From: Mucilaginibacter terrigena
GTDB taxonomy: Bacteria > Bacteroidota > Bacteroidia > Sphingobacteriales > Sphingobacteriaceae
Assembly: GCF_004168255.1 (NCBI RefSeq)
Contig: NZ_SEWG01000003.1
Coordinates: 496,001 to 560,000, forward strand
Reading direction: 5' to 3'
DNA: 64,000 nucleotides
The translations under genes were made by a program, and so were the position numbers. Below are positions 1 to 64,000 of the stretch, one piece after another (positions within the stretch are counted from its first letter, which is position 1; each line of letters begins with the position of its first letter). The notes below the pieces were generated by a model. That model ran no database searches. It was not told the origin of the DNA and saw only the letters and a program-made list of their open reading frames with translations.

Positions 1-57
1 AGCAGTCTCATCTGATAACAACGGGGTTAGAACGATCACGATTTCGTACTGTTGCAT
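1..57 (-). CDS. rpsF: 30S ribosomal protein S6, N-terminal 19 codons (gene runs off the window)
   Basis: Reading the minus strand from the ATG at 57-55 gives MQQYEIVIVLTPLLSDETA, which matches the conserved opening beta strand of bacterial ribosomal protein S6 (an MxxYE...ILxPxLSxE pattern). S6 binds 16S rRNA together with S18 in the small subunit. Only 19 codons lie in the window; the rest, probably followed by rpsR and rplI as in most bacteria, would lie to the left. A consensus Bacteroidetes promoter sits 45 bp upstream of the start, which supports both the gene call and the strand. Identification rests on a short stretch. Confidence 0.75.
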   Translation of the reverse strand, partial: MQQYEIVIVLTPLLSDETA

Positions 58-101
58 TATTATTTTGATTTTTAATTATTTATCCCTGTATATCGGGGCT
101 G

Positions 102-132
102 CAAATGTATGAAGAAATATTATATAATCAAA
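102..132 (-). promoter_or_regulatory. Bacteroidetes-type promoter for rpsF
   Basis: On the minus strand this reads TTTG, 19 bp, TACATTTG, an exact fit to the Bacteroidetes housekeeping consensus (TTTG, 17-23 bp, TAnnTTTG). It points toward the rpsF start codon, and transcription would begin roughly 40 bp upstream of it. This is seen directly; function is inferred from the consensus. Confidence 0.65.
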
Positions 133-268
133 GCGGGATATTGTTGTGTTTTGGCTTGTTGAGGTATGGTTTAAATATATACGTTTACCTTTAGTAAATT
201 ATAACATTTAGTACACATTGGTAAAACATAAGCGCGCTTTCATCTGTCATTACTAAAAATAGATTTTT

Positions 269-508
269 ATGCAACTTGCCAACCAACACCCCGGACAGGA
301 TAGCAACGAAGATTTTGCCGACGAACTTGACATCAGCCCATCGGGTGACGAAAAGCCTGTTGAGGGCGACTGGAACGACGAGGACGATGAAGATTTTGAC
401 GACAAGATGGACTTTGAAGAAGACCTGCGCGAGATCCGCACCGGCGATGATATTGGTGAGCCCGACCCCGAGGACGACGATCACCTGCCGGAGGAGGAGG
501 GGCAGTAG
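269..508 (+). CDS. Small highly acidic hypothetical protein (79 aa)
   Basis: A 79-residue protein beginning MQLANQHPGQDSNEDFADEL. About 40 percent of residues are Asp or Glu, including runs such as DEDDEDFDDK and PEDDDH, with few hydrophobic residues and no signal peptide or membrane segment. It is probably cytoplasmic and intrinsically disordered; function is not recognised. It lies divergently from rpsF, with about 210 bp between the starts. An overlapping ORF in another frame (276-515) gives a Thr/Arg-rich product with no plausible composition and is taken as a shadow. Another unknown acidic protein (3469-3903) lies on the other side of dnaX; composition is similar but I see no clear sequence homology. 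The small size keeps confidence moderate. Confidence 0.5.
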   Translation: MQLANQHPGQDSNEDFADELDISPSGDEKPVEGDWNDEDDEDFDDKMDFEEDLREIRTGDDIGEPDPEDDDHLPEEEGQ

Positions 509-539
509 GGGTTAATTTAACGCCGGAAAAATGCACAGT

Positions 540-585
540 ATTTACACTATAAGAACATACTTTAAGTGTAAATTTTGTATATTTG
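540..585 (+). promoter_or_regulatory. Inverted repeat overlapping a promoter of the zeta-like operon
   Basis: ATTTACACT (540-548) and AGTGTAAAT (565-573) are perfect 9-bp inverted copies separated by 16 bp. They are followed at once by TATATTTG (578-585), an exact match to the Bacteroidetes -7 element TAnnTTTG, 23 bp upstream of the ATG at 609. I see no clear -33 TTTG. The layout is what an autoregulatory toxin-antitoxin operator would look like, but binding is inferred. Confidence 0.45.
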
Positions 586-608
586 AATATAAGGATACTA
601 CGAGATTT

Positions 609-860
609 ATGAGCGAAATAAAAGATTTGGAAAGTATAGCCACTAAGGCGGTTCATCGTTTAAGGCAGGAAACACTTACTTCAGGCCAGCCTTTTATGAT
701 TAACGTTAGCAGCCTCCCCGAAAACCAATGCTACTTTGAATATCCGGATAAATCTATTAAGCTGGTTATGTTCTTAAAAGAGAAAAAGGATTTTTCTCCT
801 CTTAAAAACCTCACATCAAGGGATCGCGATCGTTTAAGAAAACGTCTCGGTTTAGTTTAA
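609..860 (+). CDS. Small protein paired with zeta-like kinase (putative antitoxin, 83 aa)
   Basis: The 83-residue product begins MSEIKDLESIATKAVHRLRQ, with a basic C-terminal end (SRDRDRLRKRLGLV). I chose the ATG at 609 because the upstream in-frame ATG at 531 lies inside the inverted repeat/promoter region and adds a non-conserved-looking leader. Its stop codon (858-860) overlaps by one base the ATG (860-862) of the following P-loop kinase gene, in the TAATG arrangement typical of translational coupling. Small genes in front of zeta-type kinases commonly encode the antitoxin; that role is inferred from position, not from a recognised domain. No membrane segment or signal is present. It could instead be an unrelated small regulatory protein. 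Confidence 0.6.
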   Translation: MSEIKDLESIATKAVHRLRQETLTSGQPFMINVSSLPENQCYFEYPDKSIKLVMFLKEKKDFSPLKNLTSRDRDRLRKRLGLV

Positions 861-1485
861 TGCCAACCCTTTATTAATAACCGGGTCTAATGGTGCCGGA
901 AAGTCAACAGTAGGGCCGGACTACCTACCGGCAGGCTTAACAAACAATTACATTTTTGATGGCGATAAGCTGTACGTATCTAAGGTAAAAGAACTATGGC
1001 CATACAAAATAAATTCGATGAAAGAGGCTAAAAAAATAGCGGCCAATTACCTTGTTGAAACTTTGGAAAAGCTGCTTAATGAAGCGTTAGCTGGAAAAAG
1101 TGATTTTGTTTACGAAGGCCATTTTCCCAGTTATGCAACGTGGGATTTTCCTAAAAGATTTAAAGCACACGGCTATACAATTCAAATGCTTTTCTTAGGC
1201 CTTGATAATGTTGATCTATCCGAAATGCGTGTAGGCAGCCGGGCTAAAAAGGGAGGTCACAATGTGCCGAGGTATGATATAGAAAATAATTTTTATGGTA
1301 ATTTGGAAATGCTGAATGAGCATTATCATTTATTGGATCATTTAGAAATTGTTGATACTTCCGAATTTATACCGAAGCCTTTAGCTGCCTTTAAAGGCAC
1401 GTTATCTACTTCAAATATTGCTAAAAAGGAGTTGCCTGAATGGTTCACTAAATATTTACCCCTGCTGGCAGATAGGTTAAGCTAA
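860..1485 (+). pseudogene. Zeta-toxin-family P-loop kinase with an apparent single-base frameshift near its start
   Basis: From about 872 the frame reads ITGSNGAGKSTVGPDYLPAG, a clear Walker A motif. It continues through FDGDKL (candidate catalytic Asp), VYEGHF and a C-terminal WFTKYLPLL, the pattern of zeta toxin/UDP-sugar-kinase-like ATPases of about 200 residues common in Bacteroidetes. The natural start is the ATG at 860, coupled to the upstream gene, but that frame reads only five codons (M-P-T-L-Y) before TAA at 875-877. One extra base near 870-875 would join it to the Walker A frame. No ATG, GTG or TTG precedes the Walker motif in its own frame, and the first in-frame ATG (1018) would remove the P-loop. 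Either the gene is inactivated or the assembly lacks a base. Zeta kinases phosphorylate UDP-activated amino sugars; that activity is assumed from the family only. Confidence 0.75.
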
Positions 1486-1539
1486 ATATTTAAACAGACA
1501 CTCTTAAAACAAATATATTTTCTTGTTACCTTAGTCCCT

Positions 1540-3372
1540 GTGGATAATTTCATTGTTTCGGCACGCAAATATCGCCCGGCTACCTTCGATACGGTTGTAG
1601 GCCAGCAACATATAACTAATACGCTAAAAAACGCTATTAAGAATAATCAGCTGGCACAGGCATTTTTATTCTGCGGACCAAGGGGCGTGGGAAAAACCAC
1701 CTGCGCGCGTATCCTGGCAAAAACCATCAACTGTACCAATTTGCAACCCAACGGCGAAGCCTGCGGCGAGTGTGATAGCTGCCGTGCCTTTATGAACGGT
1801 AACTCGTTTAACGTGCACGAGCTTGACGCGGCATCAAACAATTCGGTTGATGATATCCGCAGCTTGATAGAGCAGGTACGCATACCGCCACAAGCTGCCC
1901 GTTACAAGGTTTATATTATTGATGAGGTGCACATGCTATCGCAGGCGGCTTTTAACGCTTTCCTGAAAACGCTTGAGGAACCACCTAACTACGCCATATT
2001 TATATTAGCCACTACCGAGAAGCATAAGATCCTGCCAACCATCCTTTCACGCTGCCAGATCTTTGATTTTAACCGCATCAGGGTTGAGGATATGGCCGGG
2101 CATTTGGCTAACATAGCCCAAAAAGAGGATATTAAATACGAGGATGACGGCCTGCACATCATCGCCCAAAAGGCTGATGGTGGCTTGCGCGACGCCCTTT
2201 CGATGTTCGACCAGATCGTGAGTTTTAGCGGTGGCAACGTTACCTACCGCTCGGTTATCGATAACCTGAACATACTTGATTACGACTACTATTTTAGCAT
2301 AACCGATAAACTGCTGGCCGAAGACAGCGCCAAAACCCTGCTGCTGTTCGACGAGATCCTGGGTAAGGGTTTTGACGGGGCGCACTTTATCTCAGGATTG
2401 TCCGAACATTTACGCAACCTGCTGGTAGGGAAGGATGCATCTACCATAAAGCTGCTGGAAGTTAGCGAAACCATTAAGGCACGTTACCTGCAGCAATCGC
2501 AGGCGGCATCGGTATCGTTCCTGCTATCGGCCATGAATATCGCCAACCAATGCGATATCAGCTATAAGCTGAGCAAGAACCAGCGTTTACAGGTAGAGCT
2601 TGCCCTGTTAAAAATGAGCAACCTGCTCTCCATATTTAATTTATCGGCCCTGCCGGTAACTGAAAATGCTGCTGCCCCAAACGGGGAGGTAAAAAAAAAA
2701 CCTGATACCTCAGTAAAACCTGAGCCCTTTAACAATACAGCCCCGGATGATATGACCGTGGCAAGGGACAACCCGGTTACCTACGAAAGGGCACCGCCGG
2801 TAACGGTACCTGCTACACCATCGATGACCATACCGGCCGCCGAAATAAAACCCGAGCCTGCTGCCGAGAAGCCAAAAGTGTTTATTCCGAATGTGCATTC
2901 GGCGGCTACATCGGTAAAAATACCATCGTTAAAAGACCTGGGCAAACAAGTTGAAGAAGCGGCTTTAGAAGAAGAGGACCCGTATTTAAAAGGCACGGAT
3001 AAGGAATCGTTTACCATCGATGAGTTTTTACAACTATGGACCAACCACGGCGCCAAGCTTAAGGCCGAAGGCAAACCGGCAACTTTATACACCATATTTA
3101 CATCGGTTACCCCAATAGTTTTAAGTCCCGAGCATTTTGAGGTGCCGGTATCCAATAAAGTGCAGGAGGTAGCCTTCCGGGATGAGCGGCCATACCTGCT
3201 CAACTTTTTACGTACTACGTTAAAAAACTTCAGCATTGAAGTTAACGCCCGTGTTGACGAACAAACCGTTGCCCGCAGGCCATACACCGCTATGGAGAAA
3301 TTTCAGTACCTGGCGGCCAAAAACCCACAGCTGATTGACCTTAAAAATAAGTTTAACCTTGATTTTGATTAA
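1540..3372 (+). CDS. dnaX: DNA polymerase III subunits gamma/tau
   Basis: Clamp-loader ATPase of the replisome, 610 residues from a GTG start. The opening MDNFIVSARKYRPATFDTVVGQ matches the conserved N terminus of Bacteroidetes DnaX, and no ATG is available upstream in frame. Seen: Walker A GPRGVGKT (46-53), the cysteine zinc module (CxxxxxxxxCxxCxxC type, about 65-84), Walker B IIDEVHML, and the sensor-1/SRC motif (LSRCQIF). The AAA+ and collar domains run to about residue 370. A Pro-rich linker (about 385-460) and a C-terminal domain (about 485-605) make up the tau-specific part. Ten consecutive adenines (2691-2700) fall exactly at the core/linker boundary, and both alternative frames stop almost at once (see finding). 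A symmetric hairpin follows the gene. Confidence 0.97.
   Translation: MDNFIVSARKYRPATFDTVVGQQHITNTLKNAIKNNQLAQAFLFCGPRGVGKTTCARILAKTINCTNLQPNGEACGECDSCRAFMNGNSFNVHELDAASNNSVDDIRSLIEQVRIPPQAARYKVYIIDEVHMLSQAAFNAFLKTLEEPPNYAIFILATTEKHKILPTILSRCQIFDFNRIRVEDMAGHLANIAQKEDIKYEDDGLHIIAQKADGGLRDALSMFDQIVSFSGGNVTYRSVIDNLNILDYDYYFSITDKLLAEDSAKTLLLFDEILGKGFDGAHFISGLSEHLRNLLVGKDASTIKLLEVSETIKARYLQQSQAASVSFLLSAMNIANQCDISYKLSKNQRLQVELALLKMSNLLSIFNLSALPVTENAAAPNGEVKKKPDTSVKPEPFNNTAPDDMTVARDNPVTYERAPPVTVPATPSMTIPAAEIKPEPAAEKPKVFIPNVHSAATSVKIPSLKDLGKQVEEAALEEEDPYLKGTDKESFTIDEFLQLWTNHGAKLKAEGKPATLYTIFTSVTPIVLSPEHFEVPVSNKVQEVAFRDERPYLLNFLRTTLKNFSIEVNARVDEQTVARRPYTAMEKFQYLAAKNPQLIDLKNKFNLDFD
2691..2700 (+). promoter_or_regulatory. 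A10 run in dnaX, candidate slippage site for the short gamma form
   Basis: Ten adenines encode the end of Val384 and three Lys codons (GTA AAA AAA AAA CCT). One added A, or a -1 ribosomal shift, gives K-K-K-T then TGA, a product of about 388 residues. One lost A gives K-K-N-L-I-P-Q then TAA. Both truncations keep the whole AAA+ and collar region and drop the tau tail. E. coli dnaX uses ribosomal frameshifting and Thermus thermophilus dnaX uses transcriptional slippage at an A run for the same purpose; use here is inferred. Confidence 0.55.
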
Positions 3373-3394
3373 TCAGGCGATTATGATTATTAAC

Positions 3395-3434
3395 CACAAA
3401 GAGCACAAAGATTTTAGATCTTGTGCTCTTTGTG
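3395..3434. terminator. Hairpin between convergent dnaX and acidic-protein genes
   Basis: CACAAAGAGCACAA(A)GAT pairs with ATCTTGTGCTCTTTGTG over about 17 bp with one bulged base. It lies between the ends of two convergent genes, so it probably works as a bidirectional terminator, though no long T run follows. Confidence 0.55.
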
Positions 3435-3468
3435 TATTTAACTTCTCCAACCTTTAAACATTTTTAAC

Positions 3469-3903
3469 TTATTTAAACTCTTCCGGTGTATCGTTTTTAG
3501 GATAACCTTCTTCGTCAAGGTCGTCGCGGTCGTCTTCGGGGGTGTGTGCCAAAGCCGCATCGCGGGGGTTTGTTTCTAAAATTTTACCGCTATCTATATG
3601 CATACCTAAAGCATCTGCATCGGTTTCTATAGAACGGTTAGCATCATATTCACCTTTGGTATCGTAAGGGTTGGCTTCATCATAGGTGGAGTTCATGTCC
3701 TCGCCATCCTTTACAGCGGTATCATACGGGTCGGGGTGGTCGTAATCGGGGTTGTCGCCCTTTACGTCGTACTCGTAACTGTTGGTGTTTTCGTCGTAAT
3801 TTAAGTTTTCGCTATCGGCGGTTTCGTTGCCGTCACCGTTTAGTGGGGTGTTCCTGTCCTCGGGGTCAGTAACAAATTCCTGGTCTTGGTTATCGGGTTT
3901 CAT
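3469..3903 (-). CDS. Acidic, Asp/Asn/Tyr-rich hypothetical protein (144 aa)
   Basis: The product starts MKPDNQDQEFVTDPEDRNTP and is dominated by Asp, Glu, Asn, Tyr and Pro. It carries several short DPYDT/NPYDT-like segments (PDPYDTAVKDGED, ANPYDTKGEYD) that look like a degenerate internal repeat. No signal peptide, membrane helix or catalytic motif is visible; it is probably a disordered cytoplasmic protein. It converges on dnaX. Long uninterrupted coding with a strongly biased, internally repetitive composition supports it being real. Function is unknown. Confidence 0.65.
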   Translation of the reverse strand: MKPDNQDQEFVTDPEDRNTPLNGDGNETADSENLNYDENTNSYEYDVKGDNPDYDHPDPYDTAVKDGEDMNSTYDEANPYDTKGEYDANRSIETDADALGMHIDSGKILETNPRDAALAHTPEDDRDDLDEEGYPKNDTPEEFK

Positions 3904-3964
3904 AAGCTATAGTTTTGCTATAGATACACTAAAAACCCTGCCAAAAGCTAAAGATGGTTATATA

Positions 3965-4690
3965 TTAATTGATGGATTTGCGGTAGGATACCACATCGCC
4001 CAGTGCAAATTTTAACCCTATGGAGTATTGTACCATATTATCCCTGCTGCTTCCGGCGGTAAAACCGTCCATATTATCAGTAAGGTCCATATTAAACTGG
4101 TAAGCGATATCTATTTTAAACGACGGCTGGTTATACTGGTTAAAAAATTTAAACTCGTAACCTATCCTCGCCGGGATGTAAAGCTCGTTGCTTTTATTTA
4201 AACCTCCTGTAATATAAGGCTCGCCTGTTGTAGCGCTTACGGCATTTGATGTGCGGTTAATATTTTTATCCTGGATGTTATTAAAAATGTAACCAAAGCC
4301 TGTAGATAAATAAAAATTCTTCATCACATTCATCAGGCCGCCATTTGAGTAATCAAATAATTCGCCGGCTTGCAGCTGCCCCCTGAATAGTATGGCTGTG
4401 TACCCGTTTTTAAAGTACCTGCCCGATTTTGACTGGCGGTCGCCGCCTTCTAAGTTGCCGTTTTGTAATTCTACAATATAATTAACAAAAGGCGTTTGGT
4501 TAAAAATAAAGCTAACATTTGCTGCTTTTGTTGCCGTTACCGACTCCGCATCGCCATATACCTGGTTAATACTCCCGCCAAAACCAACATCGTACTGGGC
4601 ATAATCGTAACCGATCTGCGCCTTTGATATTAATGTTACTGCGGATAATATTAGCGTGAAGAATGTTGTTTTAGTAAGCAACTTTATCAT
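3965..4690 (-). CDS. Outer-membrane beta-barrel protein
   Basis: 241 residues from the ATG at 4690; a TTG four codons further up is possible but unnecessary. An N-terminal export signal (MIKLLTKTTFFTLILSAVTL, then SKAQ) is followed by alternating polar/hydrophobic stretches rich in Tyr, Gly, Asn and Phe. The protein ends in IGLKFALGDVVSYRKSIN with a penultimate amphipathic strand (MVQYSIGLKFAL), as in small outer-membrane barrels. The specific family and any ligand are not recognised. It sits alone between the acidic gene and the divergently transcribed icd, with 260 bp between their starts. Confidence 0.75.
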   Translation of the reverse strand: MIKLLTKTTFFTLILSAVTLISKAQIGYDYAQYDVGFGGSINQVYGDAESVTATKAANVSFIFNQTPFVNYIVELQNGNLEGGDRQSKSGRYFKNGYTAILFRGQLQAGELFDYSNGGLMNVMKNFYLSTGFGYIFNNIQDKNINRTSNAVSATTGEPYITGGLNKSNELYIPARIGYEFKFFNQYNQPSFKIDIAYQFNMDLTDNMDGFTAGSSRDNMVQYSIGLKFALGDVVSYRKSIN

Positions 4691-4951
4691 AAATAAAAGC
4701 AATGGTAATGCTAAAAGCAGATGGATAAATTTTTATAAAAGTAGCATCTAAGTTTTAAAAAGCAACAAGATGATCAAATTAATTGTTTTTCATCAGTAAA
4801 AACGAAACTTTTACGATAGTATTTTAGTACATACAAAACAAACCTTACCAAAGGTGGGGGAGATGAAACGTAAATTTTATGACTTTATATTTTTACAAAT
4901 AAAAATGTAAGTTTGAAGCCGTTTAAATAAAAATTAATCATAAAATCAGGT

Positions 4952-6181
4952 ATGTCAAAAATTAAAGTAGAAAACCCGGTAGTTGAGCTGGATGGCGATG
5001 AAATGACCCGCATCATCTGGAAGTTTATAAAAGATAAACTGATCATCCCTTACCTTGACCTGGATATAAAATATTATGACTTAGGTATCGAGTATCGCGA
5101 CGAAACTGATGACCAGGTTACCGTTGATGCTGCCAATGCTATTTTAAAATATGGTGTAGGTATTAAATGTGCTACCATCACCCCTGATGAGCAGCGTGTA
5201 GAAGAATTTGGATTAAAACAAATGTGGAGGTCGCCAAACGGCACCATCCGTAATATATTAGATGGTACGGTTTTCCGCGAGCCTATTGTGATGGCAAACG
5301 TACCCCGTTTGGTTCCAAACTGGACAGCCCCAATTTGCATTGGCCGCCACGCTTTTGGCGACCAGTACCGCGCTACCGATTTTGTTACCAAAGGCAAGGG
5401 TAAACTTACTATAAAATTCACCCCCGAGGATGGCGGTGCCGAGCAATCTTTTGAAGTGTATAACTTTAAAGGCGATGGCGTTGCCTTAGCCATGTACAAC
5501 ACCGACGAATCTATCCGCGGGTTTGCGCACGCTTGTTTCAACCAGGCGCTGATGAAGGGCTGGCCTTTATACCTGTCGACCAAAAACACCATCCTTAAAA
5601 AATACGATGGCCGTTTTAAGGATATTTTTGAAGAAATTTACCAGGCCGATTATAAGGCCAAATTTACCGAAGCAGGTATCACTTACGAGCACCGCCTGAT
5701 TGACGACATGGTTGCATCGGCCCTTAAATGGAATGGTAACTTTGTTTGGGCTTGTAAAAACTACGATGGCGATGTACAAAGCGACACTGTAGCACAAGGC
5801 TTTGGCTCGTTAGGTTTAATGACCTCTACTTTGGTTACTCCGGACGGAACCGTTATGGAAGCCGAAGCAGCACACGGTACGGTTACACGACACTACCGCG
5901 AGCACCAGGCCGGCCGCCCGACATCTACCAACCCAATCGCATCCATCTTCGCGTGGACACGTGGTTTAGAGTTCCGTGGGATATTGGACGGTAACCAGGA
6001 GCTGATAGATTTTTGCAAGACTTTAGAGCAGGTTTGTATCGAAACTGTTGAAAGCGGCAAAATGACCAAAGATTTGGCCATTACCGTTAAAGCCAAAGTT
6101 GAACACGGTGCCGATTACCTGTACACCGAAGAGTTTTTAGAAGCTATTAACGAAAACTTGAAAGCAAAGTTGGGTAAGTAA
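4952..6181 (+). CDS. icd: NADP-dependent isocitrate dehydrogenase
   Basis: Oxidative decarboxylation of isocitrate to 2-oxoglutarate in the TCA cycle, cytoplasmic. The 409-residue length and the sequence ([93 protein letters not shown]) match the eukaryote-like homodimeric NADP enzyme (subfamily II) rather than the E. coli type. Substrate and NADP-binding segments are all present and there is no sign of truncation. A strong intrinsic terminator follows 22 bp downstream, so it is monocistronic. Confidence 0.95.
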
Positions 6182-6203
6182 TTTTTGCCCGATGAGATAT
6201 ATG

Positions 6204-6235
6204 AAAGCCCGTTCTGAAAATAGCGGGCTTTTTTT
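6204..6235 (+). terminator. Intrinsic terminator of icd
   Basis: AAAGCCCG (6204-6211), a 12-base loop, CGGGCTTT and a run of seven T's. Classic stem plus U-tract immediately after icd. Confidence 0.85.
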
Positions 6236-6286
6236 GTGTATAAAATTTAGTGTCACTTTATCAAAATACCTAACTTAGCGGTTGAA

Positions 6287-6577
6287 ATGGTTCAGTTAAA
6301 CAACATAAAAGATACTTTGGCTCTTTTTAAAATAGAGTTAGCAGAACGATACCCTATCGCTTCTATGGGCTTGTTTGGCTCTATTGTACGTGATGATTTT
6401 ACGGAGAATAGCGATATAGATATCATTGTAGATTTTAACGGGCCAATTGGTATTGAGTTTGTAACCCTGGCTAATGAGTTAGAAGCTAAGCTTAATCATA
6501 AAGTAGACCTTGTTTCAAGGGGCGGGGTCAAAGACAAATATTTAAAAGTAATAGATCCGGAGATCATATATGTCTAA
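6287..6577 (+). CDS. mntA: MntA-type antitoxin, minimal nucleotidyltransferase
   Basis: A 96-residue minimal nucleotidyltransferase. The signature GS-x10-DxD is intact: Gly31-Ser32, then Asp43-Ile-Asp45, with a third carboxylate at Asp74 in HKVDLV. In characterised MntA/HepT systems this protein is the antitoxin and AMPylates a tyrosine of its HEPN partner. The next gene overlaps by 8 bp and encodes that partner, which makes this a type VII toxin-antitoxin pair. The pair sits between two housekeeping genes, icd and manA. Transcription probably starts in the short gap after the icd terminator. Confidence 0.9.
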   Translation: MVQLNNIKDTLALFKIELAERYPIASMGLFGSIVRDDFTENSDIDIIVDFNGPIGIEFVTLANELEAKLNHKVDLVSRGGVKDKYLKVIDPEIIYV

Positions 6578-6911
6578 GCGAACACCTGAACTTCTTTTAG
6601 GCGATATACTGGATAGTGCTGAAAAGATAATTAGTTATACAGATACCTTAACCTTCGACGATTTTTCCTTAGACAGCAAAACGATTGACGCCGTAGTTCG
6701 AAACATTGAAATTATTGGCGAGGCTTCAAATCGTTTGCCTGATGAATTTAAGGATGCTTCTCCCGGAATTGACTGGCATAAAATTCGTGGCTTAAGAAAT
6801 CGTATAGCCCATGAATATTTCGGTATGAATTACGCTATAATTTGGTCTGTAAAAGAAGATTACTTACCGGGTTTAATTAAGCAGGTAAAGCTACTATTGA
6901 ATAATATTTAA
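6570..6911 (+). CDS. hepT: HepT-type HEPN ribonuclease toxin
   Basis: 113 residues, HEPN fold (DUF86/HepT family), predominantly helical. The catalytic R-x4-H-x-Y motif is intact at Arg76-Asn-Arg-Ile-Ala-His81-Glu-Tyr83, inside GLRNRIAHEYFG. In the family, Arg and His form the RNase active site and the Tyr is the residue AMPylated by MntA. It overlaps mntA by 8 bp and is therefore translationally coupled. Both active sites being intact suggests a functional module, but which RNAs it cuts cannot be told from the sequence. Confidence 0.92.
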   Translation: MSKRTPELLLGDILDSAEKIISYTDTLTFDDFSLDSKTIDAVVRNIEIIGEASNRLPDEFKDASPGIDWHKIRGLRNRIAHEYFGMNYAIIWSVKEDYLPGLIKQVKLLLNNI

Positions 6912-6935
6912 ATAACTACACATACACACACTACC

Positions 6936-7916
6936 ATGTCAGCATTATATCCATTAAAGTTTAAAACCATATTTAAAGATAAAATATGGGGCGGCCATAA
7001 AATTGAAACTTACCTGCACAAAAACATAGGCGATTTGCCAAACTGCGGCGAAACCTGGGAGATCTCGGGCGTTAAGTCGGATGTATCGGTTGTAGATAGC
7101 GGCGAATTGAAAGGACAATCGCTGGCCGACTTGCTGGAGAAATTCCAGGGCGAGTTGGTGGGCGAGAAGGTTTATAAGCATTTTGGTAATATCTTCCCTT
7201 TACTGGTAAAATTTATTGATGCCAACGACGACCTGAGCGTACAGGTACATCCGAATGACGAGCTGGCTAAAAAACGCCATAACTCCTTTGGTAAAACCGA
7301 AATGTGGTATGTGATAGAAGCCGACCCCGGCAGCAGCCTGATAGCGGGCTTTAACCGCGAAATGACCGAGAAGGAATATGTGGAAGCCTTAAACAGCGGC
7401 CATATCATGGATATCCTGAACAGGGAGGATGTAAAGGCCGGCGACGTTTTCTTTTTACCGGCAGGCCGCGTGCATACCATTGGTAAAGGTTTACTAATTG
7501 CCGAGATCCAGCAAACATCAGATATTACTTACCGCATTTACGATTTTGACCGTGTTGATGACAAAGGCCAAAAACGCGAACTGCATACCGAAGAAGCTTT
7601 AGCCGCTATCGACTACAAACATTACCCGGAATATAAAACCCTGTACACCCCGCAAAAAAATGAGGACGTGCATTTGGTAACCTGCCCGTACTTTACCACC
7701 AACGTGTTGGATTACACCCACGAGGTTAGTAAAGATTATTCGAACCTCGATTCGTTTGTGATATACGTTTGTATAGAAGGCGAGTTCACCATAAAATATA
7801 ACGACCTGGCTTACCCTGTAAAAATGGGCGAGTGTATCCTGCTGCCAAAAACCATTGATAAAGTAGAATTAAAAACCACATCGGGCTTTAAAATATTGGA
7901 AAGCTATATAGAGTAA
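6936..7916 (+). CDS. manA: Mannose-6-phosphate isomerase, class I
   Basis: Interconverts mannose 6-phosphate and fructose 6-phosphate, a zinc cupin enzyme. The 326 residues include the expected metal ligands: His105 in VQVHPND, Glu122 in GKTEMWYV and His180 in AGRVHTIGKG. The length fits the short bacterial class of about 320 residues. It starts 25 bp after hepT but is functionally unrelated to it. It might serve mannan use alongside the GH26 gene 41 kb downstream, or GDP-sugar synthesis. Confidence 0.93.
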   Translation: MSALYPLKFKTIFKDKIWGGHKIETYLHKNIGDLPNCGETWEISGVKSDVSVVDSGELKGQSLADLLEKFQGELVGEKVYKHFGNIFPLLVKFIDANDDLSVQVHPNDELAKKRHNSFGKTEMWYVIEADPGSSLIAGFNREMTEKEYVEALNSGHIMDILNREDVKAGDVFFLPAGRVHTIGKGLLIAEIQQTSDITYRIYDFDRVDDKGQKRELHTEEALAAIDYKHYPEYKTLYTPQKNEDVHLVTCPYFTTNVLDYTHEVSKDYSNLDSFVIYVCIEGEFTIKYNDLAYPVKMGECILLPKTIDKVELKTTSGFKILESYIE

Positions 7917-7925
7917 TATTTAATT

Positions 7926-8398
7926 ATGAAACGAATCTTACCCTTATTGCTATTCATTATCGCCTTGGCATGTTCTTGTAAGAAAGACAGTTCGGACAAC
8001 ACTATTAAATTAAATCTGACGATATAGTTGGACAGTACACCTTAATACAGTGGTCGGAAATAGGCGATGATAATGCCGTTATTGCAACTACTACCAGCGC
8101 TGACGCTCCGTGTATGAGCAACCTTAAATTTACGTTAAATGCAGACCATACCACAAAATCGGTTTACACCGGGGCCGAGGTTTGTTACCTTTATTATAAT
8201 TCGCCATTTGATAATACCTCAATTGGGGCGGAAACAACAGCAAACAAATGGAATGTAGTGAATAGCGATTTGCAGCTCACAAATAACGTTAATGCAAAGA
8301 TTGAACATTTTGCCGTTACCAAAAAAGACGGAAAAATCCTGTTATCTCATACAATTGATTTTCCGCATAAATATACATTTGTTTATAGTAAAGAATAG
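7926..8398 (+). pseudogene. Small lipoprotein gene with an apparent one-base deletion
   Basis: The ATG at 7926 opens MKRILPLLLFIIALACSCKK, a lipoprotein signal with a lipobox cysteine, but this frame stops at TAG (8025-8027). Another frame continues from about 8009 (IKSDDIVGQYTLIQWSEIGD) to the stop at 8398 without interruption. That gives an exported protein of about 155 residues resembling the lipocalin-like small lipoproteins of Bacteroidetes (GxYxLxxW... pattern). The switch falls inside attaaattaaatc, and one additional base there would restore a single ORF. Either a decayed gene or a base missing from the assembly. An internal ATG at 8114 gives a 94-residue fragment with no signal. Confidence 0.7.
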
Positions 8399-8436
8399 TT
8401 ACCCATACTTTCCCCGTAAGTTGATAAAGGCATATA

Positions 8437-8467
8437 AAAAAGACCGGCTTGCTGAGGCTGGTCTTTT
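8437..8467. terminator. Terminator between the lipoprotein gene and the response regulator
   Basis: AAAAGACCGGC pairs with GCTGGTCTTTT with one mismatch, followed by ATTTTT. It has T-rich flanks on both sides, so it can serve both convergent genes. Confidence 0.7.
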
Positions 8468-8534
8468 ATTTTTAGTAGGGTATATCATATTTAACCTGGT
8501 GATCAATCACCAGGTTGGTGTAATCCAAAATAAA

Positions 8535-8969
8535 TCAATTATATCTTCTCTTGTCGGTAGGGTTTTGAAGGCCCCTCGCTATCTCTGCCAGGTACACTTC
8601 GTCAATCGGTTTTAAAAGATAATCGGCAATAAGCGGGTTGCTTTTAGCACGCTTAATATCGTTCAAATCAACAGATGAGCTGATGTTATAAATTGCGATA
8701 TTTTTTCCCAGTTGAGATTTTATTTCCTCAAAAGCTGCGTTAAATTCCCAGCCGTTCATCACCGGCATGTTAATATCTACAAATAAAACATCGGGTAAAT
8801 GGTTGCTATTTTGGGGGTCTGTTAAGTAGTCCATGGCTTCTTTGCCATTGCTAAAATGCAGTATCTGGTCAAATAAGCCCTTTATTACTGTTAATTTCTT
8901 AAAACCGTAAGTAAAAATTTCATCATCATCAACAATTCCTGCGGTCACAATTTTGTTTTCGGTATTCAT
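8535..8969 (-). CDS. Single-domain response regulator (CheY-like)
   Basis: 144 residues consisting only of a receiver domain. Acidic pocket Asp14-Asp15-Asp16, phospho-acceptor Asp65 in VLFVDINMPVMNG, the conserved Ser/Thr region near 97-99 and Lys120 in LLKP are all present. There is no output domain, so it probably acts by protein contact. It starts 13 bp after the stop of the upstream histidine kinase on the same strand and is very likely its partner. Confidence 0.9.
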   Translation of the reverse strand: MNTENKIVTAGIVDDDEIFTYGFKKLTVIKGLFDQILHFSNGKEAMDYLTDPQNSNHLPDVLFVDINMPVMNGWEFNAAFEEIKSQLGKNIAIYNISSSVDLNDIKRAKSNPLIADYLLKPIDEVYLAEIARGLQNPTDKRRYN

Positions 8970-8982
8970 TTAATGGTATTGA

Positions 8983-10464
8983 TTATACCAGCTTCACTGT
9001 AAATTTTGTGCCAACATTTACAGTGCTGTCTACCTGTATGCTTCCGCCCAGGGCTTCTACCTGGTTACGGGTGATGAAAAGGCCTATTCCTTTGGAGTCG
9101 GAATTTTGGTGGAAGGTTTTATACATGCCAAAAAGATCCTCGCCGTGGCGTTTAAGATCAATGCCGATGCCGTTATCTTCAAATACCAGGTAAATTTCGT
9201 TCCCTACTTTTTGGGTAAAGCAGTTGATTACAGGTTGGCGGTTAGGATGTTTATATTTTAAGGCGTTGGTTAGCAGGTTCTGAAAGATGCTATCCAGGTA
9301 AGCCGGGATATAATCTATCTGCGGGCAGTCGGTAAAATCGGTAGTGATTTTTGCATCTGCCGCAACAATATTGGTGCGCAGGGCCGATGCCACATTTTCA
9401 AATATGGTTTCAAAATCAACAACCTTACGCTCTTTGCTAATTTCTGATTGTATCTTAACGATCTCGTCCAAATGCCCCATGGTGGCGCTCAGGCTTTCGC
9501 TGATGGTTTTAATGTGCGAGAAGATCTCCGTACGGTCGTCCTTCAGCGGCGATTCTTCAAACAAATTCACCATAAACTTTAGATTACCCGCGTGCGAGCG
9601 CAGGTTATGCGATACGATGTAAGCGAAATTTTGCAGGCGCTTGTTCTGGTCGTCTAACAAATTGATAGACGATTGCAGGGTGATACCCTTCTTTTTTATG
9701 CTGTCGATATCCTGGAAAATGCCGCGCAGTGTGATACACCTGCCATAATTATCAAGCACGGGCACACCTTTAGACCGTACCCATATCACATTATTTTTGG
9801 CGGTTTTAAATAAAACCTCAACATCATAAGGCTTGCAGTACTTTATCCCGTTTTCGATGGCGTTTGTAAGCACCTGGCGGTATTGCGGCTCAAAAAAGCT
9901 GATGGCTTCTTCCACGCTCATTTTAACCTGCGCATCAAGCTCAAAAATATCAAACATCTCTTTCGAGAACTTTAGCGACATGGTGGCGGCGTCAATTTCC
10001 CAGCTGCCGATTTTTGCTATACGGCCAATTTCCGCGCTTTTAAATTCATTCTCGGCTATTTTTATCTCGCTAACTTTAAGGGCGTTGATATTGGTAAGCA
10101 CGCCATAAATGACCGGGCCATCGGCGGCATCGTGCTTTTGAGTGGTGCTTTCAAACCACTGGTAGCCATTTTGTTTTGTAAGCAGCCTGATATGTGCAAC
10201 CGGCGAACCGCCCTGCCTTGGGTGATAGGTGGCTTTTAAAAAAGCATCTTTATCGTGGTAATAAAGTAAATGTTCAAAAAAGTAATTGTAGGAGCATTCT
10301 ATCTCGCCGGGCGCATAACCCAGCGCAGTATAAAACCCCGGCGACCATTTTACCTGTTTGGTGTCGGTATTGTATTCCCAAATGCCTAAATGTATATGAT
10401 CAATTATACGCGCAATATGAGCTATGCTTTCGCCAGAAAACTTATGACCGTCAGAAAAACTCAT
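8983..10464 (-). CDS. PAS-domain sensor histidine kinase
   Basis: 493 residues without membrane helices, so a cytoplasmic sensor. Two PAS/PAC domains (about 15-130 and 140-255) precede a HisKA domain with His286 in IVSHNLRSHAGNL and an HATPase_c domain: N-box FQNLLTNALKYK, G1 box EDNGIGID, G2 box GIGLFITRN. The SHNLRxH dimerisation box is typical of Bacteroidetes PAS kinases. It is co-transcribed with the downstream single-domain regulator. The ligand or signal is unknown. Confidence 0.92.
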   Translation of the reverse strand: MSFSDGHKFSGESIAHIARIIDHIHLGIWEYNTDTKQVKWSPGFYTALGYAPGEIECSYNYFFEHLLYYHDKDAFLKATYHPRQGGSPVAHIRLLTKQNGYQWFESTTQKHDAADGPVIYGVLTNINALKVSEIKIAENEFKSAEIGRIAKIGSWEIDAATMSLKFSKEMFDIFELDAQVKMSVEEAISFFEPQYRQVLTNAIENGIKYCKPYDVEVLFKTAKNNVIWVRSKGVPVLDNYGRCITLRGIFQDIDSIKKKGITLQSSINLLDDQNKRLQNFAYIVSHNLRSHAGNLKFMVNLFEESPLKDDRTEIFSHIKTISESLSATMGHLDEIVKIQSEISKERKVVDFETIFENVASALRTNIVAADAKITTDFTDCPQIDYIPAYLDSIFQNLLTNALKYKHPNRQPVINCFTQKVGNEIYLVFEDNGIGIDLKRHGEDLFGMYKTFHQNSDSKGIGLFITRNQVEALGGSIQVDSTVNVGTKFTVKLV

Positions 10465-10846
10465 TTCACACTTTAATCACTAATCTATTAATTACCCCCA
10501 AGGCCTAATAAAACACATGCCAAACCTGTAAATATATATTAATTACAACCCAGCGTTGTTATAAAAATAGACCGGCTTACCATTATTAAATTTATATGAT
10601 GCTGAAAATTACACCATTATAAACAATGTAAGGGTCTTATACGGTTATTTGGCCGTAGGGTTATTAAATTTTGGCGGATAAAAATAGTATAATATTTCAC
10701 GAAATAATATTATAACCGCAAAGAAATATTATTGCCTGTAATGTTGGGGTATGTTGTTGTAGTATTGCGCCTATTAACAATGCCGAAAAGGCCTTTTGGG
10801 CCGCATGTTATTAAAATTATTATATTTACGTCACCAATTTCAACGT
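10465..10846. other. AT-rich divergent intergenic region
   Basis: 382 bp between the divergent histidine kinase and the glycosidase, so it must hold two promoters. The only structure I see is an imperfect inverted repeat near 10686-10715 (TATAATATT ... AATATTATA around TCACGAAAT). I find no convincing ORF and no exact TTTG/TAnnTTTG pair. Confidence 0.4.
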
Positions 10847-11914
10847 ATGAAAACCCACCTTTATAAATTTTTAACAGCGCTTTTTATATTATTAACCTTA
10901 AACGCCACGGCGCAAAAAGCACCCGCCGGCAAAGTTTGGCCAATTGCAAAAGCCAATACTTGGTATGCCCAATACAAGTGGATGAGCGGTGCCGATTTCA
11001 TCCCCAGCACGGCTATTAACCAGTTAGAGATGTGGCAGGCTGCAACATTCGACCCAACAACTATCGACAGGGAACTGGGCTATGCCGAAGGGATCGGTTT
11101 TAATACTATGCGCGTATTTTTATACAGCCTTGCCTGGCAGCAGGATAAGGCCGGGTTTAAAAAGCGTATCAACCAGTATCTTACCATAGCAGATAAACAC
11201 CATATTAAAACCATGTTTGTGTTTTTTGACGATTGCTGGAACGCCGGTGCAAAAATTGGTTTGCAACCTGTGCCAAAAGTAGGCATCCATAACTCGGGCT
11301 GGCTGCAGGACCCGGGTAACCGCCTTAACAACACCGGTGAAACTGCCATGCTGCAGGCATACGTTACCGATATACTTACCACGTTTAAGCACGATAAACG
11401 CATCCTGTTGTGGGACCTTTATAACGAACCGGGCAACTCGGGTAAAAAGGCGGCATCGTTGGATCTGTTGAAAAAGGTATTTACCTGGGCCCGTGCTGTT
11501 AATCCCGATCAGCCACTATCAGTAGGCCTTTGGGATTGGAGCTTTGAAAAGCTGAACAGTTACCAGGCGCTAAACTCAGATATTATTACTTACCACGATT
11601 ATACAGATGAGGCTTCGCATTTAAAAACCATACAGATGCTGAAAACGCATGGCAGGCCGCTTATTTGCACCGAGTACATGGCCCGTACCCGTGGCAGCAA
11701 ATTTGCCAACGTAATGCCGATGCTGAAGAAGGAAAACGTAGGCGCCCTTAACTGGGGCTTTGTGATGGGTAAAACCAATACCATTTACGCCTGGGACAAC
11801 CCTATGCCCGATGGCAGCGAACCAAAGGAATGGTTCCACGATATTTTCCGCAAGGATGGTACGCCCTATAGGGCCGAGGAAGTGGAGCTGATCAAAAAGA
11901 TGAACGGGAAATAA
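10847..11914 (+). CDS. Secreted glycoside hydrolase, clan GH-A (GH5-like, cellulase/mannanase type)
   Basis: 355 residues from the ATG at 10847, chosen because it begins directly with an export signal (MKTHLYKFLTALFILLTL, then NATAQ). An upstream in-frame ATG at 10796 would bury the signal. A TIM-barrel follows, with the GH-A acid/base Glu194 in WDLYNEPG and the likely nucleophile Glu276 in ICTEYMAR; a conserved WDWSFE lies between. The length fits a single catalytic domain. Exact substrate (beta-1,4-glucan, mannan or other) is not readable. It stands alone, away from the PUL at 43-55 kb. A perfect hairpin lies about 80 bp downstream. Confidence 0.85.
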   Translation: MKTHLYKFLTALFILLTLNATAQKAPAGKVWPIAKANTWYAQYKWMSGADFIPSTAINQLEMWQAATFDPTTIDRELGYAEGIGFNTMRVFLYSLAWQQDKAGFKKRINQYLTIADKHHIKTMFVFFDDCWNAGAKIGLQPVPKVGIHNSGWLQDPGNRLNNTGETAMLQAYVTDILTTFKHDKRILLWDLYNEPGNSGKKAASLDLLKKVFTWARAVNPDQPLSVGLWDWSFEKLNSYQALNSDIITYHDYTDEASHLKTIQMLKTHGRPLICTEYMARTRGSKFANVMPMLKKENVGALNWGFVMGKTNTIYAWDNPMPDGSEPKEWFHDIFRKDGTPYRAEEVELIKKMNGK

Positions 11915-11992
11915 CAAGTGCAGGCTTGGGCTTTTATCCGCCCTTACATCCTGTTAATCCTTTAATCAGGAAGATCATGGTCTAAACAATAG

Positions 11993-12012
11993 CGATGGGT
12001 TTATACCCATCG
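11993..12012. repeat. Perfect 8-bp hairpin in the spacer after the glycosidase
   Basis: CGATGGGT, TTAT, ACCCATCG: a perfect stem with a four-base loop and no T tract. Upstream lies CCTGTTAATCCTTTAATCAG, a phrase resembling dispersed intergenic repeats of Bacteroidetes. It may be a terminator or a repeat element. Confidence 0.45.
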
Positions 12013-12122
12013 ACACCTAAGAACTGAGGTTATTTAATATTTTTTTCTTCCTGAAATTCAGTTAATTAAACCAAAAACTAAAAATAACTTACAAAGTCTA
12101 TAGGAATTATAGAATTAATATC

Positions 12123-12130
12123 TACTTTTG
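12123..12130 (+). promoter_or_regulatory. -7 element of the riboswitch transcript
   Basis: TACTTTTG, an exact TAnnTTTG match, ends 27 bp upstream of the SAM-I aptamer. This is a sensible distance for a start site around 12137. I see no good -33 TTTG. Confidence 0.5.
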
Positions 12131-12157
12131 TGATGTAATCGTTCTTTAAATATTATA

Positions 12158-12273
12158 CTTATCCAGAAAGACAGAGGGAAAGGCCCTATGATGTCTTAGC
12201 AACCTGTACGGCTTTTAAGCTTGTGTAAGGTGCTAATTCCTGCTTCGCTGCACACTATGCGGAGACAGATAAG
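12158..12273 (+). promoter_or_regulatory. SAM-I (S-box) riboswitch aptamer
   Basis: The 116-nt segment has P1 strands CTTATC (12158-12163) and GATAAG (12268-12273), the core phrase AGGGAAAGGCCCTATGA, then TTAGCAACCT, a P3 hairpin, GGTGCTAATTCCTGC and a P4 hairpin ahead of GAGACAGATAAG. These are the conserved S-box elements in order, with only minor departures. SAM-I aptamers bind S-adenosylmethionine and usually lower expression of downstream genes. Here the next gene is a peroxiredoxin, not a methionine gene, and 147 nt of leader with its own structure separate them. Confidence 0.92.
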
Positions 12274-12290
12274 CTGATTTAAAAGACCAC

Positions 12291-12311
12291 CATGTTTTGT
12301 TATAAAACATG
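12291..12311 (+). promoter_or_regulatory. Hairpin downstream of the riboswitch, enclosing an ATG
   Basis: CATGTTTT, a five-base loop, AAAACATG: a perfect 8-bp stem whose 5' arm contains the start codon of the small Cys-rich ORF. No U tract follows, so it does not look like an intrinsic terminator. It may be part of a translational expression platform. Confidence 0.45.
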
Positions 12312-12393
12312 CTCTTGCATCTGCCGGCATCCCTCAAATATTTCCTGTATAAGTTTTTTGAAACTATTTAATTATAGCTTTATTGCTATGTAA
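12292..12393 (+). CDS. Possible Cys-rich leader peptide (33 codons)
   Basis: Between the SAM-I aptamer and the peroxiredoxin gene an ATG opens a 33-codon frame starting MFCYKTCSCICRHPSNISC. Five of the first 19 codons encode Cys. It ends at TAA 12391-12393, 27 bp before the peroxiredoxin ATG. There is no recognisable ribosome binding site, which is common in this phylum. It may be a regulatory leader that senses charged tRNA-Cys, or a chance frame; only the reading frame itself is seen. Confidence 0.3.
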   Translation: MFCYKTCSCICRHPSNISCISFLKLFNYSFIAM

Positions 12394-12420
12394 TTAATAT
12401 CAACTTAAAACTTTAAAAAC

Positions 12421-13056
12421 ATGAGTTTACGAATTGGCGACGATGCCCCGAATTTTAAAGCCCAGACATCAGCGGGCGAAATTGATTTTTACGAATACCT
12501 GGGCGATAGCTGGGGCGTGCTTTTCTCGCACCCGGCCGATTATACACCCGTTTGCACCACCGAACTTGGCAAAACCGCCGCGCTTAAAGATGAATTTGCA
12601 AAACGTAATGTAAAGGTGATAGCCTTAAGTACCGATAACGTAGAATCGCACAAGGGCTGGATAAAAGATATCAACGAAACGCAGGATGTGGAAGTTACCT
12701 TCCCGATAATAGGCGACGAAAGCCGCGAGATCTCGCAGGCTTACGATATGATCCATCCTAATGCATCGCTAACAGCTACCGTGCGCTCGCTGTTTGTGAT
12801 AGGCCCCGATAAAAAAATAAAACTGATCATCAGCTACCCGGCATCAACCGGCAGGAATTTCCAGGAGATATTAAGGGTGATAGACAGCCTGCAGCTAACC
12901 GCTTATCATAGCGTTGCTACCCCGGCCGATTGGAAAGACGGCGAAGACGTGGTGGTATTGCCATCCATAAAAACAGAGGATATCCCCGCCAGGTTCCCTA
13001 AAGGATTTACCGAGGTTAAACCATATTTAAGGTTAACCCCGCAGCCCAACAAATAA
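12421..13056 (+). CDS. 1-Cys peroxiredoxin (Prx6-like, AhpC/TSA family)
   Basis: 211 residues. The peroxidatic site is HPADYTPVCTTELG with Cys45, and it is the only cysteine in the protein, so this is a 1-Cys enzyme of the Prx6 group, which also has the long C-terminal domain seen here (to PYLRLTPQPNK). It reduces hydroperoxides using an external thiol; no signal peptide, so cytoplasmic. It is the first full gene behind the SAM-I riboswitch, and tRNA-Cys follows 13 bp after its stop ahead of one strong terminator, so the three probably share a transcript. Confidence 0.93.
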   Translation: MSLRIGDDAPNFKAQTSAGEIDFYEYLGDSWGVLFSHPADYTPVCTTELGKTAALKDEFAKRNVKVIALSTDNVESHKGWIKDINETQDVEVTFPIIGDESREISQAYDMIHPNASLTATVRSLFVIGPDKKIKLIISYPASTGRNFQEILRVIDSLQLTAYHSVATPADWKDGEDVVVLPSIKTEDIPARFPKGFTEVKPYLRLTPQPNK

Positions 13057-13069
13057 GGGCTAAAAATAA

Positions 13070-13140
13070 AGTCGCGTGGCCGAGAGGATAGGTGAGGGTC
13101 TGCAAAACCTTTGACGGTAGTTCGAATCTACCCGCGACGT
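13070..13140 (+). tRNA. tRNA-Cys (anticodon GCA)
   Basis: Cloverleaf: acceptor AGTCGCG (13070-13076) with CGCGACG (13133-13139), D arm GCCGAGAGGATAGGT, anticodon arm AGGGT-CTGCAAA-ACCTT with GCA, T arm GGTAG-TTCGAAT-CTACC, and discriminator T73, the base expected for tRNA-Cys. Six of seven acceptor pairs form; the first would be A1-G72, a mismatch. CCA is not encoded. No separate promoter is visible in the 13-bp gap after the peroxiredoxin gene. Confidence 0.93.
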
Positions 13141-13171
13141 CTAAACTATACTGACTGACTAATAATGACGG

Positions 13172-13205
13172 GGCGGTGGGCTGAGGAGCCCATCGCCTTT
13201 TTTTG
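13172..13205 (+). terminator. Strong intrinsic terminator after tRNA-Cys
   Basis: GGCGGTGGGCT, GAGG loop, AGCCCATCGCC (one G-T pair), then a run of T's. Confidence 0.9.
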
Positions 13206-13207
13206 TT

Positions 13208-13264
13208 AAGGCCTCTCCTCCAAGGGAGGCCTTTGGACCCGGCCCTCTCCAAAGGAGAGGGGGC
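13208..13264. repeat. Two GC-rich hairpins, probable dispersed intergenic repeat
   Basis: AAGGCCTC ... GAGGCCTT (13208-13233) and GCCCTCTCC AAA GGAGAGGGGGC (13242-13264) lie side by side directly after the terminator. A related phrase (TCCTTCGGAGAGGGCGGG) occurs at 15310-15330 inside the 3' end of the methyltransferase gene, suggesting a mobile or dispersed repeat family. Confidence 0.5.
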
Positions 13265-13391
13265 TAAGAAAAATCTTCACCTTTTTTTGCGCAGCAGAGA
13301 GGGGCGCGCACTTAATGCCGCGGGGGTGGGTAAAATATCGGGCGGAAAGATTTTCATACAACAATTCCATCAGTCGCTGTATATTTACATT

Positions 13392-14321
13392 ATGAGCAAT
13401 ACAACCCACCCCTGGCCAAAACTGGATTACCATTACCTGAAAGATACCCTTGCCACCGTACACATGTGGACACAGATGATAGGCAAGGTGCGCCTCAAAA
13501 AAATGCCATGGATAAACCATTCGTGGCAGGTTACCCTGTATGTAAGTTCAACGGGGCTAACTACCGGCAGCATTCCCTATAATGGTGGCGTGTTCCAGGT
13601 CGACCTTGATTTTATAGGCCATCAATTACACATTAGCACCAGCACCGGGGAAAAGATCTCGTCGGCATTAGGTGCCGAAACCGTGGCTGCTTTTTATCAC
13701 GAACTGACAGGTAACCTGAAAGCCGCAGGCATTGATGTAGAAATTTACGCCGTGCCTAACGAGGTTGACCCCGCTATACCTTTTGCCGATAACCAAACCC
13801 CGTGTACCTATAATGGCGATGTAATGCATAACCTGTGGCAGGCGCTCATCCGAATCCATAATGTTTTTACCGATTTCAGGGCCGGCTTTTTGGGCAAATG
13901 CAGCCCGGTCCATTTCTTTTGGGGTGCGTTTGATCTGGCGGTAACCCGCTTCAGCGGAAGGCCCGCGCCAAAGCATCCCGGCGGTGCGCCCAATATGCCC
14001 GATGATGTGATGCAGGAAGCCTACTCGCATGAGGTTAGCTCATGCGGCTTTTGGCCCGGCAGCGAAGCCTTCCCGCAGCCCGCATTCTATTCGTATTGCT
14101 ATCCAACCCCGCCCGATTTTGGCAAGCAGCAGGTAAGCCCGCCCGAAGCCTTTTACAGCCAGGAAATGGGCGAATACTTTTTGATGTACGAGATGGTGCA
14201 ACAGGCTGCCGATCCCGAAGAGGTGTTAATGCAGTTTTTGCAAACAACCTATAACGCGGCTGCGATAACGGGTAACTGGGATAAGGGTTTGGAAGGGGAT
14301 TTGCAGGGATTTAAGGCATGA
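13392..14321 (+). CDS. DUF5996 family protein
   Basis: 309 residues from the ATG at 13392; the frame is open upstream but that part lies in the repeat region. Recognisable family features are WPKLDYHYLKDTLATVHMWT at the N terminus, NHSWQVTLYVSSTGLTTG, HFFWGAFDLAVTRFSGR and SHEVSSCGFWPGSEAFPQPA. The family is widespread and uncharacterised. No signal peptide or membrane helix, so probably cytoplasmic. It is rich in Trp, His and Tyr in the conserved blocks, which could suggest an enzyme, but no reaction is known to me. Confidence 0.85.
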   Translation: MSNTTHPWPKLDYHYLKDTLATVHMWTQMIGKVRLKKMPWINHSWQVTLYVSSTGLTTGSIPYNGGVFQVDLDFIGHQLHISTSTGEKISSALGAETVAAFYHELTGNLKAAGIDVEIYAVPNEVDPAIPFADNQTPCTYNGDVMHNLWQALIRIHNVFTDFRAGFLGKCSPVHFFWGAFDLAVTRFSGRPAPKHPGGAPNMPDDVMQEAYSHEVSSCGFWPGSEAFPQPAFYSYCYPTPPDFGKQQVSPPEAFYSQEMGEYFLMYEMVQQAADPEEVLMQFLQTTYNAAAITGNWDKGLEGDLQGFKA

Positions 14322-14391
14322 AATAATATTTAAAAACGAAATAAACCATGGCGGCAGGGGGATGTCAAACAACGCATAAACCGAACCGTAT

Positions 14392-15264
14392 ATGAAAATT
14401 TTACCCTTTCCTTTTAAAAGACTGTTACTTACAGTTTCGCTGATATTTGTTGCCTGTACAGGGTATAGCCAAAGCATTATTTACACCAAAGATCAGCAAG
14501 GAAACCTGATAGCAGAAGACGACCGCGGATTTAAAAAGACATATAAAAGGGATATCGCCGGTAATATGGTTGTAGAGGACGAGCGCGGAAACCACATAGC
14601 CACGCTTACCAAAGACATTTATGGTAACGACGTAGAGGAATATGGTAATGGACGAAAAACGGTGTATGGGAAAGATGTTTTTGGCGATACAAATATAAAG
14701 GACGAACACGGCAAAACTATCGCCACCATTAAAAAGGATGTGTTTGGAAATTATACCGTAACCTATGCCGGTGGCGCAAGGAGAACTTATAAAACAAATA
14801 TTTTTGGTGATGAGTTTGTTGAAGATGGGTCGGTAAGGGCCACTGCTGCATATAACAAGGATATTTTTGGACACGATGTTGAAGGGTATGGTAATGGAAA
14901 AAACCGGATATATACCACCGATGTTTTTGGCAATAAAGTTATAAAGGATGAAAGAGGGACAACTATAGCCACCTATAAGAAGGATATTTTTGGAAACGAT
15001 GTTGAAGTTTATCGTGATGGGAAAATGAGGATTTATACCACTGATGTTTTCGGCAATAAAGTTATAAAGGACGAAAGAGGGGCAACTATTGCCACTTATA
15101 GAAAAGATATTTTTGGAAACGATGTAGAAGAGTATGGCGATGGGAAAAAGAAAGTCTACAAAAATGATGTCCTCGGCAATACCGTTATAGAGGACGAATC
15201 AGGAAAGACCATCGGCACTTACAAAAAAAATATTTTCGGGGATGTCATTTTTGAAGCCAAGTAA
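14392..15264 (+). CDS. Exported protein made of about 12 half-repeats with a DxFGN motif
   Basis: 290 residues with an export signal (MKILPFPFKRLLLTVSLIFV, ACTGYSQ) followed almost wholly by a repeat. The 41-residue unit alternates two 20-21 residue halves, one like TTDVFGNKVIKDERGTTIAT and one like KKDIFGNDVEVYRDGKMRIY. Twelve (D/N)(I/V)xG(N/D/H) turns can be counted from residue ~54 to the end. The pattern of short charged strands joined by FGN turns suggests a beta-solenoid or beta-hairpin stack, distantly reminiscent of YD/RHS repeats. There is no C-terminal domain or anchor. Family not recognised. It follows the DUF5996 gene by 70 bp. Confidence 0.85.
   Translation: MKILPFPFKRLLLTVSLIFVACTGYSQSIIYTKDQQGNLIAEDDRGFKKTYKRDIAGNMVVEDERGNHIATLTKDIYGNDVEEYGNGRKTVYGKDVFGDTNIKDEHGKTIATIKKDVFGNYTVTYAGGARRTYKTNIFGDEFVEDGSVRATAAYNKDIFGHDVEGYGNGKNRIYTTDVFGNKVIKDERGTTIATYKKDIFGNDVEVYRDGKMRIYTTDVFGNKVIKDERGATIATYRKDIFGNDVEEYGDGKKKVYKNDVLGNTVIEDESGKTIGTYKKNIFGDVIFEAK
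14908..15138 (+). repeat. Near-identical 123-bp tandem DNA repeat inside the repeat protein gene
   Basis: Copies beginning near 14910 and 15033 agree at most positions (shared phrases GGCAATAAAGTTATAAAGGA and GATATTTTTGGAAACGATGT). The period of 123 bp equals 41 codons. Such similarity at synonymous sites points to recent duplication or gene conversion. Confidence 0.75.
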
Positions 15265-15284
15265 TTTTTTGAAGCCAGTTATAG

Positions 15285-15941
15285 CTAAAAAGGTCGTGAT
15301 CTTCCCTGTTCCTTCGGAGAGGGCGGGATAAGGCTTTTCCTTACACACCAGGTGGTCATGCACCTTAAGCCTTGCACGTTGGTTGTTTTTATCGGCTCGA
15401 AAAGCTCGCCGCCTAAAAGGCTGGTGTATTCCATGAGTACCTGTTCGTTCACCAAAAAGCGCTCCGAGCCATCGGGCAGCGCATAGCGGCTATCGCCCAG
15501 GGGTATCACCTTGTCTTCTATCCCGATATCAGATGCCAGCCGCGCAAAAAAGTAGCCGCCGGGCTTTAGTACACGCCATATGGAGTGCAGCATGGCGTCG
15601 AAATGGTTGCTGTCGGCTGCAAAGTGCAATACGGCGCTGCAAATAGCGAGGTCAAAGATTTCATCCGCAAACGGTAACTCTTCTGCCTTACATACCGTGA
15701 AATTGGTTAAGGGATTAGCGGGGGCCAGTTCCTTTGCAAACGCCCTTACCTGCGCCACCGCTTCGGGGTTTGGGTCGATGCCATAAACGTCATAACCATT
15801 TTGCAGAAAGTAAACCAGGTTTCGCCCGCCGCCGCAGCCAACGTCCAGTACTTTCCTGCACCCGTCAAACCGCCCCTTCAAAAGCTGGTCGAACAGGTAG
15901 ATATCGATATTGCCGTAAAGCTGTTGCAGGTTGTTTGCCAT
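15285..15941 (-). CDS. Class I SAM-dependent methyltransferase
   Basis: 218 residues. Motif I VLDVGCGGGRNL and the acidic motif II region (YGIDPNPEAV), AEELPFADEIFDLAICSAVLHF (motif IV) and LKPGGYFFARL (post motif) define a Methyltransf_11/25-type enzyme. Substrate unknown. The last about 15 residues (SLIPPSPKEQGRSRPF) are encoded by sequence resembling the dispersed GC-rich repeat at 13.2 kb, so the natural C terminus may have been altered by a repeat insertion. It starts only two bases after the stop of the upstream RidA-like gene on the same strand. Confidence 0.9.
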   Translation of the reverse strand: MANNLQQLYGNIDIYLFDQLLKGRFDGCRKVLDVGCGGGRNLVYFLQNGYDVYGIDPNPEAVAQVRAFAKELAPANPLTNFTVCKAEELPFADEIFDLAICSAVLHFAADSNHFDAMLHSIWRVLKPGGYFFARLASDIGIEDKVIPLGDSRYALPDGSERFLVNEQVLMEYTSLLGGELFEPIKTTNVQGLRCMTTWCVRKSLIPPSPKEQGRSRPF

Positions 15942-15943
15942 GT

Positions 15944-16423
15944 TTATCCCTTTGGTATTACTGCCGTTGCCTCTATCTCTATCAAAACATCATCCCTAAA
16001 AAGCCTGCTCACCTCTACAAGCGTGCTGGCAGGCGGTGTTTGGGTGTTGATGTATTTGTCCCGTACATCGCGTACCTGCTGTATTTTCGAAACATCCCGC
16101 AGGTAAAAAGTTAATTTTACCACATCGTTCATACTGCCGCCGGCATCGGTAACAATACGTTTAATGTTAGTGAAAACCTGTTCTGTTTGTTTGCCCATAT
16201 CGTCCTTGCCAACCAGGGTGCCATTTTCATCAAAAGCTACCTGGCCCGATAGGATAAGCATTTTACTTTTGCCCAGATCTATCTCTGCCGAGTGTGAATA
16301 GCCCTTTGGCGCCGATACACCCGGTGGATTTTTAAAGGTTACCGTACGTTGCGGTAAGATCTGCGCCTGTGCTATACAGGCGATAAATATGCTGATCAAA
16401 ATAAGGGGAACACGTTTATTCAT
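15944..16423 (-). CDS. Exported RidA/YjgF-family protein
   Basis: 159 residues from the ATG at 16423, which directly precedes an export signal (MNKRVPLILISIFIACIAQA). The mature part is a Rid domain: GYSHSAEIDLG, ILSGQVAFDENG, QTEQVFTNIKRIVTDAGGSM, VVKLTFYLRDV, PPASTLVEVSRLFRDDVLIEIEA. Cytoplasmic RidA deaminates reactive enamines and imines. The Arg in the usual PxRxxxxV segment is replaced here by Ser/Thr (PPASTLVEV), so deaminase activity is doubtful and this is more like the Rid2-7 groups. Forms a two-gene operon with the methyltransferase. Confidence 0.88.
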   Translation of the reverse strand: MNKRVPLILISIFIACIAQAQILPQRTVTFKNPPGVSAPKGYSHSAEIDLGKSKMLILSGQVAFDENGTLVGKDDMGKQTEQVFTNIKRIVTDAGGSMNDVVKLTFYLRDVSKIQQVRDVRDKYINTQTPPASTLVEVSRLFRDDVLIEIEATAVIPKG

Positions 16424-16588
16424 GTTTGTAGGTTTTGCGTTATGCAATGTAACAATATTGCAATGGCTTTAAAAATTGGGGCTGATGTGCCGATGCCTTT
16501 ATACATTATCACATAATATTTATATTATTGTGTACCGTTAACACATTAGCGGTGCGGTATTATCTCACAACCTAAGTACCATACTAAA

Positions 16589-18760
16589 TTGTTAAAACTT
16601 AAATTTATATTACTGTTGCTATGCTGCTGCATATTTAACAGTTACGTATCCGCGCAAAAAAAGAACGCCAACTACAGGTACCATATTAAGCGGGCGGCAT
16701 CCCCCATAAAAATTGATGGTTTGCTTGACGAGGCCGACTGGCTTAAAGCCGATACCACAAGCCGCTTTTTTATGGTTTTGCCAATGGATACCAGCCTTGC
16801 AAATCTTCGCACGGTGGTGCGCCTGGCTTATGATAACGATAACTTTTATATCTCGGCGGTTTGTTACACCCCAACACCGGGCTATATGGTAGAATCGCTT
16901 AAGCGCGATTTTAGTTTTTTAAAGAACGATAACTTCATTTTTTTTATGGACCCCTTTGATGCCCGTACCGATGGCTTTAGCTTTGGCGCCAACGCGGCAG
17001 GCGCCCAGTGGGATGGCACCATGTACGAAGGCAGTAAGGTTGACCTTAGCTGGGACAATAAGTGGTACTCGGCAGTAAAAAATTACCCGGATAAATGGGT
17101 GTTCGAGGCGGCCATACCTTTTAAAAGTATCCGTTATAAAAAAGGTATCAAAGAGTGGGGTATCAACTTTAGCCGTAATGACCTGGTTACCACCGAAAAA
17201 TCGAGCTGGACACCCATCCCAAGGCAGTTTCCAACAGCGGCGCTGGCGTACACAGGTACCATTGTTTGGGACGAAGCGCCCCCCGTAGCTACGCGCAACA
17301 TATCCGTTATCCCTTACGTGCTGGGTGGCATCACCAAAGATTTTCAGAACAATAAAGATGCTGTTTACCGTAAGGAAATAGGCGGCGATGTGAAGATCGG
17401 CCTCACCTCGTCCTTAAACCTGGATATGACCGTAAACCCCGATTTTTCGCAGGTGGATGTTGACCAGCAGGTAATAAACCTTAATCGTTACGAGCTGTTC
17501 TTTCCCGAAAAACGCCAGTTTTTTCTGGAGAACGGCGACCTGTTCGCCAACTTTGGCTATGCCGATATCAGGCCGTTCTTTTCGCGCCGCATAGGGCTAA
17601 ACGCGCCCATCCGCGCAGGGGCAAGGCTAACCGGTAAAATTGATAAGGACTGGCGGGTAGGGGTGATGGATATACAAACCGGGCAATCTGGTCCGGCTAA
17701 TTTGCCGGGGCAAAACTTTGGGATCGTAACGCTGCAAAGACGGGTGTTCTCGCGGTCAAACATCGGCTTTATGTTTGTTAACAAGGATGGCACCGGCAGC
17801 GCGCCTGCGTCAAACAGCACTGCCAATGCTTATAACCGCAACGTTGGGGCCGAATTTAACCTGGCATCGTCAAACAACCAATGGACGGGTAAACTGCTGG
17901 GCCTTAAATCATTTACACCGGGTGTACAGGGCCGCGATTTTGTACAGGCCGCCAACCTGCAATACCTTAGCAAATACTGGACGTTTTATCTGCAACAGCA
18001 ATACGTAGGCAAAAATTACAATGCCGAGGCAGGTTACGTACCGCGCACCGGCTATAATAAATTTAACCCGCTGATACAGCATAACTTTTTCCCTAAAAGC
18101 GGCGCCATATTATCGCATGGGGTACAGGCAAGCGGCATTTACTACTTTGACGAAGCTTTAAAACCTACCGATAACGAAACCATCCTGAGCTACCTCATCA
18201 CTTTTCGTAACCGCGGTACGTTAACCATATCGGGTTTGGATGATTATGTTATGCTGCTGCGCCCATTTGACCCCACCAATACCGGTAAGGATAGCCTTGC
18301 TACCGGCTTTAAAAACCATTGGAACACCATTGATATACAATACGCATCAAAACCGCAAAGTGTTTTTACCTATCTTTTTGAGGTTGCGCGCGGCGGATAT
18401 TACGATAACGGTACAAAAACTACCCTTATAGGGCAGCTGGGTTATCGCTTTCAGCCTTATGTTAACCTGGTCTTAAACGCCTCGTATAACGATCTGAAAC
18501 TGCCTGCACCTTATGGGCGTAATAAATTCTGGCTGATAGGCCCGCGGGCGGATGTTACCTTTACCAATACGCTGTATTTTACCACCTACGTGCAGTACAA
18601 CGAGCAGGCTAAAAATATGAACATAAACAGCCGCCTGCAATGGCGCTACAAACCCGCGTCCGACCTGTTCATTGTTTATGGCGATAACTCCATCCCTTCG
18701 CCATTTACGGTTAAGAACAGGCAGCTAACCATTAAGTGGACCTACTGGTGGAATATATAG
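16589..18760 (+). CDS. DUF5916 outer-membrane protein with N-terminal CBM9-like domain
   Basis: 723 residues from a TTG; no ATG is available before the signal (LKLKFILLLLCCCIFNSYVS, AQKK). Residues about 30-230 resemble the carbohydrate-binding family 9-like fold (IDGLLDEADWLKAD, WVFEAAIPFKSIRY, WGINFSRND). The remainder is DUF5916: NLDMTVNPDFSQVDVDQQVINL, FPEKRQFFLENGDLF, FSRRIGL, followed by a long Tyr/Asn-rich set of beta strands ending in LTIKWTYWWNI. This architecture is common in Bacteroidetes and thought to be an outer-membrane barrel; its substrate is unknown. Single-gene unit followed by tRNA-Gln. Confidence 0.9.
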   Translation: MLKLKFILLLLCCCIFNSYVSAQKKNANYRYHIKRAASPIKIDGLLDEADWLKADTTSRFFMVLPMDTSLANLRTVVRLAYDNDNFYISAVCYTPTPGYMVESLKRDFSFLKNDNFIFFMDPFDARTDGFSFGANAAGAQWDGTMYEGSKVDLSWDNKWYSAVKNYPDKWVFEAAIPFKSIRYKKGIKEWGINFSRNDLVTTEKSSWTPIPRQFPTAALAYTGTIVWDEAPPVATRNISVIPYVLGGITKDFQNNKDAVYRKEIGGDVKIGLTSSLNLDMTVNPDFSQVDVDQQVINLNRYELFFPEKRQFFLENGDLFANFGYADIRPFFSRRIGLNAPIRAGARLTGKIDKDWRVGVMDIQTGQSGPANLPGQNFGIVTLQRRVFSRSNIGFMFVNKDGTGSAPASNSTANAYNRNVGAEFNLASSNNQWTGKLLGLKSFTPGVQGRDFVQAANLQYLSKYWTFYLQQQYVGKNYNAEAGYVPRTGYNKFNPLIQHNFFPKSGAILSHGVQASGIYYFDEALKPTDNETILSYLITFRNRGTLTISGLDDYVMLLRPFDPTNTGKDSLATGFKNHWNTIDIQYASKPQSVFTYLFEVARGGYYDNGTKTTLIGQLGYRFQPYVNLVLNASYNDLKLPAPYGRNKFWLIGPRADVTFTNTLYFTTYVQYNEQAKNMNINSRLQWRYKPASDLFIVYGDNSIPSPFTVKNRQLTIKWTYWWNI

Positions 18761-18861
18761 ATGTGCGGATGTGCAGATGTGCAGATGAAAAGCGCATTTA
18801 GGTAATTAAACATGATTACGAAAATCAAAATCTACCTGTTTGTCAATTCTTGCAGCATTAA

Positions 18862-18892
18862 GTTGTAAAAACCCGTCAATTTTTTACTTTTG
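18862..18892 (+). promoter_or_regulatory. Promoter of tRNA-Gln
   Basis: TTG at 18863-18865, 19 bp, then TACTTTTG (18885-18892). This fits the Bacteroidetes consensus and ends 22 bp upstream of the tRNA. Confidence 0.7.
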
Positions 18893-18913
18893 CACCATAA
18901 GTAATACCGATAT

Positions 18914-18984
18914 TTTCCTGTAGTGTAACGGTAGCACACCAGACTCTGACTCTGTTAGTAGTGGTTCGAATCCATTCAGGAAAA
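18914..18984 (+). tRNA. tRNA-Gln (anticodon CTG)
   Basis: Perfect 7-bp acceptor TTTCCTG/CAGGAAA, D arm GTGTAACGGTAGCAC, anticodon arm CCAGA-CTCTGAC-TCTGT giving CTG, T arm AGTGG-TTCGAAT-CCATT, A at position 73. It closely follows the layout of Bacteroidetes tRNA-Gln. CCA is not encoded. Confidence 0.94.
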
Positions 18985-18989
18985 CTAAA

Positions 18990-19023
18990 AAAGGGCAAAT
19001 GATATACGTATCATTTGCCCTTT
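18990..19023. terminator. Perfect hairpin terminator after tRNA-Gln
   Basis: AAAGGGCAAATGATA, TACG, TATCATTTGCCCTTT: a 15-bp perfect stem with A- and T-rich ends. It lies between tRNA-Gln and the convergent lyase gene, so it can work in both directions. Confidence 0.88.
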
Positions 19024-19043
19024 AGTATTTAATTATCAATGGG

Positions 19044-20135
19044 TTACCGCTTGGTGGTGGTAAATTCATTAAGCGCCATGCGCCAGTTCAGGTAATCATC
19101 ATTGTGCATGGCCCGGCGGATGACCTTATTGTACCCTTTATCAAAATAAGCGGCTAACGAAAATGTATAAATGCCGTTCTTTGGCTCGAACAGGGTGCCC
19201 GGTGCATAGCCTTTCTCACCATTTTCCGCGCGTTTTTTATCAAAGGGTACAGTGCTTTTTACAAATTCGGGGTGTGTTTTTTCGCCGGTCATAAAGGGCG
19301 TCATGTAATCAACGCAGTTTTTGATGGTAGCGCCGTTGGCGGTTTTCCAGGTGAAATAATTTTTGCCGGTTGCCCGGTAAATGGCTATGCAAGCCGATAT
19401 CAGCGGCTCAATATCATAAGTTTGATAATGGAAGGCATCGCGTTCAACCAGGTCATGCGTGGTACCATCGGGGTTCAAGTTTACATTCAGTTGCTTTTCA
19501 AGTTCGGTAACGATGGTGCTATCATATTTGCTATCGTGCAGGGTGTAAGCGATCAGCGTGATCATTTTTATCCGGTGCGAGTTCCAGTTGTTGATAGCTG
19601 TGCCCCGGTTGCCTTTGGCGTATTTACTGTTCACCAGCGCATCTGCAATGCTGCGCAACCAGCCGTCGATCAGGTCCCGGTCATCCGGCTTAATATCATC
19701 TCTTACAAGGTCATAGGCGGTAACCATATCTTCCAGCTTGGTTTGGTTGATAGGGTCGTCGGTAGCTTTATTAACCTTTGCCCAAACAATAAAAAACTCT
19801 GTTGCCTTAGCCAGGTATTTCGTTTTTTCCGACATCTTGTAGGCTAATGTCAGCGCGTAAACTTTACCTGCATCCTCTACCGCTTTAAGGCTGGCGGTCT
19901 TTCTTGGGTCGCCGGCAAGCAGCCCCTGCGATAGGATAGTTTCTATCGGGTTTGGTGTTTCATTCAAAGATTGGTCGGCCGTTCTTTGGTAGCCTTCAAA
20001 TACTTTTTGATATTTCGTGTCCTTACTAATGGCTTTGCGCATCAGCGCCACTTCCTTTTTATCAAGGCTTGCGATCTGCGCTTTAACAGAGATAGTTGCA
20101 GCTATAAACGCCAAAAAACAAAAGAATTTTTTCAT
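19044..20135 (-). CDS. Periplasmic alginate-lyase-fold polysaccharide lyase (PL5/PL38-like)
   Basis: 363 residues with an export signal (MKKFFCFLAFIAATISVKAQ). The helical alpha/alpha-barrel lyase domain shows INNWNSHRIK (Asn183, His187, Arg188) and ERDAFHYQTY (His236, Tyr237/Tyr240), the Asn/His/Tyr set used by lyases of this clan. It would split uronate polymers by beta-elimination, leaving an unsaturated uronate at the new end. Family placement (PL38 glucuronan-type versus PL5 alginate-type) cannot be fixed by eye. It is the last gene of the leftward operon, 7 bp after uxuA, which fits a role feeding GH88 and KdgF. Confidence 0.85.
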   Translation of the reverse strand: MKKFFCFLAFIAATISVKAQIASLDKKEVALMRKAISKDTKYQKVFEGYQRTADQSLNETPNPIETILSQGLLAGDPRKTASLKAVEDAGKVYALTLAYKMSEKTKYLAKATEFFIVWAKVNKATDDPINQTKLEDMVTAYDLVRDDIKPDDRDLIDGWLRSIADALVNSKYAKGNRGTAINNWNSHRIKMITLIAYTLHDSKYDSTIVTELEKQLNVNLNPDGTTHDLVERDAFHYQTYDIEPLISACIAIYRATGKNYFTWKTANGATIKNCVDYMTPFMTGEKTHPEFVKSTVPFDKKRAENGEKGYAPGTLFEPKNGIYTFSLAAYFDKGYNKVIRRAMHNDDYLNWRMALNEFTTTKR

Positions 20136-20142
20136 GGATGTA

Positions 20143-21330
20143 TTATATTTCTAATGATCTTTTGATGCCCAGTTCCAAACCGCGCAATTCAGCCAAACCA
20201 CGCAGGCGACCGATAGCTGAGTAACCGGGGTTGGTTTTTTTATGCAGGTCGTCCAGCATCTTGTGCCCATGGTCGGGGCGAAAGGGCATAGCGGTATCTT
20301 TACGGCTGCTGCTAACCCTTTTTTGCTGTTCCTGCAATAAGGCTTTCATCACCGCGTACATATCCACATCGCCCGCAAGGTGGTCGGCCTCGTAGAAGTT
20401 TCCTTCTTCATCGCGCTTGGTGCTGCGCAGGTGGATAAAATGGATGCGGTGGCCCAGGCGCTTTACCATGCCGGGCAGATCGTTTCCTGCTATCACCCCG
20501 AAGGAACCGGTGCAAAAAGTAAGGCCGTTATTGGGGCTATCTACCGCACGGTAAATATCCATTATATCCGTTTCGTTGCTTACTACCCGCGGCAGGCCAA
20601 GTATAGGGTAGGGCGGGTCGTCGGGGTGGATGCACATCAATACCCCGGCCTGCTCTGCCGCGGGGATAACCTGTTGCAAGAAATATGTTAGGTTGGCTTT
20701 TAGGGTTTGGGCGTTGATGTCACCGTACGAGGCAAGCATTTCTAAAAACCTTCCGGTGGTATAACCTTCTTCTGATCCCGGTAAACCGGCTATGATATTT
20801 TTTACCAATTGATCTTTAGCAGCTTGGGGCAGGCTATCATAATATATTTTTGCCTTTATTTTAACAGCTTCTGGGTGGTCTTTTTCTGCACCCGGCCTGT
20901 TCAAAATATACATATCGAAAGCGGCGAAAGCGGTGGTATCAAATCTTAGCGCGGTAGAGCCATCGGGCATGGGGTAATCAAGGTCGGTACGTGTCCAGTC
21001 CAGCACGGGCATAAAGTTATAGCAAACAATACTTATCCCACATTGGCCAACGTTGAGCAGACTCTGGCGGTAGTTTTCGATATATCGTTTGTAATTGCCG
21101 CTTCGCTTTTTAATATCCTCGTGCACCGGCACGCTTTCTATAACCGACCATTTTAAGCCTGCATCCTCAATTATCTTTTTCCTTTTCAGGATCTCATCCA
21201 CCGGCCAGACATCGCCGTTGGGGATATGGTGCAGGGCGGTAACAATACCGGTAGCCCCGGCTTGCCGGACATCGGCTAAGCTTACCGGGTCGTTTGGGCC
21301 GTACCAGCGCCATGTTTGTTCTAAGCTCAT
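20143..21330 (-). CDS. uxuA: D-mannonate dehydratase
   Basis: 395 residues; converts D-mannonate to 2-keto-3-deoxygluconate. Family hallmarks: [16 protein letters not shown]-type start (here [20 protein letters not shown]), [58 protein letters not shown] and [18 protein letters not shown], with His and Cys metal ligands in place. Cytoplasmic. It lies between the KdgF-like gene (23 bp upstream) and the lyase (7 bp downstream). It links glucuronate (through fructuronate and mannonate) to the kdgK-eda steps encoded on the divergent arm. Confidence 0.95.
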
Positions 21331-21353
21331 TTAAATAATTTTGAAGGGCTAAT

Positions 21354-21716
21354 TTACAAAGTATATTGTTCGGTATCTGCAGGTAAAAAATCCCACCGGG
21401 CGGGGCTAAAACCATCCACCAGCATGCCGTCTTCCAAACACACGCATCCATGTATGGTAAAGGGAGGCACATAGTAACCATCGCCCTTACGGATGATCTT
21501 AACCGTTTCGCCCAGTGTCATTTCAAAAACACCGCTTTCTACATAGCTCACCTGCGAGTGCGCATGGCTGTGCAAGGTACCGCAAGCCCCTTTAGTAAAT
21601 TTTACCTTCACCATCATCAGCTTATCGTCATAGCCAAAAACCTGCCGCTGTACGCCTTCGCCAACGGTTTGCCATTCGGTGCTATCCCCATGCTGAAATA
21701 AGTTGCTTTGTATCAT
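21354..21716 (-). CDS. kdgF: KdgF-like cupin, unsaturated uronate ring-opening enzyme
   Basis: 120 residues, a single cupin domain without signal peptide. Metal-site residues His49 and His51 with Gln55 (LHSHAHSQVSYV) and His89 (FTIHGCVCLEDG) match the KdgF pattern, as do GVQRQVFGYDDKLMMV near the start and a PARWDFL-type end. KdgF speeds conversion of 4,5-unsaturated monouronates to the linear keturonate in alginate and pectin catabolism. It starts 4 bp after the GH88 gene, whose product it would use. Quite sure of the fold, fairly sure of the role. Confidence 0.88.
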   Translation of the reverse strand: MIQSNLFQHGDSTEWQTVGEGVQRQVFGYDDKLMMVKVKFTKGACGTLHSHAHSQVSYVESGVFEMTLGETVKIIRKGDGYYVPPFTIHGCVCLEDGMLVDGFSPARWDFLPADTEQYTL

Positions 21717-21720
21717 ATCC

Positions 21721-22947
21721 CTAATTTTTTAGCGTACCCGCCGCGTTGATAACCGGCTTTTTATCGGCCAAACGTTTTTGGCGCAGCAGGGCTTCCAGGT
21801 AATAATAATCGGCATAAATAATAGGTACATCTATTTCGCTGTTAGCCGGTTTGTGGCCGGTGCTGTGCAGCAATAAAAAGCCTTTTGCGCTATCGGGCTG
21901 TGCCTGGTAACTTTTACCAAGGCTGTTCAGGATCTTATCGGCAGTTTTTTTATAAGTTTTGGCATTTTTACTATAAGTGCTCAACTCATACAAAGCAGAT
22001 GCCGCTATAGACGCTGCCGAGGCATCGCGCGGCTGGTTGCCCAGTTTAGCGGCATCGTAATCCCAGTAGGGCACCAGGTCGGCAGGCATTTGGGGGTTAC
22101 TAAAAATGTATTGGGCAATTTTTTCGGCCTGCTCCAGGTAAACTTTGTTGCCGGTTTCGCGGTAGCACATGGTGTAGCCGTAAAGGCCCCAGGCCTGCCC
22201 GCGCGCCCAGGCCGAGCTATCTGCAAAGCCCTGCGCTGTTTTTTTGTCCAAAACCTGCCCGGTTTCCGGGTCGTAGTTTATTACGTGGTACGAGCTGTTA
22301 TCTGCCCTGAAATGATTTTTAAGCGTGGTATTGGCATGCGTTACCGCCACTTTATAATAGCTGGAATCACCGCTTAGCTTGGTGGCTTCAAACAGCAGCT
22401 CAAGGTTCATCATGTTATCAATTATTACCGGGAATTTCCACTGTTTTTGATGATCCCATGATTTGATGCAGCCCACGGTTGGGTTAAAGCGGGTTATTAA
22501 AGTTTTAGCCGCCTGGATGATATCATCCTTGTATTTTTGCTCGTGCGTTAAGCGGTAAGCATTGCCCACGCTATTATATACCATAAAACCCAGGTCATGC
22601 GTACCGCCGTTTGTTTTTTCAAGCTCCATTGTGGCGGTAAATGGCTCTGATCGTTCCTTCCAGAATTTTTCACCGGTGTACTCATATAAAAACCACAGGT
22701 TACCGGCAAAGAAGCCGCTGCACCAATCTTTAGGCGATACCATCACCAGGTCGCCTTTGGTGTTCAGCGTCCGGGGCGATAGCAGGTTGGGTTTAGTAAC
22801 AGCCGCTTTGGTTTTGGCAGTTTCGGCTAATAAAAGTTTGGTTTGATACGCCGCGAATTTCCAGGCCTTGGCATTATTGTTCTGTGCCGATGCGCTAACG
22901 GTAACCGTGCTTAATAGTATCAAGGGGATTAAATTTTTAATGTTCAT
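21721..22947 (-). CDS. Unsaturated glucuronyl hydrolase, GH88
   Basis: 408 residues with an export signal (MNIKNLIPLILLSTVTVSASA). The two catalytic aspartates are Asp118 in GGTHDLGFM and Asp177 in PVIIDNMMNLELL. DWCSGFFAGNLWFLYEY, SSAWARGQAWGLYGYTM and DASAASIAASALYEL are typical of the alpha6/alpha6 barrel. It hydrates and removes the unsaturated uronate left by polysaccharide lyases. Being exported, it probably acts in the periplasm. It shares the operon with the lyase and KdgF, which fits the sequence of reactions. Confidence 0.94.
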   Translation of the reverse strand: MNIKNLIPLILLSTVTVSASAQNNNAKAWKFAAYQTKLLLAETAKTKAAVTKPNLLSPRTLNTKGDLVMVSPKDWCSGFFAGNLWFLYEYTGEKFWKERSEPFTATMELEKTNGGTHDLGFMVYNSVGNAYRLTHEQKYKDDIIQAAKTLITRFNPTVGCIKSWDHQKQWKFPVIIDNMMNLELLFEATKLSGDSSYYKVAVTHANTTLKNHFRADNSSYHVINYDPETGQVLDKKTAQGFADSSAWARGQAWGLYGYTMCYRETGNKVYLEQAEKIAQYIFSNPQMPADLVPYWDYDAAKLGNQPRDASAASIAASALYELSTYSKNAKTYKKTADKILNSLGKSYQAQPDSAKGFLLLHSTGHKPANSEIDVPIIYADYYYLEALLRQKRLADKKPVINAAGTLKN

Positions 22948-22967
22948 AGGTATGTATAACGCTGTTT

Positions 22968-23588
22968 TTAGTTAGCCACTTTAATTTTGATCACTAATTT
23001 TTTTACAACATCGTACCCATCCACCTTAATATTGGGGCGGTGCACATCCTGCGGGAAAAACAGGAAGAAAATGCCCGGTTCGGCGGTGTATTGAGTGCCT
23101 TCGGCTGAGTAATTTGCCGCATCATTAGTATCACTGTAGGGTTTGGTTACCGTAGCTTTATTGATATCGATAAAATCGATGCGCTCTTTACCTTTTATCA
23201 CATATTGCAGGTCGATATATTTACGGTGCGATTCCCACCCGGCCTTATCCAACTCTTTCGATGGCGCTTCAGTGACGCTGGCATAGGCGTTATCACCATC
23301 AATGGGATGCTTGCCTGTGCTTAGGGTATCCAGGTTTTGTTCGCTTAAAAATTTGAACACCTTATCCCAAACCGCCTTATTGGCATGGTATTGTTTATAA
23401 AATTCAACCGCGTTAACATTTTTGTGCAGATCTAATTTTAAGCCGCCTTTCCAGGTGTTGCTTTGCAGCCATTTTTCGGCAGTTTTTTGGTCTGCATTAC
23501 CGGGTTGAATTTGTGCAATTGCTATATTTTCCATTGTGATAAAACTGATAGCAGCTATGATAAGCCGGAACAAAGGTTTAATTTTCAT
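22968..23588 (-). CDS. Exported YhcH/YjgK/YiaL-family protein
   Basis: 206 residues. The C-terminal 150 or so form the YhcH/YiaL (DUF386) double-stranded beta-helix: HPIDGDNAYASVTEAPSKEL, WESHRKYIDLQYVIKGKERI, EPGIFFLFFPQDVHRPNI with candidate metal-binding His/Glu/His. E. coli YhcH (NanQ) is a sialic acid anomerase, so an uronate-sugar mutarotase role is a fair guess. Unusually, residues 1-25 form an export signal (MKIKPLFRLIIAAISFITME, NIAIAQ), whereas family members are normally cytoplasmic. First gene of the leftward operon, behind the double operator. Confidence 0.88.
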   Translation of the reverse strand: MKIKPLFRLIIAAISFITMENIAIAQIQPGNADQKTAEKWLQSNTWKGGLKLDLHKNVNAVEFYKQYHANKAVWDKVFKFLSEQNLDTLSTGKHPIDGDNAYASVTEAPSKELDKAGWESHRKYIDLQYVIKGKERIDFIDINKATVTKPYSDTNDAANYSAEGTQYTAEPGIFFLFFPQDVHRPNIKVDGYDVVKKLVIKIKVAN

Positions 23589-23703
23589 GATTCGATGAAA
23601 TTGGTTTGCATGATAATAACGCTTGTTACGGGGCAGAACTTGCGCTACTACAGGTCAATATTACAAGGAAATACTTTAAACTTTAGTGCGTAGAAGGTAT
23701 AAA

Positions 23704-23785
23704 TTCTACGCAAACGTTATAGTTGGGGCTGTTTGTTTTTATATTAAATTAGTAATCGGAAGTTTTCGATAACGTTTGCGTAGAA
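23704..23785. promoter_or_regulatory. Pair of 17-bp inverted LacI-type operators between divergent uronate operons
   Basis: TTCTACGCAAACGTTAT (23704-23720) and ATAACGTTTGCGTAGAA (23769-23785) are exact reverse complements with centres 65 bp apart, about six helical turns. Each holds an AACGTT core with a GCAAACGTT half like LacI/PurR-family boxes (PurR: ACGCAAACGTTTTCGT). A third partial copy, GTGCGTAGAA, lies at 23686-23695. They separate the two operons and are the obvious targets of the LacI protein encoded at 28604. Confidence 0.75.
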
Positions 23786-23869
23786 ATAACAACACGTTTA
23801 TTTCAAATTAAAACATCATAATTGTAGACTTGCCAAACAATTATAAAATTAACCCTAATAATTCTTGTT

Positions 23870-24706
23870 TTGAAAGTAATACATAGTATTCATCCTGGTG
23901 ATTTTAAGAGCTACCAAACCGAACAGATACGCGACCGATTTTTGATGGACGACCTGGTAAAGGCAGACGAAATAAACTGTACTTATACCCACTACGACCG
24001 TATGATAATAGGTGTTGCCCACCCGGTAACCAAAACTTTAACCCTCGAAAATTATCCAAACCTTAAAGCCGATTATTTTTTAGAACGCCGCGAGATAGGC
24101 ATTATAAACGTTGCCGGCGATGGCGAGGTTAACGCCGATGGCACTGTTTTTAAACTAAAGAAAATGGATTGCCTGTACATAGGCAAAGGTGTAAAACAGG
24201 TAAGCTTTACCGCTGCCGATAGTGCGAATGCACCTGTGTTTTATTTACTGTCGTCGCCGGCGCACCAGAATTATCCGACAGCGCTTTTGCCAATTGAGCA
24301 GGCCGAGAAGGTAAATACAGGGAGCGACGCTACCGCAAACAAACGCACTATAAATAAATACATACACAACGGCGCGGGCGGCATAAAAAGCTGCCAGTTG
24401 GTTATGGGATTAACTATATTGCATGAAGGCAGCGTATGGAACACCATGCCCCCACACGTACACGACCGCCGCATGGAAGCTTATTTTTACTTCGACATCC
24501 CCGCTGGGCAAAGGGTGTTTCACCTGATGGGCGAGGCCACCGAAACCCGGCACATATTAATTGATAACTACGGCGCTGTTGTATCACCGCCGTGGAGCAT
24601 GCATGCAGGGGCGGGCACAGGTAATTATAGTTTTATATGGGGCATGGCAGGCGAAAACCTTGATTATACCGATATGGATGCCATCAGTATTGATAATATT
24701 AAGTAA
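23870..24706 (+). CDS. kduI: 5-dehydro-4-deoxy-D-glucuronate isomerase
   Basis: 278 residues from a TTG start (TTG AAA GTA ATA); no in-frame ATG lies close enough upstream. KduI family: YTHYDRMIIGVAHPVTKTLT, DYFLERREIGIINVAGDGEV, MDCLYIGKGVKQVSF, and the zinc-binding cupin segment MPPHVHDRRMEAYFYF with a later His in PPWSMHAGAGTGNYSFIWGM. It turns 5-keto-4-deoxyuronate (the linear product after GH88/KdgF) into 2,5-diketo-3-deoxygluconate. First gene of the rightward operon. Confidence 0.95.
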   Translation: MKVIHSIHPGDFKSYQTEQIRDRFLMDDLVKADEINCTYTHYDRMIIGVAHPVTKTLTLENYPNLKADYFLERREIGIINVAGDGEVNADGTVFKLKKMDCLYIGKGVKQVSFTAADSANAPVFYLLSSPAHQNYPTALLPIEQAEKVNTGSDATANKRTINKYIHNGAGGIKSCQLVMGLTILHEGSVWNTMPPHVHDRRMEAYFYFDIPAGQRVFHLMGEATETRHILIDNYGAVVSPPWSMHAGAGTGNYSFIWGMAGENLDYTDMDAISIDNIK

Positions 24707-24718
24707 ATACCAAGAGCA

Positions 24719-25534
24719 GTGGAAAATAATTTTTCGTTAAAAGGGAAGGTAATCGTAGTAACCGGCGGTACAGGCATATTAGGCAAATCGTTTATAGACG
24801 GGATCGTTGCAGCCGGCGGCGCGGTAGGGATATTGGGCCGCAACAGGCAGGTTGCCGAAGAGCGGGCCGATGCCATCAACAAAAACGGCGGACAGGCTAT
24901 TGCGCTTATTGCCGATGTATTAAAAATAGATGAACTAAAGGCCGCTAACAAGCAATTGCTCGACCGTTTTGGGCGGGTTGACGGGTTGGTTAACGGCGCG
25001 GGCGGCAATATGCCCGAAGGCGTACTGCAACCTGATGAAGATATCTTCACCATGAATATGGATGGCATGAAAAAGGTAATGGAGGTAAATGTTTGGGGTA
25101 CCCTGCTGCCCACACAGGTGTTTGGCGAAGCTATTGCCAAAACAGGTAAAGGGAGCATTGTCAATATCTCGTCCATGAACTCAAAACGCGCCATTACCAA
25201 AGTATTGGGATACAATATGGGTAAGGCAGCTGTCGATTGCTATAACCAATGGTTTGCCGTTGAACTGGCCAACCGTTATGGCGACGCGATACGGATGAAC
25301 GCCCTCGCCCCCGGCTTCTTCCTTACCGAACAAAACCGGGGCCTGCTCACATTGCCCCAGGGCGGCTACACAGAAAGGGGCGAACGCGTTATCAGGCAAA
25401 CCCCGTTCAAGCGTTTTGGCGACCCCGACGAACTGATAGGCGCTTTGGTTTGGCTGCTGAGCGATGCATCGGCATTTGTAACCGGATCTATGATATGTGT
25501 TGATGGTGGTTTCTCGATATTTGGAGGAGTTTAA
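24719..25534 (+). CDS. SDR oxidoreductase of uronate catabolism (UxuB/YjmF-like or KduD-like)
   Basis: 271 residues from a GTG with AAGAG just upstream. Rossmann signature TGGTGILGKS, NGAGGN in place of the classical NNAG, catalytic Ser152, Tyr165 and Lys169 (YNMGK). The length and the GAGGN motif fit the SDR-type D-mannonate (fructuronate) oxidoreductases seen beside uxuA better than KduD, which is about 253 residues. Position right after kduI would also suit a KduD role, and one enzyme may serve both. It ends in TAATG overlapping kdgK by one base, so translation is coupled. Confidence 0.9.
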   Translation: MENNFSLKGKVIVVTGGTGILGKSFIDGIVAAGGAVGILGRNRQVAEERADAINKNGGQAIALIADVLKIDELKAANKQLLDRFGRVDGLVNGAGGNMPEGVLQPDEDIFTMNMDGMKKVMEVNVWGTLLPTQVFGEAIAKTGKGSIVNISSMNSKRAITKVLGYNMGKAAVDCYNQWFAVELANRYGDAIRMNALAPGFFLTEQNRGLLTLPQGGYTERGERVIRQTPFKRFGDPDELIGALVWLLSDASAFVTGSMICVDGGFSIFGGV

Positions 25535-26571
25535 TGGAAATTGGCGCGCTTAATAACGGTACTGTTTTAACCTTTGGGGAACTCCTGCTCAGGATCTGCC
25601 CCGATGCTAATGGCAGCTGGCTAAAAAATAACAGCTTCCCGGTGCATGTTGGCGGCGCCGAATTAAATGTTGCGTCCGCGCTGGCCCTGTGGGGCAGCAA
25701 AACAAAATATTTTACCGCGGTGCCGGATAATGGCCTGTCGGAGCAGATACTTGAATACGTGGGTGAAAGAGGTATCGATACTTCTGCAATCCATAAAGGC
25801 ACCGGGCGGCTGGGGCTGTTTTATTTAACGAGCGGTGCCGATATGAAACACGTCGCGGTAATATATGACCGCGCAGGCTCGGCATTTGCCGGACTAAAAC
25901 CGGGCGTTATCAACTGGGACGAAGTTTTAACAGGTGTGGGCTGGTTTCATTTCAGCGCTATTTGCCCGGCGTTGACCCAGCAAACAGCTGATTTATGCGA
26001 AGAGGTGCTGATAGCCGCATCCAAACGGAACATTACCATATCCATCGACCTTAACTACCGGGCCAAATTATGGCAGTATGGCCAATCGCCGCAGGCAATA
26101 ATGCCCCGGCTGGTAAAATATTGCAACCTGATAATGGGCAATGTTTGGGCAGCCCAAAGCTTATTGGGTGTGCCGGTAAACCCGCGGATAACCGATATCG
26201 ATACAAAAGAAAATTACCTTGCCGAAGCGCTGAGCAGCTCAAAAAAACTGATGGAAAGCTACCCTGTATGCAAGGCGGTTGCCAACACCTTCCGGTTCGA
26301 CCATGAAGGGGGCATCAAATATTACACCGCTTTATACCAGGGCGGACAGCTATACAAGTCGGCCGGGTATATTGCCGAAAAGGTAGTTGATAAGGTAGGC
26401 AGCGGCGATTGCTTTATGGCCGGCCTGATCTATGGGTATCACCAGAAAATGGCACCCCAGGCAACGCTGGATTTTGCCACAGCAGCGGCGTTCACAAAAC
26501 TGTTTATTGAGGGTGATGCAACCAAAAGCACGGTTGGGCAAATAACAAACGCCATTAAAAACAATGACTAA
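25534..26571 (+). CDS. kdgK: 2-dehydro-3-deoxygluconokinase (PfkB family)
   Basis: 345 residues. PfkB-family kinase that phosphorylates KDG to KDPG. Substrate-binding start TFGELLLRICPDANGSWLKN, glycine-rich HVGGAELNVASALALWG and the anion-hole/catalytic segment KVGSGDCFMAGL with Asp292 as base. The usual DxxGAGD reads DKVGSGD here, with Ser replacing Ala, a tolerated change. Overlaps the SDR gene by one base and eda by eight. Confidence 0.93.
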   Translation: MEIGALNNGTVLTFGELLLRICPDANGSWLKNNSFPVHVGGAELNVASALALWGSKTKYFTAVPDNGLSEQILEYVGERGIDTSAIHKGTGRLGLFYLTSGADMKHVAVIYDRAGSAFAGLKPGVINWDEVLTGVGWFHFSAICPALTQQTADLCEEVLIAASKRNITISIDLNYRAKLWQYGQSPQAIMPRLVKYCNLIMGNVWAAQSLLGVPVNPRITDIDTKENYLAEALSSSKKLMESYPVCKAVANTFRFDHEGGIKYYTALYQGGQLYKSAGYIAEKVVDKVGSGDCFMAGLIYGYHQKMAPQATLDFATAAAFTKLFIEGDATKSTVGQITNAIKNND

Positions 26572-27211
26572 AAGCGAGATACAGGATAGTATTACCGGGC
26601 AGGGGCTGCTGCCATTATATTATAACGAAAGCGGCGATGTAAGCCTGGCTATTACCCAAACGCTTTATAAAGCGGGTATCCGTGCTATTGAATATACCAA
26701 CCGGGGGCCGGCGGCGCTTGATAATTTTAAAGCGTTAAAAAAAGCGCAATTGCCCGGCTTGCTTTTAGGCATCGGTACCATCAAATCGGCAGAGGAGGCT
26801 GAACAATTTGTTGACGCGGGCGCTGATTTTTTGATCTCGCCCCTGGTTAACCAAAAGGTTGCGGGGATTGCCGCCAAAAATAACCTGCTGTGGGTCCCCG
26901 GCTGTATGACGCCTACCGAAATTTACGAGGCACAAGAACTGGGCGCCAAATTGGTGAAATTATTCCCGGCCAATGTATTGGGGCCGGCGTTTGTATCCGC
27001 GGTTAAAGAACTGTTCCCGGGTTTGCAGATGATGCCTACGGGCGGCGTTGAAATGAGCCAGGAAAATATTACAGGATGGTTTAACGCGGGTGTATCGGCT
27101 GTTGGAATGGGCAGCAAGCTGATCACAAAAAGCATCCTGCAGAACAAAGCATACGATCAATTATATACAGAAACCTTGCGGGCCTTGCAATTTGTACAGG
27201 CGGCACGATAA
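26564..27211 (+). CDS. eda: KDPG aldolase (2-dehydro-3-deoxyphosphogluconate aldolase)
   Basis: 215 residues, class I TIM-barrel aldolase. Schiff-base Lys132 in AKLVKLFPANVLG and general base Glu43 in AIEYTNRG are in place, and MPTGGV near 160 forms the phosphate site. It cleaves KDPG to pyruvate and glyceraldehyde 3-phosphate, the endpoint of the pathway encoded by its neighbours. Starts 8 bp inside kdgK. Confidence 0.95.
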   Translation: MTKSEIQDSITGQGLLPLYYNESGDVSLAITQTLYKAGIRAIEYTNRGPAALDNFKALKKAQLPGLLLGIGTIKSAEEAEQFVDAGADFLISPLVNQKVAGIAAKNNLLWVPGCMTPTEIYEAQELGAKLVKLFPANVLGPAFVSAVKELFPGLQMMPTGGVEMSQENITGWFNAGVSAVGMGSKLITKSILQNKAYDQLYTETLRALQFVQAAR

Positions 27212-27223
27212 CCGGAACCAATT

Positions 27224-28516
27224 ATGAGCGATACCAGAAAAACCAACTACCGGTGGGTAGTAGTAGCCCTTTTGTTTTTTGCCACCACAATTAATTATCT
27301 CGACAGGCAGGTTATCGGCTTCCTGAAACCCACGCTGCAAAAAGATTTTCAATGGTCTGAGGAGGATTATAGCCATATGGTAATAATTTTCCAGACGGCC
27401 TATGCATTAGGTTTGCTTTGCTTTGGGGGATTAATAGATAAACTGGGCACTAAGCTGGGGTATACGGTATCGCTCATCATTTGGAGCGTTGGCGCTATGC
27501 TGCATGGTATTGTAAAATCTACCTTTGGTTTTGGCCTGGCAAGGACAACCCTTGGCCTGGGCGAATCGGGTAATTTCCCGGCGGCGATAAAAGTGGTGGC
27601 CGAGTGGTTCCCCAAAAAGGAACGCGCCCTTGCAACCGGTATCTTCAATTCGGGCGCTAATATTGGCGCGGTGGTTGCCCCGGTTATGGTACCGTGGATA
27701 TTGGGCATTTACGGCTGGCAAATGGCCTTTATTATTACCGGCGCTATTGGTTTTCTATGGCTCATCTTTTGGTGGATCTTTTATGAGATCCCTTCAAAAC
27801 ATAAAAAAATAAATGGGGCAGAGTTTGAGCACATCCACAGCGATATTGACGAGCCAGCTGCTACCGACGGGCCCGGGGAAAAGGTAAAATGGGCGCGGCT
27901 GTTCGGCATCCGTCAAACCTGGGTGTTTGTTGTTGGCAAGTTCCTTACCGATCCTATCTGGTATTTCTTCCTGTTCTGGCTGCCATCGTACTTTGCAAGC
28001 ACCTTCAAGCTCGACCTTAGCAAGCCAACCCTTCCCCTTGTATTAATATATACCGCAACAACCATAGGCAGTATTGGCGGCGGTTATTTATCATCGCGGT
28101 TGATCAAAAGCGGGATGCCTATATTCAGGGCGCGCAAAACGGCCATGTTTATTTTCGCGCTTTGCGTGGTGCCCATATTCGCGGCGCGTTATGCTACCAA
28201 TATATGGCAGGCGGTTGGTTTAATAAGCTTGGCCGCTGCCGCGCACCAGGCCTGGAGCGCCAATATTTTTACTGCCGCGTCTGATGTTTTCCCTAAGCGG
28301 GCGGTAAGCTCTGTAGTAGGTATAGGCGGCATGGCGGGTTCTGTGGGCGGTATAGCGTTCCCTTTTCTTATCGGCTGGGTGCTGGAAACATACAAGGAGG
28401 CGGGTAATATTACGGCGGGTTATAATATCATTTTTTCGATATGCGCCTGCGCTTATTTGGTTGCCTGGCTTATTATGCACCTGTTAACCCCAAAAATGAA
28501 GGTTGTAAAACTGTAG
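27224..28516 (+). CDS. MFS hexuronate transporter (ExuT-like)
   Basis: 430 residues with about 12 hydrophobic segments. The anion:cation symporter group is marked by TINYLDRQVIGFLKPTLQKD, LGLGESGNFPAAIKVVAEWF and the loop motif GGLIDKLGTK. That group includes ExuT, which brings in glucuronate and galacturonate. Placed 12 bp after eda, it would import the uronates released in the periplasm. The exact substrate (saturated or unsaturated uronate) is inferred from context. Confidence 0.9.
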   Translation: MSDTRKTNYRWVVVALLFFATTINYLDRQVIGFLKPTLQKDFQWSEEDYSHMVIIFQTAYALGLLCFGGLIDKLGTKLGYTVSLIIWSVGAMLHGIVKSTFGFGLARTTLGLGESGNFPAAIKVVAEWFPKKERALATGIFNSGANIGAVVAPVMVPWILGIYGWQMAFIITGAIGFLWLIFWWIFYEIPSKHKKINGAEFEHIHSDIDEPAATDGPGEKVKWARLFGIRQTWVFVVGKFLTDPIWYFFLFWLPSYFASTFKLDLSKPTLPLVLIYTATTIGSIGGGYLSSRLIKSGMPIFRARKTAMFIFALCVVPIFAARYATNIWQAVGLISLAAAAHQAWSANIFTAASDVFPKRAVSSVVGIGGMAGSVGGIAFPFLIGWVLETYKEAGNITAGYNIIFSICACAYLVAWLIMHLLTPKMKVVKL

Positions 28517-28587
28517 CACTATATTTCCATAAACAAGTAAGATTTATTATATTGGTGAAATGTTAAGCACAGTATGGTGGTGTTTGC

Positions 28588-28597
28588 TTAACGTTAA
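28588..28597 (+). promoter_or_regulatory. Candidate autoregulatory half-site before the LacI gene
   Basis: TTAACGTTAA, a perfect palindrome, ends 6 bp before the ATG at 28604 and carries the same AACGTT core and an upstream GTTTGC as the operator pair at 23.7 kb. Weak evidence by itself. Confidence 0.3.
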
Positions 28598-28603
28598 CCT
28601 AAT

Positions 28604-29641
28604 ATGAATTTTAACAGTATTACAATAAAGGATATAGCTACGGCGCTTAACCTGTCGGTATCTACCGTTTCTAAGGCGCTTAGGGATAGCTATGAGATTA
28701 GCGAAAGCACAAAAAAGCTTGTAATTGAGTACGCCGAAGAGCACAATTACAGGCCCAACCCCATAGCCCAAAGCCTAAAACAAGGGCACAGCAAATCAAT
28801 AGGTATTGTAGTATCTACTATCGATAACCAGTTTTTTTCGCAGGTGATAAACGGCATCGAATCGGTAGCCTACAAGGCCGGGTTCAACGTGATCATCACG
28901 CAAACCCACGAATCTTTTGAGCTGGAAGTAAAGAACGTTGACCACCTTACTCATCGTTCTATCGATGGCTTGCTGATCTCGCTATCTACCGAAACCAAAG
29001 ACATCGAATACCTGAAAAAACTGCACCGCCAGGGCTTGCCCATAGTGTTTTTTGACAGGATAACCGATGAGATAGAAACCCACAAAGTAATTGCCGATAA
29101 TTTTAAGGGAGGGTACGATGCTACCCGTCATCTGCTCGATTCTGGTTATAAACGCATAGCGCATATCACCAGTCCGCCCAATATTTCTATTACCAAAGAG
29201 CGTTTTGCGGGGTACCAAAAAGCGCTTGAAGAGGCCGGTATTGTTATGGGCGATGAATACATAAAATATTGCCCGCACGGCGGCCGGGATATAGGCGAGA
29301 TTGAGAACGCGCTGAACGACCTGCTTTCGCTGAAAGAAAAACCCGACGCTATTTTTACCACATCAGACAGGATCACCACCACAACATTACTGTTGCTAAA
29401 TAAGCTTAAGATAAACATCCCGCAGGAAATTGCCCTGATAGGTTATACCAATACCCTGCTTGCCGACGCGCTGAACCCTTCGTTAAGCTCGGTTTACCAG
29501 CCGGGTTTTGAAATGGGGCAAAAAGCTACCCAAATGCTTTTAGACCTTATTTTAGCTAAACGGCCGGTTTACGATTTTGAAACCGTAGTACTGCCCACAC
29601 AACTGGTTACCCGCGACTCTACAGCGCTTAAAACATCATAA
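28604..29641 (+). CDS. LacI-family transcriptional regulator
   Basis: 345 residues. N-terminal helix-turn-helix and hinge (ITIKDIATALNLSVSTVSKA, YRPNPIAQSLKQG) followed by a periplasmic-binding-protein-like effector domain (SIGIVVSTIDNQFFSQVING, DGLLISLSTETKD, GYTNTLLADALNPSLSSVYQP). It sits at the end of the kdu/kdg operon after an 87-bp gap. It is the natural candidate to bind the inverted boxes at 23704-23785, with KDG or a related acid as inducer, by analogy to other uronate regulators. Confidence 0.93.
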   Translation: MNFNSITIKDIATALNLSVSTVSKALRDSYEISESTKKLVIEYAEEHNYRPNPIAQSLKQGHSKSIGIVVSTIDNQFFSQVINGIESVAYKAGFNVIITQTHESFELEVKNVDHLTHRSIDGLLISLSTETKDIEYLKKLHRQGLPIVFFDRITDEIETHKVIADNFKGGYDATRHLLDSGYKRIAHITSPPNISITKERFAGYQKALEEAGIVMGDEYIKYCPHGGRDIGEIENALNDLLSLKEKPDAIFTTSDRITTTTLLLLNKLKINIPQEIALIGYTNTLLADALNPSLSSVYQPGFEMGQKATQMLLDLILAKRPVYDFETVVLPTQLVTRDSTALKTS

Positions 29642-29785
29642 TTACCAGTCGCGCAGCGAAAACGATATCGTAAATAAATATCCATTAAACATGCCAACGG
29701 TAAGCTAATCGGGGTATTTTTGGTTGTGCAGTAATTTCATAACCAATTATAAACGCTGCCATTTACCAGATCATTTTTGTAAAGC

Positions 29786-30583
29786 ATGAAACGCAGGCTG
29801 TTGTTTATTGTACTTTTCGTGTATTCGATTGTTGCCGGGAAGGTAATGGCGCAAACCGTTACCCTCGACTACTATTTTAACCACGAAACACATAAAACCA
29901 AAAGCGGCCAGGCAGAACGGTTCCACTACTTATGGGAGGATACCGCCAATTCGGGTTTTTCTGTTTGGGGCGGGATATTCAAATCTAAAGGCGCTACTTT
30001 AAACAGTTTGGAAACAGCGCCCACATCTGCAAATTTGAAGGGTACATCGGTTTATATTATTGTAGACCCTGATAGCAAAGAGGAAAACCCAAACCCCAAT
30101 TACATACAGCAAGCCGATGCGGATAATATTGCGCAATGGGTTAAGGCTGGCGGCGTGCTCATTATGATGGCTAACGATAGCGCCAATGTGGAACTGAACC
30201 ATTTTAACCTGCTTGCTGCTAAGTTTGGCATGCACTTTAATAACGATATGCAAAGCCACGTAATTGATGATGCCCATTTTGATGACGGCGCGGTATGGAT
30301 AAATAACAACCCGGTTTTTAAAACATCAAAAAAGGCTTTTATTAAAGATGCATGTAGCATTGGTCTATCGGGGCAGGCAAAGCCGCTTTTAAAAGCCGCC
30401 AGCGGCACAGCTATAGCCGCAATTGCCCAATATGGTGAAGGTGCCGTAATTGCCATAGGAGACCCATGGCTGTACAACGAATATGTTAACGGCAGGCTAC
30501 CCGCCGGTTTTGATAATGATAAGGCTGCTACAGACCTTGCAGATTACGCGCTATCATGGTGTAAACCGCCCCGTAAAAAATAA
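29786..30583 (+). CDS. Exported stand-alone domain like the C-terminal tail of GH105 enzymes
   Basis: 265 residues with an export signal (MKRRLLFIVLFVYSIVAGKV, MAQ). The mature part (VTLDYYFNHETHK, RFHYLWEDTANSGFSVWGGI, VYIIVDPDSKEENPNPNYIQ, WVKAGGVLIMMANDSANVEL, IAIGDPWLYNEYVNGR) resembles the DUF4350/GATase1-like domain that, as I recall, follows GH105 catalytic domains in Bacteroidetes rhamnogalacturonyl or glucuronyl hydrolases. No GH105 domain is present. It may be a binding or accessory subunit acting on the same oligosaccharides. Lies between lacI and the GH2 gene. Confidence 0.75.
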   Translation: MKRRLLFIVLFVYSIVAGKVMAQTVTLDYYFNHETHKTKSGQAERFHYLWEDTANSGFSVWGGIFKSKGATLNSLETAPTSANLKGTSVYIIVDPDSKEENPNPNYIQQADADNIAQWVKAGGVLIMMANDSANVELNHFNLLAAKFGMHFNNDMQSHVIDDAHFDDGAVWINNNPVFKTSKKAFIKDACSIGLSGQAKPLLKAASGTAIAAIAQYGEGAVIAIGDPWLYNEYVNGRLPAGFDNDKAATDLADYALSWCKPPRKK

Positions 30584-30720
30584 AGGACTTCTACATCTAA
30601 TACGAAACATGGTTAATTAATATAGTGAGTAAGTGCCATTTAGCCGGTCCCGCCTAAACCGGGGCCGGAATTTGGTCTAAAGCCGCTCTTAAAATCATTT
30701 CATCATTTTATTGACACCAG

Positions 30721-33186
30721 ATGCGATCTATAAAGAGGTTTACTATACTTTTGGCTTTATTTACCGGCTTTTCGCAGCTAAGCAATGCGCAGCAAAGTAC
30801 CCGTTTAACTCATAACTGGGAATTTTTAAAGCAGGACCTGGGCGGCGTTTGGGAAGCAGTGAGGCCGGTGCCTAAAGATAAACCTGAAGCTTACCCTGTA
30901 TGGGCCAAAGTATCGCTGCCGCATTGCTTTAACAGCCGCGACGCGGTTGACCCCGATGTAAATTATTACCAGGGCCCCGGCTGGTACCGTACGCAAATAC
31001 CGGTAAATATTCCTTACAAAAACGGCCGCGCCCTGCTGCATTTTGAAGGCGCAGGGCAAAAAACAAATGTGTACCTGTACAATAAACTGATAGGCTCGCA
31101 CAACGGTGGTTACGACGAATGGACAGTAGATATTACCGACGAGGTTGCTGCATTCAAAAAAACAACCGTTTTTGATAAGCAGTTTAAAGGAAATATCCCG
31201 CTGGAAATTCGCTGCGATAACACCCGCGACCTGGAATCCATCCCATCGCAATTGTCAGATTTTAATATTTACGGCGGCCTGTACCGCAACGTTAACCTGG
31301 TTTACCAGCCCGTTATCAGCTTTGATAAGTTGTATGCCAATGCCGCTGTAAGCGGGGACCTTTCAAAAGGGGAGTTAAGCCCTGTGCTTACTTTTTATAA
31401 CCCAACCGGCGTAAAAGATATAAGCGGCGAAATAGTTGTAAAAGATGCGGTTGGGAAGATACTCACGAAGGAAAACTACAGCACTGCTAACTTGACGGCA
31501 AATACTTATACGCCCGGCAAGATCAATATCGTAAAGCCCCGGTTATGGTCGACCACAGACCCTTACCTGTACACCATTGAAATAACCGGTAAGGCAGATG
31601 ATGAAACCTTTAAGCATACCGAAAAGGTGGGCTTCCGCAGTTTTTTATTTGCCAATAATGGCCCGTTCTATTTAAATGGCCAACGCCTGCTGCTGAGGGG
31701 AACGCACCGGCACGAAGACCATGCAGGCGTTGCCGCCGCCATGACCGACAGTATGATCCGCGCAGAGATGCTGCTGATAAAGGATATGGGCGCAAACTTT
31801 ATCCGCCTGGGGCATTACCAGCAATCGGCATTGGTGTTAAATTTATGCGATAGCCTGGGCATTTTGGTTTGGGAAGAAGAGCCCTGGTGCCGCGGTGGTT
31901 TAGGGGGCGATGCTTATCAGGCGCAGGCCAAAAGCATGCTTACCAATATGATACAGCAGCATTATAACCACCCTGCTATTATACTTTGGGGGCTTGGTAA
32001 CGAGAACGACTGGCCCGGCGATTTCCCCGAATTTGATAAGCAGAAGATCCGCGATTTTATGACGGCGCAAAATAACCTTGCCCACCAGCTTGACACATCG
32101 CGCAAAACCACCATCCGCCGCTGCGATTTTTGTAAGGATATCCCCGATGTGTATTCGCCATCCATATGGGCGGGCTGGTATAAGGGCTTTTATCCCGAAT
32201 ACAAAAAGTTTACCGAGGAGGAGTTTAAGAAAACCCCGCATTTTATCCATGCGGAGTGGGGCGGCGACAGCCATGCCAACCGGCACTCGGAAAACCCCGA
32301 CAGGGCGCTGGCCAAAGTTATCAATGGTAAAGGGATAACCGGCAAGATCGATTCTTCGCTTTTCGGTGGCGTGAAGCACCTGGCAGATGATAGCGACTGG
32401 AGCGAAACCTACATCTGCAACCTGTTTGACTGGCACCTGAAAGAGCAGGAAGCCATGCCCTGGCTAACAGGCTCGGCGTTTTGGACATTTAAAGATTTTT
32501 CGACCCCCATCCGCCCGGAAAACCCTGTGCCTTATGTAAACCAAAAAGGTGTGGTAGAGCGCGACCTCAGCAAAAAAGAATCGTTTTACGTGGTGCAATC
32601 GTACTGGGCTGATGCATTGATGGCACATATTTACGGGCACAGCTGGCCCGTAAGGTGGGGAGAAGCCGGGGAAGAGAAAATGGTTAAGGTATATTCAAAT
32701 GCCGATAAGGCCGAGCTGTTTGTAAACGGCAAAAGCCGGGGCATAAAAACCCGCGACCCGCAAAACTTTCCCGCTGCCGGTTTACGCTGGATGGTAATTT
32801 ATAACAAGGGACTAAACCACATCAAAGTGGTGGCTTACAAAGGGAAGGAAACCGTTACCGATACCATTAGCCAGGTTTACCAAACCGATAAATGGGGCAA
32901 ACCTGCCCGGGTGGAATTAACAAAAATAGCAGAGCAAAATGGCATAGCCACCATACAGGCAACCCTTTATGATAAAGATGGTGTGCCCTGCATTGATGCC
33001 GCCAACTGGATAAACTTCTCGCTAACAGGTAATGGTACCTTGCTTGATGATCTGGGCACATCCAAAGGCTCGCGCAAGGTGCAGGCTTATAATGGCCGGG
33101 CTATTATCAGTATAAAACTGAATGGGGGGCGTTCGGTAGCCGGGGTGGTGTCGCCGGGGCTACCCGTTAGCTTTTTAAAACTATAA
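30721..33186 (+). CDS. Exported GH2 glycosidase (beta-galactosidase/beta-glucuronidase type)
   Basis: 821 residues with an export signal (MRSIKRFTILLALFTGFSQL, SNAQQ). Domain order: jelly-roll sugar-binding domain (about 25-200), immunoglobulin-like domain (about 210-310), TIM barrel (about 315-600) with acid/base Glu428 in WGLGNENDW and nucleophile Glu512 in HAEWGGDSH, then C-terminal beta domains to SFLKL. Which beta-linked sugar it removes cannot be told; the surrounding uronate genes favour trimming of uronate-containing oligosaccharides. It stops 2 bp before the PL6 gene start. Confidence 0.92.
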   Translation: MRSIKRFTILLALFTGFSQLSNAQQSTRLTHNWEFLKQDLGGVWEAVRPVPKDKPEAYPVWAKVSLPHCFNSRDAVDPDVNYYQGPGWYRTQIPVNIPYKNGRALLHFEGAGQKTNVYLYNKLIGSHNGGYDEWTVDITDEVAAFKKTTVFDKQFKGNIPLEIRCDNTRDLESIPSQLSDFNIYGGLYRNVNLVYQPVISFDKLYANAAVSGDLSKGELSPVLTFYNPTGVKDISGEIVVKDAVGKILTKENYSTANLTANTYTPGKINIVKPRLWSTTDPYLYTIEITGKADDETFKHTEKVGFRSFLFANNGPFYLNGQRLLLRGTHRHEDHAGVAAAMTDSMIRAEMLLIKDMGANFIRLGHYQQSALVLNLCDSLGILVWEEEPWCRGGLGGDAYQAQAKSMLTNMIQQHYNHPAIILWGLGNENDWPGDFPEFDKQKIRDFMTAQNNLAHQLDTSRKTTIRRCDFCKDIPDVYSPSIWAGWYKGFYPEYKKFTEEEFKKTPHFIHAEWGGDSHANRHSENPDRALAKVINGKGITGKIDSSLFGGVKHLADDSDWSETYICNLFDWHLKEQEAMPWLTGSAFWTFKDFSTPIRPENPVPYVNQKGVVERDLSKKESFYVVQSYWADALMAHIYGHSWPVRWGEAGEEKMVKVYSNADKAELFVNGKSRGIKTRDPQNFPAAGLRWMVIYNKGLNHIKVVAYKGKETVTDTISQVYQTDKWGKPARVELTKIAEQNGIATIQATLYDKDGVPCIDAANWINFSLTGNGTLLDDLGTSKGSRKVQAYNGRAIISIKLNGGRSVAGVVSPGLPVSFLKL

Positions 33187-33188
33187 CA

Positions 33189-34361
33189 ATGATGAAAAAC
33201 TTATTATTAACCATTGGCTGCCTGTGCGCTTTCCAGTTAAGCTTTGGCAAAATATATAAAGTAAAAACCCCCGGCGAGTTTAACAAAGCCGCAGCGGGTG
33301 TTTTACCCGGCGATGAAATAGTAATTGCCAACGGTAGCTACAATAACTGGAGTACGGCCATTAACAGCAACGGTAGTGCAGCAAAGCCCATTATCATCAG
33401 GGCGGAAAATACAGGCAGGGTTGTGTTTTCGGGCGAAGTGCACCAGGCGGTATTTCAAATAGCAGGCAGCTATGTGCAGGTAAAAGGGTTGAAATTTGAA
33501 GGCTGCCAGTTGTTTAAGGAGAAGGGCACCGATGTGGTATTAATTGAAATAAAGGCCGCTAAATATTGCCGCATAACCGATTGCATTTTCACAAAAAATA
33601 CAGTGAATGCGCAGTTTATGCCCATCGTAGTGGTAGCCGGCCCGGGCGGGCATAACCGGGTTGACCATTGCAGCTTCGCAGGCAATTTTAATAACCAGGA
33701 AGTACAAGTGCGGGTTAGCGCCAATGATGTATCGCTATATACATTAATTGACCATAACACCTTTATGGATAAGGACAGCGTAACCTGGAAAGGCAATAAC
33801 GGCGGCGAATGTGTGCAAATAGGGCAGGACCCCATATTGCTTGGCAACCGCTATTCGTACGCAACCGTGCGCGATAACCGTTTTATACGCTGCAACGGCG
33901 AGCCCGAAGTGATCAGCAACAAGGCATCGGCCAACCGGTACATCAATAATTATTTTGAAGATTGCCACGGCGAACTGGTGATGCGCGGCGGCCACGAATG
34001 CCTGGTAGACAGCAACAACTTTGCAGGCGGCACGGGCGGCATACGCGTTAACGGCACAATCCATACCATTACCAATAACACATTTAAGGGCCTGCCTATA
34101 GCCATCAGGCTGATGTACGGTATGGCTAAAGGTAAAATTGATACCGGCTTTTATATTGCCGCAAGTGATTGTATTATCAAAAATAACCGCATCTCGCGTT
34201 GCGATACGGGTATTTTAGTAGGCGGCAGCAAAAACGCCGACTGGACCGGTAAGTTTGATACCAAACGCTACCCATCGCGTACCATACAGGATATCGCGCC
34301 ATTTAATAACCTGTTAGAGGGTAATAACATTACCGATACCAAAACCCCGGTGCTGCAATAG
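33189..34361 (+). CDS. Polysaccharide lyase family 6 (alginate/chondroitinase-B type)
   Basis: 390 residues with a signal peptide (MMKNLLLTIGCLCAFQLSFG). A right-handed parallel beta-helix with the PL6 active-site block NGEPEVISNKAS, supplying Lys245 as base, and Arg266 in VMRGGHE, plus calcium-binding acidic residues (Glu238, Glu240). RVDHCSFAGN and GGIRVNG mark further turns. At 390 residues it is shorter than most PL6 enzymes (about 450 or more), so a single-domain form. It would cleave a uronic-acid polymer endo- or exolytically, supplying GH88 or KdgF with unsaturated ends. Confidence 0.92.
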   Translation: MMKNLLLTIGCLCAFQLSFGKIYKVKTPGEFNKAAAGVLPGDEIVIANGSYNNWSTAINSNGSAAKPIIIRAENTGRVVFSGEVHQAVFQIAGSYVQVKGLKFEGCQLFKEKGTDVVLIEIKAAKYCRITDCIFTKNTVNAQFMPIVVVAGPGGHNRVDHCSFAGNFNNQEVQVRVSANDVSLYTLIDHNTFMDKDSVTWKGNNGGECVQIGQDPILLGNRYSYATVRDNRFIRCNGEPEVISNKASANRYINNYFEDCHGELVMRGGHECLVDSNNFAGGTGGIRVNGTIHTITNNTFKGLPIAIRLMYGMAKGKIDTGFYIAASDCIIKNNRISRCDTGILVGGSKNADWTGKFDTKRYPSRTIQDIAPFNNLLEGNNITDTKTPVLQ

Positions 34362-34574
34362 GGGTTGGCGAATATCAGGTTTATTTAATTGTCACATTAA
34401 CAGCCAATAAGGGGATTGTATTAACTAATTACAATATTTTCATTTAAGGAAAAATACAACTTTTATATTTAACTTACGTAAAAATGGGGAACCAAAATCC
34501 ACCCTAAATTTATAATATGCTTGCTAATTAGTGTTGCTAATGTGGTTAAGGCATTATAAATAAATATAGTTTTA

Positions 34575-37500
34575 ATGAGCAGACGATCTTTTAGGCAAAT
34601 ACCTGTGTTTATCTTCATAATGATAAATGCATTGTCTGCTATTTCTATAAAAGTTTGCGGGCAATACCAAAATGCATATAAAACAACTATAACCATAAGC
34701 GACGGCCTTTCGCACAGCAACGTTAAATTTATTTTTAAAGACAGGGTTGGCTATATGTGGTTTGCTACAGATGATGGCCTGAACCGTTATGATGGGTACA
34801 GCTTTAAAATTTACCGCCACAGCGCAAACGATAAAAATTCGTTAAAAATAAATAATATCAACACCCTTGCCGAAGATGCTGCAGGCAATTTATGGGTTGG
34901 CACCGGCGGCGGGGGCTTAAGTTTATATAACCGCAATACCGATTCGTTTACAAATTTTTTGCCCAATAAAAATGATGCAACTACTATATCAAATGACGAT
35001 GTAACAAGCATATATCGCGATAGAAAAAATAACATTTGGGTGGGTACTTATTCGGGATTAAACCTGCTCGACACTGTAACCCACCAGTTTAAAAGGTTCT
35101 TTTATGAGAAGGATAAAGACTATATCCCCGAGCATCATATTTACTCGGTAACAGGAGATAAAAACGGCAACCTTTGGCTGGGTACCGACGGCGGATTGGT
35201 TCAGTTTAATTATAAAACCGGGGCAAAAAAAGTATTCGCGCATAGTGCTGCAGATACCAAAAGCATAGCAAGTAACCATATCCGCAGCCTGCTCATAAAA
35301 AATAACGGCGACGTATGGATAGCCACTGCCGATAGCGGCCTTGATCTTTTTAACCGGAAGGATGAGTCGTTTTCGCATCACAGTCACCAGGCAAACAATA
35401 AAAATACCATTACCAACAACTCTGTTTTTTGCCTTGCGGTTTCAGCAAGCGGTAAGCTTTGGGTAGGTACCGAAGAAGGTTTAGAACTTTTTGACGAGAC
35501 TTCGCAAACGTTTAGCCACGGGTATAATAAGTTTTACAACAAGGTAAATTCTATTAACTATGTATTAGATAGCGGCAACGTATTAAGGGTTGGCACATTT
35601 GAATCGGGTGTAATAAAATATGATAATAACATCCCTTCGTTTATCCAGTTTTCTAACCAAAAGGATACGCCCGATGGTTTAACCAATAATCATATTTTAT
35701 CGTTTGCCGAAGTGGGTAATGATATATGGATAGGCACAGACGGCGGCGGGTTAAATTACCTGGATAAATCTGCGCTGACGTTAACACACGATAAAGCCGG
35801 CATAACCGGCAGTAAGGTACTTTCGCTTTTAAAGGATAAGAATAATAAAATATGGGCGGGTACTTACGGCAGCGGGCTGGATGTTATCGAAAACAAAACC
35901 AAAAGGATAGCGCATTATTCAAAAGGCAATACCGCAAAGGACTTGAGTGGCAATACGGTTTTTTCGTTAATGCAGGATAAGGATAATGATATATGGGTTG
36001 GGCTTGATGAAGGCGGTATAAATATTATCCATAACTCGCTTATAACAACGCGTTACCGGTATGATATACGCGATACGGTAAACTGTTTAAGTAACGATGA
36101 TGTACGCATTATTTACAGGGATAAGCAAAACAACATATGGGTAGGCACATACGATGGCTTAAACTTATATAACCCGGTTAAACACAATTTTAAACAGTTT
36201 AAAGTGTATAACGCCGGGTTAACCCATAACACCATTGCCGATATTTTTGAGGATAGCAAAGGCAACCTTTGGGTGGGCACAATAGGCGGTGGCTTAAACC
36301 TGTATAATAAAAAGCAAAAAAGGTTTTCGGCTTACCATTTCCCAAACGGGTTTGTATATTCCATAATCAATGTTATTACCGAGGATAAGCATGGTTATTT
36401 ATGGGTAAGTACCACAAATGGGCTGGTACGCTTTAAACCGGGCACAAGCAGTTTCAGGCATTTTACAAACCTTAACGGCTTACAGGGGCCCGAGTTTTCA
36501 AAAGGGGCCGGTTTAGTAACGCAAAGCGGCAAGTTGTTGTTTGGGGGTCTTAACGGCTTCAATATTATCGATCCATTGAATTTGCCTGTTAACAACAAAG
36601 CGCCGCAGATATTAATAAGCGGGTTTCAGCTATTTAACAAAACGGTAACTGTGGGTGACAATTCACCGCTGAAGCAGGTTATCACACAAACAAAGGAAAT
36701 CAGGCTTAACTACAGGCAATCGGTATTTACTATCGAGTACACGGCCCTGAATTATACGCTGCCTGCCTTAAACCAGTACGCTTACCGGCTGCGGGGTTTT
36801 GAAAAAGATTGGAATGATGTAGGTACACAACGCAGGGCAACTTACACCAATTTAGATCCCGGTGAGTACATTTTCGAGGTAAAGGCAGCCAATAATGATG
36901 GTGTGTGGAATGCCAGGCCTACCCAGCTACACATTACAATTGTAGCTCCATTTTGGATGACCTGGTGGTTTAAGGTTTTGAGCGTGGTTGTAGTTGCCGT
37001 TATTTTGTATGGTTATTACAGGTTTCGCCTTAGTGATATACGTTCTAAGCAAGCTAAACTGGAAAAATTAGTTAAACAGCGTACCGCGGAAATTGAAAAG
37101 CAGGCCAGCGAGCTGCAGGACCAGTCGGAAGAATTAACTGCTATAAACGAGGAGTTGCAGGCGCAATCAGAAGAGTTAAGGGACCAGCGCGAACAGGAAC
37201 TGAAAGCCAGGATGGAGGCCGAAAGGGCAAACCGTGCAAAAAGTATTTTCCTGGCTACCATGAGCCACGAGATACGCACCCCCATGAACGGCGTAATGGG
37301 TATGGCATCGTTGCTATGCGAAACCAAACTTGACCCCGAACAGCGCGAATACGCCGATACTATCCGTATAAGCGGCGAAAGCCTGGTTAACGTGATAAAC
37401 GATATACTGGATTTTTCTAAGATCGAATCTGGCGAAATGGTGCTTGATATCCACGAATTTGACCCGCGGCAATGTATTGATGAAGTGCTGAGGATGTTTA

Positions 37501-38396
37501 ACGGCCAGGCGGCTAAAAGTAATATCAGGCTTACTTATGATATCGATAAAAACATCCCCGAAAAAATAATAAGCGACCGGCTGCGGCTAAAGCAAATTTT
37601 AATAAATCTTATTGGCAACGCCTTAAAGTTTACAAAAACAGGTACGGTATCTGTTACATCTAAGCTGCTTTATTTGGATAAGGGAGATGCTAAACTATCA
37701 TTTGAAGTTAAGGATACGGGTGTTGGCATTTCGCCGGATAAGCTTTCGAGGCTGTTCAGGCCTTTTTCGCAGGGCGATTCGTCTACCACCCGCAAGTACG
37801 GCGGTACCGGTTTAGGCCTGGTCATCTGCGAAAGGTTGGTTGAGCTTTTAGGCGGAACGATGAATATTGACAGTGCTTTGGATAAGGGCACCAATGTAAC
37901 TTTTAGCATGCTGTGCAAGGTAATGCAAGTAGACGGGCAACTACCCGTAACCACCCCGCAAAGCAAAGGCTCTGAAGCCATATCTGCTAATTTCGCCGTA
38001 AAGTTTCCGCTCAGGATTTTGGTTGCCGAGGATAATATCATTAACCAAAAAGTTATAAAACAGATCCTGAAGAAGTTTGGTTACGAGCCTTTTATGGTAA
38101 ATAACGGCCGCGAAGCTTTGGACATAACCCAGATAGAAAAATTCGACCTGGTTTTAATGGATGTGCAAATGCCCGAGCTGGACGGCTTGGAGGCGACCCA
38201 AATGATAAGGCGGCAAAACACTCACCAGCCGGTTATTATTGCCATGACGGCCAGCGCAATGCCCGAAGATAAGCTAAAATGCCTGGAAGCGGGCATGAAC
38301 TACTTCATGTCGAAACCCATAGGCTTTGCCGAGTTGTTGGTCCATCTTGAAAAAGCGCACTCAGATGTATTAAAGCGGGCATCTTCAATTAATTGA
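34575..38396 (+). CDS. Hybrid two-component sensor kinase with reg_prop propeller, no DNA-binding domain
   Basis: 1273 residues. N-terminal signal, then two seven-bladed propellers of reg_prop repeats (many WVGTxxGGLN/[10 protein letters not shown] copies, about 35-670), a Y_Y_Y domain (about 700-785), a membrane helix near 795-815 ([21 protein letters not shown]), a long coiled coil, HisKA with His898 ([13 protein letters not shown]), HATPase_c ([22 protein letters not shown]) and a receiver with Asp1196 ([11 protein letters not shown]). Unlike classical HTCS proteins there is no C-terminal AraC domain, so output must go through another protein. Placed after PL6, it may sense oligouronates. 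Confidence 0.93.
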
Positions 38397-38449
38397 ACAT
38401 TTAAAACTATTCCAGCCCAATTTGTGTTAGCGATATAAACACACTAAAA

Positions 38450-38628
38450 TGAACAATTTTTTCAGAGGGATAATTGCCGCCTGGGGCGCGAAGAAATTAG
38501 GCGGAGGCTGCCTGTCAACCATTGTTATATTTATTATTATTTATACCCTGCTTGGTAAATGTGGTAACCAACCTGCGCGCGCGGCTAACGAGCCGGTTAA
38601 AGCAATGGTAACAGTTTGCCGTAATTAA
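38450..38628 (+). pseudogene. Possible small membrane protein with one base missing in a T run
   Basis: The ATG at 38450 reads M-N-N-F-S-E-G then stops. In the next frame, from the T5 run at 38458-38462, an open stretch of about 56 codons reads FFRGIIAAWGAKKLGGGC, LSTIVIFIIIYTLLGKCGNQ and on to TAA at 38626-38628. It is a basic/glycine start followed by a hydrophobic helix, like small Bacteroidetes membrane proteins. With T6 in place of T5 the ATG and this frame would be continuous (59 aa). It may be a real gene with a homopolymer error or decay. Confidence 0.45.
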
Positions 38629-38655
38629 ATAACCGAAATATAGTTAACAGGATAA

Positions 38656-39900
38656 TTACAATGCGCCGTTAAAAGCCTGCTCAAAATCTTCCATCAGGTC
38701 TTCGCGGTCTTCTATACCAACCGATAGGCGTATCATCCCCTCGGGGATTCCCATTTCGGCACGGCGTTCGGCACCAAGCTCAAAAAATATGGTTTGTGCT
38801 ACCGGGATAGCCAGTGTGCGGGTATCGCCCAGGTTGCTGCTTTTTATCACTACCTGCAGGCGGTTCAAAAACGCGAATACATCAACGCCGTCTTTTAAGG
38901 CAAAACTCATCAGCCCGCCATGGTAGCGGAATAATTTTTTAGATAGCCCGTGCTGCGGGTGGTCTTTAAGCCCCGGGTAATAAACTTTGCTCACCAGTGG
39001 GTGTGCATTCAAATATTCGGCTAAAGCCCCGGCGTTACCGCAGGCGCGTTCTAATCTAAGTGCAAGCGTTTCGGCACCTACCGATATGGTGTGCGCCGCT
39101 TCGGGCGCCAGGGTGCCGCCTCCGTCGCGCAGGCCGCGTTTACGTATTTGGGTTATGCCAAGCAGTTCGGGTTTTATTTGCTGGCGCAGTACCGGGGCAA
39201 TGCCGGGGTATTTGTCCCAGTTATATAAACCGGTATCGGTTACGCTGCCGCCCAGCGCGTTGCCATGGCCGCCAATATATTTAGTCAATGCGTTTATCAC
39301 CAGCGATGCCTTAACCGTTACAGGTTTAAACAGGTAGGGCGAGGTCATGGTATTATCAACCACATAGATCAATCCTTTTTCCTGGCAAAAATCGCCTATG
39401 TTTTCCATATCAGCAATTTGCGTTGCAGGGTTGGCAATGGTTTCTACCATTACCATACAGGTGTTGGGCTGGTATGCGGCCTTTATATTTTCAACAGATG
39501 TGGCATCTACAAAAGAGATCTCTAAGCCAATTTCGGTAAAGGTTTGCAGCACGCTGCGGGTGTTACCAAACAGGTACGAGCTGGCAATAATGTGGCTGCC
39601 TTTTTTAACCAATGCAAACACGGTTGCCATAATAGCGGCCATGCCGGTAGCAAAACTTATGGTGGCAAGGCCGTTCTCCATCATGGTAACCTTGCTTTCT
39701 AAAGCCGCGGTAGTAGGGTTACCCTGCCTGGAGTAGGCATAACCTTTTGTTTTATTCTGAAAAACATCCACAAGCCCCTGTACATCATCAAAGCCCCATG
39801 TTACTGCCGTATGTATAGGCTGGTGCAAAGCGCCAAATTCGGGTTTGCGTAAACGGTCGGCGTGCAATAAGGTGGTTGTGAATCCTTTTTGTTTGGTCAT
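38656..39900 (-). CDS. Cys/Met-metabolism PLP-dependent enzyme (cystathionine gamma-synthase/lyase family)
   Basis: 414 residues from the ATG at 39900; an earlier in-frame start adds a non-conserved leader. Fold-type I PLP enzyme: substrate segment YAYSRQGNPTTAALE, IASSYLFGNTRSVL, PLP-contacting Asp in VVDNTMTSPYLFKP, and Schiff-base Lys207 in NALTKYIGGHGN. The C-terminal IKSSNLGDTRTLAIPV holds the carboxylate-binding Arg. Members act as O-acetylhomoserine sulfhydrylase, cystathionine gamma-synthase or methionine gamma-lyase; I cannot separate these by eye. No SAM-I riboswitch is seen in front of this gene. Confidence 0.92.
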   Translation of the reverse strand: MTKQKGFTTTLLHADRLRKPEFGALHQPIHTAVTWGFDDVQGLVDVFQNKTKGYAYSRQGNPTTAALESKVTMMENGLATISFATGMAAIMATVFALVKKGSHIIASSYLFGNTRSVLQTFTEIGLEISFVDATSVENIKAAYQPNTCMVMVETIANPATQIADMENIGDFCQEKGLIYVVDNTMTSPYLFKPVTVKASLVINALTKYIGGHGNALGGSVTDTGLYNWDKYPGIAPVLRQQIKPELLGITQIRKRGLRDGGGTLAPEAAHTISVGAETLALRLERACGNAGALAEYLNAHPLVSKVYYPGLKDHPQHGLSKKLFRYHGGLMSFALKDGVDVFAFLNRLQVVIKSSNLGDTRTLAIPVAQTIFFELGAERRAEMGIPEGMIRLSVGIEDREDLMEDFEQAFNGAL

Positions 39901-40007
39901 GATAGATGAGAAAGAATAAATAATCCGCAATTATAGCTATATGAGCCTGAAAAAGCAAAGCGAATGGTTATATCGCTGTAAAAACTTAGGTTTGTATTAC
40001 AAACTAT

Positions 40008-40610
40008 ATGCACTTAAGCTTTTCATCTGTTATCGAGATACTGGGCATTATGGCCTTCACGGTATCGGGCGCTTTTTCGGCCATGCAGAAACGGCTGGAT
40101 GTTTTTGGCGTGCTCATACTCGGGTTTGTAACGGCTATTGGCGGCGGTACCCTGCGCGATGTGCTTATTGGTAACACCCCCGTTTCGTGGCTGCGCGATG
40201 TAAATACACCTTTAATAATTTTAGGTACCACCATAGTTACCATCGCTTTTAAAAGCAGTGTTAAAAACCTTAAAGTTACCCTGTTGGTGTTTGATGCGCT
40301 TGGCCTTGGCCTGTTTACCATCATCGGTATCCAAAAGGGCATGGCTGCCAATTTTAACCCGGGCATTTGCATTGCCCTGGGTACAATTACCGGCTGCTTT
40401 GGCGGTGTGCTGCGCGATATGCTGCTGAACCATATCCCCGTGCTTTTTCATAAGGAACTGTATGCCGTACCATGTATTGCAGGCGGCATCTGTTACATCC
40501 TTTTGCGCGCCGTGGTTGAGCCGCAAATAGCCGAAGGCGCATCTGTGGTGGTGATAAGCGCCTTTCGTATTTTGGCGGTGCGCTATAACTGGCGTTTGCC
40601 CAGGGTTTAA
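40008..40610 (+). CDS. TRIC-family (UPF0126/YicG-like) membrane protein
   Basis: 200 residues, about seven hydrophobic helices arranged as two repeats of three. Each repeat carries the family glycine/arginine motif: AIGGGTLRDVLIGNTPVSWL and GCFGGVLRDMLLNHIPVLFH. Bacterial TRIC homologues form trimeric, cation-selective channels in the inner membrane. Physiological role here unknown. Divergent from the PLP enzyme with about 107 bp between them. Confidence 0.93.
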   Translation: MHLSFSSVIEILGIMAFTVSGAFSAMQKRLDVFGVLILGFVTAIGGGTLRDVLIGNTPVSWLRDVNTPLIILGTTIVTIAFKSSVKNLKVTLLVFDALGLGLFTIIGIQKGMAANFNPGICIALGTITGCFGGVLRDMLLNHIPVLFHKELYAVPCIAGGICYILLRAVVEPQIAEGASVVVISAFRILAVRYNWRLPRV

Positions 40611-40695
40611 GGTGTTTATTATGTATCGCTGTTGGTAATCCCGCTGCCCTTTTAAAAAGGATTCCTTAACTTCGCAGCACATTACACCTGCCCCC

Positions 40696-42006
40696 ATGAA
40701 AAAAATACTGCTTATTATACCCGTGCTGTTTATGCTGTCGTGCAAGCAAAAGGCTTCTGATACGGTTGAGGGTAAAAAACTGAACAAACTTGCGCAAGAG
40801 TATGTAACCCTTGGCCTTAGCATTGGCCAGTACGACAGCGATTTTGTGGATGCCTACTACGGCCCCGACTCGCTGAAACCAAAAGAAATTACTGATAAAA
40901 CCTTCCCCAGGGATAGCCTGCTGGCCAATATAAACAGTTTAATGAACGATGTAAAGCTGATAGCTGATGCCTCGAAAGTTGATTCCAATAAGATCCGTGC
41001 CCACTGGATGTACAACCAACTGATAGCTTTTGGGCGCCGTGTTAGGATCTATTCAGGCGATTACCGCTCATTCGATGAAGAATCGAGGGAATTGTTTGGG
41101 GTTGCCGCCCCGGCCTATGCCGAAGAAGTTTTTAAAGCTGATATAGATAAGCTGGACAGTTTACTGCCCGGTAAAGGTAACGTGAACGACAGGTTTCAGA
41201 AACTGGCCAACAAATTTGTGATCCCCAAAGATAAGCTGGATGCGGTGATGAAAGCTGCTATTGCCGAAGCCCGTAAACGCACCCTTGCCCACTATCAGCT
41301 GCCCGCCGGCGAAAACTTTGCGTTAGAGTATGTTACCGATAAGCCCTGGAGCGGTTATAACTGGTATAAAGGTAAATACCAAAGCACCGTACAGATCAAC
41401 ACCGACACCAAAATATTTATCGACCGCGCCATTGATGTAGGCAGCCACGAGAGTTACCCCGGCCATCATGTATATAACATGCTGCTGGAGAAAAACCTGT
41501 ATCACGACAGGGGATGGGTCGAGATCTCGCTTTATCCGCTGTTTAGTCCGCAATCGCTTATTGCTGAGGGCAGCGCCAATTATGGTATCGAGGTTGCTTT
41601 CCCGGGGGATGATAAGGTAAAGTTTGCCAAAAGCGTATTGTTGCCACTGGCGGGTTTAGATACCGCGGGGATCGACATGTATTTTAAAGCGCTTGCCATA
41701 AAAGGCCGGCTAAACTATGCCCGTAACGAGGCCGCCCGTGGGCTGATAAACGATACCATGAGCGAAAGCAAGGCCCGCAGCTATCTGAGGAAATATTGCC
41801 TGATGAATGATGAAACTGCCGATAAATCCATCAGCTTCATCAAAAAATACCGCAGTTATGTTATCAACTACAACTATGGGCAGGACTTGGTTAAAAATTA
41901 CATCGAACGTAACGGCGGCACCGCTAAAGCCCCCGAAAAACGCTGGGAACTGTTTGGCCATCTGCTAAGCAACCCCGTAAACCCGGCAGATTTGGTGAAG
42001 AAGTGA
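40696..42006 (+). CDS. DUF885 lipoprotein, putative zinc metallopeptidase
   Basis: 436 residues with a lipoprotein signal (MKKILLIIPVLFMLSC, Cys16). DUF885 proteins carry a metallopeptidase-like site; here HESYPGHH at 251-258 gives His251, Glu252 and His257/His258. A downstream acidic block (SLIAEGSANYGIE) likely supplies the third ligand. Probable periplasmic or surface-anchored peptidase of unknown substrate. Ends at a bidirectional terminator shared with the OmpA-like gene. Confidence 0.87.
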   Translation: MKKILLIIPVLFMLSCKQKASDTVEGKKLNKLAQEYVTLGLSIGQYDSDFVDAYYGPDSLKPKEITDKTFPRDSLLANINSLMNDVKLIADASKVDSNKIRAHWMYNQLIAFGRRVRIYSGDYRSFDEESRELFGVAAPAYAEEVFKADIDKLDSLLPGKGNVNDRFQKLANKFVIPKDKLDAVMKAAIAEARKRTLAHYQLPAGENFALEYVTDKPWSGYNWYKGKYQSTVQINTDTKIFIDRAIDVGSHESYPGHHVYNMLLEKNLYHDRGWVEISLYPLFSPQSLIAEGSANYGIEVAFPGDDKVKFAKSVLLPLAGLDTAGIDMYFKALAIKGRLNYARNEAARGLINDTMSESKARSYLRKYCLMNDETADKSISFIKKYRSYVINYNYGQDLVKNYIERNGGTAKAPEKRWELFGHLLSNPVNPADLVKK

Positions 42007-42026
42007 TCAGTATCAACAAGCTATAA

Positions 42027-42060
42027 AAGGGGGCTAAGCGTAAAAACGCTTAGCCCCCTT
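42027..42060. terminator. Bidirectional terminator
   Basis: AAGGGGGCTAAGCG, six-base loop, CGCTTAGCCCCCTT: a perfect 14-bp stem between two convergent genes. Confidence 0.85.
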
Positions 42061-42074
42061 ATAAGCTAATACTA

Positions 42075-42611
42075 CTATTGCAGTTTTATTTCAACACGGC
42101 GGTTTAGCACACGGCCTTCTTCGGTCGCGTTTGAGGTTATGGGTTTCGATTCGCCGTAGCCTTTCACTTCAAGGTTGGCGCCGTTAACACCGGTATTAAC
42201 CAGGTAGGTTTTTACAGCGTTCGCTCGCTCAACACTAAGCGACATGTTATGCTCGTCGGTACCCTCGGCAGATGAATTGCCGTTGAGTACAAATTTTACT
42301 GACGGATCTTTCTTCATCTCGGCAGCAGCTTTATCTAAAGCCGGATAGGCATCTGTTTTTAATATGCCCGAGTTAAATTCAAATTGTATGTTTTTAAAGT
42401 TATAGTCGGGTTTCTCCGGAGCTGCCGGTGGCGGTGGCGGCGGGGTTTGTTTTGGAGGTGCCGGTGGCGGTGGTGGCGGTGTAGTTGGCGTATTGCTTGC
42501 CGGGGCTATGAACGGCGGCGATGGTTTCATCACCTTTTTTGAGCAGGATGGCAATACTGCAATGGATAATATAATTACAAATGGTAGGTAAAATGTTTTT
42601 AAAAACTTCAT
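42075..42611 (-). CDS. OmpA-family lipoprotein with proline-rich linker
   Basis: 178 residues: lipoprotein signal ending at Cys23 (MKFLKTFYLPFVIILSIAVL, PSC), a Pro-rich linker with poly-Pro runs (about 32-67), then an OmpA-like peptidoglycan-binding domain (IQFEFNSGILKTDAYPALDK, NGNSSAEGTDEHNMSLSVER, VKGYGESKPI, LNRRVEIKL). It has the NxxLSxxRA-type and NRRVE motifs that contact diaminopimelate. It probably tethers the outer membrane to the wall. Single gene. Confidence 0.93.
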   Translation of the reverse strand: MKFLKTFYLPFVIILSIAVLPSCSKKVMKPSPPFIAPASNTPTTPPPPPPAPPKQTPPPPPPAAPEKPDYNFKNIQFEFNSGILKTDAYPALDKAAAEMKKDPSVKFVLNGNSSAEGTDEHNMSLSVERANAVKTYLVNTGVNGANLEVKGYGESKPITSNATEEGRVLNRRVEIKLQ

Positions 42612-42887
42612 GTTTAGATGATTTGGTAAATAAAAAAAACGGTAACGGTTGCCCGATATTGTAAATATAGAAATTTACACCACAAGCAGGTCCGTTAAAA
42701 AAGCATTATAATGCTGTAGTTATTTATTTAACCTTAAAAGCAAAAAAGTGTTTTTGTACAGCCAATAAGCAGGTGTTTTAGTGCACTGCAGGGTATTTAA
42801 CGCGTTTGTGTACTACTAAGTAAGTATAGTGTAATTACTTGTTTTGCCGCCAAAGTAATATTGTTCCCATAAACCAACTATAAATTT

Positions 42888-45800
42888 ATGAGGACAATTT
42901 TTTACACAACATTTGTTTGTGTGATCTTACTTTGCTTTAACGCCGCAAGCGTGTTAGCCCAGCAAAGGCAGGTTACAGGTACGGTAGCAGACCAGGAAGG
43001 GTTAACCTTGCCCGGTGTTACCATAGCGGTAAAGGGTACGGCCACAAGGGCGGTATCAGATGTTAACGGTAAATATGCCATAGCCGTACCGGGGCCGGAT
43101 GCAACCCTGGTATTCTCGTTTGTGGGTATGCAAACCCGCGAGCTGCCGGTGGGCACATCAGCAAAATTAGATGTTACCCTGCAAAACGCCACCCGCGATC
43201 TTAACGACGTGGTAGTGGTAGGCTACGGTACAACTAAAAAGCGCGACGTGACCGGTTCCGTAGGCTCCATAAAGGGCAGCGAACTAAACCGTGTGCCATC
43301 AGGTAATGTAGACCAGCTGTTGCAGGGTAAAATTGCCGGTGTGCAGGTTATTGCACCATCGGGCCAGCCCGGCGCGGGGGCAACTATCCGGGTGAGGGGC
43401 TACGGTTCGCGCAGTGATGCCAACGCGCTTGTTGTTATCGATGGGATCCCCTTAGGTGATGCCGGGGACATTAAACAGGTAAACCCTGATGATATCGAAT
43501 CGGTAGAGGTGCTGAAGGATGCATCATCAGCCGCTATTTATGGCTCAAGAGGGGCCAACGGCGTTATCCTGATCACCACTCGTAAAGGTAAAAGCGGGCA
43601 GGCGCGGATCTCGTTAAGTACGCTTACCACCTTATCAACATTAGGCAATAAGCTCGACCTGTTCCACGACCCTGCCGATGTTGCCATTTTAAGCAACGAC
43701 GCGCGCATAAACGGTGGCGAGGCGCCACAGTATGTGGGGCAAACCATCGGTGGTACGTATTACCCGTCGGTAGCCGAGCTGCGTGGCATCGACCCTACAA
43801 AACCTAAATGGCCGTATAATACAGATTGGGCCAAGCTGGTTTACCGCAACCCTATATCGCAAAGCTACACCCTGTCGGCTGATGGTGGTAACGATAAAAC
43901 CATCTACTCTATATCCGGCAATTACTATAACGAGCAGGGGTTGGCTATCAAAAACGGTTACGAAAAATACATCGGCCGTGTTAACCTGGAGCAAAAGTTG
44001 AAGCAGAATGTTACTGCGGGTATCAACGTAATAAGCACCTGGACCAAAAACTACGGGCAGGGCCTGTCGGTAGATCGTTCTATTATATTTCCTGCTTTAA
44101 ATGACGACGGTACTTACTTCCACATCGGCAGTAACGATTACGGCAACCCGCTGCAAATTGCCAACGAGGTTACCAACCAAAGCAAAACCATCGACTTGCT
44201 TTCATCGGCTTTTGTAAGCTGGGATATCATCAAAGGCCTTAATTTACGCAGCCGTATCAGCAATGCTTACGGTAACTCCATCAGCGATAATTACCAGCCG
44301 CGCGACGCTACCGGAACCGGTTACCAGTTTCAGGGATTTGGGCAGCTGAGTAATTACAGCGCCAACCACCTTATTGTAGAAAACTTTTTAACCTACGACC
44401 GCGATTTTGGGAAAGACCACCACATCAACTTTGTGGCAGGTACCAGTTACGAGAACACCACCGTGCGCACCTCGTTGATACAGGGCCAGGGTTTTGTGAA
44501 CGATATTTTGGCGAACGAGAACCTTGCCGGCGCAACTACCTACGTGGTAGGTAATAACCTTACCCGCACAGTGCTTGAATCGTACTACGGCCGTTTCAAT
44601 TACTCGTTGTTTAACCGTTACCTGTTCACGTTCACCGCGCGTACCGATGGATCGTCGAAATTTGGTGAGAACAATAAATATGCTTTTTTCCCTACCGGTG
44701 CCGTGGCCTGGAAGGTAAACGAAGAAGCTTTTATGAAAGCCATTCCGCAAATATCCGAATTAAAGCTGCGCGGCAGCTATGGTTTGGTGGGTAACCAGGG
44801 GATCTCGCCTTATCAGTCGCTATCATTATTGGGCAGCTACAAATACTTTACCGACGGAGGTTTCCAGACAGGTTACGGCCCGCCGTTCTTTAACGATGGA
44901 TCGAACGTAAACGGCAAAGTGTTTAACGGGCTGGGCAATAAAAGCCTTAAATGGGAAACCACCCGCCAGTTAGATATTGGTGTAGATATAGGCCTGTTTA
45001 ACCAGCGCTTTACCATCTCGGCAGACTATTACTACAAACACACTACTGATCTGCTTCGCCTAAACCAGATAGCATTATCATCGGGCTACAGCGTTATCCA
45101 GATAAACGACGGTACAATAGATAATAAAGGTTTCGAATTGGGTGTTAACGCGCAGGTATTGCAGGGCAAGCTAAGCTGGAATGTTGGCGGTAACATCAGC
45201 ATTAACCGCAACAAGGTGTTAAACATTGGTGGTGGTAACAGCATCGAAGCCGCGCAGGGCGATATCGAAGCTATTCGCGCACCGTTAAACTATTACATAA
45301 ACGGGCAGCCTGCCAATGTTTTTGTAGGATACCTTTTTGATGGCATTAACCAGCAGGATGGCGGTACATCACCGGTTGATGGCACCACCCAAAAAGCCGG
45401 CGATCTTAAATATATCGCGGGCGGCCCGCTGCCGGTAGGGCAAAACGGTAAATACATTATTGGTAACCCCAACCCTAAGTTCACCTACAGCTTTAATACA
45501 TCCTTAAAATACGACAGGTTCGACCTATCGGCGCAGATCTATGGTGTGCAGGGTAACGATATCTTCAATTTTTCGAAATTTACCCCAAGCGCGCAATTAC
45601 AACGCTGGACCCCTGATAACCCAAGCAATACCTACCCGAGCGTAAACTCTACCCGTGTAAACTACGCGTCGAACTGGTACGTACAGGATGGGTCGTTCCT
45701 GCGTATCCAGAACGTAAACCTGGGCTACAACTTTAAACCGAATTTTGTAAAGGGGATATCAAACCTAAGGATATACTTCTCGGGCAACAACCTGTACACC

Positions 45801-45911
45801 TTTACCAAGTTTAACCCAAGCTACGACCCTGAAGTTGGCGAGAACGGACAATTTGGAGGCAATTACCGCAAGCCGCGGGCATATTCCCTTGGCCTTAACG
45901 TAAGTTTCTAA
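42888..45911 (+). CDS. SusC/RagA-family TonB-linked outer-membrane transporter
   Basis: 1007 residues: signal peptide (MRTIFYTTFVCVILLCFNAA), carboxypeptidase-like regulatory domain (about 27-105, TGTVADQEGLTLPGVTIAVK), plug with the TonB-box-like DVVVVGYGTTKKRDVTGSVG and YGSRGANGVILITTRKGK, then a 22-strand barrel ending RKPRAYSLGLNVSF. No N-terminal STN domain, so it is a plain importer rather than a sigma-factor transducer. Imports oligosaccharides bound by the SusD protein encoded 22 bp downstream. First gene of the PUL. Confidence 0.97.
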   Translation: MRTIFYTTFVCVILLCFNAASVLAQQRQVTGTVADQEGLTLPGVTIAVKGTATRAVSDVNGKYAIAVPGPDATLVFSFVGMQTRELPVGTSAKLDVTLQNATRDLNDVVVVGYGTTKKRDVTGSVGSIKGSELNRVPSGNVDQLLQGKIAGVQVIAPSGQPGAGATIRVRGYGSRSDANALVVIDGIPLGDAGDIKQVNPDDIESVEVLKDASSAAIYGSRGANGVILITTRKGKSGQARISLSTLTTLSTLGNKLDLFHDPADVAILSNDARINGGEAPQYVGQTIGGTYYPSVAELRGIDPTKPKWPYNTDWAKLVYRNPISQSYTLSADGGNDKTIYSISGNYYNEQGLAIKNGYEKYIGRVNLEQKLKQNVTAGINVISTWTKNYGQGLSVDRSIIFPALNDDGTYFHIGSNDYGNPLQIANEVTNQSKTIDLLSSAFVSWDIIKGLNLRSRISNAYGNSISDNYQPRDATGTGYQFQGFGQLSNYSANHLIVENFLTYDRDFGKDHHINFVAGTSYENTTVRTSLIQGQGFVNDILANENLAGATTYVVGNNLTRTVLESYYGRFNYSLFNRYLFTFTARTDGSSKFGENNKYAFFPTGAVAWKVNEEAFMKAIPQISELKLRGSYGLVGNQGISPYQSLSLLGSYKYFTDGGFQTGYGPPFFNDGSNVNGKVFNGLGNKSLKWETTRQLDIGVDIGLFNQRFTISADYYYKHTTDLLRLNQIALSSGYSVIQINDGTIDNKGFELGVNAQVLQGKLSWNVGGNISINRNKVLNIGGGNSIEAAQGDIEAIRAPLNYYINGQPANVFVGYLFDGINQQDGGTSPVDGTTQKAGDLKYIAGGPLPVGQNGKYIIGNPNPKFTYSFNTSLKYDRFDLSAQIYGVQGNDIFNFSKFTPSAQLQRWTPDNPSNTYPSVNSTRVNYASNWYVQDGSFLRIQNVNLGYNFKPNFVKGISNLRIYFSGNNLYTFTKFNPSYDPEVGENGQFGGNYRKPRAYSLGLNVSF

Positions 45912-45933
45912 TTCCATAAAAATTGAATTAAAC

Positions 45934-47439
45934 ATGAAAAAATTAAAATATATAGCGTTGATACTGGCGGCAACATCATTTACTGCCTGCCGTAAGCAAC
46001 TGGAAGAAAAGCCCTACGGTTTCTTATCCACAGGCAACTTTTATAAGACCGAGGCAGACGCAAATTCGGCATTGATCTACGCCTATTCCATACTGCCCGA
46101 TCTGGACTACTACTCGCGTAATTTTATCACCCTTACCGAAGCGCCTACCGAGGATATCGAGATTGCCGCGGGTAAAAGCGCCGATAACGTTCTGCTTGAT
46201 AAATTGGCCGCAACGCCGGTTAATGCCACACTTAGGCCGGGCTTTCAGTTGCCTTATGTTGGTGCCAACCGCGCCAACCTGGTAATTGCCTATGTGCCTA
46301 AAATAACAGCGATGAGCGAGGCTGCCCGTAACGAGGTAGTAGGTGAGGCTTACACGCTGCGCGCACTTCATTACTTTAACCTTGTAAGATTATTTGGCGC
46401 CGTGCCTATGCACCTGGAGCCGGTGGACGACCCAAGTAAAACCAACTTGCCAAAATCATCCATGAAGGATATTTACGACCAGGTGATATCTGACCTGACC
46501 ACAGCCGCGGGTATGATGGACCAGGTACGCCGCCTGGGCCGTGTTAACCAGGTAGGGGCATGGGGCCTGCTTTCAAAAGTGTATTTAACACTGGCATCGG
46601 GCAAAGACAGTGGTTCGCCGGGGTACGATTTTGTGACCAATGCCGATGAGATGTATGCCAAGGCAAAAGAGTATGCGGGCATGGTGGTAAATAACCAAAC
46701 CGTGTACGGCTTGTCGCCAAACCTGGTTGATATCTATGATGTAAATAAAAAGGATGGCCCCGAGCACCTTTGGGATGCATCTGCCGACCGCACAGGTACC
46801 AACGAAGGTTTGTATTCAAAGTTGCCAAAAATGTTTATGCCCAACCTTAATTTTAAGCTGCCAAACGGTGTTTTTGTTCCCGGCGGGTTTAACGAGTTCC
46901 TGACCGAATCCGCGCTCTACAACAGCTTTGATAACAACGATAAAAGGAAGAACGAACTCATTATATCAACCATTTATGATGTTGGCAGCGGTAACTCGGG
47001 CACAGGGCCAACGCAAAACCTAAGCATTACTGATGCCTACACAAGGCCGTTCAGCAATAAGTTTAATGATAGCGGCTGGAAGGCCGGCGACCAAACCAGC
47101 TGCAATACGCCTATCCTGCGCTATTCGGATGTGCTGCTGGTTTATGCCGAAGCATGCGGGCCAACTGCCGAAGGTTATGCCGCCGTAAAAGCGATAAGGA
47201 ACCGTGCCGGCCTTGGCGATCTGCCCCCTGCTTTAAGCGTTGAGCAGTTCAGGGATGCTGTTTTGCAGGAACGTTCGTGGGAGCTTTGCTTTGAAGGCCA
47301 GCGTTTGTTTGACCTGCGCCGTACGCATAACATCGAGAAGATACTGGTGGATAAATATGGCAAAACCGTAACCGGCGACCCGTATTTCTTCCCCATCCCG
47401 CAATCTGAGGTAGACAGGAACCCTAACCTTAATAAATAA
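45934..47439 (+). CDS. SusD/RagB-family surface glycan-binding lipoprotein
   Basis: 501 residues. Lipoprotein signal with Cys19 (MKKLKYIALILAATSFTAC), SusD-like N domain (YGFLSTGNFYKTEADANSAL, GEAYTLRALHYFNLVRLFGA) and the C-terminal SusD domain (CNTPILRYSDVLLVYAEACG, AIRNRAGLGDLP, ERSWELCFEGQRLFDLRRTH). Sits as the lid on the SusC barrel. Glycan specificity cannot be read from the family. Confidence 0.97.
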   Translation: MKKLKYIALILAATSFTACRKQLEEKPYGFLSTGNFYKTEADANSALIYAYSILPDLDYYSRNFITLTEAPTEDIEIAAGKSADNVLLDKLAATPVNATLRPGFQLPYVGANRANLVIAYVPKITAMSEAARNEVVGEAYTLRALHYFNLVRLFGAVPMHLEPVDDPSKTNLPKSSMKDIYDQVISDLTTAAGMMDQVRRLGRVNQVGAWGLLSKVYLTLASGKDSGSPGYDFVTNADEMYAKAKEYAGMVVNNQTVYGLSPNLVDIYDVNKKDGPEHLWDASADRTGTNEGLYSKLPKMFMPNLNFKLPNGVFVPGGFNEFLTESALYNSFDNNDKRKNELIISTIYDVGSGNSGTGPTQNLSITDAYTRPFSNKFNDSGWKAGDQTSCNTPILRYSDVLLVYAEACGPTAEGYAAVKAIRNRAGLGDLPPALSVEQFRDAVLQERSWELCFEGQRLFDLRRTHNIEKILVDKYGKTVTGDPYFFPIPQSEVDRNPNLNK

Positions 47440-47457
47440 CTAAAAGCTACAATCATT

Positions 47458-48381
47458 ATGAAACGTATAAATTATATATTCATCATAGCCATTATTTTAC
47501 TGGGGGCTTGTAAAAAGGACCCATCAGAAGGCATCCAGAGCCACGAGCGCGCCATAGAGGCCGTAACACTTGGCGAAGGCTTGGTACAGGTTGGTCCGGC
47601 CGTGGTCGACCGCGCGAACTCAAAAGTTACCGTGCGCGTTTTAATGCAGAACGGTACAACATTCGAGAACGTTAAGGCCAATATCCAAACATCTTATAAA
47701 TCATCGGTCGCGCCTGAATCGGGTAGCCCGATAGACTTTGCCGCACACGATAACCAGGCAACTTACACCGTAACCGCCGAAACCGGCGAAAAACGCGACT
47801 GGACGGTAGAGCTTGTGCCGTTTACCGAGCCGTTGCTGGGCACGTTTAACGTGCAAAGCCTGGTGGTTTACGGCGGTACCGGCCCCGAGTATGGCGGAGG
47901 CGGCGTTGTTAAAATGACCGATAAGCCATGGGCATGGCCCGCGGTGGGCGGCCCCGAAGCCGAACAGGACAACACCCTCACTTTTGTTTATACAGGCGTA
48001 ACCGCCGATGGTAATACTACAGGTACGGTTACTAATAACGCCGGCGCGGATGGTAAATACGCCGACTTTAAATACATTTTAAACCCGCCAACGGATGTAA
48101 ATAATTTCTATCGTACCATACCAAAAGGCGAGGGTACCTGGATACACGATTATAACGCTAATAAGGTGATTTTTAAATCTGCCGACGGCACAACCACAAC
48201 CGCCACCTTTGTATCTCCGGGTACTACCACCGATCTGGGTAACGGCAAATCCAGAACGGTAACCGATAACTCGTTTATGTTTACCCTGAACGGTACCGAC
48301 GACTGGAATAACATTTACTCGGATTACGACAAGTTTGTAAAACACCCGCGCGTGTACTGGATAGATGTAAAAAAGCAATAA
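47458..48381 (+). CDS. PUL surface lipoprotein, putative glycan-binding (SusE position)
   Basis: 307 residues with a lipoprotein signal (MKRINYIFIIAIILLGAC). The N-terminal region (VVDRANSKVTVRVLMQNGTT, TYTVTAETGEKRDWTVELVP) is an immunoglobulin-like/DUF5018-type fold. The C-terminal two thirds are rich in Gly, Asp, Trp and Tyr as in glycan-binding modules. Its place right after SusD and before two glycosidases fits a surface glycan-binding protein. Not recognised beyond that. Confidence 0.75.
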   Translation: MKRINYIFIIAIILLGACKKDPSEGIQSHERAIEAVTLGEGLVQVGPAVVDRANSKVTVRVLMQNGTTFENVKANIQTSYKSSVAPESGSPIDFAAHDNQATYTVTAETGEKRDWTVELVPFTEPLLGTFNVQSLVVYGGTGPEYGGGGVVKMTDKPWAWPAVGGPEAEQDNTLTFVYTGVTADGNTTGTVTNNAGADGKYADFKYILNPPTDVNNFYRTIPKGEGTWIHDYNANKVIFKSADGTTTTATFVSPGTTTDLGNGKSRTVTDNSFMFTLNGTDDWNNIYSDYDKFVKHPRVYWIDVKKQ

Positions 48382-48496
48382 ATGCCCGCACGGCGGCGTG
48401 CCCCTGCGCCGCCGTGGCATTTTTTGCACGATAATAAATTATAAAACTGTGTTTCTGAAAAAGATTAAAGTGTTGATACTATTAATAACAGACCTT

Positions 48497-49555
48497 ATGA
48501 AAAAAAGATATTTTCCGTTGGTGTGCCTGGTTGCTGTTGTTGTCTTATTTTCGATAATAAGGTGCGGTAAGGATGGCGGAAACAATATTACCCCCGTAAA
48601 AAACGACCCGCCTGCTGTAGTGGTAGACCCGCCCGTTGTACCAAATACGCCGTTTAAATCGCTTAAGTATTTATATAGTATAACAGGCACTAAAACGCTG
48701 TCGGGTATCCATAACCGCGAGCCAAACACTACCCCAAAGGTTTGGACGGATAAGGCCTATAATGTAACCGGTAAGTATCCGGCGCTATGGAGCGGCGATT
48801 TCCTGTTCCAGGAAGATAACATTAACAACCGCCAGGTAATGATAAACGAAGCCGAGGCCCAGTTTAAAAAGGGAGCTATCGTCAACATTATGTGGCACTC
48901 GTGTAACCCGGCATTGGCCGAGCCCTGCGGCTTTGACGCCAGCGGTGTTAAAAGCAAGCTAACCGATGCGCAATGGGCCGACCTGTTAACCGATGGTACC
49001 GCCATTAACACCCAATGGAAAAACCTGGTTGACGAGGTGTGCGTTTACCTGCAGCAGTTAAAAGATAAAAATGTAGAGGTGCTATGGCGCCCTTATCACG
49101 AAATGAACCAGGGCGCGTTTTGGTGGGGCGGAAGGCCCGGCCCTAACGGTACCCGCAAACTTTACCAGCAACTGCACAATTACATGACCAATACCAAAGG
49201 CCTTACCAACCTGGTATGGGTTTGGGATATGCAGGATTTTGGCACACTTGAAAGCGACATGAACTCCTACAACCCCGGCGCGGATTATTGGGATATAGCT
49301 GCCCTTGATTTTTACGACGGCAGTGGCTACACCGCAGCCAAATACAATATTATGGTAGCCGCGGCAAAAGGGAAGCCCATTGCTATAGGCGAGTGTGATA
49401 AATTGCCCACCGCCGCGCAGTTATCGGCGCAGCCTAAATGGACATTTTTTATGAGCTGGTCCGAGCTTACCTTCTCGGCCAATACCGATGCGCAGGTAAA
49501 GGCTTTATACACATCGCCAAATGTGGTAAACCTTGATAAAATGCCGGGTTGGTAA
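48497..49555 (+). CDS. GH26 glycosidase lipoprotein (beta-mannanase type)
   Basis: 352 residues from the ATG at 48497 (the frame is open 33 codons further up, but the signal begins here: MKKRYFPLVCLVAVVVLFSI). Cys23 could be lipidated, though the lipobox IIRC is unusual. After a Pro-rich spacer comes a GH26 TIM barrel with acid/base Glu202 in LWRPYHEMNQGAFWWGG and nucleophile Glu299 in PIAIGECDKLP. GH26 members hydrolyse beta-mannan, with some on beta-1,3-xylan. Very likely the surface endo-enzyme of the PUL. Confidence 0.93.
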   Translation: MKKRYFPLVCLVAVVVLFSIIRCGKDGGNNITPVKNDPPAVVVDPPVVPNTPFKSLKYLYSITGTKTLSGIHNREPNTTPKVWTDKAYNVTGKYPALWSGDFLFQEDNINNRQVMINEAEAQFKKGAIVNIMWHSCNPALAEPCGFDASGVKSKLTDAQWADLLTDGTAINTQWKNLVDEVCVYLQQLKDKNVEVLWRPYHEMNQGAFWWGGRPGPNGTRKLYQQLHNYMTNTKGLTNLVWVWDMQDFGTLESDMNSYNPGADYWDIAALDFYDGSGYTAAKYNIMVAAAKGKPIAIGECDKLPTAAQLSAQPKWTFFMSWSELTFSANTDAQVKALYTSPNVVNLDKMPGW

Positions 49556-49572
49556 ACTATCTTTATACATAA

Positions 49573-51264
49573 ATGAAAAACTTCTACAGAGTAATTGGTG
49601 TACTGGTTGTAGTATCGCTGTTGCGCGCGGGCATTGCCTGCGCGCAAACCGGCGGTATCAGCTATAGCCTGACAAACAAAAAAATAGGCGAATATGAAAA
49701 AGCGGAGTGGGATATAAAACTATCCGTTCCCTTCACAAACCCATACGATCAGCGCGAGATCAGCCTGGATATGGTGCTTACCAGTCCATCGGGCAAGCCG
49801 CTTGTATTGCCCTGTTATTTTGATAAGGGCGATAGCAATTCATCTGCCTGGAAAGCAAGGTTTTCAGCCCAGGAGACCGGGGTATACAGCTATTATTTTG
49901 TGCTGAATACCAAAGGTAAAATCACCGAAAGCGCAAAGGGAAAATTCAATGTGCTGCCATCGGGCAAGCCCGGCTTTTTGCATAAGAACAACCTGTGGAC
50001 GTTTAAATTTGATAACGGACAGCTTTTCCGCGGGATAGGCGAGAATGTGGGCTGGGAATCGCGCTCGTTCGAAAAGGCAAAGTTTACCTACGACCACCTG
50101 CTGCCAACGCTGTCGCAAAACGGCGCTAATTTTTTCCGCACCTGGATGTGCTACTGGAACCTGCCGCTGGAATGGAAAAAGGTGCATGCTACTAAGCGAT
50201 ACAACAGCACCAATGAATACTTTAACCCCGGCGCCATTAAGCGCATGGACGAATTGGTGAGCATGACCGATTCCCTTGGCTTGTACTTTATGCTCACGCT
50301 CGACTGGCATGGCCACCTGATGGAAGAGGGCGGCTGGAAGGATAGTCCTTACAACCAGGTAAACGGCGGCCCTGCTAAAACGCCTACAGAATTTTTTAGC
50401 CTGACATCTGCGAAGCAAAAATATAAAAACAAGTTGCGCTACGTAATTGCCCGTTGGGGATACAGCACCAATATCGCGGCCATCGAATTTTTTAACGAGG
50501 TGGATAACGCGGCCTTTACCAAAGAAGACAGCATCCTGATCCCGCATCATTTAATAACCCAATGGCACGATGATATGGGCCGGTATTTGAAAGGCATGGA
50601 CCCATATAATCACCTGGTGACCACCAGCGTATCGCACCGTGATATAGCAGGAATGAACTCGCTGGCCTACCTTGATTTTAACCAGAAACACATCTACAAG
50701 CACACCGAAAAGATCCCGGCCATTTACCCGGACTATATCGAAAATTACCGCAAGCCTTACGTTGTGGGCGAGTTTGGTTTTAGGTGGGAAGATGATGACC
50801 CCAAGTATGCCAAAGAAGCTAATTTTGATTTTAAGCGGGGCTTATGGTATGGTATGTTTAGCCCCACGCCAATACTCCCTATGAGCTGGTGGTGGGAATT
50901 GTTCGACGACCAGAAAATGGCACCTTACTTTAAAGGGGTAAGGCAGGTTAGCGATATGATGCTGATAGCCGGTAATGGTAAATTTGTACCGGTGGATGTT
51001 GCTGCCGGCAGGCTGCATGCACAGGCTGTGCAATGCGGTAAACAGTACTTTGTTTACCTGCTTAACACTACCGGTGAGGACCTTACGCAGGAAGTTTCAA
51101 TTGCATACGCCAATAGAGCTAAGCCGGTAATAAAGATATTTTATCCATCTACCTTAAAAATAACACAAACCGCTCAATTTAAATTGGTTAATGGTCAGCT
51201 AAATATTACGGACATTAAACTAAACGCCGGGCAGGAGGTGGTGCTCATTATATCGCCTGATTAA
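49573..51264 (+). CDS. DUF5060 plus clan GH-A glycosidase, exported
   Basis: 563 residues with an export signal (MKNFYRVIGVLVVVSLLRAG, IACAQ). Domains: DUF5060 immunoglobulin-like region (about 28-125), TIM barrel (about 135-460) with acid/base Glu309 in IEFFNEVDN and nucleophile Glu400 in VVGEFGFRW, and a small C-terminal beta domain. ANFFRTWMCYWNLPLEW and LTLDWHGHLME are typical of the group. Specificity unknown; pairing with GH26 suggests processing of a mannan- or glucomannan-like chain. Starts 17 bp after GH26. Confidence 0.87.
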   Translation: MKNFYRVIGVLVVVSLLRAGIACAQTGGISYSLTNKKIGEYEKAEWDIKLSVPFTNPYDQREISLDMVLTSPSGKPLVLPCYFDKGDSNSSAWKARFSAQETGVYSYYFVLNTKGKITESAKGKFNVLPSGKPGFLHKNNLWTFKFDNGQLFRGIGENVGWESRSFEKAKFTYDHLLPTLSQNGANFFRTWMCYWNLPLEWKKVHATKRYNSTNEYFNPGAIKRMDELVSMTDSLGLYFMLTLDWHGHLMEEGGWKDSPYNQVNGGPAKTPTEFFSLTSAKQKYKNKLRYVIARWGYSTNIAAIEFFNEVDNAAFTKEDSILIPHHLITQWHDDMGRYLKGMDPYNHLVTTSVSHRDIAGMNSLAYLDFNQKHIYKHTEKIPAIYPDYIENYRKPYVVGEFGFRWEDDDPKYAKEANFDFKRGLWYGMFSPTPILPMSWWWELFDDQKMAPYFKGVRQVSDMMLIAGNGKFVPVDVAAGRLHAQAVQCGKQYFVYLLNTTGEDLTQEVSIAYANRAKPVIKIFYPSTLKITQTAQFKLVNGQLNITDIKLNAGQEVVLIISPD

Positions 51265-51494
51265 TTGCTTAACTTCTTATAGTGTGTGATTAGTACACAT
51301 TAAAATTGTGTAAAAATATTGTTTCAGATTAACTGGTGGCACTTTATGATTAGTTAAACATTATTAAATGTTAAAATAGTATTACTCTTATGCTGTCTTA
51401 ATTTTTAAGTTTGTTTTACCGGTTATAAACACATCTTAAGTTTTTTAATATCAAAATTACTGCTGTAAAAAGCGGGCTGTGTTTATATCTGCTT

Positions 51495-54400
51495 ATGCTT
51501 TTGTATATGAGATATTTATACGCCTTTGTTACCTGTATTGGCTTATTATTTTGGTTTGATGATTGCCGTGCGCAATACAGTTACCAGCAGATAGATAATA
51601 GCTCCGGATTGTCAAACAGCTGCATCAACACCATCTACCAGGACTCCGACAATATCATTTGGTTCGGCAGCTGGGACGGCTTGAATTTTTATGACGGAAA
51701 CAACATCCACGTATTTAATTACGAGAAAGCGAATAACAAAAACGCCATTGCCAGCAACGTTATTTACCAGATAACCGGCGATACCAAACGCAATATTTGG
51801 ATAGGCACGGTTGAGGGCCTGTCTAAATTCAATAAAAATACAGGCGATTTTACCAACTACTTTTATAACCCAAAAAAGGTAAACTCAAACGGGTACACCG
51901 TAGCCGTTGATAACAAGGGACAGGTTTACGCGGCCCGAAAAAACAGCTCCGAGCTATCCATATATAATACCCAAACCGATAGTTTTAATAAAGTAAACAT
52001 AAAAGGCCTGAGCAACTTTATGCTGCTGCGGATATTGTTTGACGAGCAGGGCACCCTTTGGCTGCTGAAGGATAATGGCATATTGGAAGCATTCCGGAAA
52101 ACGCCTGCGGGGTTCGAGTCGGTTAAGCAGTTTACCTCGGTGCAGGATGTTGATAATGTTTTTATGGCCAACCACCAGGTTTTTTATACCACTAAAGGTG
52201 GTGTGCTGGTTGGTATTACCAAACAATACGCAAAGCAAAGCCTGCTTAAGCTGCCGCATGAGGTACGCTCTATGAGTTTTTTTAAGCAGCACTACGTTTT
52301 TGCATGGGCATCAAAAGGTATTGGCGAATACGACGAGCAGTTTAAACCCGTAAGCACCATAGCCGCGCAGATCCCGGTTTTGCAGAACGTAAGGGTAACC
52401 TCGCTTATGAACGATGCCACCAACCTGCTATGGTTTGGCACGGATGGTAACGGCGTTTTAAAGGTGGCCAAAAAGGAGAACTACTTTGGTATTGTGCAAA
52501 AGCAGCCAAACGGGCAATCGTTCCATATCCCCGTTAGGGCATTTGCCGAGATCAATAACGAACTATGGATAGGTACCAAAGGCAACGGTATCATCACCAT
52601 AAAAAACTGGGGCAGCAAAAATGTGGCGTTCTCGGCCATTAAATCGTTTCACACCAACGTCGATCTGCTGGATAACTGTGTTTACACCATCGAAAAAGGA
52701 AACGATGGACTTGCCTACATCGGCTCGGATGCCGCGGGCGTTACCCTTTACGACCTGAAAACCAAATCTTTTACCAAATGGGAGGATATCAGCAACAGCG
52801 GCGCTTACCCGGCTTTTGGTTCGGTGCATTGTATCTTGTCGGATAAGGATGGCTCGGTTTGGCTAGGCTTGAACGAGAGCGGCCTGGTGCACCTAAAACT
52901 GGAACGGGATAACGGTAAAATCAGGATAAAATACCTTACCAAATATCAGTACACAGGCGATGCCAAAGGGCCGGGCAACGATGTAATATATACCCTTGCA
53001 CAGGGCAGCAGCGATAATTTATGGATAGGCTGCCGGTATGGCGGCTTAAGCGTTTTCAATAAAACAACGCAAAAGTTTCGCACCATGAAGGCCAGTAGCT
53101 ACGAGGGCAGCCTGTCAAACAACGATGTGCTGTCGATTTATGTAGATAACAGCAGGCGTTTATGGGTGGGCACCAGCTTTGGGCTAAACTGGGTAAACGA
53201 GGCCGAAGCGGTAAAAAATGCAAAACCCGTGTTTAAAAAACTGCATATAGATAATGGCCTGCCCAACAATACCATCCATGCCATAAGCGAGGATAACGCC
53301 AACAACATTTGGATAAGCACCAATAAGGGCCTGGCCAAGATCAACCCGACAAACCTTAAGATCGTGCATTATAAAGAATCGGACGGCTTACAGAGCGACG
53401 AGTTTAGCGATAATGCTGTTTGGAAGGATAAAGCAGGCATGCTGTTTTTTGGCGGTATTTACGGTTTCAACTACTTCTTCCCGCAAAATATCCACGTAAG
53501 TAACGAGCAGCCGCATTTGCTGATCTCGGACATGCAGTTTGCCGGAAAGAACGCGCCCGAGCGCGGGCTAAAGGTGCTAACCCGTAACGGCTCGGTTATT
53601 AACCAGCATTATGTGTTAAAGCCGCAGGATAACTATTTTGAGCTGAACCTGCAGCCTATTACCTATATAAATTCGCAAAAATGCCAGTACGCCTATTTTT
53701 TAGAAGGCTCGGATAAGGGCTGGCACTTTATAGGTAAGCACGAAAAGATCATTTACAACAACCTGCCGCCGGGGGATTATACGCTGAAGATAAAATGGTC
53801 GAACGGGGAGGGGGCGTGGACGCCGGGTGTTACCGCCTTTACCGTAACCGTTAAGCAATACTGGTGGTTGTCGCCTTTGGCGTTTTTGGGTTACGCGGTG
53901 GTTTTATTCGGGGCGGGTTTCCTGCTGGTACGCTACCGCAGAAACAAATTCCTGATGGAGCATGAGTTGAAAATGGAACACATGCTGCGCGAAAAGGACG
54001 AGAACCTGCACCAGGAGCAGATAAACTTTTTCACCAATATAGCGCACGAGTTGCAAACCCCGTTAACCCTCATCCTGGGTTCGCTGGAGCGTTACCTGTT
54101 TAAAACAAAACGCGTAGAAGAGCCAAAGCAGGGCAAGCAGTTCCTGTCCATAGTAAGCCAGGAGGCATCAAGGCTGCATTACCTGGTGCACCAGCTTTTG
54201 GAATTCAGGAAGGCGGAATCGGGGCAGCTGAAAAATCATTACAGCCATTTTAACGTGTCGGACCTGTTAAGCAACCGCGCAGGTTTATTCAATGTACTGG
54301 TGGATCAGAAGGAACTTGATTTCTCTATCCATATCGAACCAGGCATCAGTATGTGGATGGATAAGGATAAGCTGGAAAAGATCATTTTTAACCTGCTATC

Positions 54401-55622
54401 AAACGCATTTAAACATTGTGTAGCTAAGCAGTACATCATATTTTCGGTAGATGCCTGCAAAAACACCAACCGGTTAAAAATTGTGGTGGCCAACTCGGGC
54501 TGCAACCTCACCGAAGGCGAAGTGGGGCAGTTGTTTGATAAGTTTTTTGTGGTAGATGGCAGCCAGCAAAACAAGATCAGCTCGGGCATTGGGCTGGCCT
54601 TTACCCGCCAGATAGTGCAGCTATTAGGCGGCGAAATTACCGTAAGCTGCGAAAATAACTGGATAGCTTTTAAAGCATTGCTGCCGCTTAATTATATCCC
54701 GGCCAAACATGAGCAGATAACCGATAGTGATAAAACGGATAATGCATCGTACATATTCAATTCGTTAACTACCGGGCCAAAAACCATCGACCCAAGCACC
54801 GTGGCTGATAATAATAAAAAATCGCTGGTGAAAAGCTTTGAACAGGAGGAGAAGAAGGCCATCCTGATCGTAGATGATGAGCAGCTGATACGCTACCTGC
54901 TGAAAGATATTTTAGGAGATAGTTATATTATTTACGAGGCTTCAACTGGTAAGCAGGCGCTTGAAGTTATCCACCGCGCCATGCCCGACCTGATCATCAG
55001 CGATGTGATGATGCCGGATATGAACGGCCTGCAGCTTTGCGATCTGATCAAAAACACATCCGAAACCTGCCACATCCCTTTTGTGCTGCTATCTGCCCGT
55101 ACCACCACCGAGCATATGACAGAGGGCTACAGTTGCGGTGCCGATGCCTACATCCCCAAACCATTTCAAACCGAACATTTATTGGTGAGGGTGCAAAAAC
55201 TGCTGGAATACCGCGATAAGCTGCACCAGTTATTCAACTCGGGCAATGTGGCAGCCCATCTGGATAGCAGGGATGTATGTGATAGTGACAAAAAGTTCAT
55301 CGAAAAAGTAACCCGGGTTATTGAGGAAAATATTGATGAAGAACTCGACGGCGCATTCCTGGAGAATGCCTTAAACCTGAGCAAGATCCAACTGTACCGC
55401 AAAATAAAAACCCTGTCGGATATGACCCCGACCGAACTGATCCGCAACATCAGGATCCAAAAGGCATCGGCACTGCTCACCGGCTCTGACCTAACCGTAT
55501 CCGAGATCTTTTACCGCACGGGGTTCAATAACAAAACCTACTTTTTCAGGGAATTTAAAAAGATCTTTAACTGCTCGCCAAACGAGTACAGGGCAAAAAA
55601 CAGGCTGCCGAGTTTGAAATAA
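51495..55622 (+). CDS. Hybrid two-component system regulator (HTCS) of the PUL
   Basis: 1375 residues with the full HTCS order. Signal, reg_prop propellers (about 35-700; WFGSWDGLNFYDGNN, WIGTVEGLSKFN and similar), Y_Y_Y domain (about 725-790), membrane helix (LSPLAFLGYAVVLFGAGFLL), HisKA with His851 (TNIAHELQTPLTLI), HATPase_c, receiver with Asp1170 (LIISDVMMPDMNG) and a C-terminal AraC HTH (FLENALNLSKIQLYRKIKTL, YRTGFNNKTYFFREFKKIF). The ATPase G1 box reads VANSGCNL rather than DxGxG, a noticeable departure, though the G2 box SSGIGLAF is kept. It would sense a periplasmic oligosaccharide and activate the susC operon. Confidence 0.95.
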   Translation: MLLYMRYLYAFVTCIGLLFWFDDCRAQYSYQQIDNSSGLSNSCINTIYQDSDNIIWFGSWDGLNFYDGNNIHVFNYEKANNKNAIASNVIYQITGDTKRNIWIGTVEGLSKFNKNTGDFTNYFYNPKKVNSNGYTVAVDNKGQVYAARKNSSELSIYNTQTDSFNKVNIKGLSNFMLLRILFDEQGTLWLLKDNGILEAFRKTPAGFESVKQFTSVQDVDNVFMANHQVFYTTKGGVLVGITKQYAKQSLLKLPHEVRSMSFFKQHYVFAWASKGIGEYDEQFKPVSTIAAQIPVLQNVRVTSLMNDATNLLWFGTDGNGVLKVAKKENYFGIVQKQPNGQSFHIPVRAFAEINNELWIGTKGNGIITIKNWGSKNVAFSAIKSFHTNVDLLDNCVYTIEKGNDGLAYIGSDAAGVTLYDLKTKSFTKWEDISNSGAYPAFGSVHCILSDKDGSVWLGLNESGLVHLKLERDNGKIRIKYLTKYQYTGDAKGPGNDVIYTLAQGSSDNLWIGCRYGGLSVFNKTTQKFRTMKASSYEGSLSNNDVLSIYVDNSRRLWVGTSFGLNWVNEAEAVKNAKPVFKKLHIDNGLPNNTIHAISEDNANNIWISTNKGLAKINPTNLKIVHYKESDGLQSDEFSDNAVWKDKAGMLFFGGIYGFNYFFPQNIHVSNEQPHLLISDMQFAGKNAPERGLKVLTRNGSVINQHYVLKPQDNYFELNLQPITYINSQKCQYAYFLEGSDKGWHFIGKHEKIIYNNLPPGDYTLKIKWSNGEGAWTPGVTAFTVTVKQYWWLSPLAFLGYAVVLFGAGFLLVRYRRNKFLMEHELKMEHMLREKDENLHQEQINFFTNIAHELQTPLTLILGSLERYLFKTKRVEEPKQGKQFLSIVSQEASRLHYLVHQLLEFRKAESGQLKNHYSHFNVSDLLSNRAGLFNVLVDQKELDFSIHIEPGISMWMDKDKLEKIIFNLLSNAFKHCVAKQYIIFSVDACKNTNRLKIVVANSGCNLTEGEVGQLFDKFFVVDGSQQNKISSGIGLAFTRQIVQLLGGEITVSCENNWIAFKALLPLNYIPAKHEQITDSDKTDNASYIFNSLTTGPKTIDPSTVADNNKKSLVKSFEQEEKKAILIVDDEQLIRYLLKDILGDSYIIYEASTGKQALEVIHRAMPDLIISDVMMPDMNGLQLCDLIKNTSETCHIPFVLLSARTTTEHMTEGYSCGADAYIPKPFQTEHLLVRVQKLLEYRDKLHQLFNSGNVAAHLDSRDVCDSDKKFIEKVTRVIEENIDEELDGAFLENALNLSKIQLYRKIKTLSDMTPTELIRNIRIQKASALLTGSDLTVSEIFYRTGFNNKTYFFREFKKIFNCSPNEYRAKNRLPSLK

Positions 55623-55636
55623 ATCTATAGTTCTGC

Positions 55637-55816
55637 CTACTCTTTCACACCCCATACCCTAAAGATCCGCGGGAGGCTGATGATAGTTTGAGGGTCATTG
55701 GTGAATGCTTCCAGTTCGGCGAGAATATTGTTTACGGTTTGCGTATCTGCAAGGCCCTCGGTTACTATAGCATCCTTTACTAAAGTTGAAAACTTTGACC
55801 AGTTGGCGCGAAAAAA
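55637..55816 (-). pseudogene. C-terminal remnant of a class I methyltransferase-like gene
   Basis: On the minus strand a 60-codon open frame ends at TAG (55637-55639). It reads FFRANWSKFSTLVKDAIVTE and then GLADTQTVNNILAELEAFTN, DPQTIISLPRIFRVWGVKE. This resembles the tail of SAM-dependent methyltransferases with an SLPRIFQVWG-like end (from memory, moderate certainty). It has no start codon; its 5' side runs into a stop at 55817-55819, exactly where base composition turns AT-rich. The remainder of the gene is not found on the other side of the insert. Confidence 0.55.
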
Positions 55817-55882
55817 TTAACTGTTTTTAATATTATTATAATATTAAAAAGTATTATATTAGTATTGACTTACCTTATTGCA

Positions 55883-56440
55883 ATGTATAATCTATTAAAG
55901 CTCCCAATTATATTGGGTACCTTGCTCACGCTGATTTTGGGCTATGTGACCCTTGATGTCTTTAAATTGGAAAAGACTTTTGCTAACAGTTTAATGATTT
56001 GGGTGGTGTCTATAGGAATCATATTTTTATTAAATATTATTACAATAGCAAAGCAAAAAGTAAAAAAACATGGGGAAAAATTTGGCGCAAAGCTTTTTGA
56101 ATCAAAATCTGCTAAAAACGATATAAATTCTATTGAACCTGCCGAAGTTTTAGAAAAGCCAACCTTTTTTCAAGAAGCTTCTGAACTAACCTTTATTGGT
56201 GAATACGTAGCGACACTTTTTGCAGCTGTGTCATTACTTGCAGTGGCACTTATCTTTAATTCATCAGATAATAATAAGGCTATCGAAAAATGGGAAGTAA
56301 TTTTGATTGCTATTTTAACTTTTTTCTGGTTGAAATATTTAGAGTCCTCAGGGCGTGTAAAACTATGTACACCATACCTCCCGATACCACTTAAATGGTT
56401 AGTATTCCCTGGTGGAATCTGGATACTCTTTACATATTAA
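55883..56440 (+). CDS. Multi-pass membrane protein of unknown function
   Basis: 185 residues from the ATG at 55883 (MYNLLKLPIILGTLLTLILG); a TTG six codons upstream is the alternative. About four hydrophobic segments: two at the N terminus (about 5-25 and 35-55), then a Lys/Glu-rich cytoplasmic stretch (about 58-95), and two more (about 105-125 and 138-155). A short hydrophobic end (WLVFPGGIWILFTY) follows. No family recognised. First gene of the AT-rich insert. Confidence 0.7.
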   Translation: MYNLLKLPIILGTLLTLILGYVTLDVFKLEKTFANSLMIWVVSIGIIFLLNIITIAKQKVKKHGEKFGAKLFESKSAKNDINSIEPAEVLEKPTFFQEASELTFIGEYVATLFAAVSLLAVALIFNSSDNNKAIEKWEVILIAILTFFWLKYLESSGRVKLCTPYLPIPLKWLVFPGGIWILFTY

Positions 56441-56452
56441 AAGCTAATAAAA

Positions 56453-56542
56453 ATGAAAACCAGGCTCATTGTTTTTATTGTTGGGGTCTTTAGCATCGTT
56501 AATAGATGTGAAAATATTTCAATCAGATCGAAAGCATTTTAA
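56453..56542 (+). CDS. Tiny ORF, possible small exported peptide
   Basis: 29 codons, MKTRLIVFIVGVFSIVNRCE then NISIRSKAF. It starts 13 bp after the membrane-protein gene. The opening looks like a signal or small membrane peptide, but the length gives little statistical support. Confidence 0.25.
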   Translation: MKTRLIVFIVGVFSIVNRCENISIRSKAF

Positions 56543-56657
56543 GGATCTGTTTTTTTTTGTAGAAAAAGGCTTAACGTGTTTTGGGTTAAGTTGGAAACTT
56601 CGATCAACCGGAGTGTATTTAAGTTATTAAACTTAATTTTTATTAAACTTTATTTTC

Positions 56658-57524
56658 ATGACAACAAAAAAGGAAGCGCTTGAGAATCAGCAATTACAAA
56701 ATGAAATTCTTATAGGTAAAAAGCTTGGAATTGAAACTCATTGGATAAATGAGTCAGAAAAGCAAAAGTTAACTAATGAAATTTTAACGACAAAAAAGTT
56801 AAAACAAGAAACCCATTGGTTAAAAAGTGCTTTGCTGCCGGCTATTCAAATCCTAGCCGCACTACTATTAGCCATAGTTACTTATGTCATTGGCACGAAC
56901 ACTAATGTATTAAAATCTCAAAGCACAAAGATAGAAATCGACAAAGAAAGAAACGAAATCGAAACAATTTTAAACACAAATTCTAAAATCTTGCAGTCCA
57001 TGCAACTTACAAGAATAAATGACACGCTTTCTGCAACACGGAAAGATCTGGAAAACAAAAAGTCGAGTCTTTGGTCGCAAATAGGGCAACTAAACAATGT
57101 CAATCAACAACTGAATTTAAAAATTATTAGAAGCAAAGATGTTAATAAGATGCTTTTGGCCAACGCAGCAAAACTTCACACAGGTTTGTTTGATGCTCAA
57201 AAAAAATTAGATTCCACTAATGAGGCCATTACATTTAAAGAAGCGGAATACAATCTTTTATCGATTAAAAAGTCCGCTTGGGCAAATAACCCGAGTGTAA
57301 AGTATTTGATTAACGAAATTGCCAATAATCCCAAAATAGCTAAAAGAATAGTCGATAGCCTAGTTCAGTATAAACGGTTATCCGTGCCTAATTTACTTGG
57401 CGTATGTGATTTTGTTTTATTTTTCAGCACTGGTGATGAAAAAGTAATTGCTGACATCCAGAAGCAAATGATGGATAATTTTGATATTAGTAATAAAGGA
57501 TTTTTTTTTATTCTGATATTTTAA
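56658..57524 (+). CDS. Membrane-anchored coiled-coil protein (probably 5' part of a split ORF)
   Basis: 288 residues. The N terminus holds a 25-residue tandem repeat (NEILIGKKLGIETHW at 15-29 and NEILTTKKLKQETHW at 40-54). One membrane helix follows (about 57-79, LKSALLPAIQILAALLLAIV), then a long coiled coil (about 85-230). It ends in a T9 run as GFFFILIF. With one more T the frame would continue as FYSDILMNPAWSNDQR into the next gene, giving one 486-residue protein. No domain recognised; the design (helix, coiled coil, soluble tail) suggests a membrane-tethered sensor or scaffold. Confidence 0.7.
   Translation: MTTKKEALENQQLQNEILIGKKLGIETHWINESEKQKLTNEILTTKKLKQETHWLKSALLPAIQILAALLLAIVTYVIGTNTNVLKSQSTKIEIDKERNEIETILNTNSKILQSMQLTRINDTLSATRKDLENKKSSLWSQIGQLNNVNQQLNLKIIRSKDVNKMLLANAAKLHTGLFDAQKKLDSTNEAITFKEAEYNLLSIKKSAWANNPSVKYLINEIANNPKIAKRIVDSLVQYKRLSVPNLLGVCDFVLFFSTGDEKVIADIQKQMMDNFDISNKGFFFILIF
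57501..57509 (+). repeat. T9 homopolymer at the junction of two ORFs
   Basis: Nine T's. T9 leads to a stop at 57522-57524, whereas T10 would fuse the two reading frames. Candidate for a sequencing error, slippage, or phase-variable switch. Confidence 0.5.
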
Positions 57525-58117
57525 TGAATCCGGCCTGGTCAAATGATCAACGATACATTTTTTTACAAACTTATCTAAGAATCTTAAAGAAAGAGACAAA
57601 TAAGGAAAAGCAATTTTTTATATTAAATGAAATTGCTCAATTCCAAGCTTTTTATCAGGTGAGCTTAGCAAAAACCGATTTCAATAATTTCATCTTTTAC
57701 ATTCAAAAATGTAAGGTGCTTTCCGAAAACGATTTGTATGAATCAGACAGAAGCATTGAATTGAACAAAAGACTAGTAAATTGTATTGCTATAGTTTGTC
57801 CGCAAATATTTGTGGCCAATTACTTAAATAATTTAGAAAAAGCTAGGCCTATGGTTAATGGAATACTAGATTCTACTAATATTAAAAAAATTAATATTAA
57901 TTATCTTTATCCATTTGAGTTTCTTTCTGATAAAACTAAAGAAAGAATAGATACAATATTTAATACCATAGATTTCAATGAAAAATTACAAGGAAAAAAA
58001 CTTTATGATGAGATTAAAAATCATAAGCGAGTAATAAATTATTGGCTTAGAGTATATAACGGAATGCCTTTTAATACAGAGGAAGTGAAACGCAAAGTGC
58101 TGAATAATGAAATGTAG
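57524..58117 (+). CDS. Unknown AT-rich protein, probably the 3' part of the preceding ORF
   Basis: 197 residues from an ATG that overlaps the previous stop by one base (TAATG). Largely helical and rich in Lys, Asn, Ile and Phe (MNPAWSNDQRYIFLQTYLRI, KEKQFFILNEIAQFQAFYQV, YNGMPFNTEEVKRKVLNNEM). No signal or membrane helix and no known motif. It may be translated separately by coupling, or be the C-terminal domain of a 486-residue protein (see T9 run). Last gene of the insert. Confidence 0.6.
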   Translation: MNPAWSNDQRYIFLQTYLRILKKETNKEKQFFILNEIAQFQAFYQVSLAKTDFNNFIFYIQKCKVLSENDLYESDRSIELNKRLVNCIAIVCPQIFVANYLNNLEKARPMVNGILDSTNIKKININYLYPFEFLSDKTKERIDTIFNTIDFNEKLQGKKLYDEIKNHKRVINYWLRVYNGMPFNTEEVKRKVLNNEM

Positions 58118-58175
58118 TTAAAGCCCAACGACACTACCGCATTTGTCCCCACTTGTCCCTAAATCCCCCCAACTA

Positions 58176-58214
58176 AGCCCGCTTCTATCAGCGGCTTGGA
58201 GGGAAAGCGGGGCT
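58176..58214. repeat. Inverted repeat at the right edge of the AT-rich insert
   Basis: AGCCCGCTT and AAGCGGGGCT pair with one bulge around a 20-base centre. It lies just past the last AT-rich gene, where composition returns to normal. It may be a terminator or the scar of an element. Confidence 0.4.
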
Positions 58215-58404
58215 ACAGTAAAATAGTACTTCTGCCATTGCTTTTCTAAAACACACCCGCACACAGCAGGTAACAGTTTACCCGCCTGTAAAAATTATTA
58301 TTGCTCTTAGTTGTAAACCAATTTTATCTTTATAGTTATACAGGGTCGGGTCGCGTGCTTATATGTATCCGCGTTGCCGTTGCTGTAAACTAAATTACTA
58401 TACT

Positions 58405-60171
58405 ATGCATCCTACAATAAAAAGCAGGTATCCGGTAAAAGCGCTTGTTGTTTTTGTGGCCATGGCCATGTTTGCGCCGGGTGCCTTTGCGCAGTTGCCG
58501 GTGTTTAACAAAAACCAGCAGGTACGCACCGAGGCTACCACCCGCAGGCTAATAACCCCGGTAAGGTTAATGTGGCAAAAAGGTAACGTGGTAAATGCCG
58601 CCGGCCTGCTTAAAAAGGGTAACGGGCAGGCAGAGATCGCCGATAAAACCTTGTGTACCCTCACCAATAAAGATACCTCGCACGCGGCCATCCTGCTCGA
58701 TTTTGGGAAGGAAATGCATGGCGGCCTGCAGTTGGTAACGGGTATGTATAAGGGCGGCAAGCCGGTAAAGGTAAGGCTGCGCTTCGGCGAGTCGGCGGCG
58801 GAGGCCATGTCTGATATTGATACCCTAAAAAATGCCACTAACGACCATGCCATGCGCGATTACGTGCTGCATTTGCCCTGGCTGGGCAAGTTGGAGGCGG
58901 GTAACACCGGGTTCCGTTTTGTGCGGATTGATCTGCTGGACGATAACACCGAACTGAAATTAAAAGAACTGAGCGCCATTATGGTTTACCGGGATATACC
59001 GTACCTGGGTTCGTTCCACAGCAGCGATACTTTGCTCAATAAGATCTGGATGACGGGCGCGTACACCGTGCACCTGAACATACAGGACCACCTGTGGGAT
59101 GGCATCAAACGCGACAGGCTGGTGTGGATAGGGGATATGCATCCCGAAACATCGACCATTGCCGCCGTTTTTGGCTATAACGATGTGGTACCCAAAAGCC
59201 TTGACCTTGCCCGCGATATTACCCCCCTGCCGGGATATATGAACGGCATCGTATCGTACTCGATGTGGTGGGTGCTTATCCAGCGCGACTGGTATATGCA
59301 CACCGGCGATATCAAATATCTGCGGCAGCAAAAAACCTACCTTGCCAAACTGCTTGATCATTACATCAAAAATATCGACGCCGCCAACAGCGAACAATTT
59401 AACGATGGCTGGCGCTTTTTAGACTGGCCATCCAGCAAGGACCCCAAGGCTATACACGCAGGCCTGCAAGCCATGCTGGTGATGACGCTTGACGCCGGGG
59501 CCGACCTTAGCAAGGCACTGAACGATGCCGCTACGGCCAAACGCTGCACCGATGCCATTGCCCGTTTAAAAAAGAACGTGCCGGATGCGGGCCAATCAAA
59601 ACAAGCCGCCGCTTTGCTGGCCTTATCGGGCCTGGTGCCCGCGCGGCAGGCCAACCAGGTTATTTCGGCAAACGGGGTGCATAACTACTCTACCTTTTTT
59701 GGCTACTACATGCTGCTGGCCAAGGCAAAGGCCGGCGATTACGAGGGCGGTATAAACGCTATCCGCAATTACTGGGGGCAAATGTTACAGTTAGGCGCCA
59801 CCACCTTTTGGGAGGATTTTAATGTAGACTGGATTCCTAACGCAGCCCGTATTGATGAACTGGTGCCCGCCGGTAAAACCGACCTGCACGCCAAATACGG
59901 CGATTATAGCTACAAGGGTTACCGCAACAGCCTGGCGCATGGCTGGGCATCGGGCCCAACGCCCTGGTTAACCGAGTTTGTGCTTGGGGTAAAGGTAATG
60001 GCGCCGGGATGCAGGGTTATAAAAATTACGCCCCACCTTGGCGATCTGAGTTTTGCCGAAGGCACGTTCCCTACGCCGTATGGCATGGTTAAAATAAAAC
60101 ATACCAGGCTGGCCGGCGGCAAAATAAAAACCATAGTGAGCGGCCCAAAGCAGGTAAAAATTATCCGGTAG
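58405..60171 (+). CDS. Exported alpha-L-rhamnosidase-like glycosidase (GH78-like)
   Basis: 588 residues from the ATG at 58405, chosen for the export signal (MHPTIKSRYPVKALVVFVAM, AMFAPGAFAQ). A beta-sandwich (about 55-190, ILLDFGKEMHGGLQLVTGMY) precedes an alpha6/alpha6 barrel. The GH78-type acidic motif appears as DHLWDGIKRDRLVWIGDMHP followed by Glu, with Lys-Arg-Asp in place of the common ERDxxxWxGD order. FWEDFNVDW and SLAHGWASGPTPWLTEFVLG with a C-terminal beta domain complete it. It would release L-rhamnose; the rhamnose regulator and RhaT follow directly, which supports this. Confidence 0.82.
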   Translation: MHPTIKSRYPVKALVVFVAMAMFAPGAFAQLPVFNKNQQVRTEATTRRLITPVRLMWQKGNVVNAAGLLKKGNGQAEIADKTLCTLTNKDTSHAAILLDFGKEMHGGLQLVTGMYKGGKPVKVRLRFGESAAEAMSDIDTLKNATNDHAMRDYVLHLPWLGKLEAGNTGFRFVRIDLLDDNTELKLKELSAIMVYRDIPYLGSFHSSDTLLNKIWMTGAYTVHLNIQDHLWDGIKRDRLVWIGDMHPETSTIAAVFGYNDVVPKSLDLARDITPLPGYMNGIVSYSMWWVLIQRDWYMHTGDIKYLRQQKTYLAKLLDHYIKNIDAANSEQFNDGWRFLDWPSSKDPKAIHAGLQAMLVMTLDAGADLSKALNDAATAKRCTDAIARLKKNVPDAGQSKQAAALLALSGLVPARQANQVISANGVHNYSTFFGYYMLLAKAKAGDYEGGINAIRNYWGQMLQLGATTFWEDFNVDWIPNAARIDELVPAGKTDLHAKYGDYSYKGYRNSLAHGWASGPTPWLTEFVLGVKVMAPGCRVIKITPHLGDLSFAEGTFPTPYGMVKIKHTRLAGGKIKTIVSGPKQVKIIR

Positions 60172-60252
60172 GTTAATTAATCGATTTAGCAGTAACTTAA
60201 GTTGATAATTAGGGTTGTAATGTATAATTTTACGCCCCATGTTTTATAGATG

Positions 60253-60288
60253 TATTTTTGCGGCCGGGTTAGGTTGGATGTTACCAAC
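60253..60288 (+). promoter_or_regulatory. Promoter element and palindrome before the GntR gene
   Basis: TATTTTTG (60253-60260) matches the -7 consensus TAnnTTTG exactly; 12 bp on, GTTGG-ATGTTA-CCAAC (60273-60288) is a perfect 5-bp inverted repeat ending 12 bp before the ATG. Probable promoter plus an autoregulatory operator. Confidence 0.45.
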
Positions 60289-60300
60289 TTTAGTTAATCA

Positions 60301-61326
60301 ATGAAGAACTTTCTTAAAATATTAACTATAGACGAGTATTCGCTGACGCCCTATTACCGGCAGCTATGCAATTCTATTTTACAGGGTATCGATGAAAAGC
60401 TCATCAGCGAAAATGATACCCTGCCTTCTATCAACGATCTGAGCATAGCGCTGGATATATCGCGGAACATTGTTACAAAGGCTTATAGCACTTTAAAGAA
60501 AAGCGGGGTGGTAAACTCTGTGCCCGGCAAAGGTTATTTTATTGCCAACGTAAACCTGGACAGGCCGGTGAAGGTGCTGCTGCTTTTTAATAAGCTAAGC
60601 AGCCACAAAAAAACCATATACGATGCCTTTGCCGAAGAATTGGGCGATAAGGCCTCTATCGATTTTTACATCTACAACAGCAGTTTTAATTTTTTTAAAA
60701 AGATCCTGTCAGAGAAACAGGACAAATACGATAAGGTGGTGATCATCCCGCATTTTATTGATAAACGCGACAACGCCTGGGAGGTGATAAACCAGATCCC
60801 GAAAGATAAGCTGATATTACTGGGTAAATTGGTAGAAGGGGTCGACGGCGATTTTGGAGCGGTTTACGAAGATTTTGAGAACGATATTTTTAACGCCCTT
60901 GCGCAGCTGATAACCAAAATAAAACGCTACAATTCCTGCACCATCGTTTTCCCGAAAAACAGCTATTTCCCTACGGACATCCTGATCGGTTTCCTCAATT
61001 TTTGTAAGCAATACAACTGCGATTACGACATCGTGTCCGATCTGTCTAAAGAAAAAATACTAAAAGACAGCCTTTACATTACCCTAACCGAAGACGACCT
61101 TATTGCGCTGATTAACCTGCTGCTGCATCAAAATTTAAAGCTGAACGAGGATGTGGGAATAATCTCCTATAACGAAACACCTTTAAAGAAATTTATCCTT
61201 AACGGCATCACAACCATATCAACCGATTTTGAATTTATGGGTAAGCATGCCGCACAGTTGGTGTTAAATAATAGTCGCGCCCGTATTAAAGTGCCTTTTA
61301 ACAGCATTATCAGGGATTCGATATAA
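60301..61326 (+). CDS. GntR-family regulator of rhamnose use
   Basis: 341 residues. N-terminal GntR winged helix (about 12-82; TPYYRQLCNSILQGIDEKLI, LPSINDLSIALDISRNIVTK, VPGKGYFIA) joined to a LacI/periplasmic-binding-protein-like effector domain. This is a combination typical of Bacteroidetes sugar regulators and unlike the usual FadR or HutC effector domains. Located directly in front of rhaT and the aldolase, it very likely responds to L-rhamnose or a catabolite. Confidence 0.9.
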   Translation: MKNFLKILTIDEYSLTPYYRQLCNSILQGIDEKLISENDTLPSINDLSIALDISRNIVTKAYSTLKKSGVVNSVPGKGYFIANVNLDRPVKVLLLFNKLSSHKKTIYDAFAEELGDKASIDFYIYNSSFNFFKKILSEKQDKYDKVVIIPHFIDKRDNAWEVINQIPKDKLILLGKLVEGVDGDFGAVYEDFENDIFNALAQLITKIKRYNSCTIVFPKNSYFPTDILIGFLNFCKQYNCDYDIVSDLSKEKILKDSLYITLTEDDLIALINLLLHQNLKLNEDVGIISYNETPLKKFILNGITTISTDFEFMGKHAAQLVLNNSRARIKVPFNSIIRDSI

Positions 61327-61423
61327 TTTTAACTGTGCTGTATAAAAGCATACAGAGAGTAACAGTTTATTCAACCTAAAACTATATAATTGTTTTTGTT
61401 ATAAACCAAGTACCCTTATAGTT

Positions 61424-62503
61424 ATGCAGATATTTTTTGGAATTTTGTTCCACTTTATAGGTGGTTTTGCCTCCGGCAGTTTTTATATTCCGTATAAAAA
61501 AGTAAAAGGCTGGGCCTGGGAAAGCTTCTGGATCGTGGGTGGCCTGTTTTCATGGCTTATCGTCCCGCCGGTTGCAGCCTGGCTTACAATCCCCGGTTTT
61601 ATCGACATTATCAAAGCTACCAATGGTAATATATTACTGCTCACCTACTTTTTTGGATTGCTATGGGGCATTGGCGGTTTAACCTACGGCTTAGGGGTAC
61701 GTTATTTAGGGGTATCATTAGGCAGTACCATTATATTGGGGCTTTGCGCTGTATTTGGTTCTATTATTCCATCGGTATATTATAATTTTTACCCGCAGGA
61801 TGGTAAAGATACCTTTAGTATGCTGCTGCACAGCCATTGGGGCCAGATGGTGCTGTTAGGCATAGTGATATGTGTTATCGGCATCATCATCTGCGGCAAA
61901 GCGGGCACCCTAAAGGAGCGCGACCTGGCCAAAAACCGCCAGGCCGAAGAAGAAAATAAAGACTATCGCTTTGGGTTAGGTATATTCGTGGCAATTATTT
62001 CAGGGGTACTCAGCGCCTGTTTTAATTTCGGGATTGAGGCCGGTAAAACCATGGCCGAAACCGCCAACGCCGCCTGGCAGGCTACCCATGCCGGGCAAGG
62101 GAATTTCCTGTTCCAGAACAATGTAACCTACATAGTAATACTTTGGGGCGGGCTTACCACCAATTTTGTTTGGTGCATGATACTGAACGCCCGCAATAAA
62201 ACCTTTGGCGATTACACTAACGCGAAAAAACCACTATTAAAAAACTACCTGTTTTGCGCCCTTGCGGGTACAACATGGTTCCTGCAATTCTTTTTTTACG
62301 GTATGGGCGAAAGTAAGATGGGCAACGGTGCCAGCTCGTGGATCCTGCATATGGCGTTCATTATCCTGATAGCCAATACCTGGGGCCTGTTCCTTAAAGA
62401 GTGGAAAGGTGTTAGTAAAAAGGCGGTTTACACCGTAATAGCCGGCATAATAACCATTATCATATCAGTTTTGGTTGTCGGATATGGCAACTCCATTAAA
62501 TAA
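61424..62503 (+). CDS. rhaT: L-rhamnose/proton symporter RhaT
   Basis: 359 residues with about ten membrane helices. RhaT-type features: FHFIGGFASGSFYIPYKKVK, GLLWGIGGLTYGLGVRYLGV, SGVLSACFNFGIEAGKTMAE, and a C-terminal TM region ending VVGYGNSIK. Imports L-rhamnose across the inner membrane with protons. It lies 97 bp after the GntR gene and 24 bp before the aldolase gene. Confidence 0.93.
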   Translation: MQIFFGILFHFIGGFASGSFYIPYKKVKGWAWESFWIVGGLFSWLIVPPVAAWLTIPGFIDIIKATNGNILLLTYFFGLLWGIGGLTYGLGVRYLGVSLGSTIILGLCAVFGSIIPSVYYNFYPQDGKDTFSMLLHSHWGQMVLLGIVICVIGIIICGKAGTLKERDLAKNRQAEEENKDYRFGLGIFVAIISGVLSACFNFGIEAGKTMAETANAAWQATHAGQGNFLFQNNVTYIVILWGGLTTNFVWCMILNARNKTFGDYTNAKKPLLKNYLFCALAGTTWFLQFFFYGMGESKMGNGASSWILHMAFIILIANTWGLFLKEWKGVSKKAVYTVIAGIITIIISVLVVGYGNSIK

Positions 62504-62527
62504 TATCAATAAGTATAATACATAAGC

Positions 62528-64000
62528 ATGTCTATCAGTACAAAACAATTTAAGCACGTAAGTTATCTTTGGGACGATGAAAAAGCAGCTGCTTTGGCAG
62601 GCGATGAGGTCGCCCTGCTTATTTACCGGTCCAATCTTTTAGGTGCCGATCTTCGCCTAACCAATTACGGCGGCGGCAATACATCCTGCAAAACAAAAGC
62701 TAAAGACCCGCTAACCGGGCAGGAAGTAGAGGTAATGTGGATAAAGGGCTCGGGCGGCGATATAGGAACGTTAAAAAAGAGCGGCCTGGCAGCGCTATAC
62801 GTCGATCGTTTACGCAGCCTTACAAACGTATACCGCGGTATAGAACACGAGGATGAAATGGTGGAGTTGTTTAACCACAGTATTTTCGACCTGGCATCAA
62901 AAGCGCCATCTATAGATACGCCCCTGCACGGGTTTTTGCCCTTTAAGCATATCGATCATTTACACCCCGACGCGGCTATTGCTATCGCGGCAGCAAAAGA
63001 CGGCGAAAAAATAACCCAAGAATTATTTGGCGGCACTATTGGCTGGGTTGGCTGGCAGCGCCCCGGTTTCGATCTTGGTTTACAGCTTAAACAATGCCTT
63101 GACGAAAACCCCGGCATCCGTGGTATTATGTTAGGTTCGCATGGCTTATTTACCTGGGGCGATACCGCTTACGAAAGCTACATCAATACACTTGAGGTAA
63201 TTGAGCAGTGTGCAGAATATCTTGAACAGAACTATGGCAAAAAGGGCCCGGTATTCAGCGGACAGAAAATTGAAAGCGCAACAGAAGAAAACCGCAAAAA
63301 GCAGGCGGTTGCTTTAGCGCCTATACTGCGTGGTTTTTGCTCATCGCAAACCAAAATGATAGGCCATTTTACTGATGATGCCCGTGTGCTGGAATACATC
63401 AACTCGAACGACCTGGAAAGATTGGCACCAATGGGTACCAGCTGCCCCGATCACTTTTTACGTACCAAGATCAGTCCGCTGGTTTTAACGCTTGGCGCCG
63501 GTGACGACTTGGGCGATACCGCTTCAATAAAAGAAAAATTAACGCCTGCATTTGAGGAGTACCGCAAAATGTACGGCGATTATTATAACACCTGTAAACA
63601 CGCAAACAGCCCCGCCATACGCGATGCCAACCCAGTAGTTATCCTTTACCCTGGGGTAGGGATGTTCACTTTTGCTAAGGATAAACAAACTGCCCGTGTG
63701 GCGGCCGAGTTTTACCTTAATGCCATTAATGTGATGAAGGGGGCGGAAGCGATATCCGAATACACTTCGCTGCCACGACAGGAAGCGTTTGATATTGAAT
63801 ATTGGTTGCTGGAAGAAGCCAAGCTGCAGCGCATGCCAAAGCCTAAAGCCTTATCGGGGCGCGTAGCGCTGGTAACAGGCAGTGCCGGGGGCATTGGTAA
63901 AGCCATAGCCAAAAAATTTATTGAAGAAGGCGCTGTTGTGGTACTGAATGATATGAATGCCGAACGCCTTGCAGCTGCCGGCGACGAATTTAAAAGCCAG
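62528..64000 (+). CDS. Bifunctional rhamnulose-1-phosphate aldolase/alcohol (lactaldehyde) dehydrogenase, 5' part
   Basis: The 491 codons in the window run to the edge with no stop. Residues 1-about 440 are a class II aldolase/adducin domain (DLRLTNYGGGNTSCKTKAKD, DTPLHGFLPFKHIDHLHPDA, GIMLGSHGLFTWG with zinc-binding histidines). From about 455 a short-chain dehydrogenase begins (GRVALVTGSAGGIGKAIAKK). This fused enzyme (YuxG/RhaEW type) splits L-rhamnulose 1-phosphate to DHAP and L-lactaldehyde and oxidises the latter. Full length would be about 700 residues. RhaA and the kinase are probably further right. Confidence 0.92.
   Translation, partial: MSISTKQFKHVSYLWDDEKAAALAGDEVALLIYRSNLLGADLRLTNYGGGNTSCKTKAKDPLTGQEVEVMWIKGSGGDIGTLKKSGLAALYVDRLRSLTNVYRGIEHEDEMVELFNHSIFDLASKAPSIDTPLHGFLPFKHIDHLHPDAAIAIAAAKDGEKITQELFGGTIGWVGWQRPGFDLGLQLKQCLDENPGIRGIMLGSHGLFTWGDTAYESYINTLEVIEQCAEYLEQNYGKKGPVFSGQKIESATEENRKKQAVALAPILRGFCSSQTKMIGHFTDDARVLEYINSNDLERLAPMGTSCPDHFLRTKISPLVLTLGAGDDLGDTASIKEKLTPAFEEYRKMYGDYYNTCKHANSPAIRDANPVVILYPGVGMFTFAKDKQTARVAAEFYLNAINVMKGAEAISEYTSLPRQEAFDIEYWLLEEAKLQRMPKPKALSGRVALVTGSAGGIGKAIAKKFIEEGAVVVLNDMNAERLAAAGDEFKSQ

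Follow-up and report, generated by a model that had tools for sequence, protein, structure and literature searches.

A 2.3-kb AT-rich islet with three genes, found in contig NZ_SEWG01000003.1, probably represents two or three clustered orphan genes that are foreign and species specific, most likely either the remnant of a phage- or plasmid-like element or its cargo, located at a junction of chromosomal blocks. The window, here and below, is the whole 64,000-nucleotide stretch of this contig that was analyzed. The islet lies beside a remnant of a methyltransferase gene, its composition breaks sharply from that of its surroundings, the order of the flanking blocks differs from that in the closest comparable genome, and its genes show no detectable relatives.

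Composition, coding status, and borders of the islet

The GC content of the window is 0.46 to 0.49 up to ~55.7 kb, falls to 0.26 to 0.34 between 55.75 and 58.1 kb, and goes back up beyond 58.2 kb. This sharp step of ~15 points sets the islet (~27 to 33% GC) apart from the DNA around it (~47%). The third-position GC (GC3) is 0.29 in ORF1, 0.31 in ORF2, and 0.25 in ORF3, versus 0.507 (standard deviation, 0.084) in 44 long ORFs of the window, which is the kind of departure from host genes used as a criterion for ORFan or atypical gene clusters. The shift in codon use described in the initial annotation is clear for ORF1 and ORF2, which have low codon-usage likelihoods, but not for ORF3, whose mildly low score is only about one standard deviation off the window mean. 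At the local composition, the probability that a stop-free run arises by chance is 9e-8 for 185 codons, 1e-11 for 288 codons, and 3e-8 for 197 codons, and the GC content of ORF1 to ORF3 differs among codon positions, as in coding DNA. Because of these improbable lengths and the codon-position variation, all three are coding or recently coding sequences.

The left junction (positions 55784 to 55882), defined by an alignment of homologues and by an inverted repeat, consists of ~34 bases with no detected homology followed by AT-only DNA. The inverted repeat, at 55824 to 55850, is perfect, 13 bp long, and likewise AT-only. The right limit, initially set at 58117, is not sharp: a GC-richer spacer and a palindromic repeat (58175 to 58256, plus strand) precede the rhamnosidase gene. 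This dispersed intergenic repeat is shared by several congeneric species and has a single copy in the present genome. With up to 3 mismatches allowed, its 26-base core is found in 8 of 150 congeneric genomes and the reversed control pattern in none; related copies are present in further congeneric genomes besides these 8. The repeat, with the core CAGCGGCTTGGAGGGAAAGCGGGGCT, occurs in G004, G020, G042, G043, G048, G049, G057, and others (loci L049 to L060), and in G048 the repeat forms a near-perfect back-to-back inverted pair. Compared by eye, other copies read CCTAAACCCGATTGTACGGAAAGCCCGC and the window copy AACTAAGCCCGC, and ~15 bases appear to be missing close to the start of the latter. 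The repeat may represent a REP- or MITE-like element; a literature search on it in Mucilaginibacter returned nothing relevant.

No flanking direct repeats, target duplication, or att-like repeat were found around the islet, and there is no tRNA target near it, the nearest tRNA in the window being at 18.9 kb. Rfam shows no family near its cut-off inside the islet. Its ORFs include no integrase, transposase, or phage hallmark gene, with nothing returned by Pfam or PHROGs, which bears out the earlier observation that a transposase is missing.

The methyltransferase remnant and the rearranged flanks

Directly to the left of the islet, positions 55637 to 55783 of the minus strand contain the last 48 codons and the stop codon of a class I methyltransferase gene whose 5' part is missing. 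The truncated tail recognized initially is real: its 48 residues (encoded at 55640 to 55783) are 75% identical to residues 232 to 279 of a 279-residue, UbiE-like protein of G065, the nearest relative with left-flank synteny. The full-length G065 protein matches the Pfam families Methyltransf_31 and Ubie_methyltran. Because only residues 232 to 279 are left, without the SAM-binding GxGxG motif and the Rossmann domain, and the intact homologues carry this domain, the remnant is a pseudogene stub. The methyltransferase has a patchy distribution, with four intact close homologues among the 150 congeneric genomes. When these four are aligned with the stub, the "RANWSKFSTL" stretch before 55783 proves not to be methyltransferase sequence; the next 34 bases, which run to 55817 in an open frame, match none of the four. 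Thus, the drop in GC content that was noted at 55817 is confirmed but its exact coincidence with the methyltransferase break is not, as the homology stops at 55783.

The left flank consists of a plus-strand gene (51495 to 55622) for a hybrid two-component sensor/regulator, in which Pfam identifies Reg_prop, Y_Y_Y, HisKA, HATPase, receiver, and AraC-type HTH domains and which is 95% identical to its G065 orthologue at the amino acid level. The DNA of G065 and of the window is 83 to 86% identical from 46.7 kb to 55779. In G065, this gene is followed by the intact methyltransferase gene (on the other strand, with a four-base overlap) and then by a DUF2238 gene, a GNAT gene, and a carboxylase gene. 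When the whole present genome is searched at the DNA level with the G065 region, the carboxylase and GNAT genes turn up as a block on contig C4, and no DUF2238 is found. There, the gene that comes after GNAT encodes an M42-like peptidase, whose locus in G065 is at 2.40 Mb. The right flank of the islet is formed by a gene for a GH78-type alpha-L-rhamnosidase, identified by Pfam (58363 to 60171, plus strand), followed by genes for a GntR-type regulator (60301) and RhaT (61424). In G065, the two flanks are ~470 kb apart and in opposite orientation, with the regulator and RhaT at 4.19 Mb and the left flank at 0.13 Mb. The rhamnosidase-regulator-RhaT order at 58363 to 62503 is itself unlike that in G065, where a large gene (L045:10826-14089) separates the regulator from RhaT; the rhamnose block has been rearranged within the genus.

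Because both sides are rearranged relative to G065, an exchange is favored over a clean insertion, as the initial annotation had proposed, and the gene order marks the islet site as a junction of rearranged chromosomal blocks. If an element had simply been inserted into the methyltransferase gene, with the 5' half further off, this would agree with the composition step near the methyltransferase break. Such a clean insertion is nevertheless very improbable: no 5' part turns up when the whole genome is searched at the DNA level, a protein search finds only the stub and a 26%-identical paralogue, the flanks belong to blocks that are far apart in G065, the block downstream of the methyltransferase there is on contig C4 here, and no target duplication is seen. 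A simple reciprocal inversion was also considered and rejected. The other junction of the missing block corresponds to 2.40 Mb in G065 rather than to 4.19 Mb, and a single inversion therefore cannot give this block order. An assembly artefact or a contaminant joined at the islet, to which the foreign composition and the lack of relatives could point, is scarcely credible, given that the contig around the islet is 660 kb long, that the completeness and contamination of its assembly are estimated at 99.99% and 0.29%, and that both flanks are typical of the genus.

For the preferred reading, a foreign gene cluster at a block junction, an intact methyltransferase-DUF2238 pair would have come after the two-component gene in an ancestor common to this lineage and G065. 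The present lineage would then have lost the 5' part of the methyltransferase gene together with DUF2238, and the downstream block would have been relocated, leaving the rhamnose utilization block beyond the islet. Both the acquisition from a mobile element and this order of events are what we infer from the comparison. The earlier claim that an AT-rich insert had cut the methyltransferase gene holds for the truncation beside the islet; the insert may or may not have been its cause, and truncation and acquisition may have been separate events at one fragile site.

Predicted products of the islet and searches for their relatives

ORF1 (55883 to 56440, plus strand) encodes an orphan membrane protein of 185 residues with at least three strongly hydrophobic segments; the ATG at 55883 is its more likely start. 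ORF2 (56658 to 57524, plus strand) encodes an orphan of 288 residues with a single transmembrane (TM) segment at residues ~54 to 85, followed, in a low-confidence model, by a long helix or coiled coil up to residue ~186 and a helical tail. The 197-residue product of ORF3 (57524 to 58117, plus strand), also an orphan with a low-confidence model, is predicted to be all-helical and has no hydrophobic segment. The AlphaFold models, built without relatives, are helical, with a mean pLDDT of 58 for ORF2 and 39 for ORF3, and a Foldseek search with the ORF2 model gives nothing below an E value of 4.5. The initial description of a multi-pass membrane protein, a TM-coiled-coil protein, and a helical tail holds as to these features, with the start of ORF1 moved to 55883 and ORF2 and ORF3 possibly a single gene. 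Between ORF1 and ORF2, there is a 29-codon ORF (56453 to 56542; MKTRLIVFIVGVFSIVNRCENISIRSKAF) with a hydrophobic start, which may be due to chance or encode a truncated small membrane peptide, and a T9 run at 56550 to 56558.

The stop codon of ORF2 and the ATG of ORF3 overlap by one base (TAATG). The frame of ORF3 is open back to 57497, and the 27 bases in which both frames are open contain another T9 run (57501 to 57509, plus strand). A one-base shift at this run would fuse ORF2 and ORF3, which may accordingly be one gene; the arrangement is explained equally well by translational coupling of two genes and by a single gene that has a frameshift, or undergoes slippage, at T9. The run in itself is not special, because ~1.2 runs of at least nine A or T residues are expected in a stretch of such composition and two are observed. 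The products of ORF1 and ORF2/ORF3 most likely form a membrane-associated assembly. In it, ORF1 would be integral in the membrane, and ORF2 would be attached to it by a single helix and have a coiled-coil stalk. ORF3 would be either the helical C-terminal domain of ORF2, if a shift at T9 unites the frames, or a partner linked to ORF2 by translational coupling. It is very unlikely that these products represent a new kind of two-part membrane system, in which slippage or phase variation at T9 sets the expression of ORF2 and ORF3 and gives anchored and extended forms of one protein.

Searches of Pfam, NCBIfam, PADLOC, and PHROGs give no match for the three proteins beyond coiled-coil or TM noise, and no relatives are found among phages and plasmids or in IMG/VR. 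Pattern scans of the species genomes with ORF2 and ORF3 return nothing, and neither do protein searches of 400, 395, 400, and 340 genomes (at the family, phylum, order, and class levels, in partly overlapping sets). At the DNA level, the 150 congeneric genomes contain nothing recognizable of the islet genes. The genome searches begin with a loose first look, and the scans of collections extend no further than close relatives; distant homologues may therefore be missed. At this sensitivity, the three genes are orphans. Some matches to the concatenated proteins at E values of ~1e-3 were inspected and attributed to chance: the DNA polymerase III alpha subunit, an ABC permease, and SusD proteins, as well as a kelch protein, a TonB/MORN protein, and an epimerase. 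These results agree with the initial statement that the genes match nothing known, and the lack of significant homologues in sequence collections is a further feature of ORFan or atypical gene clusters. Relatives with the same arrangement, which would have spoken against a foreign-looking, species-specific segment, were looked for, and none of the searched genomes has the genes. The co-occurrence of the gene set in other genomes, also suggested initially, is not seen anywhere searched.

Origin of the islet and comparison with known systems

Several observations weigh against an origin from a mobile element. The islet lacks an integrase, a transposase, att-like direct repeats, and phage genes; AT-richness by itself can also develop in genes that have long been resident and evolve fast; and sparse sampling of close relatives could exaggerate the isolation of these genes. 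The lack of mobility genes and flanking direct repeats would suit native host genes, fast evolving or decaying, that became AT-rich in place without horizontal acquisition, and the T9 run and the split between ORF2 and ORF3 could be signs of early decay. This explanation is doubtful in view of the sharp step of GC content and the absence of anything recognizable from the 150 congeneric genomes at the DNA level and from the protein-level genome searches.

Somewhat less likely still is an uncharacterized membrane-anchored accessory or defense-like islet, in which a complex of ORF1 and ORF2/ORF3 would sense or block an invader. Several co-oriented genes, two of them with TM segments, a foreign composition, and the occurrence in one genome only would be in line with it. 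However, none of the three proteins has a PADLOC hit, no known defense or effector domain is detectable with Pfam or NCBIfam, the flanks examined include no defense genes, and there is no guilt by association because the gene set recurs nowhere; the defense-like cassette of the initial annotation thus finds no backing. The islet looks like a fairly ordinary small ORFan cluster of foreign appearance, with defense as one possible function. It provides a clean example of orphan genes at a chromosome rearrangement junction, beside a lost resident gene and with a relative in which the locus used for comparison is intact, and its three unplaced proteins are candidates for characterization, with no special claim attached. 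In the congener G045, a 199-residue ORF (L125:16446-17045) with 26% GC, a lipoprotein-like start, and neighbors of normal GC content lies ~6 kb from a GH78 gene and appears to be another AT-rich islet.

The minus-strand remnant is the C terminus of the same UbiE-like class I methyltransferase that is encoded next to DUF2238 in G065. A similar pair is found in G057, at a different locus, where the DUF2238-type gene is assigned by sequence resemblance. Unlike in the G065 pair, only 48 codons are left here, and the catalytic domain and the DUF2238 neighbor are missing. In bacteria, slippage is known to occur at T9 runs (PMC1088944), and, as in the transcriptional slippage at A9/T9 runs described by Baranov et al. 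(2005), the run at the ORF2/ORF3 boundary is located where a one-base shift would join two open frames. Unlike in those cases, there is no homologue with the fused form, and the TAATG stop-start overlap is an equally good reading, making slippage at this site only possible.

In a published survey by Cortez, Forterre, and Gribaldo (2009; PMC2718499), ORFan clusters of atypical composition are linked for the most part to integrative elements. Its clusters likewise consist of compositionally atypical, grouped genes without homologues, but the islet, unlike those cases, has no plasmid or virus hallmark gene, so its source element cannot be named. The main criterion of that survey is a larger window of genes; it also considered that clusters as small as two to six genes may be what is left of integrative elements.
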